Source: a virus
Length of the DNA: 37,841 bases
Reading direction: 5' to 3' (one strand)
IMG/VR virus record: IMGVR_UViG_3300046167_000014
Coordinates: 1 to 37,841 of that record
The translations under genes and the position numbers were made by a program. Below the pieces are notes generated by a model. It had not been told where the DNA came from. It searched no databases and worked only from the letters and a program-made list of their open reading frames with translations. Below, one piece after another: positions 1 through 37,841 of the stretch (positions are counted from its first letter, which is position 1; each line of letters starts with the position of its first letter).

Positions 1-82
1 TACGTATAGGCTACGCTGGGACTTTCCCCCATGCCTCCGCGCAATCACGCCCGATCAACAATAATGATCAATAGGGGGTGGG

Positions 83-210
83 GGTGTCACTCTTTTGACA
101 CCAAAAGCCAACCAAAGTGTCAACAATCCGACACCAAAAGCCAACCAAAAGCGGTCTCAAGTGTCGATACTTATATATACAAAATAAAACTTTTGGTTTT
201 CTTTGGTGTC
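83..210. repeat. Cluster of GTGTC/GACAC motifs in both orientations
   Basis: The pentamer GTGTC or its complement occurs at 85-89, 97-101, 117-121, 130-134, 160-164 and 206-210. Two copies form an inverted repeat, GGTGTCA (83-89) and TGACACC (96-102) with a 6-base gap; another pair faces each other at 117-121 and 130-134. Six copies within 130 bases, in a gene-free stretch, look like a multi-site protein-binding region such as an origin, an operator or an end-recognition site. The function is inferred from arrangement only. Confidence 0.5.
97..149 (+). repeat. 20-bp direct repeat, two copies 33 bp apart
   Basis: The sequence gacaccaaaagccaaccaaa is present at 97-116 and again, without change, at 130-149. 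The 33-base period is close to three turns of B-DNA, which would put both copies on the same face of the helix. An inverted, partial copy of the gacaccaaa core lies at about 201-210. Two copies with a 13-base gap are not a CRISPR array. Confidence 0.7.
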
Positions 211-625
211 TTTGTTTGTTTTTATCTATTTTTTTCAATCACTTGTCATTTTATTACGATTAGCTATTTACATTCTTTGCACGATCTGCGCTTAATACAG
301 TATCGAAAGCGAGGGCAGATCAGCCGCAAGGCTCGACACCATGACCAAGCCAAGATAACGCTAGATAACCCTTAAACGCTACGGCAACCTAGGGCTAGGC
401 ATAGAGAATAAAAGAATAGACTACCGAATACGAATATGACTAGACAGCCTAAACAGAATATGTAAGACTAAGAGAATAGAAGAACACATACGCTTGATAG
501 CGATAAGACAACCGAAGTCCGTGGAACGGCGTGGCTACAGACCCTATAAAATCCTAGCAGTAGCTGGCAAGGTGGGGCGTAGGTCTAGGCCAAGCTAGGG
601 TGGAGTCCGATAGCAAGGACAAATC

Positions 626-941
626 CCTAGCTGTTACAAGGTGCAATGGTGTACCTATAACGCTAGGAGTAGTAGCATGAAAACCAAGACAATTAAAGTA
701 TTAGGTAAGACAGTAGCAGTATATGGCAAGCGTCCAAGAGTGAATAAGTATCGCTTCGGCATGTCTAATGGCTCAACATTTATGGGCTTTCATACAGGAC
801 TTATGAGCCGTTACTTGTCTTTTCCTATGTTAGCAAAGCGTAAATTTGGTGGTGTTAAAGACATTCAACAAGTCTATTGACAAGCCAAGGGCAACGATGG
901 TAATCCCTTAGAGACTATCGTTGTACCTTGTAACAGCTAGG
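626..941 (+). promoter_or_regulatory. Two related leader hairpins with possible long-range pairing
   Basis: Bases 626-643 can fold locally onto 652-667, covering the GGAG at 666-669 of the 677 gene. Bases 886-901 can fold onto 914-930, leaving free the AGGAG that serves the 951 gene. Alternatively 626-651 can pair with 916-941 over 26 contiguous base pairs, 17 of them perfect Watson-Crick (626-642 with 925-941) and four of the rest G-U. That pairing frees the first ribosome binding site and covers the second. The two right arms are similar in sequence (tgtacct, then taac, then gctaggagta), so the element may be a duplicated leader and the cross-pairing a by-product. The switching role is inferred. 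Confidence 0.45.
677..880 (+). CDS. Small basic early protein, unknown
   Basis: A 67-residue protein starting MKTKTIKVLGKTV and rich in Lys and Arg. I do not recognise a family. The ATG at 677 is chosen over the open frame's upstream ATG (641) because GGAG at 666-669 is well spaced before it, and because 641 falls inside the leader hairpin. It lies between the two arms of the inverted repeat 626-642/925-941. Its place as the first gene of the left end fits an early host-takeover protein, but nothing in the sequence shows that. Confidence 0.6.
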   Translation: MKTKTIKVLGKTVAVYGKRPRVNKYRFGMSNGSTFMGFHTGLMSRYLSFPMLAKRKFGGVKDIQQVY

Positions 942-950
942 AGTAAGAAC

Positions 951-1055
951 ATGGACTTTTTGATTGGATTTATTTTCGTGTTAGGCATTACAGGGTTTAC
1001 CTTGTTTATTGCTGATATGATTGCGGCAATCTGTAACGACTACTTTGGAGGCTAA
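951..1055 (+). CDS. 34-residue single-pass membrane peptide
   Basis: The short reading frame begins MDFLIGFIFVLGITGFTLF and ends NDYFGG before TAA. Residues 3-28 are almost wholly hydrophobic, so the product is probably a one-span membrane peptide. AGGAG at 939-943 precedes the ATG. The GGAG inside its own last codons (1047-1050) serves as ribosome binding site for the next gene at 1058, so the two are probably translationally coupled. Its binding site lies in the right arm of the long-range RNA pairing. Function unknown. Confidence 0.55.
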   Translation: MDFLIGFIFVLGITGFTLFIADMIAAICNDYFGG

Positions 1056-1057
1056 CA

Positions 1058-1636
1058 ATGTCAGTAAAAAATATATTGTATTGGTATGGTCAGTCTAATG
1101 AGACTGAACGCACCTTTAACTGGTATAGTGATGCACAAGAACAGTGCCGCAAGATAGCAGTGCATTATGACATGCCTGTTTATCGGGTGGTGTCGGTAGT
1201 AGCGGCACTATCACCTAACAATAAGTGGGAACGCAATGTAAGCAATGCCTATGACTTGATCGGTGCATACTTGCGAGGCGATCATATGGAGACTGTTAAG
1301 GTTAGTACCTATAACAAGATGAAAGAGAAGGCATGGTTCTTGCTAGAAGATAGGCCAACCTATGATGAAACCAAGGTAATCCTATCAGGCCAGAAGATAA
1401 CCTGCTTCTTTGAGAATATCATGGGCGAGGATACATGCACCATTGATGGACATGCGAGGAATATCTTTTATAATGAGCGAGTGGGTCTGACTAATGACAA
1501 GACCAACATAGGCAAGAAAGAGTATAGACTACTACAGGCAGCCTATGCACATGCAGCCAAGAAGGTAGGCATCAAAGCATATGAGATGCAAGCTATCACT
1601 TGGATGGCATGGCGTAGGCATCACGGTATTGTATAA
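1058..1636 (+). CDS. DUF7178-like phage protein, possibly DNA-glycosylase-related
   Basis: 192 residues. I recognise the pattern of a conserved phage family that I believe is called DUF7178: VVAALSPNNKWERN near residue 48, a TYNKMKEKAWFLL helix, TCFFENIM, then TIDGHARNIF near residue 128 and a C-terminal ITWMAWRRHHG. The order 'A-L-S-P ... N ... hydrophobic-D-x-H-x-R' recalls the helix-hairpin-helix glycosylase (EndoIII/HhH-GPD) layout, in which a VDTHV-type Asp is catalytic. That link is my inference. The GGAG at 1047-1050, inside the preceding gene, decides the ATG at 1058. It is the largest gene of the early block. Confidence 0.7.
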   Translation: MSVKNILYWYGQSNETERTFNWYSDAQEQCRKIAVHYDMPVYRVVSVVAALSPNNKWERNVSNAYDLIGAYLRGDHMETVKVSTYNKMKEKAWFLLEDRPTYDETKVILSGQKITCFFENIMGEDTCTIDGHARNIFYNERVGLTNDKTNIGKKEYRLLQAAYAHAAKKVGIKAYEMQAITWMAWRRHHGIV

Positions 1637-1647
1637 GGAGTAGGATT

Positions 1648-1869
1648 ATGAGAACAACACCACACATGCTAGAGAATAGACTAGGCAGAATTAATAGGCG
1701 GCTAGGTGTAAGCTATGCACTAAACAATGCGCCGCACTATGGTGGCTGGCAGCTAACCTGTAATGAGGGCAGCACTATCATTCAGCATAGACTAACACCA
1801 CGCGAGATGCTAACGTACCTTGATGGCCTGATTGTAGGCATTGACATGAAAGAAGGGGCATACAAATGA
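1648..1869 (+). CDS. Hypothetical early protein (73 aa)
   Basis: Begins MRTTPHMLENRLGRINRRLG; an Arg-rich amphipathic N-terminus is followed by a Trp/Asn-containing middle and a hydrophobic helix (MLTYLDGLIVGID). It is preceded by AAGGAGTAGG. The stop overlaps the next start in an ATGA, implying translational coupling. I do not recognise a family; the N-terminal Arg pattern could bind nucleic acid, but this is weak. Confidence 0.6.
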   Translation: MRTTPHMLENRLGRINRRLGVSYALNNAPHYGGWQLTCNEGSTIIQHRLTPREMLTYLDGLIVGIDMKEGAYK

Positions 1870-2195
1870 CACTAGAGCTAAACACAAAAGACTATGATGA
1901 GCCTAAGGAATACCTAAGGGAATGGATAGGGGTATTGCCACACTGGGTGCATGAATTTAACATGCTGAATGGTGATGACATAGTATCCTATATGGATGGA
2001 CGCTACGGCTATGGACTGCACAATTTTGAGGGTGAAGTCTTGTATGATGGGGCATACCGTAGCCCACACGAAGAAGATGATGACCTGTATGCTATAGGTA
2101 AAATGGCTACGTCTTATGGCTATGTATATTTCTATCCATATGGTATGGTGGCACTACCTACTAATGATGGCTACTTTGTAACGAGGATGGACTAA
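1866..2195 (+). CDS. Hypothetical acidic, Tyr-rich early protein (109 aa)
   Basis: Starts at the ATGA overlap with the gene before and ends in a TAATG overlap with the gene after. The protein has many Asp, Glu and aromatic residues (for example PHEEDDDLYAIGK and YGYVYFYPYGM) and no cysteines. The composition resembles small early phage proteins that mimic DNA or bind host enzymes, but no specific family is recognised and no function is claimed. Confidence 0.6.
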   Translation: MTLELNTKDYDEPKEYLREWIGVLPHWVHEFNMLNGDDIVSYMDGRYGYGLHNFEGEVLYDGAYRSPHEEDDDLYAIGKMATSYGYVYFYPYGMVALPTNDGYFVTRMD

Positions 2196-2395
2196 TGAGC
2201 ATGTACATAGACACGGCCTACCCTGACGTAACACTGGACGCAAGGCTTGCCTGTATCCTTAAACTTATGAAGGCACTGCAAGTCCAGATAGAGGATGCAG
2301 AATGGGAAGGGCAGGATGTATCAAGCATGAGGCAGCAGCTATCAGGTCTTAAGTCTAGGCATGATGATGGTGCTACATATGAGCCACTGTTTTAA
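2195..2395 (+). CDS. Hypothetical helical protein (66 aa)
   Basis: The start shares one base with the preceding stop (TAATG); a second ATG two codons on (2201) is an alternative. The sequence is mostly helix-forming: LACILKLMKALQVQIEDAEW followed by a Gln/Glu/Ser helix, so a coiled-coil or helical-hairpin protein is likely. No family recognised. It belongs to the tightly packed early operon. Confidence 0.55.
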   Translation: MSMYIDTAYPDVTLDARLACILKLMKALQVQIEDAEWEGQDVSSMRQQLSGLKSRHDDGATYEPLF

Positions 2396-2410
2396 GGGAG
2401 TAAGCTAACG

Positions 2411-2554
2411 ATGCCTAAATATTTTATCAAATACTTTGATGTTATAGATGCAGAAACTATTGAGGATGCCAAAGATATTCTCATGGAACAGTTGATGCTA
2501 GATGTTCGTAATGATGATGCCGAAGGCTTCACTATAGAGGAGTATGTAGAATGA
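2411..2554 (+). CDS. Small acidic protein (47 aa)
   Basis: Begins MPKYFIKYFDVIDAETIEDA and ends EEYVE. AGGGAG at 2394-2399 lies upstream, and the stop overlaps the next ATG in an ATGA at 2551-2554. The pattern (short beta strand, then an acidic helix AETIEDAKDILMEQL) resembles the product of the gene at 2804, which also starts MPxY; the two may be distant paralogues. Function unknown. Confidence 0.55.
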   Translation: MPKYFIKYFDVIDAETIEDAKDILMEQLMLDVRNDDAEGFTIEEYVE

Positions 2555-2769
2555 CTTGGAAACCTAAAGCATCAACCAAGGTGGTGATAGAGTTAGACTT
2601 TGATGGACACTGCATGGATGACAATGCACTGAAGCATTGTGTCTTTGACTATCTATACCAGCTAATGGATGACGATGATTTATACTATGAGACCTACCTT
2701 TATGGGGTGGACAACGACAACGAACCTATGCTAAAGCTGGTACACGATGAAGATAACACCAGTCACTAA
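2551..2769 (+). CDS. Hypothetical acidic protein (72 aa)
   Basis: Translationally coupled to the gene before by ATGA. The protein begins MTWKPKASTKVVIELDF and then turns strongly acidic, with LMDDDDLYYETYLYG and a DNDNEP stretch. No cysteines, membrane span or known motif. Strong acidity is common among small T7-like early proteins that inhibit host enzymes, but that is only an analogy. Confidence 0.55.
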   Translation: MTWKPKASTKVVIELDFDGHCMDDNALKHCVFDYLYQLMDDDDLYYETYLYGVDNDNEPMLKLVHDEDNTSH

Positions 2770-2803
2770 AGCAATCATGCAATCAAGACGGAGGGGCAGC
2801 ACG

Positions 2804-3001
2804 ATGCCTAGATACAGAGTAGCTATATGCCATGAGGAGTCTGTAATTATTGAGTTGAGTGCAGACCATGAGGATCATGCAGAAGAACTAGCTTATGAAC
2901 TAGCTGATGAGTATGGTACTTCTATACCACCACAATTCAGACCTGAAACAGTACACAGAGAGTTCTTTACACAGGATGCAATGGAGATTGACAGTGATTA
3001 A
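2804..3001 (+). CDS. Small acidic protein, MPxY type (65 aa)
   Basis: The frame is open from 2747, but the ATG at 2804 is preferred because GAGG at 2791-2794 precedes it and the upstream start would overlap the previous gene by 23 bases. The product begins MPRYRVAICHEESVIIELSA and continues with an acidic helix (EDHAEELAYELADEYG). Strand-plus-acidic-helix order and the MPxY start recall the 2411 gene product. Function unknown. Confidence 0.55.
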   Translation: MPRYRVAICHEESVIIELSADHEDHAEELAYELADEYGTSIPPQFRPETVHREFFTQDAMEIDSD

Positions 3002-3188
3002 CTACAAGCACCAGCTAACACGCAACAAGTACGATGATGCCTATGTCATGGGATATCACAACGGCTATCACGCTGTGAAGTACGACAACCAGTATGATGA
3101 GGATGCACAAGCACAGTACTGGATCAAGTTCAAGCATGGGTACACAGCAGGTAAACTAATGCGTGTCAAAGAGGAGGCAGCAGTATGA
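2994..3188 (+). CDS. Small protein with two Tyr/Gly motifs (64 aa)
   Basis: A GTG start at 2994 is chosen: GGAG at 2983-2986 is seven bases upstream and the overlap with the previous gene is only eight bases, whereas the longest frame (from 2907) would overlap by almost 100. The protein contains DDAYVMGYHNGYHAV and later WIKFKHGYTAGKL, two copies of a Y-x-x-G-Y/Y-x-x-G style motif seen in small phage proteins. The ATGA at its end couples it to the 3185 gene. Confidence 0.55.
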   Translation: MINYKHQLTRNKYDDAYVMGYHNGYHAVKYDNQYDEDAQAQYWIKFKHGYTAGKLMRVKEEAAV

Positions 3189-3361
3189 GCATGGGGTTTA
3201 AGATTTGTAATCACTGTGGTGATGGCGAGGCTGAAGCCTTGTATGCTGTAGGTGATGAGGTTGTGTGGTACTGCAACGAGTGCCAAGCAGAATGGCATGA
3301 GCCTGTTGCGTATGACAACAGACCTGACTACGACATGAACGAACTGAGGTATTTGAATTGA
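3185..3361 (+). CDS. Small zinc-ribbon protein (58 aa)
   Basis: Starts at the ATGA overlapping the preceding stop. Two CxxC knuckles, CNHC at residues 8-11 and CNEC at residues 30-33, are separated by 18 residues, the usual geometry of a Cys4 zinc ribbon; the rest is acidic (ends DMNELRYLN). Such tiny ribbons bind nucleic acid or a protein partner. No named family recognised. It is the last cytoplasmic early gene before RNA polymerase. Confidence 0.6.
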   Translation: MSMGFKICNHCGDGEAEALYAVGDEVVWYCNECQAEWHEPVAYDNRPDYDMNELRYLN

Positions 3362-3513
3362 AAATATACATAGCAGTATTGGGTTTACTTCCAGTCCTTC
3401 TTGTGGTATTTATAACTATATCTTCACTCATAACTTTATTGGGGGAAAAACGTGCCAACACTAGAAGAACAGATAGAACTAGAACTGGAGATGCTACAAG
3501 CAGGTGTCAATAG
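3358..3513 (+). CDS. Possible small membrane protein overlapping RNA polymerase start
   Basis: A TTG at 3358, inside the preceding stop and about ten bases after GAGG, opens a 51-codon frame beginning (M)KIYIAVLGLLPVLLVVF. Residues 3-28 are a strong membrane span, followed by an Arg/Thr-rich tail that is read from the first 60 bases of the RNA polymerase gene in another frame. The hydrophobic part (3358-3445) lies in otherwise non-coding sequence, which supports it; the TTG start and overlap count against it. Confidence 0.35.
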   Translation: MKIYIAVLGLLPVLLVVFITISSLITLLGEKRANTRRTDRTRTGDATSRCQ

Positions 3514-4225
3514 ATATCAACATAACACTAACAAGCTACTAGAGAAGGGTATTGAGAGCAACACACAGCACGGCAGAGCAGCCATAGCTGGTGTCGTTAA
3601 TGCCTTGGCTGATGGTGTAGTAGATATACAAAAGGACACCACATCCAACCGTGATATTGCCAAGAAAAAATTAAGCGGGATGGATGCACACAAGATAGCC
3701 TACCTTACTCTGGTGTCAGTGGTTGACGAAGTGTCAAAGCACTACACTCTAACCAAGGTGGCTCGTATCGTAGGGATGAACGTGGAATTGCAGAAGCGTT
3801 TGACCCAGTGGATTGAGTCGGATGGTAAGCCAGCCAAGCTGCTTATCAAGAAGGCTAATGAGAAGAGCAGTAAGTTACACAAGAGGCAGGGCTTGGTTCA
3901 CAAGCTTAACTCTGGTGGACACAAGGAAACAGAGTGGACTAACGAGGAACGTATCCATGTGGGTATGCGGCTCATAGATAAGGTCATTGTCAAGACAGGG
4001 TTGGTCAAGCTAAGCAAGCATAGACAACGCAACAACAAGACAGTCACCTACCTTGAGGCTACACCTGATACCCTAGAGTGGGTTCGTAAGTTTAACCTGT
4101 ATCAAGAAACCAAGAGGCCACGCTACGCACCCTCTATCATTCCACCCAAGGATTGGACTGATGTTATAGGTGGTGGGTATCACAGTGAGGCTATCAACGA
4201 TCTAGCATTAGTGAGGGTACATTGA
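3452..4225 (+). CDS. T7-like RNA polymerase, N-terminal part
   Basis: 257 residues matching the N-terminal domain of single-subunit phage RNA polymerases (promoter binding and early RNA handling). It ends with DWTDVIGGGYHSEAINDLALVRVH, where T7 polymerase has the very similar PWTGITGGGY and PLALVRTH and then runs straight on. GTG at 3452 is chosen because GGGGG at 3441-3445 precedes it. The frame stops at 4223-4225 and homology continues at once in the -1 frame (gene at 4222). One missing base near 4223 would give H-S-K, as in T7's TH-SKK, so a lost base or a real split into two coupled subunits are both possible. Confidence 0.85.
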   Translation: MPTLEEQIELELEMLQAGVNRYQHNTNKLLEKGIESNTQHGRAAIAGVVNALADGVVDIQKDTTSNRDIAKKKLSGMDAHKIAYLTLVSVVDEVSKHYTLTKVARIVGMNVELQKRLTQWIESDGKPAKLLIKKANEKSSKLHKRQGLVHKLNSGGHKETEWTNEERIHVGMRLIDKVIVKTGLVKLSKHRQRNNKTVTYLEATPDTLEWVRKFNLYQETKRPRYAPSIIPPKDWTDVIGGGYHSEAINDLALVRVH

Positions 4226-5886
4226 AACAGAACAGTAAACTATACCTTGATAGACTAAGGCAGCAGGACATGAGCCTAGAGTACAAGGCAGTCAATGGAC
4301 TACAGCGTACACCGTGGACTATTGATACCAAAGTGCTAGAGGTTATGCGTCAGGCATGGGACAGTGGACAGGAGTGGGCTGGTCTACCACCTAGGTTTGA
4401 CCTAGACCTACCAGCCTATCCCTTTGATGTAGACCCACCAGAACTAACAGAGGAGCAGCACAACCAGTACAAGGACTGGGCTAAGAAGCGTAGCCAAATC
4501 TATACGCACAACGGCAAGTCTATGTCACGCAGGATACAGGTGGAGAGGACGCTACAGATTGCAGAGGACTACGCTAAGCACTCAGAGTTTTACTTTGTAT
4601 GGCAGCTAGACTTCAGGTCACGCAAGTATCCTGTCGAGTCCTTCATGTCACCACAGGTGGCTGACTGGGGTAAGGCATTGTTACTGTTTAACAATGGTTT
4701 TCCTATCAACAACTACGAGGATGCCCAGTGGCTTGCCATACATGGGGCTAACCTGTTTGGTAATGACAAGGTGTCGTTTACTGACCGCATCCAGTGGGCA
4801 TGGGATAACGAGGCTGACATTGTTAAGTGTGCTGAGAACCCACTAGACTATATGTGGTGGACTACAGCAGACAAGCCTTGGCAATTCCTAGGCTGGTGCT
4901 TTGAGTGGTATGGCCTACTGCGTGAGGGGTGGGGTTTCTATACTCACCTACCCTGTGCTGCTGATGGTAGCTGCAATGGACTACAACATCTGTCTGCTAT
5001 CCTACTAGATGAGAAGGGTGGCAGGGCTACTAACCTAGTGCCTAACGATGTACCGTCAGACATCTACTCAGATGTAGCAGCACGAGCAACTGCCCTAGTT
5101 ACTGCTGATGCAGAGCAGGGTGATGAGCTTGCAAAGAAGTGTCTAGAGTTTGGAATAGACAGATCACTAACCAAGAGACCAGTGATGATTGTACCCTACT
5201 CCGGTACACAACATGCCTGTCGTGAGTATATACAGGAGGCTATTGATGACAAAATAATTAAGAAGGGTATGCCTAATCCATTTGGTGATGACCTGTTTGG
5301 TGTGGGTGTATACCTAGCCAAGCATGTGTGGCAGGGTATCAACGAGACTATCTCTTCAGCACGGCAGGTTATGGACTATGTGAAGGAGGTAGGCTCACAC
5401 TACGGTGCAGCTAATAAGCACATGGAGTGGATCACACCAACAAACTTTCTTGTGGTGCAGCCGTACTACAATACAAAGAAGCGGCTCATCAAGACACACA
5501 TTGATGGTAACTTAGTCTACCTTAGTTACCAGCAGGAGCTACAGGACAGTGTGAACCGTTCTCGTATCTCGACAGGGGCTAGTCCAAACTTCATCCACTC
5601 GTTGGATGCAGCAGCCCTGACGTTCACCATCAACAAGTGTCTCGACACTAACATGATGGACTTTAGCATGGTGCATGACAGCTATGGGACACACAGTCCT
5701 AACATGGGTATCATGAGCCACACACTACGCGAAGCCTTTGTAGATATGTACCAGAAATATGACGTACTACAAGAGCTACGTGACCATGCTGTCGCCACCC
5801 TTGGTGACAGTACAATACCACAGCCTCCGACTAAGGGTAGCTTGAACCTATCAAGGGTGATGGAGTCAGACTATTTCTTTGCCTGA
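4222..5886 (+). CDS. T7-like RNA polymerase, catalytic part
   Basis: 554 residues covering palm, fingers and C-terminus. Catalytic residues are all present: Asp248 in AADGSCNGLQH, Lys318 and Tyr326 in SLTKRPVMIVPYSG, and Asp486 in MVHDSYGT. The C-terminus SLNLSRVMESDYFFA matches the T7 end (LESDFAFA), so the enzyme is complete at that side. Both parts sum to 811 residues against 883 in T7. The open frame begins at a TTG that overlaps the previous stop. The specificity-loop region (about residues 410-440) differs greatly from T7, which fits a promoter unlike T7's. It should transcribe the middle and late genes from the sites at 5888 and 14372. Confidence 0.9.
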   Translation: MKQNSKLYLDRLRQQDMSLEYKAVNGLQRTPWTIDTKVLEVMRQAWDSGQEWAGLPPRFDLDLPAYPFDVDPPELTEEQHNQYKDWAKKRSQIYTHNGKSMSRRIQVERTLQIAEDYAKHSEFYFVWQLDFRSRKYPVESFMSPQVADWGKALLLFNNGFPINNYEDAQWLAIHGANLFGNDKVSFTDRIQWAWDNEADIVKCAENPLDYMWWTTADKPWQFLGWCFEWYGLLREGWGFYTHLPCAADGSCNGLQHLSAILLDEKGGRATNLVPNDVPSDIYSDVAARATALVTADAEQGDELAKKCLEFGIDRSLTKRPVMIVPYSGTQHACREYIQEAIDDKIIKKGMPNPFGDDLFGVGVYLAKHVWQGINETISSARQVMDYVKEVGSHYGAANKHMEWITPTNFLVVQPYYNTKKRLIKTHIDGNLVYLSYQQELQDSVNRSRISTGASPNFIHSLDAAALTFTINKCLDTNMMDFSMVHDSYGTHSPNMGIMSHTLREAFVDMYQKYDVLQELRDHAVATLGDSTIPQPPTKGSLNLSRVMESDYFFA

Positions 5887-5887
5887 T

Positions 5888-5906
5888 TTCTAAAGTTGAC
5901 CTATAG
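5888..5906 (+). promoter_or_regulatory. Putative phage RNA polymerase promoter
   Basis: The 19 bases ttctaaagttgacctatag are repeated exactly at 14372-14390. Both copies sit between genes, on the coding strand, just after RNA polymerase and just after ribonucleotide reductase, where a T7-like phage needs its own promoters. The ctatag end resembles the CACTATAG initiation end of the T7 promoter. About 35 bases with AGGAG follow before the single-strand-binding protein gene. The role is inferred from exact recurrence and position. Confidence 0.7.
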
Positions 5907-5941
5907 CCGAAGCATAACTAAACATTTACTTAGGAGTTAAT

Positions 5942-6580
5942 ATGACCAAAGCAAAGAACAAGAGTGTTGCAGGTAAGGCCATGTGGGTTAAGGTGTTTGA
6001 ACCAGACACCAAGTTTAATCCTGATGGTGTATACTCTGTGGACTTACTTAAGCCACAACTAGAAGCAGCAAAGTTGAGTGACTATCTTGAAGGTCTAGTC
6101 AATGATCGACTAGAAGAAGAGGTGAAGTCTAACCCTAAACTACAGGGTAAACTGTCCACTCACTTGCCATTTGAAGAAGACACAGACCAAGAGGGTAATG
6201 ATACTGGTGACATCAAGTTCAAGTTTAAGCTTGATGCAGTAGGAAAGAGGCGTGATGGTACTACCTACACCCAGAGTCCTATTGTTGTTGATGCAAAGCT
6301 AACACCTATGGATGGTAGTGTGTTGGTTGGTAACGGCAGTGGTATCAACGTATCCTTTGAGCCACGTACCTACTACATCCCTGCTACTAAGATGGTAGGT
6401 GTGAAGCTGCATCTCCGTGGTGTGCAGGTGCTAGACCTAGTAGAGTATGGTAACGGTGCTGCATCCATGTTTGATGAAGAGGATGGGTATGTAGCAGCAG
6501 CAGTGGCTAAGGATAACACTGCTGAGATGTTTGATAATGAACCTGCTACTGGTGATGCCGATGACGAAGGGGACTTTTGA
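5942..6580 (+). CDS. Single-stranded DNA-binding protein (T7 gp2.5-like)
   Basis: 212 residues; T7 gp2.5 has 232. It coats single-stranded DNA at the phage fork and contacts polymerase and primase-helicase. The N-terminal three quarters carry the OB-fold pattern of marine gp2.5-like proteins (GKAMWVKVF, FKFKLDAVGKRRDG, SGINVSFEPRTYY). The last 25 residues are strongly acidic and end DADDEGDF; an acidic tail with a terminal Phe is the gp2.5 hallmark needed for partner binding. AGGAG precedes the ATG. It is the first gene after the putative promoter at 5888, and its end overlaps the endonuclease gene. Confidence 0.85.
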   Translation: MTKAKNKSVAGKAMWVKVFEPDTKFNPDGVYSVDLLKPQLEAAKLSDYLEGLVNDRLEEEVKSNPKLQGKLSTHLPFEEDTDQEGNDTGDIKFKFKLDAVGKRRDGTTYTQSPIVVDAKLTPMDGSVLVGNGSGINVSFEPRTYYIPATKMVGVKLHLRGVQVLDLVEYGNGAASMFDEEDGYVAAAVAKDNTAEMFDNEPATGDADDEGDF

Positions 6581-6920
6581 GGCAAGGGTTATCTCAGACC
6601 TAGATGAACGTGGTGTTCCATATCAGTACGAACCAGAGAAGATTGCGTACTATGTGGAACGCCACTACATCCCTGACTTAGCAGTAGATACTATGATTGT
6701 AGAACTGAAGGGGTACTTCCGGCAGGATAGCCAGCGTAAGATGAAGGCTATCAAGGCACAGTACCCTGACAAGGACATACGTTTTGTATTTCAGAACGCC
6801 AAGGCTACAATACAGGGTGCTAAGAAAAGAAAGGATGGGTCTAAGATGACCTGTGGTGAGTGGGCAGACCGTCAAGGTTTTGTCTGGGCAGAAGGAACTA
6901 TACCAGAGGAGTGGCTATGA
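6561..6920 (+). CDS. Endonuclease I, Holliday-junction resolvase (T7 gp3-like)
   Basis: About 120 residues. The PD-(D/E)xK core is visible: Glu in TFEARV, Asp in YIPDLAVDT and Glu/Lys in IVELKGYF, matching T7 Glu20, Asp55, Glu65 and Lys67 in order and spacing. It should cut branched DNA and help degrade the host chromosome. The C-terminus (GEWADRQGFVWAEGTIPEEWL) matches the T7 GEF...IPAEW end. The start is uncertain: in-frame candidates are TTG 6531, ATG 6555 and ATG 6561, none with a good ribosome binding site; 6561 is preferred by comparison with T7. It overlaps the end of the single-strand-binding protein gene. Confidence 0.85.
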   Translation: MTKGTFEARVISDLDERGVPYQYEPEKIAYYVERHYIPDLAVDTMIVELKGYFRQDSQRKMKAIKAQYPDKDIRFVFQNAKATIQGAKKRKDGSKMTCGEWADRQGFVWAEGTIPEEWL

Positions 6921-7168
6921 GTGTCATTGATGTAAGAGAAGAATGGGTATCCGAAGTAGACATGAACGCTGAGTTTGGTAGTGACGGACTGAGTGTATCA
7001 GTCTATGTAGACCAGCATGAACTAGTAGAACATACAAACTACTATGACATGGCACATGCTATGCTATCAGATGACATCAAGTATGATGATGATCTTATTT
7101 TAGAGATAGCTAATGGTCTTGAGAACACTGTAAAAATCTTAAGGAGTGGGTTAGGTGCAAGAGAATAG
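6917..7168 (+). CDS. Hypothetical acidic protein (83 aa)
   Basis: Begins MSVIDVREEWVSEVDMNAEF at an ATGA overlap with the endonuclease stop; AGAGGAG at 6906-6912 decides the ATG at 6917 over the longer frame from 6860. It is acidic and helix-rich in the second half (MAHAMLSDDIKYDDDLILEIANGL). No family recognised. Its end overlaps the start of primase-helicase and carries that gene's AAGGAG, so it is part of the replication operon. Confidence 0.6.
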   Translation: MSVIDVREEWVSEVDMNAEFGSDGLSVSVYVDQHELVEHTNYYDMAHAMLSDDIKYDDDLILEIANGLENTVKILRSGLGARE

Positions 7169-8762
7169 TGAGTTCATAAGGCATGAAGCCTGTCCTCACT
7201 GTGGCAGTAGTGATGCCAATGCTTTATACAGCGATGGTAAACACTACTGCTTCTCGTGCCAGACCCTGACACCAGCCGAAGGAGAAGACGTACAGATGGA
7301 ACAACCTGTAAAATCTAACACCTCTTTTCTAGAGGTAGAGAACCTAGCCCTCAGTAAGCGGAAGCTAAACCTCAAGACAGTACAACACTGGAACTATGGG
7401 GTGTCTACTTTCAAGGGGCAGAAGGTTCAAGTAGCTAACTACTACGACAAACACCGTAAGCTTGTAGGACAGAAGCTACGGTTTCCTAACAAGGACTTTG
7501 TGGTGTTAGGAGATATCAAGAAGGCTGGCCTGTATGGTGAGCATCTCTGCCGTGATGGTGGTAAGATGATTACTGTCGTAGAAGGGGAGCTTGATGCACT
7601 GTCATTGAGCCAAGCTTTCAATAACAAGTGGGATGTAGTATCTATCCCACAGGGAATAGACTCAGCAAAGAAAGCTATCGCTAGGTCTATTGAATGGTTG
7701 TCTAAATACGACAGTATTGTTCTTATGTTCGACAGCGATGAGGTTGGACAGAAGGCAGCACTAGACTGTGCATCTATCCTACCACCCAACAAGGCTAAGA
7801 TTGCTAAGCTTCCCCTCAAGGATGCTAGTGATATGCTACAGGCTGGACGGACAGAGGAACTAATCAATGCAGTCTGGGGTGCTAAGACATTCAGACCTGA
7901 TGGTATTGTGTCAGGCACAGACCTGTGGGATGTGGTTACATCAGTTGATGATCGTGCCTCTATCCCCTACCCCTACAACGGACTTAACGATAAAGTGGGT
8001 GGTTGTCGTAAGGGTGAGATCGTAACATTGACAGCAGGTAGTGGTATTGGAAAGTCACAGTTAGCACGTGAGTTAGCACATAGTCTTATCAAGCATGGTG
8101 AAACTGTAGGCTACATTGCCCTAGAAGAGAATGTGAAACGGACAGCCTTAGGGCTTATGTCCATTGAGATGAACAAACTGCTGCATCTCCAGCAGAATGA
8201 AGACGTAACTGAGAAGGAGATGAAGGATGCGTTTGACTCAACACTTGGGACAGGCCGTGTTTACCTGTATGATCACTGGGGTTCTACTGACAGTGATAAC
8301 CTACTATCTAAGATACGGTATCTGGCACGTGGATGTGGCTGTGATTTCATTGTACTTGATCACATCTCTATTGTGGTCTCAGGACTAGAGGGTGGTGACG
8401 AGAGGCGTATCATTGACAACACCATGACCAAGCTACGTGCTTTGGTTGAGGAGTTGAACTGTGGTATGATCCTGATCTCACACCTCAAGCGTCCATCAGG
8501 TGACAGAGGACACGAGGATGGCGCACAAACATCACTCGCTCAGCTACGTGGTAGTGCTGCTATCGGTCAGCTTAGTGACATTGTAATAGGATTGGAAAGG
8601 AACCAGCAAGACAAGGACAACGCTAACATCAGTCAGGTCAGGGTGCTAAAGAACCGTTGGTCTGGTGAGACTGGTCTATGCTCTGCCCTTGAGTATCGTA
8701 AGGATACTGGACGTATGGTTGAAACTGTATGGGAAGATGAAGACATTGAAGAAGAATTTTAA
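7155..8762 (+). CDS. DNA primase-helicase (T7 gp4-like)
   Basis: 535 residues (T7 gp4 566). It makes primers and unwinds the fork as a ring. Domains in order: Cys4 zinc ribbon for template recognition (Cys13, Cys16, Cys32, Cys35); TOPRIM primase with Glu143 in VVEGELDAL and Asp193/Asp195 in LMFDSDEVG; RecA-like helicase with Walker A GSGIGKS at 295-301 and Walker B ending at Asp402 in FIVLDHIS. The acidic C-terminus DEDIEEEF ends in Phe as in T7 gp4, where it docks on DNA polymerase. GTG at 7155 is chosen because AAGGAG (7141-7146) precedes it. The frame is intact. Confidence 0.93.
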   Translation: MQENSEFIRHEACPHCGSSDANALYSDGKHYCFSCQTLTPAEGEDVQMEQPVKSNTSFLEVENLALSKRKLNLKTVQHWNYGVSTFKGQKVQVANYYDKHRKLVGQKLRFPNKDFVVLGDIKKAGLYGEHLCRDGGKMITVVEGELDALSLSQAFNNKWDVVSIPQGIDSAKKAIARSIEWLSKYDSIVLMFDSDEVGQKAALDCASILPPNKAKIAKLPLKDASDMLQAGRTEELINAVWGAKTFRPDGIVSGTDLWDVVTSVDDRASIPYPYNGLNDKVGGCRKGEIVTLTAGSGIGKSQLARELAHSLIKHGETVGYIALEENVKRTALGLMSIEMNKLLHLQQNEDVTEKEMKDAFDSTLGTGRVYLYDHWGSTDSDNLLSKIRYLARGCGCDFIVLDHISIVVSGLEGGDERRIIDNTMTKLRALVEELNCGMILISHLKRPSGDRGHEDGAQTSLAQLRGSAAIGQLSDIVIGLERNQQDKDNANISQVRVLKNRWSGETGLCSALEYRKDTGRMVETVWEDEDIEEEF

Positions 8763-8780
8763 CTAGTGCGGAGACACAGT

Positions 8781-9992
8781 ATGGAATACATATGGGACTT
8801 AGAAGCAGACAACCTCTATGATGAGGTGACACAAGTTTGGTGTCATGTCTTCAGGGATGTACACACTGATGAGGTACACACCTTTGACCCAACACAGACG
8901 CAAGAAGCCTTAGAGTTTATGGACAATGCAAAGACTTTGATTGGTCATAACATCATAGACTACGACTTGCGTGTGATGAAGAAACTACACAACTATACCT
9001 TCAAGGGTACAGTAGTAGATACGTTGGTATACTCTAGAACAATATGGCCTCATGTAAAAGAACTAGACTTCAAGCTGAATAAGGCGAAACACTTTCCCCT
9101 TAAGCTGATTGGTAGTCATAGTCTTAAGGCATGGGGCTACAGACTGGGAGAATTAAAAGGTGATTTCAATAGTGGCAGCGAGAGCTTTGCAACATACACC
9201 CCTGAGATGCTCGACTACTGTGTGCAGGACACAGAAGTTACTGCAAAATTATATTCCAAAATTATGGAGAAAAATTTTAGCAAAGAAGCATTAGACTTAG
9301 AGACTAACATACACACCCTGCTAATTAAACAACAAGAAAACGGTTTTCCTTTTGATGTACCTAAGGCTGAAGCCTTGTTTGCTAAGCTACAGGGACGCAA
9401 GCAGGAGATCGAAGACAAACTTCAAGAGACCTTTGAGCCTACTATCGTGGAGCTTAAGACAAAGACCAAGACTATCCCATTCAATCCTGCATCAAGGCAG
9501 CAGATTGCTGACCGACTGATGAAGCGAGGCTGGGAGCCTGAGGTATTCACTGACAGTGGAGACCCTAAGGTAGATGAGACTATCCTATCTGGTATTGATA
9601 TGCCTGAGGCAAAACTACTCAACGAGTATCTCATGCTTAACAAACGTATAGGCCAGCTAGGTACAGGCAAACAGGCTTGGTTGAAGATGCAGACAGGAGG
9701 CAAGATACATGGACGAGTTAACCACATGGGTGCTGTTACCTCTCGTTGTACTCATTCCAATCCTAACACAGCCCAAGTGCCTAGCGTTGGTGCGCCATAT
9801 GGCAAGGAGTGTAGAGAACTATTCATCTCTCCTAGCGGGTATAGTCTACTTGGTGCTGATGCTTCTGGTCTTGAGTTACGCTGTCTCGCTCACTATATGG
9901 CTGCTTATGACGATGGATCGTATGCTGATGTGGTCTTGAATGGTGACATTCATACTGCTAATCAGAAGGCTGCTGGTCTAGGACTCACGTAA
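8781..9992 (+). CDS. DNA polymerase (T7 gp5-like), exonuclease and motif A part
   Basis: Family A phage polymerase. The ATG at 8781 has GGAG at 8770-8773; the longer GTG start at 8766 would overlap that site. The 3'-5' exonuclease motifs are present: Asp6/Glu8 in IWDLEAD, LIGHNIIDYDL, and YCVQDTEV. Polymerase motif A DASGLELRCLAHYM and NGDIHTANQKAAG are nearly identical to T7. The frame ends at 9990-9992 immediately before motif B, and homology continues one base later in the +1 frame (next entry). The break lies between AAGLGL and RNQAKTF; an extra base at about 9987 would explain it. As read, this piece alone would lack the fingers and the catalytic HDE. Confidence 0.88.
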   Translation: MEYIWDLEADNLYDEVTQVWCHVFRDVHTDEVHTFDPTQTQEALEFMDNAKTLIGHNIIDYDLRVMKKLHNYTFKGTVVDTLVYSRTIWPHVKELDFKLNKAKHFPLKLIGSHSLKAWGYRLGELKGDFNSGSESFATYTPEMLDYCVQDTEVTAKLYSKIMEKNFSKEALDLETNIHTLLIKQQENGFPFDVPKAEALFAKLQGRKQEIEDKLQETFEPTIVELKTKTKTIPFNPASRQQIADRLMKRGWEPEVFTDSGDPKVDETILSGIDMPEAKLLNEYLMLNKRIGQLGTGKQAWLKMQTGGKIHGRVNHMGAVTSRCTHSNPNTAQVPSVGAPYGKECRELFISPSGYSLLGADASGLELRCLAHYMAAYDDGSYADVVLNGDIHTANQKAAGLGLT

Positions 9993-10488
9993 CCAAGCCA
10001 AGACATTCATCTATGGATTCCTCTACGGCTCAGGTGATGAGAAGACAGGCAAGATCATAGGCAAGGGTGCGAAGGAAGGTAAGGCAATCAAGACTAAGTT
10101 CTTGAAGAAACTACCAGCACTCAAGTACCTTAAGGATGCGGTAGCCAAGGCAGCAGACAAGCGTGGGTTTGTTAAGGGATTGGATGGACGTATCATTCCT
10201 ATCCGACACAGCCATGCTGCACTCAACACACTACTCCAGAGTTGTGGTGCAATCATCTGTAAGACTTGGTACGTATTTATATGTCGTGCCTTAGAGAAGG
10301 CTAAGCTAGACGCAAGAGTTGTAGCGTTTGTACATGATGAAGTTCAAGTAGTAGTAAAGAAGGGACAGGAAGATGAAGCAGGGCGAGTTATTCTTAAGTG
10401 TATGCGGGACGTTGAAGACCACTTCAAGTTCAGATGTAGACTCGACAGTGAGTACAAGTACGGAGACAACTGGGCAGACACCCACTGA
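9988..10488 (+). CDS. DNA polymerase, C-terminal part (motifs B and C)
   Basis: Continues the polymerase in the +1 frame: RNQAKTFIYGFLYGSGDEK is motif B (the O helix, Arg and Lys contacting the incoming nucleotide), ALNTLLQSCGAIICK follows, and motif C is AFVHDEVQV. It ends FKFRCRLDSEYKYGDNWADTH, matching the T7 end (FRCLLDTE...NWAICH). The first ATG in this frame is 10102, after motif B, so independent translation would give a fragment without the O helix. Both parts sum to about 570 residues, shorter than T7 (704) but enough for all catalytic motifs. No intron-sized insertion separates the pieces. Confidence 0.85.
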   Translation, partial: RNQAKTFIYGFLYGSGDEKTGKIIGKGAKEGKAIKTKFLKKLPALKYLKDAVAKAADKRGFVKGLDGRIIPIRHSHAALNTLLQSCGAIICKTWYVFICRALEKAKLDARVVAFVHDEVQVVVKKGQEDEAGRVILKCMRDVEDHFKFRCRLDSEYKYGDNWADTH

Positions 10489-10519
10489 GTATGATAGACA
10501 CCTAGAAAATAAAACAAGA

Positions 10520-10951
10520 ATGACGATCAATGGTAATCGTTACAGGGTAGGTAATCCTAATCATCCCTACCATACAATCTATAAAGACAAGGGTTTTGAA
10601 GCAGTCTATGAAGCGATGGGTTTAATAGAAGGTGCTGCTACAAAAATTAGAAAAGAAGTCTTAGCCCTTTATGATAAGCACGTAGGGGGAGAGGTGTATG
10701 TTATTGGAAATACATCTTGGCCTGAGTGGGTGAAGATAGGTATGGCTGTAGATGCTATGGATAGGTTAAAGGGTTATCAAACTGGTAGTCCTTTTAGAGA
10801 TTATAAACTACTATACTCTGTGTCTACTAACGACAGACGAAAGGCTGAGGCTGCTGCACACAAAGCTGCTGAGAAGATAGCAGAGCGTAGGGGTGAGTGG
10901 TTCAAGATGTCTGTTGGTCAGGCGAAGGAGTGTATCCAGAATGGACTTTGA
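10520..10951 (+). CDS. GIY-YIG type nuclease (T5orf172/MUG113-like), probable homing endonuclease
   Basis: About 143 residues from ATG 10520; the frame is open upstream into the polymerase gene, but that part is a shadow. The C-terminal domain has the GIY-YIG pattern of the T5orf172/MUG113 group: GEVYVIG, then VKIGMAVDAMDRLKGYQTGS with the conserved Arg, YKLLYSV, a Glu/His helix (AEAAAHKAAEKI) and GEWFKM. The N-terminal 50 residues may form a DNA-binding part. Free-standing homing nucleases often sit beside the gene they cut; here that is DNA polymerase, a common target. No good ribosome binding site is seen, so the exact start is uncertain. Confidence 0.7.
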   Translation: MTINGNRYRVGNPNHPYHTIYKDKGFEAVYEAMGLIEGAATKIRKEVLALYDKHVGGEVYVIGNTSWPEWVKIGMAVDAMDRLKGYQTGSPFRDYKLLYSVSTNDRRKAEAAAHKAAEKIAERRGEWFKMSVGQAKECIQNGL

Positions 10952-11123
10952 TTTTGTATGGAAGCTTATACTGACCTGCTCGTTTATGAGTGTTAGTATT
11001 TGTCTAAGCGTTAAGTGGATCGTTGAGTCTTACCTAGACTACATACAGGTACAGACAGGACTACGCATCCTAAGAAAACATGAGAGACAAGAGGAGATAG
11101 ATGATGACCCTACTGCTTATTGA
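10941..11123 (+). CDS. Small single-pass membrane protein (60 aa)
   Basis: Begins MDFDFVWKLILTCSFMSVSI; residues 7-25 form a membrane span, followed by a charged cytoplasmic-type tail (RILRKHERQEEIDDDPTAY). ATG 10941 is selected because GGAG at 10927-10930 lies ten bases before it; it overlaps the end of the nuclease gene by 11 bases and the exonuclease start by 23. The tail contains the AGGAG that serves the exonuclease gene, so the two are coupled. Function unknown. Confidence 0.5.
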   Translation: MDFDFVWKLILTCSFMSVSICLSVKWIVESYLDYIQVQTGLRILRKHERQEEIDDDPTAY

Positions 11124-11820
11124 TGGTGACATCATTGCTTACAAGGCTTGTGCCTCAGCAGAGAAACCAACTAACTGGGGTAATGGTTTGTGGACTTTGC
11201 ATTGCTTTGAGAATGAAGTAGCTGCTATCATTGATGACCAGATTGGTAAGCTAGTCGAAGAAGCACCAGTGCAGGACTGCATTGTTGCCTTATCAGATAA
11301 GGATAACTATCGTAAGAAGATAGCACCCTACTACAAGGCTAATCGTTCTGACACACGAAAGCCTATGCTACTACCTTGGTCTAGAGAATATATAGGTAGT
11401 AAATATAACACTATAATTTACAGAGGAGTAGAAGCAGATGATGTCCTTGGGATACTGGCTACTGCGAATACAGATACTATTGTGTGGTCTGAAGATAAGG
11501 ACTTACAAACTGTACCAGCAAAGCATTGGATCAATGGAGAGGTTGTTACAATCACTGAGGAAGAAGCTAAGTATAACTTCTTCTTTCAAACTCTTATTGG
11601 AGACAGTACAGACAACTACAAGGGTTGTCCTTCAGTCGGTTCAGTTACTGCTAATAAAATCCTATCAGAGAATTGTTCTTGGGATGCAGTGGTTGATGCG
11701 TTTAAGAGTAAAGGTTTATCTGAAGAAGTAGCACTAGAGAACGCACGACTAGCACGTATCCTACGTAACGGTGAGTACGACACAGACACAGGTGAGGTAA
11801 AACTATGGCAACCCAAGTAA
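11101..11820 (+). CDS. 5'-3' exonuclease (T7 gp6-like, PIN/FEN type)
   Basis: 239 residues. It removes RNA primers and degrades host DNA in T7-like phages. Metal-binding acidic residues are visible: Asp8/Asp10 in LLIDGDIIAY, Glu/Asp-Asp in RGVEADDVLG, Asp-Lys-Asp in WSEDKDLQ, and the helix-three-turn-helix region LIGDSTDNYKGCPSVGSVTA, which grips DNA. AGGAG at 11093-11097 precedes ATG-ATG at 11101/11104, and either could start. It overlaps the 10941 gene and, at its end, the DUF3310 gene by 16 bases, as is typical of a tight replication operon. Confidence 0.88.
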   Translation: MMTLLLIDGDIIAYKACASAEKPTNWGNGLWTLHCFENEVAAIIDDQIGKLVEEAPVQDCIVALSDKDNYRKKIAPYYKANRSDTRKPMLLPWSREYIGSKYNTIIYRGVEADDVLGILATANTDTIVWSEDKDLQTVPAKHWINGEVVTITEEEAKYNFFFQTLIGDSTDNYKGCPSVGSVTANKILSENCSWDAVVDAFKSKGLSEEVALENARLARILRNGEYDTDTGEVKLWQPK

Positions 11821-12107
11821 GACATGAGCAGTTCATGAAGGACTTATCTAAGACAGAGCAGCCAAGACTTGATGACATGGTTAATAGTCCTGCTCATTAT
11901 GCTGATGGTAGGATTGAAACTATTGACTACATTGTGGACGTACTAGGTGAGTATGAGGCTATCAGCTACTGTCAAGGTAACGTGATTAAGTATACAGGAT
12001 CACGACTATTCAAGAAGGGCAATCCTATTCAGGATGCAGAGAAGGCTGTGTGGTATCTCAAGAAGATGATTGAGTTGATGAAGAAGACAGAGGGAGTAAA
12101 CTGGTAA
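11805..12107 (+). CDS. DUF3310 protein, T7 gp1.7-like nucleotide kinase family
   Basis: 100 residues. The core VNSPAHYADGRIETIDYIVD, then YCQGNVIKYTGSRLFKKGN and AEKAVWYLKKMIELM, is the signature of DUF3310, the family that includes T7 gp1.7, reported as a nucleotide kinase. It overlaps the exonuclease gene and touches MazG (TAATG), placing it in a nucleotide-handling cluster with MazG and ribonucleotide reductase. GAGG lies about eight bases upstream of the ATG. The enzymatic assignment rests on the family, not on residues I can check. Confidence 0.75.
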   Translation: MATQVRHEQFMKDLSKTEQPRLDDMVNSPAHYADGRIETIDYIVDVLGEYEAISYCQGNVIKYTGSRLFKKGNPIQDAEKAVWYLKKMIELMKKTEGVNW

Positions 12108-12430
12108 TGATGAACTTCTATGAGTACCAGATAGGTGCAATAAAGACAGCAGTATATCCTAAGACATATGCAATCTCATACCCTGCCCTTGGCCTAGCTG
12201 AAGAGGCAGGTGAGGTGGCAGGTAAGATTGCTAAGATGATGCGGGATAGCATACCAATGGAAGACCAAAAGAAAGTTATTGCAGCAGAGATGGGTGATGT
12301 ACTCTGGATGCTGGCTGCACTAGCCCATGACTGTGGCCTGTCACTACAGACTATTGCAGAGATGAACGTAGAGAAACTAAAGAAACGACAACAGAATAAT
12401 ACACTACACGGAGAGGGTGACAACCGATGA
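12107..12430 (+). CDS. mazG: MazG-like nucleotide pyrophosphohydrolase
   Basis: 107 residues, one all-alpha MazG domain. The metal-binding motif is complete: EExxE at Glu32, Glu33, Glu36 (LAEEAGEVAGK) and ExxD at Glu61/Asp64 (EMGDVLWML), 24 residues apart. Such enzymes hydrolyse (d)NTPs or alarmone-like nucleotides; phage versions are thought to adjust host nucleotide pools. The start shares one base with the preceding stop and the end overlaps the ribonucleotide reductase start in ATGA, so the three genes are probably co-translated. Frame intact. Confidence 0.85.
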   Translation: MMNFYEYQIGAIKTAVYPKTYAISYPALGLAEEAGEVAGKIAKMMRDSIPMEDQKKVIAAEMGDVLWMLAALAHDCGLSLQTIAEMNVEKLKKRQQNNTLHGEGDNR

Positions 12431-12579
12431 GAAGCAACTACCTACCAACAGACTACCAGACTTTCATTGCTACTAGTCGGTATGCACGATGGCTTGAGGA
12501 TGAGAACAGACGAGAGACATGGCCTGAGACAGTGCAGCGATACATCAACTACATTGCTACCACTGGTCTACCAGCCTAA
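12427..12579 (+). CDS. nrdJ: Class II ribonucleotide reductase, N-terminal fragment
   Basis: Fifty codons from ATG 12427 (ATGA overlap with MazG) encode MRSNYLPTDYQTFIATSRYA, RWLEDENRRETWPETVQRYI and a short end. RYARW...ENRRETWxETVxRY is the conserved start of monomeric class II reductases. The frame stops at 12577-12579, and the protein resumes in the +1 frame as VYQPKDLEEIEEAIINLEVM. One extra base near 12562, or a small deletion, explains this; homologues seem a little longer here. As read it is a truncated peptide. Confidence 0.75.
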   Translation: MRSNYLPTDYQTFIATSRYARWLEDENRRETWPETVQRYINYIATTGLPA

Positions 12580-14101
12580 AGACTTGGAAGAGATTGAGGA
12601 AGCTATCATCAACCTTGAGGTGATGCCTAGCATGAGAGCCTTGATGACAGCAGGGGTAGCAGCAGACCGTGACAACACCTGCATCTACAACTGTAGCTAC
12701 CTACCAGTAGACCACATCCGTGCCTTTGATGAGGCCATGTTTATTCTACTATGTGGTACTGGTGTTGGCTTTAGTGTAGAACGTCAGTCTATCTCTAAGC
12801 TACCTGATGTACCTGATGCACTAGACATCAGTGATGATATCATTGCAGTCAAGGACAGCAAGGAAGGCTGGGCTAGGGCATTGCATAAGCTACTGTCACA
12901 CCTGTACTCAGGTGACATTCCTAAGTGGGACTTGTCTAAGATTAGACCAGCAGGTGCTAGGCTCAAGACCTTTGGTGGTAGAGCCAGTGGCCCTGAGCCA
13001 TTGAATGACTTGTTTAACTTTGTAGTAGACAAGTTCAAGGCAGCAGCAGGACGTAAGCTGACTAGTATTGAATGTCACGACATCATGTGTAAGATTGGTG
13101 AGGTTGTGGTAGTGGGTGGTGTACGCCGTTCAGCTATGATCAGCCTGTCTAACCTCAGTGATGGACGTATGGCACATGCTAAGTCAGGTCAGTGGTGGGA
13201 GAATGAGGGTCAACGTGCGTTGGCTAATAACTCTGTAGCCTACACAGACAAGCCTGACATGGAAGGTTTCATGCGTGAGTGGTTGTCTCTCGTTGAGTCT
13301 AAGTCTGGTGAGCGTGGTATCTTCTCTCGCCCAGCAGCAGACAACCATGTTAAGATGAATGGACGCAGAGAGACAGGACATGAGTGGGGTACTAACCCTT
13401 GTTCTGAGATTATCCTACGCCCTTACCAGTTCTGTAATCTAACAGAGGTTGTTGTACGTGAAACAGATGACCTAGAAAGTCTACGCCGTAAGGTACGACT
13501 AGCTACTATCCTTGGTACAGCACAGTCCACCTTTACTAACATGCCATACTTGCGTAAGATTTGGCAGAAGAATACAGAAGAAGAACGACTGCTTGGTGTA
13601 TCACTGACAGGTATCATGGACAACGCTGTACTATCTAAGACTGTTGATAGCCCACGCTGGCTACAAGAGTTGAAGGCACAGGCCATTGATATCAACCGTG
13701 TCTATGCTGACAAGCTAGGTGTACCAGCCTCTGCTGCTATCACCTGTGTTAAACCTTCTGGTACTGTATCTCAGCTAACTGATACAGCTTCTGGTATTCA
13801 TGCACGGCATAGCGAGTACTACATCCGTACTGTACGTGGAGATAACAAAGACCCACTAACACAGTTTATGAAGGACAGTGGTATTCCTGCTGAACCATGT
13901 GTGATGAAGCCTGACTCTACTACAGTGTTCAGCTTCCCTACTAAGTCACCATCTGGTGCTGTTACTCGCGATGATATGACTGCACTAGAGCAGCTAGAGT
14001 TGTGGAAGAACTACGCACTCAACTGGTGTGAACACAAACCATCAGTGACTATCACAGTCAAGGATGCAGAGTGGATGGCGGTAGGGTGCATGGGTCTATG
14101 A
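12467..14101 (+). CDS. nrdJ: Class II (B12-dependent) ribonucleotide reductase, main part
   Basis: The reductase proper begins about 12563; upstream codons in this frame are a shadow. The enzyme reduces ribonucleoside triphosphates to deoxy forms using adenosylcobalamin, supplying phage replication. Active-site signatures: Cys in YNCSYLPVD, Gly-rich LLCGTGVGFSVE, VGGVRRSAMISLS, and NPCSEIILRPYQFCNLTEV, which holds the Cys-x-Glu radical site and the second redox Cys; KPSGTVSQLTDTASGIH is also typical. The frame ends at 14099-14101 after EWMAVGCMGL, and the rest lies in two further frames (next entry). The gene thus has three breaks over 1.9 kb. Confidence 0.85.
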   Translation: MLLVGMHDGLRMRTDERHGLRQCSDTSTTLLPLVYQPKDLEEIEEAIINLEVMPSMRALMTAGVAADRDNTCIYNCSYLPVDHIRAFDEAMFILLCGTGVGFSVERQSISKLPDVPDALDISDDIIAVKDSKEGWARALHKLLSHLYSGDIPKWDLSKIRPAGARLKTFGGRASGPEPLNDLFNFVVDKFKAAAGRKLTSIECHDIMCKIGEVVVVGGVRRSAMISLSNLSDGRMAHAKSGQWWENEGQRALANNSVAYTDKPDMEGFMREWLSLVESKSGERGIFSRPAADNHVKMNGRRETGHEWGTNPCSEIILRPYQFCNLTEVVVRETDDLESLRRKVRLATILGTAQSTFTNMPYLRKIWQKNTEEERLLGVSLTGIMDNAVLSKTVDSPRWLQELKAQAIDINRVYADKLGVPASAAITCVKPSGTVSQLTDTASGIHARHSEYYIRTVRGDNKDPLTQFMKDSGIPAEPCVMKPDSTTVFSFPTKSPSGAVTRDDMTALEQLELWKNYALNWCEHKPSVTITVKDAEWMAVGCMGL

Positions 14102-14328
14102 GAACTTTGACATCTGCTCAGGCATCTCATTCCTACCACACAGTGACCACACGTATGCACAAGCACCGTATCAGGACATTGAGAAGGAAGTATATGAGAA
14201 GCTAAAGTCTCTCATGCCGGAGTCTATTGACTGGAGTGCCTTTGTCACTGTATGAAAAAGAGGATACTACATCTGGTAGTCAGACACTAGCGTGTACCGC
14301 TGGAGCCTGTGAACTAGTAGATATTTAG
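14097..14328 (+). pseudogene. nrdJ: Class II ribonucleotide reductase, C-terminal pieces in two frames
   Basis: After an apparent extra base near 14090, the reductase continues as VYENFDICSGISFLPHSDHT up to a stop at 14251-14254. After a second near 14247 it continues as LYEKEDTTSGSQTLACTAGA and CELVDI, ending at TAG 14326-14328. GSQTLACTAGACE is the C-terminal shuttle-cysteine motif of this enzyme class, so the original C-terminus is present. With both shifts repaired the gene would be continuous from 12427 to 14328. As read these pieces lack starts. Confidence 0.75.
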
Positions 14329-14350
14329 TAAAAATTAAACCTATTTAGAT

Positions 14351-14371
14351 CAGGGGGTTAACTACCCCTTG
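14351..14371 (+). terminator. Stem-loop just before the second phage promoter
   Basis: Bases 14351-14358 pair with 14364-14371 (CAGGGGGT with ACCCCTTG, one G-U) around a 5-base loop. There is no U-run after it, so it is not a classical intrinsic terminator; it may slow or end transcription of the early/middle block or mark a processing site. It abuts the promoter-like repeat. Confidence 0.45.
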
Positions 14372-14390
14372 TTCTAAAGTTGACCTATAG
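14372..14390 (+). promoter_or_regulatory. Putative phage RNA polymerase promoter, second copy
   Basis: An exact second copy of ttctaaagttgacctatag (first at 5888-5906). It lies between the ribonucleotide reductase end and the first structural genes, so it would drive portal, scaffold, capsid and tail genes. If transcription begins at the final G as in T7, only about ten bases would precede the ATG at 14401. Confidence 0.7.
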
Positions 14391-14400
14391 GCAAATTCAA

Positions 14401-14583
14401 ATGAAAGTTTTAGGTAATATACCTTCTTTAACTAGAGAATTATTAGATCATCTTACGGATTTGTTCCCTAATCAACTTCCAGCAAACGAAGTTTCTATTG
14501 AAGAACTACGTTATCTGCAAGGCCAGCAGTCTGTTATTAGAAAGCTGGAAGAGTTGTACAATCAAGATTTCGAGGAAACTTAA
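14401..14583 (+). CDS. Hypothetical protein before portal (60 aa)
   Basis: Begins MKVLGNIPSLTRELLDHLTD; mostly helical and acidic, with ELRYLQGQQSVIRKLEELYN near the end. Small proteins of this look commonly precede the portal gene in T7-like marine phages, but I cannot name a family. The frame is open from 14380, inside the promoter repeat; ATG 14401 is the first plausible start. No ribosome binding site is visible, and transcription from the adjacent promoter would leave a very short leader. Confidence 0.55.
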   Translation: MKVLGNIPSLTRELLDHLTDLFPNQLPANEVSIEELRYLQGQQSVIRKLEELYNQDFEET

Positions 14584-14585
14584 CA

Positions 14586-14833
14586 ATGTGTTTTTCAAGT
14601 TCAAAACCAGCCCCACCACCAGTGCCAGCACAGGCTGCACCAGTAACAGCATCTTCTCCTGAGTTCGATACTGATCTAGCAGATGTAGATACCTGCTTCT
14701 CAGACAGCAGCTAAGAAGAAAACTGGGTAAGTCTAAACTTAAAGTAGCTCCTAAAAATGTAGGACTAGCTATTGGTGGATCAACATCAGGCGGTTCTACA
14801 GGTGCATCATCTGGTGTAAATATTTCTAAATAA
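14586..14833 (+). pseudogene. Small Pro/Ala-rich structural-region protein, frame broken twice
   Basis: Starts MCFSSSKPAPPPVPAQAAPV at ATG 14586. The reading stops at 14712-14714, but +1 shifts near 14691 and 14725 give a continuous protein with PASQTAAKKKTGKSKLKV and then ..NVGLAIGGSTSGGSTGASSG to TAA 14831-14833. MCFSS plus Pro-rich plus Lys-rich plus Gly/Ser-rich order is shared by small proteins next to portal in related phages. Its role is unknown. As read it is truncated. Confidence 0.5.
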
Positions 14834-14844
14834 AGGTAAATATT

Positions 14845-15027
14845 ATGGCATATGAGAATAGTGGCGGCGGTGCTGCTAAGCGTTATGCCCAGTGCGAGTC
14901 ATCAAGAGATATGTTCTTGCAGCGTGGGCGTGATGCAGCAGAGCTAACAATACCTATGCTCTTGCCTCCTGATGGACATAGTAGTAGTACAATATACCAG
15001 ACCCCCTTATCAGGGAGTTGGTGCTAG
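14845..15027 (+). CDS. Portal protein (T7 gp8-like), N-terminal fragment
   Basis: Start MAYENSGGGAAKRYAQCESS at ATG 14845. It carries the portal N-terminus up to LTIPMLLPPDGHSSSTIYQT, matching T7 YTIPSLFPKD...STDYQT. The frame ends SGSWC at 15025-15027. An extra T at 15007/15008 explains the break; removing it gives YQTPYQGVGARGVNNLASKL, the T7 YQTPWQAVGARGLNNLASKL. The portal forms the 12-subunit vertex through which DNA is packed and to which the tail binds. Confidence 0.8.
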   Translation: MAYENSGGGAAKRYAQCESSRDMFLQRGRDAAELTIPMLLPPDGHSSSTIYQTPLSGSWC

Positions 15028-15514
15028 AGGTGTAAACAACCTAGCATCTAAACTGCTTCTGGCTCTACTACCACCTAACAGTCCATTCTTTAGACTTACC
15101 ATTGATGACTTTGACCTTGCTGAATTAGCAGGTGGAGAAGCACGTGGTGCAGTCGAGGAAGCGTTGTCTCGTATTGAACGAGCAGCTATGCAAGAGATCG
15201 AATCCAAGGCAATGCGTGTTCCAGTGTTTGAAGCACTGAAGCAGCTTATTGTTACAGGCAATGCTCTTCTCTTTATGCCTAAAGAGGGAGGCATGAAAGT
15301 GTTTCGTCTTGACCGTTATGTGGTTAAGCGGGATGCTATGGGTAATGTCTTAGAGATTATTACTAAAGAAAGCGTCAATGCCTTGATGCTTCCTCCAGAA
15401 ATTCAAGAACTCATACAGGCTTCTGAGTCTGAGATGAAGAACCTTGAGCTATACACCCACCTTACAAGAACACAAAAGGGCTGGGAAGTTTATCAAGAAG
15501 GTGTCAGGGTTTGA
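14972..15514 (+). CDS. Portal protein, middle fragment
   Basis: Homology begins about 15008 (YQGVGARGVNNLASKLLLAL) and runs through VFEALKQLIVTGNALLFMP, FRLDRYVVKRDAMGNVLEII and YTHL, all matching T7 gp8 in order. The frame stops at 15512-15514 after YQEGVRV. Homology resumes in the next frame as VSGFEIPNSRGKF, so one extra G at 15500/15501 is likely. The codons before 15008 in this frame are a shadow of the N-terminal piece. Confidence 0.8.
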   Translation: MDIVVVQYTRPPYQGVGARGVNNLASKLLLALLPPNSPFFRLTIDDFDLAELAGGEARGAVEEALSRIERAAMQEIESKAMRVPVFEALKQLIVTGNALLFMPKEGGMKVFRLDRYVVKRDAMGNVLEIITKESVNALMLPPEIQELIQASESEMKNLELYTHLTRTQKGWEVYQEGVRV

Positions 15515-16442
15515 AATCCCTAACAGCCGTGGTAAATTTAAACTAGACGAAAGCCCCTTCATCCCACTACGGTTTACTAGAGTAGACGGTGAGGACTATG
15601 GCAGGGGTTATGTAGAAGAATACATCGGAGACCTTAAGAGCCTTGAGGCTTTGACTAAAGCTATCGTAGAGGGTGCTGCGGCATCAGCTAAGGTATTGTT
15701 CCTAGTCAAACCTAATGGCACAACTAAGGCACGAGTACTAGCTGAAAGCCCTAACGGTGCTATCGTTAGTGGTGATGCTACTGATGTCTCCACCCTACAG
15801 GTACAGAAGTCAACTGACTTTAGAGTAGCTATGGAGTCTGGACGTAACATTAGTGAGCGTCTAGCATATGCCTTCCTAATGAACAGTGCAGTTCAGCGTC
15901 AGGCTGAGCGTGTTACTGCTGAAGAAGTACGGTTCATGGCACAGGAACTAGAGTCTGCCCTAGGTGGTGTGTATTCTATCCTGTCACAAGAACTACAGAT
16001 GCCTCTGGTTAACAAGATACTATCCATCATGGAACGCTCTGGCAAGATGCCTAAGCTACCTAAGGATACTGTTAGCCCTACTGTTGTTACTGGTATCGAA
16101 GCCCTTGGACGAGGGCAAGACCTTAACAAACTAGCTACCTTCCTGCAATACCTACAGCCACTAGGCCCAGAGGTTATTGCACGTGAGATGAACCTTAACG
16201 ATTACATTGATCGACTAGGTGCTAGTCTTGGTATTGATACCAATGGTCTTATCAAGTCTGCTGAGCAGAAGGCTCAAGAAGAAGCAGAGATGATGCAGAA
16301 GCAACAGCAAGCAATGCAGATGCAGACTATGCAGCAGATGGCAGTACGTGGTACACCTGAGATGATTAAGTCAGGTGGTGCTGCTGCTATGATGACACAA
16401 GCACAGGCACAGCAACAACAAGAACAGGAAGGGCAGGGCTAA
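15444..16442 (+). CDS. Portal protein, C-terminal fragment
   Basis: Real portal sequence begins about 15501. Conserved blocks: PFIPLRFTRVDGEDYGRGYV, YIGDLKSLEALTKAIVEGAA, SAVQRQAERVTAEEVRFMAQ, LESALGGVYSILSQELQMPL and GIEALGRGQDLNKL, each with a close T7 gp8 counterpart. The C-terminus is a Gln/Met-rich tail (QKQQQAMQMQTMQQMA), also as in T7. With both breaks repaired, the portal spans 14845-16442, about 530 residues, near T7's 536. Confidence 0.85.
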   Translation: MSYTPTLQEHKRAGKFIKKVSGFEIPNSRGKFKLDESPFIPLRFTRVDGEDYGRGYVEEYIGDLKSLEALTKAIVEGAAASAKVLFLVKPNGTTKARVLAESPNGAIVSGDATDVSTLQVQKSTDFRVAMESGRNISERLAYAFLMNSAVQRQAERVTAEEVRFMAQELESALGGVYSILSQELQMPLVNKILSIMERSGKMPKLPKDTVSPTVVTGIEALGRGQDLNKLATFLQYLQPLGPEVIAREMNLNDYIDRLGASLGIDTNGLIKSAEQKAQEEAEMMQKQQQAMQMQTMQQMAVRGTPEMIKSGGAAAMMTQAQAQQQQEQEGQG

Positions 16443-16891
16443 TGGCACTACCACTACTTATGGCAGCAGCGCTGCAATCATTGGACTAACAGCCGCAGTT
16501 AAACTACTGAAGAAGGGTGGAGAGGCCTGCACTTAGAGGTATTATTCGTCAGGGTAAAAAAGGTGCTAAACTTGCTAAGAAACCAACAGAAGGTCAGAAG
16601 CAAGTAGAAAAAGCCACCAAAGGCCAACGTGCCTACGCTAAGGGACAAGCTAAAGCTGGTGCTGTTGGGGCAGCAGGTACAGCAGCAGCCATGTCTAAGG
16701 ATGAAGAAAAGCCTAAGACCAGAGAAACTACTAAACCTAAAGACGGACGTATCAACGCAGCAGATTTCCCTACTTATAAGAAGGGTACTAAATCTGCCTC
16801 AGCTTTCCGCAAAGCCTTTGCTGAAGCTAAGAAGGATGGTAAGAAGACCTTTAAGTTTGAAGGCCGTTCCTATAAGGTTGAAACAAAATAG
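16442..16891 (+). CDS. Lys-rich post-portal protein, frame disturbed at the N-terminus
   Basis: ATG 16442 overlaps the portal stop and starts MALPLLMAAAL. The frame soon stops, but a hydrophobic stretch AAIIGLTAAVKLLKKGG lies in the -1 frame, and from about 16517 (a GTG is available) the original frame continues as ERPALRGIIRQGKKGAKLAK to the TAG at 16889-16891. A missing base near 16456-16470 and an extra one near 16515 would join all three. The body is very basic (KPTEGQKQVEKATKGQRAYA, ..AFRKAFAEAKKDGKKTFKFE) and the C-terminal 50 residues look like a small compact domain. Function unknown. Confidence 0.5.
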
Positions 16892-16900
16892 AGGACTAAC

Positions 16901-17125
16901 ATGGCAGACAGTTTAAATACTTATGATGAAGACCAGACTAATGCAGAACCTGCTGACCACACCCTAGCTATGCTAGAGAAGGCTGAGCAGTTAGAGAAGA
17001 ATAACAATCCAGATCGTCCTGACTGGCTACCTGATAAGTTTAAATCCGTAGAGGATATGGCTCAAGCGTACACCGCACTGGAGTCTAAGTTAGGACAACC
17101 CAACGACAGCGAAGACTATGACTGA
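16901..17125 (+). CDS. Capsid scaffold (T7 gp9-like), N-terminal fragment
   Basis: Begins MADSLNTYDEDQTNAEPADH and includes DRPDWLPDKFKSVEDMAQAY followed by TALESKLG, a start shared by podoviral scaffold proteins. It ends at 17123-17125. The acidic body of the scaffold follows in the +1 frame (17118), so an extra base near 17117 is likely, although an overlapping ATG start is possible there. Scaffold guides capsid protein into the procapsid and leaves before packaging. Confidence 0.7.
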   Translation: MADSLNTYDEDQTNAEPADHTLAMLEKAEQLEKNNNPDRPDWLPDKFKSVEDMAQAYTALESKLGQPNDSEDYD

Positions 17126-17702
17126 CGATGCTGAAATAGAGGATGTAGACCCTGATGAAGTACAGGAGCTTCCTGATAATGAGGAAGTCTCCGAAGTACT
17201 AGGGGCTGCTGGATTGGACTTTGATGTATTAGCATCAGAATATAATGACTTAGGTGAACTAACACCTGACGCTTACGAAGCTTTGGAAGAAGCTGGTTTC
17301 CCTCGTACCCTAGTGGATAGTTATATCCAAGGGCAGGAGGCACTAGCATCATCCATGAATAATGAGATGTTTGAATTAGCTGGAGGAGAAGAGGGTTATC
17401 AGGACATGATGTCTTGGGCATCTGAGAACCTCCAGCCTAACGAAGTCAATACGTTTAATAGAACTGTTGACTCAGGAGACCCAGCCTCTGTTCGCTTTGC
17501 CGTACAGGGATTGGTTGCTCGTTATCGTTCCGAAGTAGGTACTGAGCCTAGGCTTATCCAAGGTAACAATGCACCTGTATCGGGTGGGAAATTTGAGAGT
17601 GCTGCTGAACTGACTGCGGCTATGCGTGACCCCAGATACGACAAAGACCCTGCCTACCGACAGCAAGTAGCTGCAAAGCTATCACGCAGTTCGGTATTTT
17701 AA
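17118..17702 (+). CDS. Capsid scaffold (T7 gp9-like), main part
   Basis: 194 residues, very acidic at first (DDAEIEDVDPDEVQELPDNE), then LTPDAYEALEEAGFPRTLVD, SYIQGQEAL and AGGEEGYQDMMSWA, which match T7 gp9 (SAESYAKLAEIGYTKAFIDSYIRGQEAL, AGGRERF). The end AAMRDPRYDKDPAYRQQVAA with a C-terminal Phe matches the T7 MSDPRYRTDANYRRQVEQ...NF end that binds capsid protein. ATG 17118 could be a real start but lacks a ribosome binding site. Gene order portal-scaffold-capsid supports the call. Confidence 0.82.
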   Translation: MTDDAEIEDVDPDEVQELPDNEEVSEVLGAAGLDFDVLASEYNDLGELTPDAYEALEEAGFPRTLVDSYIQGQEALASSMNNEMFELAGGEEGYQDMMSWASENLQPNEVNTFNRTVDSGDPASVRFAVQGLVARYRSEVGTEPRLIQGNNAPVSGGKFESAAELTAAMRDPRYDKDPAYRQQVAAKLSRSSVF

Positions 17703-17909
17703 ACTGTCTCTATGGGGGTTGGAGGATTATGTCCTCCTTCCTTCTAGTTACATTTAGGTGTACCTAGAAGGGATCACATCCCTAACACGAAGCTAAACAT
17801 AACAAACGATTACCCCTGACCCCTTGCGAGGGACAATCTTGGAGAAAGGATGTAGTGTAATGCAGAGTGTACTTAACTCAACATTATACTCACTAAGGAG
17901 TAATTAAAA
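17703..17909 (+). promoter_or_regulatory. Scaffold-capsid intergenic region with two stem-loops
   Basis: A 207-base gap before the capsid gene. GGAGGA (17721-17726) pairs with TCCTCC (17732-17737); then CCTTCTAG (17740-17747) pairs with CTAGAAGG (17764-17771). Within the second loop, ggtgtacctagaa (17757-17769) is partly like the promoter repeat (8 of 13 bases), which would fit a T7 phi10-like capsid promoter but is weak. AAGGAG lies just before ATG 17910. Confidence 0.45.
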
Positions 17910-19016
17910 ATGGCACAAGCTGCTTCAAATCCGGCCTATAGCGTAAGCTTCCAAGGCCAGAATAACCTTACAGGTGACGTACGTGACCTGTTTCTCAAGC
18001 TGTATGCTGGCGAAGTCCTAACAGCTTTTGAAGAAAAGAATATCATGATGCCTTTGGTGCGTACTCGCTCCATCTCAAAAGGCAAGTCTGCTTCATTCCC
18101 AATGACAGGCCGTGCGACTGCTGAATACCTGACCCCCGGAAACGAGATCACAGGTGGAGCAATTCGTGCGGGTGAGCGTATCGTCACCATTGACGACTTG
18201 CTTATCTCAAGCCAGTTCATTGCCTCTATTGATGAAGCCATCAACCACTACGATGTACGTAGCATCTACTCTAAAGAAGCTGGTATTGCACTTGCTAAGG
18301 AAGCTGACAAGAACATTCTCCGTCAGGCTCTGAAAGCTTCACTTGCAACCAACGCTACTCGTGGTGCTGCTCTGATCCAGAACTACTCAGCATTTGCTGA
18401 AGAAGACTTCACAGCTAACGTCAATATTGGTACGGCTGCTGCTGACTCACTTGATCCAGCAAAGTTGGCTAAGGCTATCTTTGATGCAAAGAAAGAGTTT
18501 GATGTAAAGTCTGTAACATCTGATGGAGCTTTCGTAGTTCTTCCACCAGCACAGTACTATGCACTGATGGATGTGACTGATGGTTCAAAGCTGACATACA
18601 TGAACCGTGATTTTGGTGGCAATGGTTCAATCGCTTCTGCGACTGTACCAACAATTGCTGGTATGCCTGTGTATATGTCTAACCACCTTGTAACCGCAGA
18701 CCTCATTGAGACTGCTGGTGTTAACAAGGGTCAGTCAAAGGGTCAACGCCCACTGGCTAACACTGCTGGTTCAGGCCGTACAACTGCATACGACATCACC
18801 AACACAACCACAGACGGTGTTAACCTCGTTGACATTGCTGCTAAGGCACGTGGTCTGGTCATGACACAAGATGCAGTTGCTACTGTTAAGTTGATGGACT
18901 TGGGCGTAGAGTCTGAGTATCAAATTAACCGTCAAGGCACACTGATGGTGGCAAAATACGCAATGGGGCATAACGTCCTGCGTCCTGCTGCTGCTATCGC
19001 ACTGCTTGAAGTGTAA
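17910..19016 (+). CDS. Major capsid protein (T7 gp10-like)
   Basis: 368 residues (T7 gp10A 345), intact frame. HK97-fold blocks of the T7 group are visible: DLFLKLYAGEVLTAFEEKNI with LVRTRSISKGKSASFPMTGR, ATAEYLTPGNEITGG, ERIVTIDDLLISSQFIASID and the DRxFGGNG-like YMNRDFGGNGSIASATVPTI. It forms the icosahedral head. An AAGGAG 13 bases before the ATG suggests strong translation, and a classical terminator follows directly, as in T7 where T-phi follows gene 10. No slippery-sequence readthrough form is apparent. Confidence 0.92.
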   Translation: MAQAASNPAYSVSFQGQNNLTGDVRDLFLKLYAGEVLTAFEEKNIMMPLVRTRSISKGKSASFPMTGRATAEYLTPGNEITGGAIRAGERIVTIDDLLISSQFIASIDEAINHYDVRSIYSKEAGIALAKEADKNILRQALKASLATNATRGAALIQNYSAFAEEDFTANVNIGTAAADSLDPAKLAKAIFDAKKEFDVKSVTSDGAFVVLPPAQYYALMDVTDGSKLTYMNRDFGGNGSIASATVPTIAGMPVYMSNHLVTADLIETAGVNKGQSKGQRPLANTAGSGRTTAYDITNTTTDGVNLVDIAAKARGLVMTQDAVATVKLMDLGVESEYQINRQGTLMVAKYAMGHNVLRPAAAIALLEV

Positions 19017-19023
19017 CTAATAG

Positions 19024-19056
19024 AAGGGGGTGGCTTAACAGCTACTCCCTTTTTTT
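19024..19056 (+). terminator. Intrinsic terminator after the capsid gene
   Basis: AAGGGGGTGGC (19024-19034) pairs with GCTACTCCCTT (19041-19051) over 11 base pairs (two G-U) around the 6-base loop TTAACA, and a run of seven T follows at 19050-19056. This matches the position and form of T7 T-phi, which limits readthrough into downstream genes so that capsid protein is made in excess. Confidence 0.88.
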
Positions 19057-19069
19057 ATTGGATGGTATT

Positions 19070-19261
19070 ATGAACAAACTTAAAATTAAAAAGTCACGTG
19101 TAAACGAGGCTGGCAACTATACCAAACCTACCATGCGTGAGAATATGTTTAAGGCTATCAAAGCTGGAGACAAGGGTGGTAAGAAGGGTCAGTGGTCTGC
19201 ACGTAAGGCTCAGTTACTAGCTAATCGTTATAAGAAAGCTGGTGGAGGTTACACAACGTGA
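19070..19261 (+). CDS. Small basic protein with WSARKAQLLA motif (63 aa)
   Basis: Begins MNKLKIKKSRVNEAGNYTKP and contains REN..K.IKAGDKGGKKGQWSARKAQLLANRY and a GGGY end, a short conserved domain seen in marine phages and some bacteria whose role is unknown to me. ATG 19070 is preferred to the TTG at 19058, which would overlap the terminator end. It is the first of five Lys-rich small genes after the capsid terminator; its stop overlaps the next start. Confidence 0.6.
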   Translation: MNKLKIKKSRVNEAGNYTKPTMRENMFKAIKAGDKGGKKGQWSARKAQLLANRYKKAGGGYTT

Positions 19262-19494
19262 AGAGACCTCAGCAAAGCCTAAAGAAGTGGACAGACCAAA
19301 AGTGGCGTACTAAGTCTGGTAAACCATCAGGTAAGACTGGTGAGCGTTACTTACCAGAAGCAGCTATTAAATCGCTGTCTGCGTCAGAGTATGCTGCTAC
19401 TACTAAAGCAAAGCGTGAAGGCTCTAGTAAGGGTAAACAATTTGTTCGTCAACCACTCAAGATTGCTAAGAAAACAGCAAAGTATAGGACTTAG
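19258..19494 (+). CDS. Small basic protein, likely DUF5872-type (78 aa)
   Basis: GTG start at 19258 overlapping the previous stop. The pattern SLKKWTDQKWRTKSGKPSGK, then GERYLPEAAIKSLSASEYAA, GKQFVRQP and IAKKTAKYR is one I recognise as a conserved short domain, probably DUF5872 (the number is from memory). Strongly basic, no membrane span. Grouping with other basic proteins between capsid and tail-tube genes suggests a virion or DNA-binding part, by inference only. Confidence 0.6.
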   Translation: MKRPQQSLKKWTDQKWRTKSGKPSGKTGERYLPEAAIKSLSASEYAATTKAKREGSSKGKQFVRQPLKIAKKTAKYRT

Positions 19495-19496
19495 AT

Positions 19497-19622
19497 ATGC
19501 CAAATGTAGCGGGTAAAGAATATAAGTATACTAAAAAAGGTATAGCACAGGCTAAGGCTGCGGCTAAGAAGACTGGTGCTACTATGAAGTATAAGAAAAA
19601 GATTGTAACAGGTAAGGCTTAA
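19497..19622 (+). CDS. Very small Lys-rich protein (41 aa)
   Basis: Begins MPNVAGKEYKYTKKGIAQAK and continues with an Ala/Lys helix and KYKKKIVTGKA. The ATG at 19497 follows the previous stop by two bases. The K-E-Y-x-Y-T-x-K-G start recurs in short phage proteins. Nearly a third of the residues are Lys. Function unknown; a DNA- or RNA-binding role would fit the charge. Confidence 0.5.
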   Translation: MPNVAGKEYKYTKKGIAQAKAAAKKTGATMKYKKKIVTGKA

Positions 19623-19624
19623 AG

Positions 19625-19804
19625 ATGTCAGATAAATATAAAAAGATGGATTTGCCTAAGCGTAAGCCAAAGCGTGGTACACTAAATGAAATGAAGAGTG
19701 CTGGCGATACCGCTGCTATTCGTGCTGCTGTAAAACGCGCAGATGCTGAAGCTGAGAAAGCTGAGAAAAAGAAAAAATTAAAAAAGTATAAGAAGAAAGA
19801 CTAA
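19625..19804 (+). CDS. Small highly charged helical protein (59 aa)
   Basis: Begins MSDKYKKMDLPKRKPKRGTL, then a helical DTAAIRAAVKRADAEAEKAE followed by a Lys-only-like tail (KKKKLKKYKKKD). It starts two bases after the previous gene and ends in a TAATG overlap with the next. Charge pattern and helix suggest nucleic-acid contact; no family recognised. Confidence 0.5.
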   Translation: MSDKYKKMDLPKRKPKRGTLNEMKSAGDTAAIRAAVKRADAEAEKAEKKKKLKKYKKKD

Positions 19805-20079
19805 TGGCTATTACGTACCGTGGAGAAACTTTTGCAGGGTACAATAAACCTAAGCGTACACCCAAGCATCCCACAAAGTCCCATGCGGTACTAGCTAAAG
19901 AAGGTAAAACCATCAAGCTAATACGTTTTGGGCAGCAGGGTGTCAAGGGTGCAGGTAAAAACCCCTCATCAGCAAAAGACAAAGCTCGTAAGAAGTCTTA
20001 CTATGCAAGACACAACGCACAGGGAAAGCCTACATCAAAGCTTTCTGCTAAGTACTGGTCACACAAAGTTAAGTGGTGA
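19804..20079 (+). CDS. Conserved basic protein, probably DUF6321 family (91 aa)
   Basis: Conserved blocks NKPKRTPKHPTKSHAVLAKE, GKTIKLIRFGQQGVKGAGKN, KARKKSYYARH and AKYWSHKVKW. This block order is a family I recognise from marine phages and bacteria, probably DUF6321 (number from memory), of unknown function. The Lys/Arg richness fits nucleic-acid binding. It is the last of the basic cluster and is followed, 28 bases later, by the tail-tube A gene. Confidence 0.65.
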   Translation: MAITYRGETFAGYNKPKRTPKHPTKSHAVLAKEGKTIKLIRFGQQGVKGAGKNPSSAKDKARKKSYYARHNAQGKPTSKLSAKYWSHKVKW

Positions 20080-20107
20080 TCTATAAGAATTTTAAACGGA
20101 GACATTT

Positions 20108-20698
20108 ATGGCACCAACAACCAAGCTAGAAGCAATCAATACAATGCTCTCAGCTATTGGCGAAGCCCCAGTTACACAGTTAAACTCTGGCTTGGTTGAA
20201 GCTGATATTGCCGAAACTATCCTTGAGTCTGTAAACCGTGAGGTGCAGGGACATGGGTTTCATTTTAACAGAGAGTTGAATGTAGTATTTAACCCTGACG
20301 TTAATGACAATATTGTACTACCTGCAAATATTCTACGTGCAGATACTACACAGAACACATCTAATCCAGACCTAATTCAACGTGGTCTTAAGATGTACAA
20401 TAGAGTAACTAGCACATATAATATTACACAAGCGGTAAACTTAGACTTAGTTGTTTTGCTAAACTTTGAGGATATTCCAGAAGTAGCTAAGAGGTATATT
20501 ACTATCAGGGCTGCTAGAATATTCCTAGATCGTGTTGTAGGTTCAGCCACACTACATGGCTTTAACCAAGAAGATGAAACTCGTGCCTTACTAGAGCTAC
20601 GTGATATGGAAGCAGAAGGTCAAGACTTCAGCATCTTCAATAACTACGACACTTACAGCATTATCGACAGAGTTGCATCACAGAGGATTAGAACCTAA
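20108..20698 (+). CDS. Tail tubular protein A (T7 gp11-like)
   Basis: 196 residues, the same as T7 gp11. The N-terminus TKLEAINTMLSAIGEAPVTQ, then VQGHGFHFNREL and the C-terminal ITIRAARIFLDRVVGSATLH are the family pattern. Gp11 forms the ring joining portal and nozzle. ATG 20108 follows ACGGAGA. The stop overlaps the start of the tail tube B gene (TAATGG), and the two are always adjacent in T7-like phages. Confidence 0.88.
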   Translation: MAPTTKLEAINTMLSAIGEAPVTQLNSGLVEADIAETILESVNREVQGHGFHFNRELNVVFNPDVNDNIVLPANILRADTTQNTSNPDLIQRGLKMYNRVTSTYNITQAVNLDLVVLLNFEDIPEVAKRYITIRAARIFLDRVVGSATLHGFNQEDETRALLELRDMEAEGQDFSIFNNYDTYSIIDRVASQRIRT

Positions 20699-23067
20699 TG
20701 GCACTCGTTAGTACATCCATTCCAAACCTAATCAATGGCGTATCTCAACAGCCGCCTTCAGTCCGTTTGGTGACACAATCCGAAGCCCAAGAGAATGGAC
20801 TGTCTAGCGTTTCCGAAGGTCTGAAGAAAAGACCGCCAACAGAACATAAAGATTTTTTCATAACAGGGCTGTCTGCACAAAAAGAAACAGACATGGCTAA
20901 CGCCTTTTTCCATCCTATTAGAAACTCAGATAACAGTCTTCATTTTCTAATGATTGAAAAAGATGGAACCATGACTATTACAGATAGTACAGGTACTGTT
21001 AAGAGTATTACTAACAATGGGTCTGGATATTTATCAGGCTTAACAAACCCTAGGCAACAGCTTACAGCGACTACGGTAGCTGATTACACCTTCCTAGTAA
21101 ATAAGACTAAGGTTGTTGCCAAGACAAGTACTAAGTCAACTGCACGTACCCCAGAGGCTCTCGTGTACGTAGCTAAGGCTGACTATAGTGTTACCTACAC
21201 TTTTAAGATTACCAAGGGTGGCACGGTGTACACTCGCCAAATTACTACAATGGCTTCTACACAAGATACTACTCCTAATGCAGCAAAAGCAGAAAAGTCT
21301 ATTCAGACTGATAGGATTGCTACAAACCTTAGGTTTGATAATGCTACTGACGCTACTTACTATGGTTCATCTGCACCAGCAATTGGTATAGCTGGTATTA
21401 GTTTTGCACAGTATGGCAACGTCATTCATATTATTGGTGCTACTGCCAGTGACCAGTTTGATGTTGAAGTTACAGATAGTAGAGGTGGTGAACACCTAAG
21501 AGCCTTCAAGGGTGAGACCCCAGACTTTAAGAAACTACCTACAGATGCTCCTATCGGATTTGTTATCCTAGTTTCAGGTGATAACCAGAAGGGTCAGGAT
21601 GACTACTATGTTAGATATCAGAAGAACGTAGCGAATGGCTTAGGTGTCTGGAAAGAAACTGTAGAGCCTAATATTGATATTGAACTAGATGCAGCAACTA
21701 TGCCGCATACGTTAATATATAATGGTACATCCTACACGTTTGGTGAGGCTGACTATGCTGATAGAGAAGTAGGTAATGACTTAACTAACCCCTTCCCTTC
21801 TTTTCTGGATAATACTATTAACGATGTGTTCTTTCACAGGAACAGGTTAGGGTTACTAGCAGATGAGAATGTTATCTTCAGTGAGGCTGGAGAATACTTT
21901 AATTTCTTTTCTAAGACTGTACTAACGCTTGTAGATAGCGCACCTATTGATGTAGCAGTCTCTAATAACCAAGTGTCTATTCTAAGACATGCTGTACCGT
22001 TCAACGAAACCCTCCTCCTCTTTTCAGACTATTCCCAGTTTAAGCTATCTGCTGTGCAGGTACTTACACCAGAGACAGTTTCCATTGATGTGACTACACG
22101 CTTTGAAACTAGTCTTGAAGCTAAGCCTGTTGGTGCTGGTAAGTATGTATACTTCCCTACCTCTAAGGGTTCCTTCTCTGGTATTAGAGAGTACTTTGTA
22201 GATGCAGAGACTGAGACTAACGATGCTAATGAGATTACTGCACACGTTCCAGAGTACCTACAGGGTACGGCTATTGGAATGGCAGCAGCATCTAACGAGG
22301 ATATGCTATTAGTACTAACAGACGAAGACCGTACAGTTATCTACCCCTATAAGTTCTTTTGGTCAGGCAGAGAGAAGCTTCAATCTGCTTGGTCTAAGTG
22401 GAAATTTAGTGGTGAGGTACTAGGTGTAGAGTTTGATAAAGCTGATATTTTCCTAGTTATTCAGTATGGTTCTAAAGTTGCCCTAGAGAGAATAAACTTA
22501 TCTTTGGACGATGCTTTAGATGATGCAGCATTTCCTATTCTATTAGACAGGCGAGTACGCCTAACAGCTACTGATACAATTCCTTATACTGCTAGTAATA
22601 CTACCTATGTTACAGATGCAGGTTCTATTGTAACGGCTGCTGCTGCTCTTACCTATCAGGGTAATGGTGGCGTAGTATATGCAGGAGTTCCCTATACTTT
22701 TCTTTATGAGTTCTCAGAACAACTGATGAAAAGCAACAACAACTCTATAACAACAGGACGCTTACAGATTAAGTCTATGGCTGTAGTTTATTCAGACACA
22801 GGGTTCTTTGAGATAACAGTAGTTCCTCATAAGACATTACCTGTAGCTGTACGTAAGTCATACACTCGTGCCTTTACAGGTAGGGTAGTTGGTGCTGGTA
22901 CAAACATTATCGGTACAGTACCCCTAGACTCAGGAAGTTACAGCTTTGGTGTTCAAGCCAATGCTAGGAACGCTCAGATAAAAATCACAAGCGACAGCTT
23001 CCTACCATGTGAGTTCCAGAGTGCAGAACTAGAATCTGAGTTTGTCTTGAGATCAAGAAGGATGTAA
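20698..23067 (+). CDS. Tail tubular protein B / nozzle (T7 gp12-like)
   Basis: 789 residues (T7 gp12 794), intact. The start STSIPNLINGVSQQPPSVRL is the family hallmark (T7: IKNLKQGISQQPDILRY), followed by SVSEGLKKRPPTEH, FHRNRLGLLADENVIFSEAG and a C-terminal immunoglobulin-like part. It builds the tail nozzle through which DNA leaves the virion and to which fibres attach. Coupled to gp11 at the start; two bases separate it from the next gene. Confidence 0.93.
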   Translation: MALVSTSIPNLINGVSQQPPSVRLVTQSEAQENGLSSVSEGLKKRPPTEHKDFFITGLSAQKETDMANAFFHPIRNSDNSLHFLMIEKDGTMTITDSTGTVKSITNNGSGYLSGLTNPRQQLTATTVADYTFLVNKTKVVAKTSTKSTARTPEALVYVAKADYSVTYTFKITKGGTVYTRQITTMASTQDTTPNAAKAEKSIQTDRIATNLRFDNATDATYYGSSAPAIGIAGISFAQYGNVIHIIGATASDQFDVEVTDSRGGEHLRAFKGETPDFKKLPTDAPIGFVILVSGDNQKGQDDYYVRYQKNVANGLGVWKETVEPNIDIELDAATMPHTLIYNGTSYTFGEADYADREVGNDLTNPFPSFLDNTINDVFFHRNRLGLLADENVIFSEAGEYFNFFSKTVLTLVDSAPIDVAVSNNQVSILRHAVPFNETLLLFSDYSQFKLSAVQVLTPETVSIDVTTRFETSLEAKPVGAGKYVYFPTSKGSFSGIREYFVDAETETNDANEITAHVPEYLQGTAIGMAAASNEDMLLVLTDEDRTVIYPYKFFWSGREKLQSAWSKWKFSGEVLGVEFDKADIFLVIQYGSKVALERINLSLDDALDDAAFPILLDRRVRLTATDTIPYTASNTTYVTDAGSIVTAAAALTYQGNGGVVYAGVPYTFLYEFSEQLMKSNNNSITTGRLQIKSMAVVYSDTGFFEITVVPHKTLPVAVRKSYTRAFTGRVVGAGTNIIGTVPLDSGSYSFGVQANARNAQIKITSDSFLPCEFQSAELESEFVLRSRRM

Positions 23068-23068
23068 C

Positions 23069-23524
23069 ATGAAAGGTCACTACAGACCCTACAAAGAAGA
23101 AGACATAGTTATACTAGCCCCTAAGATGTGTGAGGCTGACGCAACAGAGATTATGTTGTCTGATGGCCTAGAACCCTTAGAAGCCCTACAGAGGGCTTGT
23201 AGGGAGTCTCACGAGGCTAATACTATTGTTGCTCCTAGTGGAGAACTACTAGGGATGTTTGGTCTTAGTTTCATGGATGAGTTCATGGGTAGTCCTTGGA
23301 TGCTTACTACAGGTAAGCTGGACAAGTATTATATTCAGTTCTTACGAGGTAGTCGTGACTGGGTAGTTGAAGCTAACAATAAGAGAAATATACTCGTAAA
23401 CTATGTTCACGTAGAGAACCAACTAGCTATTAACTGGTTAAAGTTTCTAGGCTTTAGTTTTCTACGTGAGCTAGAATACGGAGTAGGTAAAGCTCCCTTT
23501 TATGAATTTGTGAGGATTAAATAA
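23069..23524 (+). CDS. Internal virion protein / GNAT-like (T7 gp13-like)
   Basis: 151 residues (T7 gp13 138). The layout RPYKEEDIVILAPKMCEADA, then a helix, GELLGMFGLSFMDEFMGSPW, WMLTT and HVENQLAINWLKFLGFSFLR is the DUF2833 pattern that contains T7 gp13 and has an acetyltransferase-like fold. Gp13 is needed for proper internal core assembly. The position between gp12 and gp14 counterparts is as in T7. The stop overlaps the next ATG. Confidence 0.8.
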   Translation: MKGHYRPYKEEDIVILAPKMCEADATEIMLSDGLEPLEALQRACRESHEANTIVAPSGELLGMFGLSFMDEFMGSPWMLTTGKLDKYYIQFLRGSRDWVVEANNKRNILVNYVHVENQLAINWLKFLGFSFLRELEYGVGKAPFYEFVRIK

Positions 23525-24081
23525 TGTGTGGCCCAGCAGCAGCTTCCGCAGCGTTAAGCATGGCGGGTTCCGTAATGGAATACAACGAGGCTAACGAGAA
23601 CTATGTAGCAGCGGTAGACGCTAATAATAGATCACGTGTTAGTGCTATTAGATCAAGAGACTTACAGATAAGTCAGACACAGTTAAGAAATGAACAAGAA
23701 CAGAATAAACTAGCTGATGAAAAGTTCGATAACTTAATCAAGGGTATTGAGAACGCTGAGTCATTCAAGACAGCAGCAGGTGAAGATAACATTGTTGGAC
23801 GGTCTATTCACATGGCTCTATCTGATAGAGTGGCAGACCGCTTACGCAATGCTTCAAAGATTTCTACTCAGGCCAGTTATGTAAACCAACAGGCTAACGT
23901 AGATGCTTTGGGTATCCAAGCACAGCTTGAGGGACGCTTAGCAAGTATTGTAGACCCAGCTAAACCAAACCTAGGAACCTATATGATCAAGGGTGCTGCT
24001 GGTGCTATGGGTAACTACGCATCTATAGGTGGTGGTACTACATGGTCAGACTTAGGTACAGCAACTATGGGTACAGGTTAA
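23524..24081 (+). CDS. Internal virion protein (T7 gp14-like)
   Basis: 185 residues (T7 gp14 196). It starts MCGPAAASAALSMAGSVMEY, like T7's MCWAAAIPIAISGAQAIS, with an early hydrophobic segment, then a long Gln/Asn/Glu-rich helix (LRNEQEQNKLADEKFDN) and VNQQANVDALGIQAQLEGRL. Gp14 is ejected first and forms an outer-membrane pore for DNA entry. Order 13-14-15-16 is kept. Confidence 0.82.
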   Translation: MCGPAAASAALSMAGSVMEYNEANENYVAAVDANNRSRVSAIRSRDLQISQTQLRNEQEQNKLADEKFDNLIKGIENAESFKTAAGEDNIVGRSIHMALSDRVADRLRNASKISTQASYVNQQANVDALGIQAQLEGRLASIVDPAKPNLGTYMIKGAAGAMGNYASIGGGTTWSDLGTATMGTG

Positions 24082-24093
24082 CAGGAGATACAA

Positions 24094-25107
24094 ATGGCAA
24101 AACCGTCTAAAAGAAGTCAGGTAGCAGGGATGCAGACGATTACGTCTAATCAACCTGTAGCCAGACCTGTAGATACCTTTGTATCTTATCGTCCACCAGC
24201 AAAGAAAGAAGGGGCATCAGCACTGCTAGATGCTCTCTCTACTATTAGCCCTGCCCTTGGTAAGATGGCAGAGTCTAACCGTAAGGCTAAAGCAGCCCAA
24301 GAAGCTACAGTTATTGATAGACAGTTTCTATCAGACCCTGATGGGTTTGTGGCTGACTTTACATCAGGTAAATATCAAGACTTCATGGCTCCCTCACAGG
24401 TACTTGCTGGTGAGCATATGGGTAAACGCTTGGCTCGACAGTATGGTGCTGCACTAAAACAGGGGTATGCTACATCAGGTCTTGGTGACAGTGATGATGC
24501 TACAGCCTTCAATACTTGGGAAGAAGCACAACGAGCTAGGTTTGTTATTGACAACAAGGATATGTTTGGTCAGGCTGGAGTAGTCAAAGGCTTCTCTGAT
24601 ATGTTTCGTACATATACATCGAACATAGACTCAGCCCACCAAGCTGCTGCTGTTAAGAACTTAGTAGACAATCAAACTAGTAATTTTAAAGTAGACATCT
24701 CATCTAAGCTTGACGCATTTATAGCAGGTAATATAGATGCACAGGGGTTTGCCTCTCATATTAAAATGAGCCAGAATGATAGTAAGCTAGGATATAACTT
24801 TAGTAATAAAACAGCTAACACTGTTACCCTAGACACTATTATTGCGTATGCTACAGAAGACCCTGATCTAGATTATACTGAACGTAACTCTGTACTAAAC
24901 CTAGCCTTTGGTATTGAAACCACTAAGGGTAGTTTCTTGGGTAATACTCAGGAAGGTCAGATGGCTATTGGTAAGGCTAGGGCTTCTATTGAGGCTAAGA
25001 GATTAAAGGAACAGGATCAAGAGTATAAACTATATACTCAGACAAAAACACTAGTAACAGATAGCGTACAGAATATTATCCAACAGAAAGCTACAAGAGA
25101 ACGCTGA
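24094..25107 (+). CDS. Internal virion protein (T7 gp15-like), N-terminal part
   Basis: 337 residues, mostly helical. The start MAKPSKRSQVAGMQTI leads into LGKMAESNRKAKAAQEATVI, the type of N-terminus seen in gp15-like core proteins of marine podoviruses. Assigned mainly by position between the gp14 and gp16 counterparts. The frame ends at 25105-25107; homology-like helix continues in the +1 frame (KLQENADAKLEDILTT, to 25138) and then in a further frame (next entry), so two extra bases near 25088 and 25133 are likely. T7 gp15 has 747 residues; the repaired gene would have about 530. Confidence 0.65.
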   Translation: MAKPSKRSQVAGMQTITSNQPVARPVDTFVSYRPPAKKEGASALLDALSTISPALGKMAESNRKAKAAQEATVIDRQFLSDPDGFVADFTSGKYQDFMAPSQVLAGEHMGKRLARQYGAALKQGYATSGLGDSDDATAFNTWEEAQRARFVIDNKDMFGQAGVVKGFSDMFRTYTSNIDSAHQAAAVKNLVDNQTSNFKVDISSKLDAFIAGNIDAQGFASHIKMSQNDSKLGYNFSNKTANTVTLDTIIAYATEDPDLDYTERNSVLNLAFGIETTKGSFLGNTQEGQMAIGKARASIEAKRLKEQDQEYKLYTQTKTLVTDSVQNIIQQKATRER

Positions 25108-25118
25108 TGCAAAACTAG

Positions 25119-25718
25119 AGGATATACTTACTACCTAAGCAATTAGAAGAAGCTAGAGTTTACTTTCCAGAGCTAATCTCATATCACAGTAAAAATCAAG
25201 CCTTCTTTCAGGGTAAAGCAGAAGAAGTAGACAGCCAAGACACTATAGCCATGAGAATAGAACTAGCTAAGGCTACAACAACTGCACAGGCTCGTGACAT
25301 TATTACTGGCTGGCAAGTATCAGGTAGGTTGAAGAATAACCCTACAGTGTTTAATACTCTGTGGCAGCAAGCTGACAAGATCAAAGAGATTAAAGACCCT
25401 GCTCTTAAGGACTTTACAACAGATAAGTACTATAGCACTTACTTTAGACAGTTAGGTGGGGTAGACCCATCTACAGGATTTAATCCATTCCCTGTTGCTG
25501 ATCCTAGAAACCAAGTACTAACAGATTTCTTTGAGGCTTTTGTAGATTTGTACTACACAGATGAGTATCAAGGATTAAATAATCCACAAAAGCGTGATGC
25601 AGTAAAACAACTCTTCCTTATCTCTAAACAAGAAATTATAGACGCTGCCCCTGAACAACCGTGCTGTACCAGACCTCAGGTGACTAACATAACTAATATA
25701 GGAGTCTTAAATGGCTGA
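25119..25718 (+). CDS. Internal virion protein (T7 gp15-like), C-terminal part
   Basis: The frame is open from 25119 and reads LLPKQLEEARVYFPELISYH and on through TTAQARDIITGWQVSGRL and FNPFPVADPRN to KQLFLISKQEIIDAA; the first ATG is 25251. Near 25656 another +1 shift would give NRAVPDLR and a stop at 25681-25683, leaving a normal gap with AGGAG before the gp16-like gene. As read, the frame ends at 25718 and overlaps that gene. No start codon with a ribosome binding site is visible, which supports a broken rather than a separate gene. Confidence 0.6.
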   Translation, partial: RIYLLPKQLEEARVYFPELISYHSKNQAFFQGKAEEVDSQDTIAMRIELAKATTTAQARDIITGWQVSGRLKNNPTVFNTLWQQADKIKEIKDPALKDFTTDKYYSTYFRQLGGVDPSTGFNPFPVADPRNQVLTDFFEAFVDLYYTDEYQGLNNPQKRDAVKQLFLISKQEIIDAAPEQPCCTRPQVTNITNIGVLNG

Positions 25719-28700
25719 ACCTGATATTCCAGTATCTGCGGATGCTGTGCCTACCCAGCCTGTCCCTACATCTGCGGATGAACCACAAAGCGATGGGATG
25801 CTAAAAGATACTCTTGAGGGTGTGGCAACAGGAGCAACTAAAGGTGTTAACGAGTTAGTCAAAACAGCAGACACACTTACGTTTGGTGGTGTGAATGAAG
25901 TGGGTGACTGGCTCAACGAAAACGTAGCTGACTTAGGTACACTAGGGGTAAACGAGAGTGGAGAACTAGTATACTACAGAGCAGCACAGGCTATCAAAGA
26001 AGCTAAGGAAGCAGGACTTGAAAGAGGTGATGCAGCCTTTAATGACTTTGTTAAGGAACGAGTTACCACTACTAAGCTAACTGATGGTTTACAAACTATC
26101 TCTGGTAACATAGCTTCATCCCTAACGCAGTTTGCTGCTGGGTGGATACCAGCTAATAGAATGATGAAGCTGCTACCAACCCCTACAACTACAGCAGGTA
26201 AAGTTTCTAAACTAGCTGGTGAGGGTGCAGTAGCTGAAGTCATTGCTTTTGATAAGTATGAAGACCGTTTGTCTAATATTATCGAAGACTACCCAGCACT
26301 AGAAAATCCTGTAACAGCTTTCCTTGCTGCTGATCCAGATGATCCGGCAGCACTAGCAGTTCTAAAGCAAGCTACTGAAGGTGTAATGACAGAAGCGTTG
26401 TTCCTACCCTTTGTAGCTGGACTCAAAGCACTACGAGCTAATCGTAATAACTTTGAAGAAACAGATAGACTAGTACAGGAAGCAGGGGAAGAAGCAACTG
26501 CTTTAGCCCCACAGTTAGGTAACGAAGTTGAGCAATCCCTTAAGTCTTGGGAAGAGGCTAACTCTGTCATTGCTACTAAGTATGATGAAGCAGCCCCGCT
26601 AACAGGAGCAGCACGTACTCAAACACGTAAGGAAGGTAGGGATGAGGCTGTAGCAGCACTAGATGACGCACAGCTAGAAGACCTACAGGCCAAGGGTGGA
26701 GGCATACAACTTACCAACGAAGCTATGCAGCAAGCTGCTCGTAGGGATATTGGTAAGTACCTATCACCCTATAGTGACAATGTTACTTTAGGTGTAGCTA
26801 ACTGGATTGAACGCTTTGGTGGTGACGTAGTTCGCGCACGGCGCACTCTAGTACGTGCTACAGAGATGGTTAACGTAGCTGATGTAGAGTTTTCTAAAGT
26901 AGCTACTAAGTTCCAAACAGGAGAAGCTACGGAAGAAGAATTAAAAACAGCATTTAAGAATGTTGTAGGTATTGTTAACGTGGCTCGTGGTGGTTTCTCT
27001 GAAGCTGGACGTATGCTAGAGTTCTCTAAAGTTGTAGATGGATGGAACGTAAATACTCTTAACACTGCTATTGAAGCTGGTACAGCTTTGCAGGGTAATC
27101 TTAAAGGTAGACAAAAGTTCATGGCTAACATGGCTAAGTATGCCTTTGATATCCAGAAGGGTGGAGCCAAGAGCGTTGCTATTGTGAATGAGTTATTTAT
27201 TAACTCTATCCTATCAGGTCTAAAGACACATCTAGTAAACATTGGTTCTAACACATTTACTATGGCTACTATGCCACTAGAAAAACTAGCTGGTGCAACC
27301 ATGCGCCTTGATAAAAAAGAAGCTATGAAGGCTTTGTATATGTATCAGGGCATGAGTTTAAATGCGTGGCAAGCTGTTAAGGGTGGCTTTCAAGCTCTTA
27401 AAAAAGGACAGACACAGTTAGACATAGATCGTTCTATTCTTGAAGAAGGTCTACAAGAGGGTGCAATCCCAAACTGGGCATTAGGTTCAGTTATACGATT
27501 ACCTACTCGTGCCTTGGCAGCAGAAGATGAGTTCTTTAAACAGCTTAACTTCCGTGCCTTTGCGTATGCCGAAGCTATGGCTGATGGTAAAGCCTTAGGT
27601 AAGCGTGGTGCTGATCTATCTGACTATGTAGACCAAGAACTAAACAAAGCTGTAGAAGCACAACTTAAAGCATCTATAGCTAAAGCTACTACTAGTGAGA
27701 ATGTAGTAGCAGACAGTGCTATTGAGTATGCACGTACTGCTACGTTTACCCAAGGCTTAGGTGGTAAGAGTATTAACGAGAGATTGTCTCAGGGTGTAAG
27801 TAAGGCTGTAACAGACTTTCCTATCCTAAGGCAAATCAATCCGTTTATCCGTACCCCACTAAACATTGCCTCATACACACTACAGAGAAGCCCCTTAGCT
27901 CCGCTGTCTGGTAGATGGCGTAGGGATATGATGCAGGGTGGACAGGCTCAGAGTGAAGCTATTGCTCGTGCGTCTGTAGGCTCTGGCCTTGCTTTCTACT
28001 TCTATGGACTAGCAGAGCAGGGTGCTATTACAGGTACTGGTTCTGGCCTTAGTGTAGATCAAATCAAAGCTATGGAAGATATGTATGGCTATAGACGTAA
28101 TGCTGTTTATGATGGTGAAGAATACCTAGAGGTATCCAGACTATCACCAGCTAGTGATCTTATGACTATCATGGCTTCTATCTATGAGTTAAATAAGTAT
28201 GGTGCTAGTAAAGAAGCAGATGAATTAGCCATAGCTACTACTATGGTTCTGTCTGAGTTCGCTAGAGATAAAACCTTTATGCAGGGCTTAGGTGATTTTA
28301 TGAACGCCATAGAAGACCCAGAGCGTTATGGAACATCCTATGCAGGTAGCCGTATTGCAGCCTTAGTACCGTTCTCTGGTTTCTTAAAATCAATGAATGG
28401 TGATCCTAGACTAAGAAAAATCTATGAATTAAGTGAAGCATACAAGAAGACAATTCCTGGATTATCCAAAGACTTAGACCCTGTTCGTAACATCTTAGGT
28501 GAGCAGAAGCTAGTCCCAGAGTTCTGGGGAGTAGACTTTGCATCTCCTGTTGGTCATACTACAGAGAAGAATGATCCTATAGCACTAGCATTTAAACAAG
28601 CTGCTGATGCTGGAACACCCTTCAACATCCCTATGCCTTCTAAAAACAAAGCTGGTATAGACCTGACTGACAGGGCTTTTAGTAATGACTTTCAGGATAA

Positions 28701-29190
28701 ACCTCTGAACCCTAAGCGTGTACGTCAGACAGCCTACGATATGTGGCTAGAGTTTTCTGGTAAAGTTCCACTAGACTTTACTGGTAAGGGTGACATGAAA
28801 ACACTCAGAGAAGCCTTAACTACTGTTGTATCAGACCCACGGTTTGAGGGACAGGCTACAGGTAACTTCCGTATTGGAGATAAAGTATACACTGGTTCTC
28901 GTGCTGACTACATTAACCAGACAATTACAGCTTATCGTAATATTGCTTGGGATGTGCTAGTAGGTAAAGACCCATACGAAGCTAATGCTTCTAGTGGTAT
29001 CTTTGACTCTAAGGGTTTCCTAGTAGATGTTAAGGGTGCTTTTAACCCTCGACTTGCTACTGCTTTCTGGACTAATAATAAAGTTGCAGGAGAAGCTGCA
29101 AAGACTAAAGAAGGTCAAGAGTGGATGAAGGGTAATCAGTCAGCCATTGAGGATAGAATTAAGGGGATATTTTCCCAAGGGAGTAATTAA
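25711..29190 (+). CDS. Large internal virion protein (T7 gp16-like)
   Basis: 1159 residues (T7 gp16 1318), an intact frame over 3.5 kb. Long helical regions include a hydrophobic, conserved-looking middle (SGLKTHLVNIGSNTFTMATM, IRTPLNIASYTLQRSPLAPL) typical of the membrane-active internal core proteins of marine podoviruses. With gp14 and gp15 it forms the ejected channel that brings DNA across the envelope. I do not see the N-terminal lytic transglycosylase found in T7 gp16; the N-terminus is instead Pro/Asp-rich. AGGAG precedes the ATG. Confidence 0.75.
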   Translation: MAEPDIPVSADAVPTQPVPTSADEPQSDGMLKDTLEGVATGATKGVNELVKTADTLTFGGVNEVGDWLNENVADLGTLGVNESGELVYYRAAQAIKEAKEAGLERGDAAFNDFVKERVTTTKLTDGLQTISGNIASSLTQFAAGWIPANRMMKLLPTPTTTAGKVSKLAGEGAVAEVIAFDKYEDRLSNIIEDYPALENPVTAFLAADPDDPAALAVLKQATEGVMTEALFLPFVAGLKALRANRNNFEETDRLVQEAGEEATALAPQLGNEVEQSLKSWEEANSVIATKYDEAAPLTGAARTQTRKEGRDEAVAALDDAQLEDLQAKGGGIQLTNEAMQQAARRDIGKYLSPYSDNVTLGVANWIERFGGDVVRARRTLVRATEMVNVADVEFSKVATKFQTGEATEEELKTAFKNVVGIVNVARGGFSEAGRMLEFSKVVDGWNVNTLNTAIEAGTALQGNLKGRQKFMANMAKYAFDIQKGGAKSVAIVNELFINSILSGLKTHLVNIGSNTFTMATMPLEKLAGATMRLDKKEAMKALYMYQGMSLNAWQAVKGGFQALKKGQTQLDIDRSILEEGLQEGAIPNWALGSVIRLPTRALAAEDEFFKQLNFRAFAYAEAMADGKALGKRGADLSDYVDQELNKAVEAQLKASIAKATTSENVVADSAIEYARTATFTQGLGGKSINERLSQGVSKAVTDFPILRQINPFIRTPLNIASYTLQRSPLAPLSGRWRRDMMQGGQAQSEAIARASVGSGLAFYFYGLAEQGAITGTGSGLSVDQIKAMEDMYGYRRNAVYDGEEYLEVSRLSPASDLMTIMASIYELNKYGASKEADELAIATTMVLSEFARDKTFMQGLGDFMNAIEDPERYGTSYAGSRIAALVPFSGFLKSMNGDPRLRKIYELSEAYKKTIPGLSKDLDPVRNILGEQKLVPEFWGVDFASPVGHTTEKNDPIALAFKQAADAGTPFNIPMPSKNKAGIDLTDRAFSNDFQDKPLNPKRVRQTAYDMWLEFSGKVPLDFTGKGDMKTLREALTTVVSDPRFEGQATGNFRIGDKVYTGSRADYINQTITAYRNIAWDVLVGKDPYEANASSGIFDSKGFLVDVKGAFNPRLATAFWTNNKVAGEAAKTKEGQEWMKGNQSAIEDRIKGIFSQGSN

Positions 29191-30519
29191 ATGAGTAACT
29201 CTGTACAACTGTACACAAACATTGCGGCACCGCAAAGCAGTTTTTCATTTCCATTCTCCTATCTAGAAGCGGTAGATATTACTGCCTACGTAGATGGGGT
29301 AGTGGTATTTCAGAACAACGCTTCTACAGGTACAGCAGTAGGGGGCAACACTTATGTTGTTGCCTTCTCTGCACCTGACTCGACTACACTTACGTTCTCT
29401 CCTGCTGTCGTAGCAGGGAGTGATGTGCGTATTCAACGTAACACAGACTTGGTTACTAAGGCTGTAGACTTTGCAGATGGTGCAGTGCTAACTGAACTAG
29501 CTCTGGATACAGCTATTGATCAGGTGTTCTTTGGTTCTCAGGAAGCTATTGATAAAGCCAATGACTCTGTTACTGTAGATACAGATGACAAGTGGAACGC
29601 ACAAAACAAAACCATTAAGAATGTAGCTAACCCTGTTGATCCTCAGGATGTAGCTACTAAAGACTACCTTGAGAATACTTGGTTATCACCTACAGATAAA
29701 ACTAACTTAACCACTGTATCTAATATTTCTAGTGATGTAACAACTACTGCTGGTATTGCTAGTGATATTACGGCAGTAGCTTCTGATGCTACAGACATTG
29801 GAGTAGTCTCTACTAATATAGCAAGTGTTAATACTAACGCTGGTAGTATAGCGTCTATTAACACCAACGCCGCTAACATTGCAGACATCCAGAACGCATC
29901 AGCTAATGCTACAACAGCTACAACTAAGGCTAGTGAAGCTAGTGGGTTTGCTGATGAAGCTGAAGCATGGGCAATAAAAATAGATGGTGAAGCTGTAGCT
30001 AGTGAAGGTTATTCTTCTAAGGCTTGGGCTGTAGGAGGTACTGGCGTTACCGATACTGCTGGTGCTGGCCCTGCTAAAGATTGGGCAACAGAAACCACTG
30101 GTCAAGTAGATGGTACAGAGTATTCTGCGAAGGAGTATGCTGTTGGCGCACAAGCTAGTAACACTTCTGGCTCTGCTAAACAATGGTCATTGGGTGGCGG
30201 CACAGGTTTTGACCGTGACACGGCTGTTACTGGCTCCGGTCTCACTGCTGAATATTCGGCAAGGTACTGGGCAAACCAAGCAGCTAACTCTGCTCAAGAT
30301 TTTGTGGATGTTTACTACGGTTCGTTCACTTCAGACACGGCTGCTGAAGATTACCAGATAAATGATAATCAAGGCTCTGTGAATGTTGGTGATCTATACT
30401 TCAACAGCTCAGACAATGTGATGCGAGTGCGATCATTTTCTGGGTGGAATGACGTAGCAGCAGACACAACAAACTTTGCTACAAACGGTTTCGCAATCGC
30501 AATGGCAATCGCCCTTTAG
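29191..30519 (+). CDS. Tail fibre, T7 gp17-type N-terminus with repeat body
   Basis: 442 residues. The first 150 match the T7 fibre attachment domain pattern (FSFPFSYLEAVDITAYVDGV, VRIQRNTDL, LTELALDTAIDQVFF), which binds the tail. Residues about 170-235 are a repetitive Ile/Val-Asn/Ala stretch (NIASVNTNAGSIASINTNAA) likely to form a coiled or beta-helical shaft. From about 250, motifs of the form SxKxWA recur (SSKAWAVGG, PAKDWATE, SAKEYAVGA, SAKQWSLGG, SARYWANQA). It is the anchor for the appendage genes that follow. Confidence 0.82.
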   Translation: MSNSVQLYTNIAAPQSSFSFPFSYLEAVDITAYVDGVVVFQNNASTGTAVGGNTYVVAFSAPDSTTLTFSPAVVAGSDVRIQRNTDLVTKAVDFADGAVLTELALDTAIDQVFFGSQEAIDKANDSVTVDTDDKWNAQNKTIKNVANPVDPQDVATKDYLENTWLSPTDKTNLTTVSNISSDVTTTAGIASDITAVASDATDIGVVSTNIASVNTNAGSIASINTNAANIADIQNASANATTATTKASEASGFADEAEAWAIKIDGEAVASEGYSSKAWAVGGTGVTDTAGAGPAKDWATETTGQVDGTEYSAKEYAVGAQASNTSGSAKQWSLGGGTGFDRDTAVTGSGLTAEYSARYWANQAANSAQDFVDVYYGSFTSDTAAEDYQINDNQGSVNVGDLYFNSSDNVMRVRSFSGWNDVAADTTNFATNGFAIAMAIAL

Positions 30520-30528
30520 GAGTTACAA

Positions 30529-30864
30529 ATGGCACAGAATTTTAGACGATATAAGCTACAGGGCGTAGGCACAGCAGCAACTGACATCCCTGATGGCTCA
30601 GACTTTGATAGCAACGATACCATTGTAGGTATCCACATGACAAATACCACAGCCAACGCAATTACTGTAGAGGCTTACATTTCTAACGGTGGAACTAATC
30701 ACTATCTAATCAAAGGCGCACCTGTTGCCGCAGGTGGTGCTTTGCAACTGCTTGATGGTGGTGCAAAGATAGTAGTCCAAACAGGCGATAGGTTGTGGGT
30801 TAAATCAGACACAGCAGCATCCTTAGATTGCTGGGTATCTGCCGTTGATGACATCAGTGCATAA
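30529..30864 (+). CDS. Small virion-type protein (111 aa)
   Basis: Begins MAQNFRRYKLQGVGTAATDI and is mostly beta strand with small residues (IVGIHMTNTTANAITVEAYI, GDRLWVKSDTAASLDCWVSA). This order, 'R-Y-x-x-x-G-V-G-T ... D-T-I-V-G', is seen in small structural proteins in phage fibre regions. AGGAG precedes ATG 30529. Probably a decoration or fibre-adaptor protein, by context. Confidence 0.6.
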   Translation: MAQNFRRYKLQGVGTAATDIPDGSDFDSNDTIVGIHMTNTTANAITVEAYISNGGTNHYLIKGAPVAAGGALQLLDGGAKIVVQTGDRLWVKSDTAASLDCWVSAVDDISA

Positions 30865-30875
30865 GGGAGAGAACT

Positions 30876-31898
30876 ATGGGTTACATTGGTAATCAAGCAG
30901 CACAGGGCTTCAGCAGTATCCCCGCAAAGCAAGACCTGACTGGTGCTACTGGCACAACACTAACGCTCTCTCACGCTGTAGCTAGCCCAGAGGCTATTGA
31001 CCTGTACATCAATAACGTCCGTCAGGAGCCTACTGAGGCTTACTCAGGGAGGCACACAGTTACCCTCACAGGTTCTGTTGTGGCTACTGACGACATCTAT
31101 GTGGTCTATAACTCACTGGCTCGTCAGACTAGCACACACCCATCTAATCAAGCCCTGTCTGCTGCGTCTGCAACAATAACCGGCGACTTAACGGTTGACA
31201 CTAACACCCTCAAAGTTGACAGCACGAATAATCGAATTGGCGTGGGGACGACTTCGCCAGATAGACGCTTGCAAGTAAAATCTAACGAAAACAATGTGGC
31301 TAACACAACAATAGGTCTTGCCCCGTCTACAACCGAGAATGTGCAGGGTGGTTTAGGTGTTGGCTCTGGCGGTATTTTAGGCGTAAACGCAGTTAATACT
31401 ATTCAGTTTAGAATTGGCGGTACTGACGGTGATGGGGCAAGCGAGGTTGCTCGAATCGACACCAGCGGTAACGTGCTGATTGGTAAGACTACAAGTGATT
31501 TACAGACAGAAGGCATCCGCATACGTCCAAGTGAAGGTGGTGCGGCGACTATGCAGTTGCAGCAGGGGTTGGCGAAGTGTTGGTATTGTGTAGACGAAGC
31601 AGACCAGATTTTAGATGACAGTCTTGCTGTGAGCAGTCTTACAGACAATGGAGCAGCAGACCTATCTGCAAATATGGTGAGTAATTTTAACAACGCTTTT
31701 TATTCTCACGCTGGTTGTTCTGACAATGATGGAACAAACTATACCCGTGGTCCGGGCGGTTTTTACACTTATAGCGCAACTAGCACTACAACATCAGCGT
31801 ATAGGTGGATTACATGTGGCGGTTCAAGTGCAGGTAACGATGGATATTTGCGTGAACAAAGACATATGACGCAAATACATTTGGGAGACCTCGCATAA
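30876..31898 (+). CDS. Tail appendage / fibre protein (340 aa)
   Basis: The N-terminus MGYIGNQAAQGFSSIPAKQD, then ATGTTLTLSHAVASPEAIDL and NVRQEP is a beta-sandwich module that recurs, diverged, at the start of the 34250 gene (MPYIGKSPVGGGFHKLDNLT). The middle (TITGDLTVDTNTLKVDSTNN, GVGTTSPDRRLQVKS, IDTSGNVLIGKTT) is a fibre repeat common in phage side fibres. The C-terminal third (SSLTDNGAADLSANM) resembles the following gene and both end in GDLA, so the receptor-binding end may be exchanged. Ends overlap by one base with the next gene. Confidence 0.7.
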   Translation: MGYIGNQAAQGFSSIPAKQDLTGATGTTLTLSHAVASPEAIDLYINNVRQEPTEAYSGRHTVTLTGSVVATDDIYVVYNSLARQTSTHPSNQALSAASATITGDLTVDTNTLKVDSTNNRIGVGTTSPDRRLQVKSNENNVANTTIGLAPSTTENVQGGLGVGSGGILGVNAVNTIQFRIGGTDGDGASEVARIDTSGNVLIGKTTSDLQTEGIRIRPSEGGAATMQLQQGLAKCWYCVDEADQILDDSLAVSSLTDNGAADLSANMVSNFNNAFYSHAGCSDNDGTNYTRGPGGFYTYSATSTTTSAYRWITCGGSSAGNDGYLREQRHMTQIHLGDLA

Positions 31899-32287
31899 TG
31901 GCTGGTAAAATTATAGCAGACCAGATTGAACACAGCACCGCAGGTTCTCTGGATACAAGTTATGTGGTGAATGGTAGTGCGAAGGTTTGGGTTAATTTTT
32001 TAGGTGCAGGAACTGTTGCAATACGAGACAGTTACAATGCTGCATCTTTAACAGATAATGGCACAGGAAATTACACTATTACTAGCAGTTCCTCGATGGG
32101 AAATACGACTTATTCGTGTCAATCTACTGCTGGCAGAAATGCTGGTGACTTGTTAAATGCTAGTAATAATGAAGGTTCATATCCAAGAACTACATCTTCG
32201 CTTAGAACTGAGATTTGCCGCAGTAATTCTGATACGCAGTACGATGCAGGAACCGTAGAAATGGCGTGGATAGGAGACCTTGCCTGA
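31898..32287 (+). CDS. Small receptor-binding-type tail protein (129 aa)
   Basis: The domain KVWVNFLGAGTVAIRDSYNA, then ASLTDNGTGNYTITSSSSMG is a widespread tail-fibre tip fold (K-x-W-V-x-F ... I-x-x-S-x-N-x-x-S-x-T-D-N-G-T-G-x-Y). It begins MAGKIIADQIEHSTAGSLDT, a typical start for such one-domain tip proteins. It ends WIGDLA as the 30876 product ends LGDLA. It follows that gene without a gap, so the two probably work as a pair. Confidence 0.7.
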   Translation: MAGKIIADQIEHSTAGSLDTSYVVNGSAKVWVNFLGAGTVAIRDSYNAASLTDNGTGNYTITSSSSMGNTTYSCQSTAGRNAGDLLNASNNEGSYPRTTSSLRTEICRSNSDTQYDAGTVEMAWIGDLA

Positions 32288-32763
32288 TGACCCAGACACC
32301 ATCATTTCAAGGCACCCACCTGTTTGACAGGCTATGCTGGGCTAAAGAAAACCTAGAGGGTGTGCAGTCAGACTATCGTGTAGTCTATGAGGACAGCGTT
32401 GATGAGTGCGCTAAGATACTTGTGCCTGACCCTAACTGGATGGCGTGTGCGCTGCAAGGCGGTATCCTGCCTCCTGTGTGGGTGTATCACGAACTGGCAA
32501 AGGACGAAGCACAGCCTGATTTCAAGAAGCACACTCGTGGTTACTTGCTACACAACACTGAGCCTGTACCAGCGATGACTGAAGAAGAAGCGATTGAGTA
32601 CTTAATTCTCAAGGACTGCCCTGACTCAGTGTGGAAAACATATAACGAAGGCAACCGTCTAAAGATGGTTATCTGTAAGAAAGAACAACTACCTCAAACA
32701 AGAGAGTGGCGTAACGCTTGGAAGATTAGCGATGCCCTCTCTTTAACTGACCTAGCCGCATAG
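32287..32763 (+). CDS. Probable tail-fibre assembly protein (158 aa)
   Basis: ATG 32287 (one-base overlap with the previous stop) is preferred to 32266. It begins MTQTPSFQGTHLFDRLCWAK; the end carries CKKEQLPQTREWRNAWKISD. The LPxxRxxRNAW motif recurs as VPANRDFRGAWVLS at the start of the next gene, and this motif is common in small proteins beside phage fibres that act as assembly chaperones. Function is inferred from context and motif. Confidence 0.5.
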   Translation: MTQTPSFQGTHLFDRLCWAKENLEGVQSDYRVVYEDSVDECAKILVPDPNWMACALQGGILPPVWVYHELAKDEAQPDFKKHTRGYLLHNTEPVPAMTEEEAIEYLILKDCPDSVWKTYNEGNRLKMVICKKEQLPQTREWRNAWKISDALSLTDLAA

Positions 32764-32772
32764 GAGAAACAA

Positions 32773-33135
32773 ATGGTCAATACTTATATCGTAGATAAAG
32801 ACGGTAATCAGGCAGATGCCTCAACCGTAACAGTACCAGCCAACCGTGATTTCCGTGGGGCTTGGGTACTAAGTGGTGCAGTGATCTCAGAAGATATGGA
32901 CTCTGCACGTGACATCTTTAAGGACAAGGTGCGTGAAGCACGTGCGCCTTTGCTAGAAGCTAAGGACGTAGAGTTGATGAAAGCCCTAGAGACAGGTGCT
33001 GACACTACAGCTATTGCTGCTGCTAAGAACGCACTGCGTGATGCACCAGCTAATGCAGCTATTGCTTCAGCAACAACCATTACAGAACTTAAAGCTGCTT
33101 GGGATACATCAGTACTTGGTGCAAGCCCTTACTAA
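32773..33135 (+). CDS. Probable tail-fibre chaperone, DUF4376/TAC-like (120 aa)
   Basis: N-terminal VPANRDFRGAWVLSG, then DSARDIFKDKVREARAPLLE, a helix with KALETGADTTAIAAAKNALR, and DAPANAAIASATTITELKAA at the end. The helix-loop-helix pattern R-x-A-R ... L-R-D-A-P is that of small phage tail-fibre assembly or chaperone proteins next to fibre genes. Family name is uncertain. AGGAG-like GGAGAAACAA precedes ATG 32773. Confidence 0.55.
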   Translation: MVNTYIVDKDGNQADASTVTVPANRDFRGAWVLSGAVISEDMDSARDIFKDKVREARAPLLEAKDVELMKALETGADTTAIAAAKNALRDAPANAAIASATTITELKAAWDTSVLGASPY

Positions 33136-33147
33136 TAGGAGGCTATA

Positions 33148-34059
33148 ATGGCACTAAGTAAAATAGAAACAGGTAGTTTAAACTTTACGCCAGCTACCAA
33201 GGATGGAACCAAGAACCTCATCATCAACGGTGCGATGCAGGTGGCACAGCGGGGTACGAGTTTTACACCAAGTGGCGTAACGTATTGCTTAGATCGCTTT
33301 GCACATTACGCACCATCAGCACCATCTAACGCAGTTCAACAATCAACTGATGTGCCTTCCAGCGAGGGATTCCAATATAGTGTGCGAATGGACACTGTAG
33401 ATTTGAGACACGCTGTTGAGTTGCTTTCAAATGGTGAGGCGGGCATTTTCTACAATGGACAAAGATTAACCTTATCTTTCTGGGCCAAAACAGGATCAAG
33501 CACAAAATCAGCAACAATCAATTTTCGGTTTATAGATGGGACGGCGTTTGGCAATGTTAGTAGTGCGTTTTCAAGTTCAAATAACTCTATTGTAATTACA
33601 GATTCTTGGCAACGCTTTTCAATTCAATATACTGTAGATACAACTCCAACGGCATCACATTATGCTTGTGGTTTCAGCATAAGCGGCAGTGCCAACATTT
33701 TATACATCACAGGCGTACAACTAGAAGTAGGCGACACAGCCACGCCGTTTGAACACCGCAGCTATGGCGATGAGTTGGCTAAGTGTCAGCGGTACTGTTA
33801 TCGGCCTTTTATTACAACTGGAATAGATGACAGTCCTGAGTTGGGACACGTTAGATTTTATTCTACACGATATAGCACCAGTTCTGGTTACGGTTATATC
33901 ACATATCCAGTACCAATGCGTGCAGACCCCACTTTAACTTACTCAGTCGGAGGCGGCACAATTGACACTGATGATTCTAATTATGTTAAAGCACAATTAA
34001 AAGATTCAGATGACGTGGCATTTTATATTTATAACTTCCAAGCGGATGCAGAACTATGA
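33148..34059 (+). CDS. Tail appendage protein with jelly-roll-like domain (303 aa)
   Basis: Begins MALSKIETGSLNFTPATKDG, then NLIINGAMQVAQRGTSFTPS and CLDRF, a start very common in tail proteins of aquatic phages. The middle (RLTLSFWAKTGSSTKSATIN, DSWQRFSIQYTVD, ILYITGVQLEVGDTATPFEH) reads as a carbohydrate-binding-like jelly roll, followed by RSYGDELAKCQRYCYRP and a variable C-terminal domain. Probably host-surface binding. AGGAGG precedes the ATG. Confidence 0.7.
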   Translation: MALSKIETGSLNFTPATKDGTKNLIINGAMQVAQRGTSFTPSGVTYCLDRFAHYAPSAPSNAVQQSTDVPSSEGFQYSVRMDTVDLRHAVELLSNGEAGIFYNGQRLTLSFWAKTGSSTKSATINFRFIDGTAFGNVSSAFSSSNNSIVITDSWQRFSIQYTVDTTPTASHYACGFSISGSANILYITGVQLEVGDTATPFEHRSYGDELAKCQRYCYRPFITTGIDDSPELGHVRFYSTRYSTSSGYGYITYPVPMRADPTLTYSVGGGTIDTDDSNYVKAQLKDSDDVAFYIYNFQADAEL

Positions 34060-34250
34060 TTATTGTTAGCGCAAAATATTTATACGCTGAAGATGGTGCA
34101 ACTAAGACCCGTATTCAGTTGAACTTAGGCACAAATGATGCTGGTGACACCACATACAAGCACATACCTATTGCCACAAACAGTAACGATTATGTTGAAA
34201 TAATGGATATGGTAGAAGCTGGCGAACTAACAATACAGGAGGCAGACTAA
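34056..34250 (+). CDS. Small protein in tail-appendage cluster (64 aa)
   Basis: Starts at an ATGA overlap with the jelly-roll gene and ends in TAATG with the next. MIIVSAKYLYAEDGATKTRI, then a polar middle and an acidic helical end (VEIMDMVEAGELTIQEAD). The end resembles the C-terminal 'MVxAGxLxIxxAD' piece of small fibre-associated proteins. Likely an assembly helper; no firm family. Confidence 0.5.
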   Translation: MIIVSAKYLYAEDGATKTRIQLNLGTNDAGDTTYKHIPIATNSNDYVEIMDMVEAGELTIQEAD

Positions 34251-34615
34251 TGCCCTATATCGGCAAATCCCCAGTAGGCGGTGGGTTCCACAAGCTGGAC
34301 AACCTGACTGCCTCTGCTACAGATACCTACGCTTTGACGCTAGGTTCTGCGGCATACTATCCAGAGACTGCTAACCAACTGCTAGTCTCTCTCAACGGTG
34401 TGATCCAAGCACCACAAGACAGCTTCACAGTATCAGGCAGCAACCTAGTATTTGACAGCGCACTCACAGCCAGCGACAGCATTGACTTTGTTGTGGCTCT
34501 TGGTGATGTGCTGGGTGTGGGTGCTGTTACTGACGGTGCTATTACTACAGCTAAGATTGCTAATCAAGCTGTCACTATGAATAAGCTGGCTACGTCAGGC
34601 ACATTGCCAGCATAG
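34250..34615 (+). CDS. Tail appendage protein, N-terminal module (truncated)
   Basis: 121 residues: MPYIGKSPVGGGFHKLDNLT, a beta-sandwich domain (NQLLVSLNGVIQAPQDSFTV, SDSIDFVVALGDVLGVGAVT), then DGAITTAKIANQAVTMNKLA and TSGTLPA. The last part normally runs into 'LPALDGSNLTGV' and a tip domain. Here TAG at 34613-34615 interrupts it, and the expected continuation is found scrambled in 34616-35107. It is a diverged relative of the 30876 gene product at the N-terminus. Confidence 0.65.
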   Translation: MPYIGKSPVGGGFHKLDNLTASATDTYALTLGSAAYYPETANQLLVSLNGVIQAPQDSFTVSGSNLVFDSALTASDSIDFVVALGDVLGVGAVTDGAITTAKIANQAVTMNKLATSGTLPA

Positions 34616-35107
34616 ATGGCTCCAACCTGACTGGCGTGGTGTTGCTGGTATTACATCAAGCAGCACAAGCGGCACAGCGTTAAGCATTGATGCCAATAAC
34701 ATTGTGACTACGCCAAGCAAACCAATCGTTTCAGGGCTAGCAGTTCACACTAACGCTGCAACATAGTCAAGTTAGCGGTAACAGGTTGGTCAACAGTAGA
34801 TGTCACATGTAGGTAATTGTTTACACAATCTACGGAAGATTTACTGCGCCTGTTACTGGTGTTTATCATTTTCTGTTATCAGCGAACGTACAGTCTACGA
34901 TATTGCGCTATGATATCGAAAATATGGCAAGTACATCATGACGATAGGTTCTCAAGTGTGTTCTTTCAACGATTATAGTGAATTACACATAGTCTTGTCT
35001 AAATCTACTTAAGCTAATGATGAAATCTCTTTCACGTTGGGTACGAACCAGTCAACAATCGGTGAACAATGCATTTCAGCGGTTACTTGGTATCATAGGA
35101 GACAGAT
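34616..35107 (+). pseudogene. Scrambled C-terminal part of the tail appendage gene (C1q-like tip)
   Basis: No frame is open for long, yet fragments in different frames read DGSNLTGV, GITSSSTSGTALSIDANNIV, TTPSKPIVSG, YTIYGRFTAPVTGVYHFLLS and DEISFTLGTNQSTIGEQ. RFTAPVxGxYxF followed by GTN near the end is the pattern of C1q-like tips on phage fibres. At least four or five indels are needed to join the pieces. This is the most damaged stretch of the window. Confidence 0.6.
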
Positions 35108-35613
35108 ATGGCACTTATAAAATTAAACAATCAGTCTCTCACGGCAGTCTCTGCGTTACCGCTATTCGTAGTGGTAGTGTGTTGCAAGTTGTAAACTCTG
35201 GGATTATGAACACTGTCAACGCAAACACAACTTCATCTAGTTACACTGCTACTGGTTTGTTTGTAAATATAACCCCGCTTTATGCTAACAGTAAAATTCT
35301 AATCCTGTGTACTGCTCAAATGAATTATTATAATGGGAGTGCTAACAGTTGGTTTGACGCAACAATATTTAGAATTGTCGACGGTGTTTCTACAGACCTT
35401 GCTTCACCATCTTCAAATGGCTTGAGTGGTCATAACAATGACACTGCAACTGATGTTCATGTTCCCAATCACATTTCAGTTCAAGACACGCCAGCAACAA
35501 CAAGCGCAATTAGGTATGAATACTACTTTAAAAGAAGAACTGGCACTGCAACTTTAAGAGTGAACTCTGATGGTCACGGTTTAAACATGACTGCTATGGA
35601 AATCGCTGGCTGA
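35108..35613 (+). CDS. Tail appendage protein (one apparent base loss)
   Basis: ATG 35108 with AGGAG upstream starts MALIKLNNQSLTAVSALP, the standard start of many short phage tip proteins. After about 17 codons the frame fails and the protein continues in the -1 frame as AIRSGSVLQVVNSGIMNTVN through FVNITPLYANSKILILCTAQ to MTAMEIAG at 35613. One missing base near 35157-35160 explains it. The open frame from 35017 that contains the body starts in unrelated upstream sequence. The body is a beta-rich tip domain. Confidence 0.65.
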
Positions 35614-35817
35614 TGAAACTAGAACAGTCAATCACCCCAGAACTCAAAGTAGCCCTAGAACTAGAAGCACACGAAAAAGAATGTGCAATTCGCTATGCGG
35701 CTGTTGGAGATAAACTAGAAAGCCTTGATAAACGCTTGTGGCGTCTAGAAGCAATGATAATGGGGTCAACGGTAATTCATCGTTGGCCTCGCAGCGTCTT
35801 TACTTATGAAGGTATAA
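35613..35817 (+). CDS. Coiled coil plus membrane span, lysis-type protein (one extra base)
   Basis: Begins MKLEQSITPELKVALELEAH, then a coiled coil (KLESLDKRLWRLEAMIMGS). In the frame as read it runs into VIHRWPRSV and fuses with the next gene. Dropping one base near 35780 gives STVFIVGLAASLLMKV and a stop at 35815-35817, i.e. a 67-residue protein with a C-terminal membrane span, a form common among small holin/haemolysin-like phage proteins. The long 154-residue frame is therefore probably an artefact of the shift. Confidence 0.55.
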
Positions 35818-35819
35818 TT

Positions 35820-36077
35820 ATGGGAAAGAATATAGTTGGAGTAGATAAGGACGAGGATACTCTAAAAAAGATTAGCAGACAGCTAGGCATGGAAGCTACT
35901 AAGGTACACAAGGGTACTAAGGGTACTGGTGTAAAACCTCAAAAAGTTGTTAAGTCCTCTAAAAAGTATACTAAGACACCTATAGCTAAGAAGACTTACA
36001 AAAAGCAGTACGACACCAAGAAGAAGAAGAAGAAAGATGATGGTCTACTAGGTAGTATTACTAAATATTTCAAATAG
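35820..36077 (+). CDS. Lys-rich small protein (85 aa)
   Basis: Begins MGKNIVGVDKDEDTLKKISR at ATG 35820, two bases after the repaired stop of the previous gene, with GAAGG shortly upstream. A short structured N-terminus is followed by a long Lys-rich tail with TKTPIAKKTYKKQYDTKKKK and a hydrophobic end (GLLGSITKYFK) that could be amphipathic. It is in the same frame as the 35613 gene as read. Function unknown. Confidence 0.5.
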   Translation: MGKNIVGVDKDEDTLKKISRQLGMEATKVHKGTKGTGVKPQKVVKSSKKYTKTPIAKKTYKKQYDTKKKKKKDDGLLGSITKYFK

Positions 36078-36086
36078 GGGAACCAT

Positions 36087-36587
36087 ATGGAACCGATCAG
36101 TACTGCCCTAGCTGGGATTGCACTTGTTAAACAGAGTGTAGACTTTATTAAGACACACATTAACACTGTTCAAGATATTGGACAAATAGCAAGCCAGATT
36201 GATGACCTGTTTACAGGTGAGAAACAAGTCCAACAAGCCCGCAACAAGAAGGCTGGGGGTGGACTTGGAGATCAGTTTGGGGTAGATACTGTAGCTAAGG
36301 AAATGATAGATGCTAAACTCGCAGCAGAAAAGTTGCAGGAAGTAGCTACTATGGTTGACATGAGGTTTGGTCATGGCACTTGGAAGAGTATACTGGCTGA
36401 ACGTGCTAAGAGATTACAGGAACAACGAGAAGCTGAAGCTAAGGCTAGGCGAGAGATGATACGGAAAGCCAAGGAGTTTGAAGACACCATGAAAACCGTT
36501 GGGTTAGTTACAGCTATCCTAGCAGTAGCCCTAGGTCTTCTTATAACCGTTATGGTTTCTGTAGCGAAAGCGATAAGTTATGTTTAA
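36087..36587 (+). CDS. Conserved marine-phage protein with C-terminal membrane span (166 aa)
   Basis: MEPISTALAGIALVKQSVDF, then IGQIASQIDDLFTGEKQVQQ, GLGDQFGVDTVAKEMIDAKL and MVDMRFGHGTWKSILAERAK form a block order I recognise from many aquatic podo- and myoviruses, but no function is known to me. A long Arg/Glu-rich coiled coil precedes a membrane span (about residues 138-160). The layout suggests a virion- or lysis-associated membrane protein. Overlaps the next gene by eight bases. Confidence 0.6.
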   Translation: MEPISTALAGIALVKQSVDFIKTHINTVQDIGQIASQIDDLFTGEKQVQQARNKKAGGGLGDQFGVDTVAKEMIDAKLAAEKLQEVATMVDMRFGHGTWKSILAERAKRLQEQREAEAKARREMIRKAKEFEDTMKTVGLVTAILAVALGLLITVMVSVAKAISYV

Positions 36588-36783
36588 AACACTAGTACTA
36601 GCTTGCAGCCTGTCTGTACCTACGGATTGCTGGGAGTTTCACGATACACGTGGCCCCTATCCCACATATGAACTATGTCAGAAAAGAGCCTACGTAATGG
36701 GCAACGACATCATGACTATGCAGGGTAGAGATTTAAGACCTAAGATGTTTAAGTGTCTTCCACTAAAGGGACAACAGCTATGA
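36580..36783 (+). CDS. Small Cys-containing, possibly exported protein (67 aa)
   Basis: Begins MFKTLVLACSLSVPTDCWEF; the short hydrophobic start with a Cys at position 9 looks like a weak signal or lipoprotein sequence. Four cysteines (residues 9, 17, 33, 59) could form disulphides outside the cytoplasm. Set in the lysis region, it might be an outer spanin-like or periplasmic partner, but the lipobox is not convincing. Confidence 0.45.
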   Translation: MFKTLVLACSLSVPTDCWEFHDTRGPYPTYELCQKRAYVMGNDIMTMQGRDLRPKMFKCLPLKGQQL

Positions 36784-36986
36784 GCGTAGAAACTTTCCTT
36801 AAGTGGAAGATACTACCACGCTTCATGATGCTGTGTAGTACTGTGATGTCTTGGAGATGTGCAGAGTGGTTTATGGCTCTAGAGGTTCCTACGGCTGCAC
36901 AGTCAGCCTTTGTATCAGTAGTAATGGGTGTAATGACAGGTGTGTTCGGCATCTGGATGGGGCATGAGCATAAGGATAATAAGTAA
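36780..36986 (+). CDS. Two-span membrane protein, holin-like (68 aa)
   Basis: ATG 36780 overlaps the previous stop in ATGA and is preferred to 36753. The product begins MSVETFLKWKILPRFMMLCS and has two membrane spans (about residues 13-30 and 42-60: FVSVVMGVMTGVFGIWMG) with a charged end HEHKDNK. The sequence type is one I know from marine T7-like phages near lysis genes. A holin or anti-holin role fits the topology but is not proven. Confidence 0.55.
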   Translation: MSVETFLKWKILPRFMMLCSTVMSWRCAEWFMALEVPTAAQSAFVSVVMGVMTGVFGIWMGHEHKDNK

Positions 36987-37189
36987 TGCAGGAACACTAT
37001 AAGAACACCGCAGACTATATTGAGCGTAAGCTACTAGGTAAACCTGAGGGTTATCCAGTGTGGATGAAGTTCTCAGACTGTCAGGCTGTTTACGAGCTAC
37101 TACACCAAGCTGTAGAAGATGGTAAGGCTGAGCTAAAACCATTATATGATCGTTTTGCTACTCAGTACAAACCCCAAGATGTAGCATGA
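36986..37189 (+). CDS. Hypothetical helical protein (67 aa)
   Basis: Starts with a one-base overlap (TAATG) and begins MQEHYKNTADYIERKLLGKP; continues WMKFSDCQAVYELLHQAVED. Helical and soluble, no membrane span. Found between membrane proteins of the lysis region. No family recognised. Confidence 0.5.
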   Translation: MQEHYKNTADYIERKLLGKPEGYPVWMKFSDCQAVYELLHQAVEDGKAELKPLYDRFATQYKPQDVA

Positions 37190-37335
37190 CATACCCTATG
37201 ATGTGGGATATGCACAACCATACAACTGAAGAACAAGCTAAGAGCAACAAGGAGAAGCAGGATGCTTCAAGCACTGATAGGCCCAGTAACTGGACTTCTA
37301 GACAAGTTCATAGAAGACAAGGATCAGAAGAATAA
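37186..37335 (+). CDS. Possible small ORF overlapping the holin start
   Basis: ATG 37186 overlaps the previous stop in ATGA and opens 49 codons beginning MTYPMMWDMHNHTTEEQAKS. Its first half lies in a 72-base gap that would otherwise be empty; the second half is read out of frame from the holin gene. The ATGA coupling supports it, the overlap of 74 bases argues against the full length. Confidence 0.3.
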   Translation: MTYPMMWDMHNHTTEEQAKSNKEKQDASSTDRPSNWTSRQVHRRQGSEE

Positions 37336-37633
37336 GTTAGCCTTTGAGCTTGCTACTATGGCTGACAACCATGCTCAGGAATTAGCTAAGGGTCAGATAG
37401 AAATAAACAAGGCCGAAGCTGCTTCAGGCTCGCTCTTTAAGGGTGGTTGGAGACCGTGTATTGGGTGGGTGTGTGGGGCAGCTTTTGCCTATCACTTCGT
37501 TTTACAGCCCATCCTGCTCTTTGTAGTAGCCTTAACAGGCACTACCCTACCTCCCCTACCAGAATTTGACATGGGGACGCTGATGCCAGTCCTAGGCGGG
37601 ATGCTAGGGGCTAGGGTCACTACGAAGCTTTGA
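37262..37633 (+). CDS. Holin, 3-TM gene-transfer-agent type
   Basis: 123 residues. MLQALIGPVTGLLDKFIEDK is followed by a helix (KLAFELATMADNHAQELAKG QIEINKAEA), then SLFKGGWRPCIGWVCGAAFA and FVLQPILLFVVALTGTTLPP; the GWRPxxGWxCxxxFxY signature marks the three-span holins known from gene transfer agents and many marine phages (GTA_holin_3TM). It would permeabilise the inner membrane so that the lysozyme encoded next can act. AAGGAG precedes the ATG. Confidence 0.82.
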   Translation: MLQALIGPVTGLLDKFIEDKDQKNKLAFELATMADNHAQELAKGQIEINKAEAASGSLFKGGWRPCIGWVCGAAFAYHFVLQPILLFVVALTGTTLPPLPEFDMGTLMPVLGGMLGARVTTKL

Positions 37634-37654
37634 GAAATATAAAGGCGTATCTAA

Positions 37655-37841
37655 ATGAATTTAATTGAGCAACTCAAGCGACATGAGGGACTAAAATTAA
37701 AACCTTACAAATGCACAGCAGACAAACTTACAATCGGTGTGGGAAGAAATCTAGAGGACGTAGGGATATCGGAAGAAGAAGCAGAGATGCTACTACAGAA
37801 CGATATACAACGAGCCACTGTGCAGATACAGACGGAGTTTC
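37655..37841 (+). CDS. T4-type lysozyme (GH24 endolysin), cut by the window end
   Basis: The first 62 codons are present. MNLIEQLKRHEGLKLKPYKC with TADKLTIGVGRNL matches T4 lysozyme ([20 protein letters not shown]...YTIGIGHLL). Catalytic Glu11 and Thr26 are in place; position 20 is Cys instead of Asp, giving the E-8-C-5-T form known in part of this family. It hydrolyses peptidoglycan after holin triggering. No signal-anchor sequence is seen, so it depends on the holin just upstream. Confidence 0.88.
   Translation, partial: MNLIEQLKRHEGLKLKPYKCTADKLTIGVGRNLEDVGISEEEAEMLLQNDIQRATVQIQTEF

Follow-up and report, generated by a model that had tools for sequence, protein, structure and literature searches.

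What is the function of the competing stems that surround the first small gene of a T7-like phage genome, and do they act as RNA or as DNA? The question arises near the left end of an IMG/VR virus record of 37,841 bases, the whole of which was analysed and is called the window here. A first-pass annotation, made from the letters of this DNA, described one hairpin before the gene and another after it, together with a long-range pairing between their arms, and proposed a reciprocal translational switch in which one state covers the ribosome binding site of the first gene and frees that of the next gene, and the other state does the reverse. It also cautioned that the right arms of the hairpins are alike and that the cross-pairing may simply follow from a duplicated leader.

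The window genome encodes a T7-type single-subunit RNA polymerase (phrog_414), a primase-helicase, a DNA polymerase, a ribonucleotide reductase, and head and tail genes. The RNA polymerase lies in two ORFs (3452-4225 and 4222-5886) jointly spanning phrog_414 (residues 4-265 and 266-816), and two CDS for this enzyme are annotated in HTVC041P, a cultured Pelagibacter phage, as well. The head-tail adaptor likewise occupies two overlapping ORFs (14972-15514 and 15444-16442) that match successive portions of phrog_449, a pattern suggestive of a frameshift or of an error in sequencing. The DNA polymerase ORF (8766-10951) covers just part of phrog_17, and the ORF that follows is weakly similar to homing endonucleases. 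As for the first gene itself (the 677 gene, after its first position), its product had no matches in PHROGs, Pfam, or PADLOC, and AlphaFold modelled it with a pLDDT of 42 from a 17-row alignment. Since tblastn with this protein gave no match in the phage collection either, the exact element is known solely from uncultured phages.

The long-range helix (LR) between 626-651 and 916-941 consists of 26 pairs including four G-U pairs, with a perfect 17-bp core, exactly as the first-pass annotation had given it to the base; its coordinates for the hairpins at 626-667 and 886-901/914-930 were also exact. LR was the top inverted repeat (≤600 nt) of the whole 37.8-kb window, with a score of 54 as compared to ≤36 in two shuffled windows, and when the first 5 kb only was searched, the score was 58 against ≤36 for the shuffles. 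The folding of 600-1060, which that annotation had proposed as a check, placed the LR pairing in the minimum-free-energy structure (z = -3.2). Only two copies of the arms occur in the window, with no others at ≤8 mismatches. The early regions of T7, CRP-125, HTVC041P, CRP-171, and LUZ100 contained no long-range helix of comparable strength, and the best inverted repeat of the Pasto early region was at the level of its own shuffles. In Rfam release 15, the window gave no match at the gathering score and six relatives gave none at E values up to 1, and we found no earlier description of this RNA element in the literature. The features of the locus are listed in Table 1.

Table 1. Positions of the paired elements, ribosome sites, and genes at the left end of the window.
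Feature	Positions	Strand	Remarks
P0 hairpin	593..632	+	AGCTAGGG (593-600) with CCCTAGCT (625-632); inner stem GTCC/GGAC (605-608/617-620); loop GATAGCAA
LR 5′ arm	626..651	+	pairs with 916-941
H1 upper hairpin	639..656	+	AGGTGCA-ATGG-TGTACCT, 7 bp and tetraloop; 251 of 252 cells paired (36 sequences)
SD1, Shine-Dalgarno site of the 677 gene	665..669	+	AGGAG; 665-667 within the H1 lower stem
Enclosed first gene (677 gene)	677..880	+	67-aa basic protein
TTGACA adjoining the 677 stop codon	877..882	+	conserved ahead of H2 in almost all relatives
H2 hairpin	886..930	+	886-901/914-930; forms in every haplotype
LR 3′ arm	916..941	+	pairs with 626-651
SD2, Shine-Dalgarno site of the 951 gene	939..943	+	AGGAG; 939-941 paired in LR
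Downstream gene (951 gene)	951..1055	+	34-aa putative membrane peptide; many relatives lack it or have a replacement

IMG/VR was searched for relatives using the 677 protein, an alignment of it, and two DNA patterns, which recovered 49 distinct versions of the region in which both arms are present. When 36 distinct arm sequences were aligned without gaps, LR was paired in 98.1% of the cells, whereas control registers slid along the arms paired at 26-52.3% only. Two-sided changes were seen at 13 of the 26 pairs, and the cells carrying them numbered 82 as compared to 18.8 in shuffles, which ignore relatedness. To correct for relatedness, changes were counted by parsimony on a tree of the enclosed gene, which is short but independent of the arms. 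On this tree, 31 coupled changes were found in LR, while 500 random re-pairings of the same columns, a null that takes no account of base composition differences between columns, averaged 7.8 and reached 16 at most. The related phages carry compensatory arm changes, the lack of which the first-pass annotation had named as counting against its proposal. The same tree gave only 10 coupled changes in H1, and single-side changes were 48/50 in LR and 28/57 in H1.

Individual variants illustrate this coupling. In L150, CTAGTTG in the 5′ arm is matched by CAACTAG in the far arm, while the adjacent right arm still reads GCTAGG. Further compensatory variants are ACTAGG with CCTAGT (L172 and L176), ACGAGG with CCTCGT (L168), and CTATTAC with GTAATAG (L011), the last having an A-C intermediate in L008, and in the L016, L019, L024, and L162 groups LR is kept in largely different sequence. 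The helix usually spans 23-29 bp across relatives, and its uninterrupted run has a median of 26 bp (18-29), as compared to medians of 8 and 10 for the longest local runs; a mismatch cuts it to 18 bp in 5 of the 49 haplotypes (the L016, L017, L020, and L023 group and L008). L171 retains a 25-bp helix even though 115-139 nt separate its 5′ arm, which is also the H1 arm, from the start codon. The data support direct selection on the LR helix itself. In L163/L117, the gene and H2 are present, while the available upstream sequence of 207 nt shows no 5′ arm; IMG/VR contigs are partial, so that a loss is unproven. There, a TTGCAT-18-TATAAT promoter stands upstream of the 677 homologue where H1 would be. 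The divergent 677 homologues of L133-L137 and L152 are followed by other strong hairpins (GGTGGTGGTAG...CTATCACCACC), for which no strong long-range partner was seen.

The local stems were also conserved, but unequally. P0, an additional conserved hairpin upstream that the first-pass annotation had overlooked, forms in all haplotypes but those of the L019, L021, L024, and L168 types; the L016 group shows a weaker analogue. Compensatory variants of P0 occur in L006, L026, L109, L127, L162, L172, and L184, and the changes affect both stems (GCTAGGG/CCCTAGC, GCTAGGCAT/ATGCCTAGC, GCTAGGCGT/ACGCCTAGC, ACTAGGG/CCCTAGT, and ACAGGGG/CCCCTGT). While the upper part of H1 is nearly always paired, its lower stem, which extends to 626/667 and covers SD1, is mostly not kept, 6 of its 9 pairs being formed in ca. 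40-75% of the sequences. H2 is a local hairpin of ca. 12-18 pairs, mostly interrupted by bulges or mismatches, with fold energies of -11 to -26 kcal/mol and a loop of about 3-16 nt; in its core, 282 of 288 cells were paired with 50 G-U and no A-C combinations, its left arm having been placed by best fit, which favours pairing. The TTGACA 5′ of H2 persists even in relatives whose stop codon does not overlap it. It is possibly a -35 element, though its distance to a -10 varies. A sigma-70 promoter within H2, considered because of this conserved hexamer, was rejected on account of that variable spacing and of a promoter scan of the window, which shows none there.

If LR resulted merely from the duplication of a leader hairpin, its cross-pairing would reflect the similarity of the two right arms, and these arms are indeed alike; moreover, the cobaviruses ICBM1 and ICBM2 have similar repeated leader hairpins. 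However, the far arm is paired at 98% as compared to 40-75% for most pairs of the adjacent lower stem, and coupled change is concentrated in LR, the adjacent right arm of H1 failing to co-vary where the far arm does, as in L150. The caution of the first-pass annotation is largely refuted by these counts, and we regard this origin as highly improbable. A less remote but still improbable alternative is that the arms are inverted repeats acting at the DNA level, such as promoter or operator copies, transposon ends, or the borders of an invertible segment, and that they do not pair as RNA. This would fit the exchangeable inner genes and two features of the divergent AT-rich relatives described below, namely a consensus promoter (TTGACA-16-TATAAT) that overlaps the 5′ arm in several of them and recurrent U-U mismatches. 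DNA repeats would, on the other hand, give equal numbers of G-U-type and A-C-type differences between the arms, whereas the observed ratios were ca. 135:7 in LR, 67:0 in H2, and 34:0 in P0; the cells share ancestry and the effective numbers are therefore smaller, but the direction is equal in all three helices. This strong G-U excess points to RNA structure, as the first-pass annotation had surmised from the G-U pairs of the window. The H2 loop is also variable in length, an inverted segment was seen in none of the relatives, and the promoter scan of the window found no consensus promoter overlapping the LR arm. A repeated promoter of the phage RNA polymerase was rejected, as the arm is present just twice in the window. 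We conclude that transcription in the window's clade runs through the 5′ arm and that the region acts as RNA.

Since positions 626-632 are common to the P0 3′ strand and the LR 5′ arm, LR in the window excludes P0, H1, and H2 together, in agreement with the mutually exclusive pairings proposed at first. We compared the energies of the two states by forcing each in the full segment of 22 haplotypes. LR was favoured over the forced local folds in all 22, by 0.5-22 kcal/mol (2.3 kcal/mol in the window), and this small energy gap lets the kinetic order of folding matter. As LR and the local folds exclude each other, the two-state idea holds.

Based on these results, we propose a cis-acting two-state refolding RNA element that encloses the first early gene, whose long duplex is a likely RNase III site and whose refolding would time expression; we assign this reading a probability of roughly 0.45. 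In the first state, which the conservation of the local stems shows, P0 and the small H1 stand before the gene and H2 after it. In the second, which covariation shows, the 5′ arm is released from P0 and H1 and pairs with the 3′ arm released from H2, looping out the gene. From the order of transcription, the local hairpins would form first and LR only after the 3′ arm has been synthesised. TTAC (634-637) and GTAA (926-929), which are nearly invariant and adjoin the local stems or fall between them, could then serve as a toehold from which the RNA refolds to the more stable LR. RNase III is said to need at least two helical turns (PMC2956633), and since only the LR state has a duplex of this length, LR is the likely RNase III site. 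Cleavage there would free the message of the first gene from the leader and the downstream message, much like the flanking stems of rRNA, and refolding would set when the first gene is expressed relative to the other genes of the early operon. In the icaR mRNA, a 5′-3′ pairing that was tested creates an RNase III substrate and blocks initiation (PMC3868564). Taken together, the length of the LR duplex, the requirement of RNase III, and the icaR precedent lead us to favour processing of the first-gene message; more broadly, a duplex of ca. 26 bp probably serves either RNase III processing or fold-back control. In phages of the window type, LR would also hide part of SD2 until it is cut, and we favour the view that such masking of the next ribosome site is a lineage-specific addition.

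The reciprocal switch proposed at first, in which the local hairpins cover SD1 and free SD2 while LR does the reverse, agrees with the window itself, in its geometry and in the calculated unpaired probabilities, that of SD1 rising from 0.37 in the local state to 0.71 in the LR state and that of SD2 falling from 0.64 to 0.36; LR also touches SD2 in most A-type haplotypes. As a general function it is unlikely, because the H1 lower stem over SD1 is poorly conserved, SD1 shows no consistent change between the states across the 22 haplotypes and in many is unaffected or shifted the wrong way, LR leaves SD2 clear in L017, L019, L021, L024, L162, and L168, the gene start of L171 is at least 115 nt from H1, and the downstream genes vary and are not homologous between relatives. 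The enclosed gene is exchangeable as well, other small ORFs replacing it in L109/L120, L185, L192, and L211 while the frame stays. Given these exchanges, the distance in L171, and the inconsistent behaviour of SD1 and SD2, what is conserved is the helix around a first gene rather than the masking of a particular start. About equally unlikely, in our estimate, is a fold-back of the hok type, in which metastable local hairpins at the 5′ end would give way to pairing with the 3′ region, making the full-length message stable and silent or delayed. In its favour, the same logic would apply here, a 3′ arm taking over from metastable 5′ hairpins; LR is the thermodynamically preferred state, and PMC3868564 discusses the hok and icaR parallels. 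Against it, the LR helix does not pair SD1, and the enclosed proteins are basic and match no toxin family.

Returning to the refolding element that encloses the first gene, we found a similar arrangement, with a GGGTATAATGCCC apex and a GCATTGTACCC far arm, in divergent, often AT-rich phages that carry a DUF7178 gene (the 1058 gene of the window) without the 677 gene and enclose different small ORFs of 59-118 aa. Because of the promoter overlap in several AT-rich members, and because some of their mismatches are non-wobble, the same RNA mechanism is not claimed there; as the promoter overlaps the arm, the matching transcript might lack the 5′ arm. Six AT-rich relatives (L230, L232, L234, L238, L240, and L242) have a promoter-like sequence inside the 5′ arm and enclose a basic protein of ca. 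118 aa, which has a weak homologue in Puniceispirillum phage HMO-2011. A wider reading, which we hold to be possible but doubtful, is that of a gene-independent RNA frame, i.e., a conserved refolding cassette for interchangeable small early genes that would act as a transcription-coupled timer, releasing or silencing them, in several marine phage groups.

Conserved long-range RNA helices within the messages of DNA phages are rarely documented, and this one combines unusually strong covariation and conserved competing hairpins with a position at the first gene of abundant marine phages. LR and its competing hairpins represent an undescribed RNA control element in many ocean T7-related phages; the evidence is drawn from sequence throughout, covariation showing the structure and the mechanism being proposed from it. 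The element offers a concrete case in which the control of early genes by co-transcriptional RNA refolding can be tested, also in cultured relatives, which have similar leader hairpins.

Among known systems, the RNase III sites of the T7 early region are local hairpins, and the processing stems of rRNA are long-range and flank the released RNA. Like the T7 sites, the present element has stems adjoining genes and is placed at a T7-like phage's first early gene, but a comparable long-range inverted repeat is missing from the early region of T7. In the cobaviruses ICBM1, ICBM2, and P12053L, leader hairpins of the form GGGTGCATC...GGGTG(C/T)ACC precede early genes and resemble this leader (ICBM1, 1151-1179 and 1479-1507; ICBM2, 1102-1130; P12053L, 260-290). 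The two copies in ICBM1 flank gp02 and can cross-pair (score 56), but cobavirus repeats are nearly identical palindromes, so that cross-pairing is trivial there, and these phages belong to a different family; a term search of the paper introducing cobaviruses (PMC6775973) found no mention of hairpins. As in the hok mRNA of plasmid R1, the 5′ hairpins are exclusive with a 3′ fold-back arm, metastability being deduced here from the energies; unlike in hok, the enclosed proteins lack a toxin family match and the helix leaves the start of the first gene uncovered. A like layout is seen in the icaR mRNA of Staphylococcus aureus, in which a region after the gene pairs with the leader within one mRNA, refolding of the 5′ part has been proposed, and the duplex is an RNase III substrate that affects initiation (PMC3868564); in the present case cleavage would follow from helix length. 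In contrast to the icaR type, SD1, when tested, lies 3′ of the LR 5′ arm and outside the helix. Also unlike icaR, covariation here keeps a helix of ca. 26 bp in numerous phage lineages, competing hairpins are conserved at either side, and the element lies in a polycistronic early region with an exchangeable enclosed gene.
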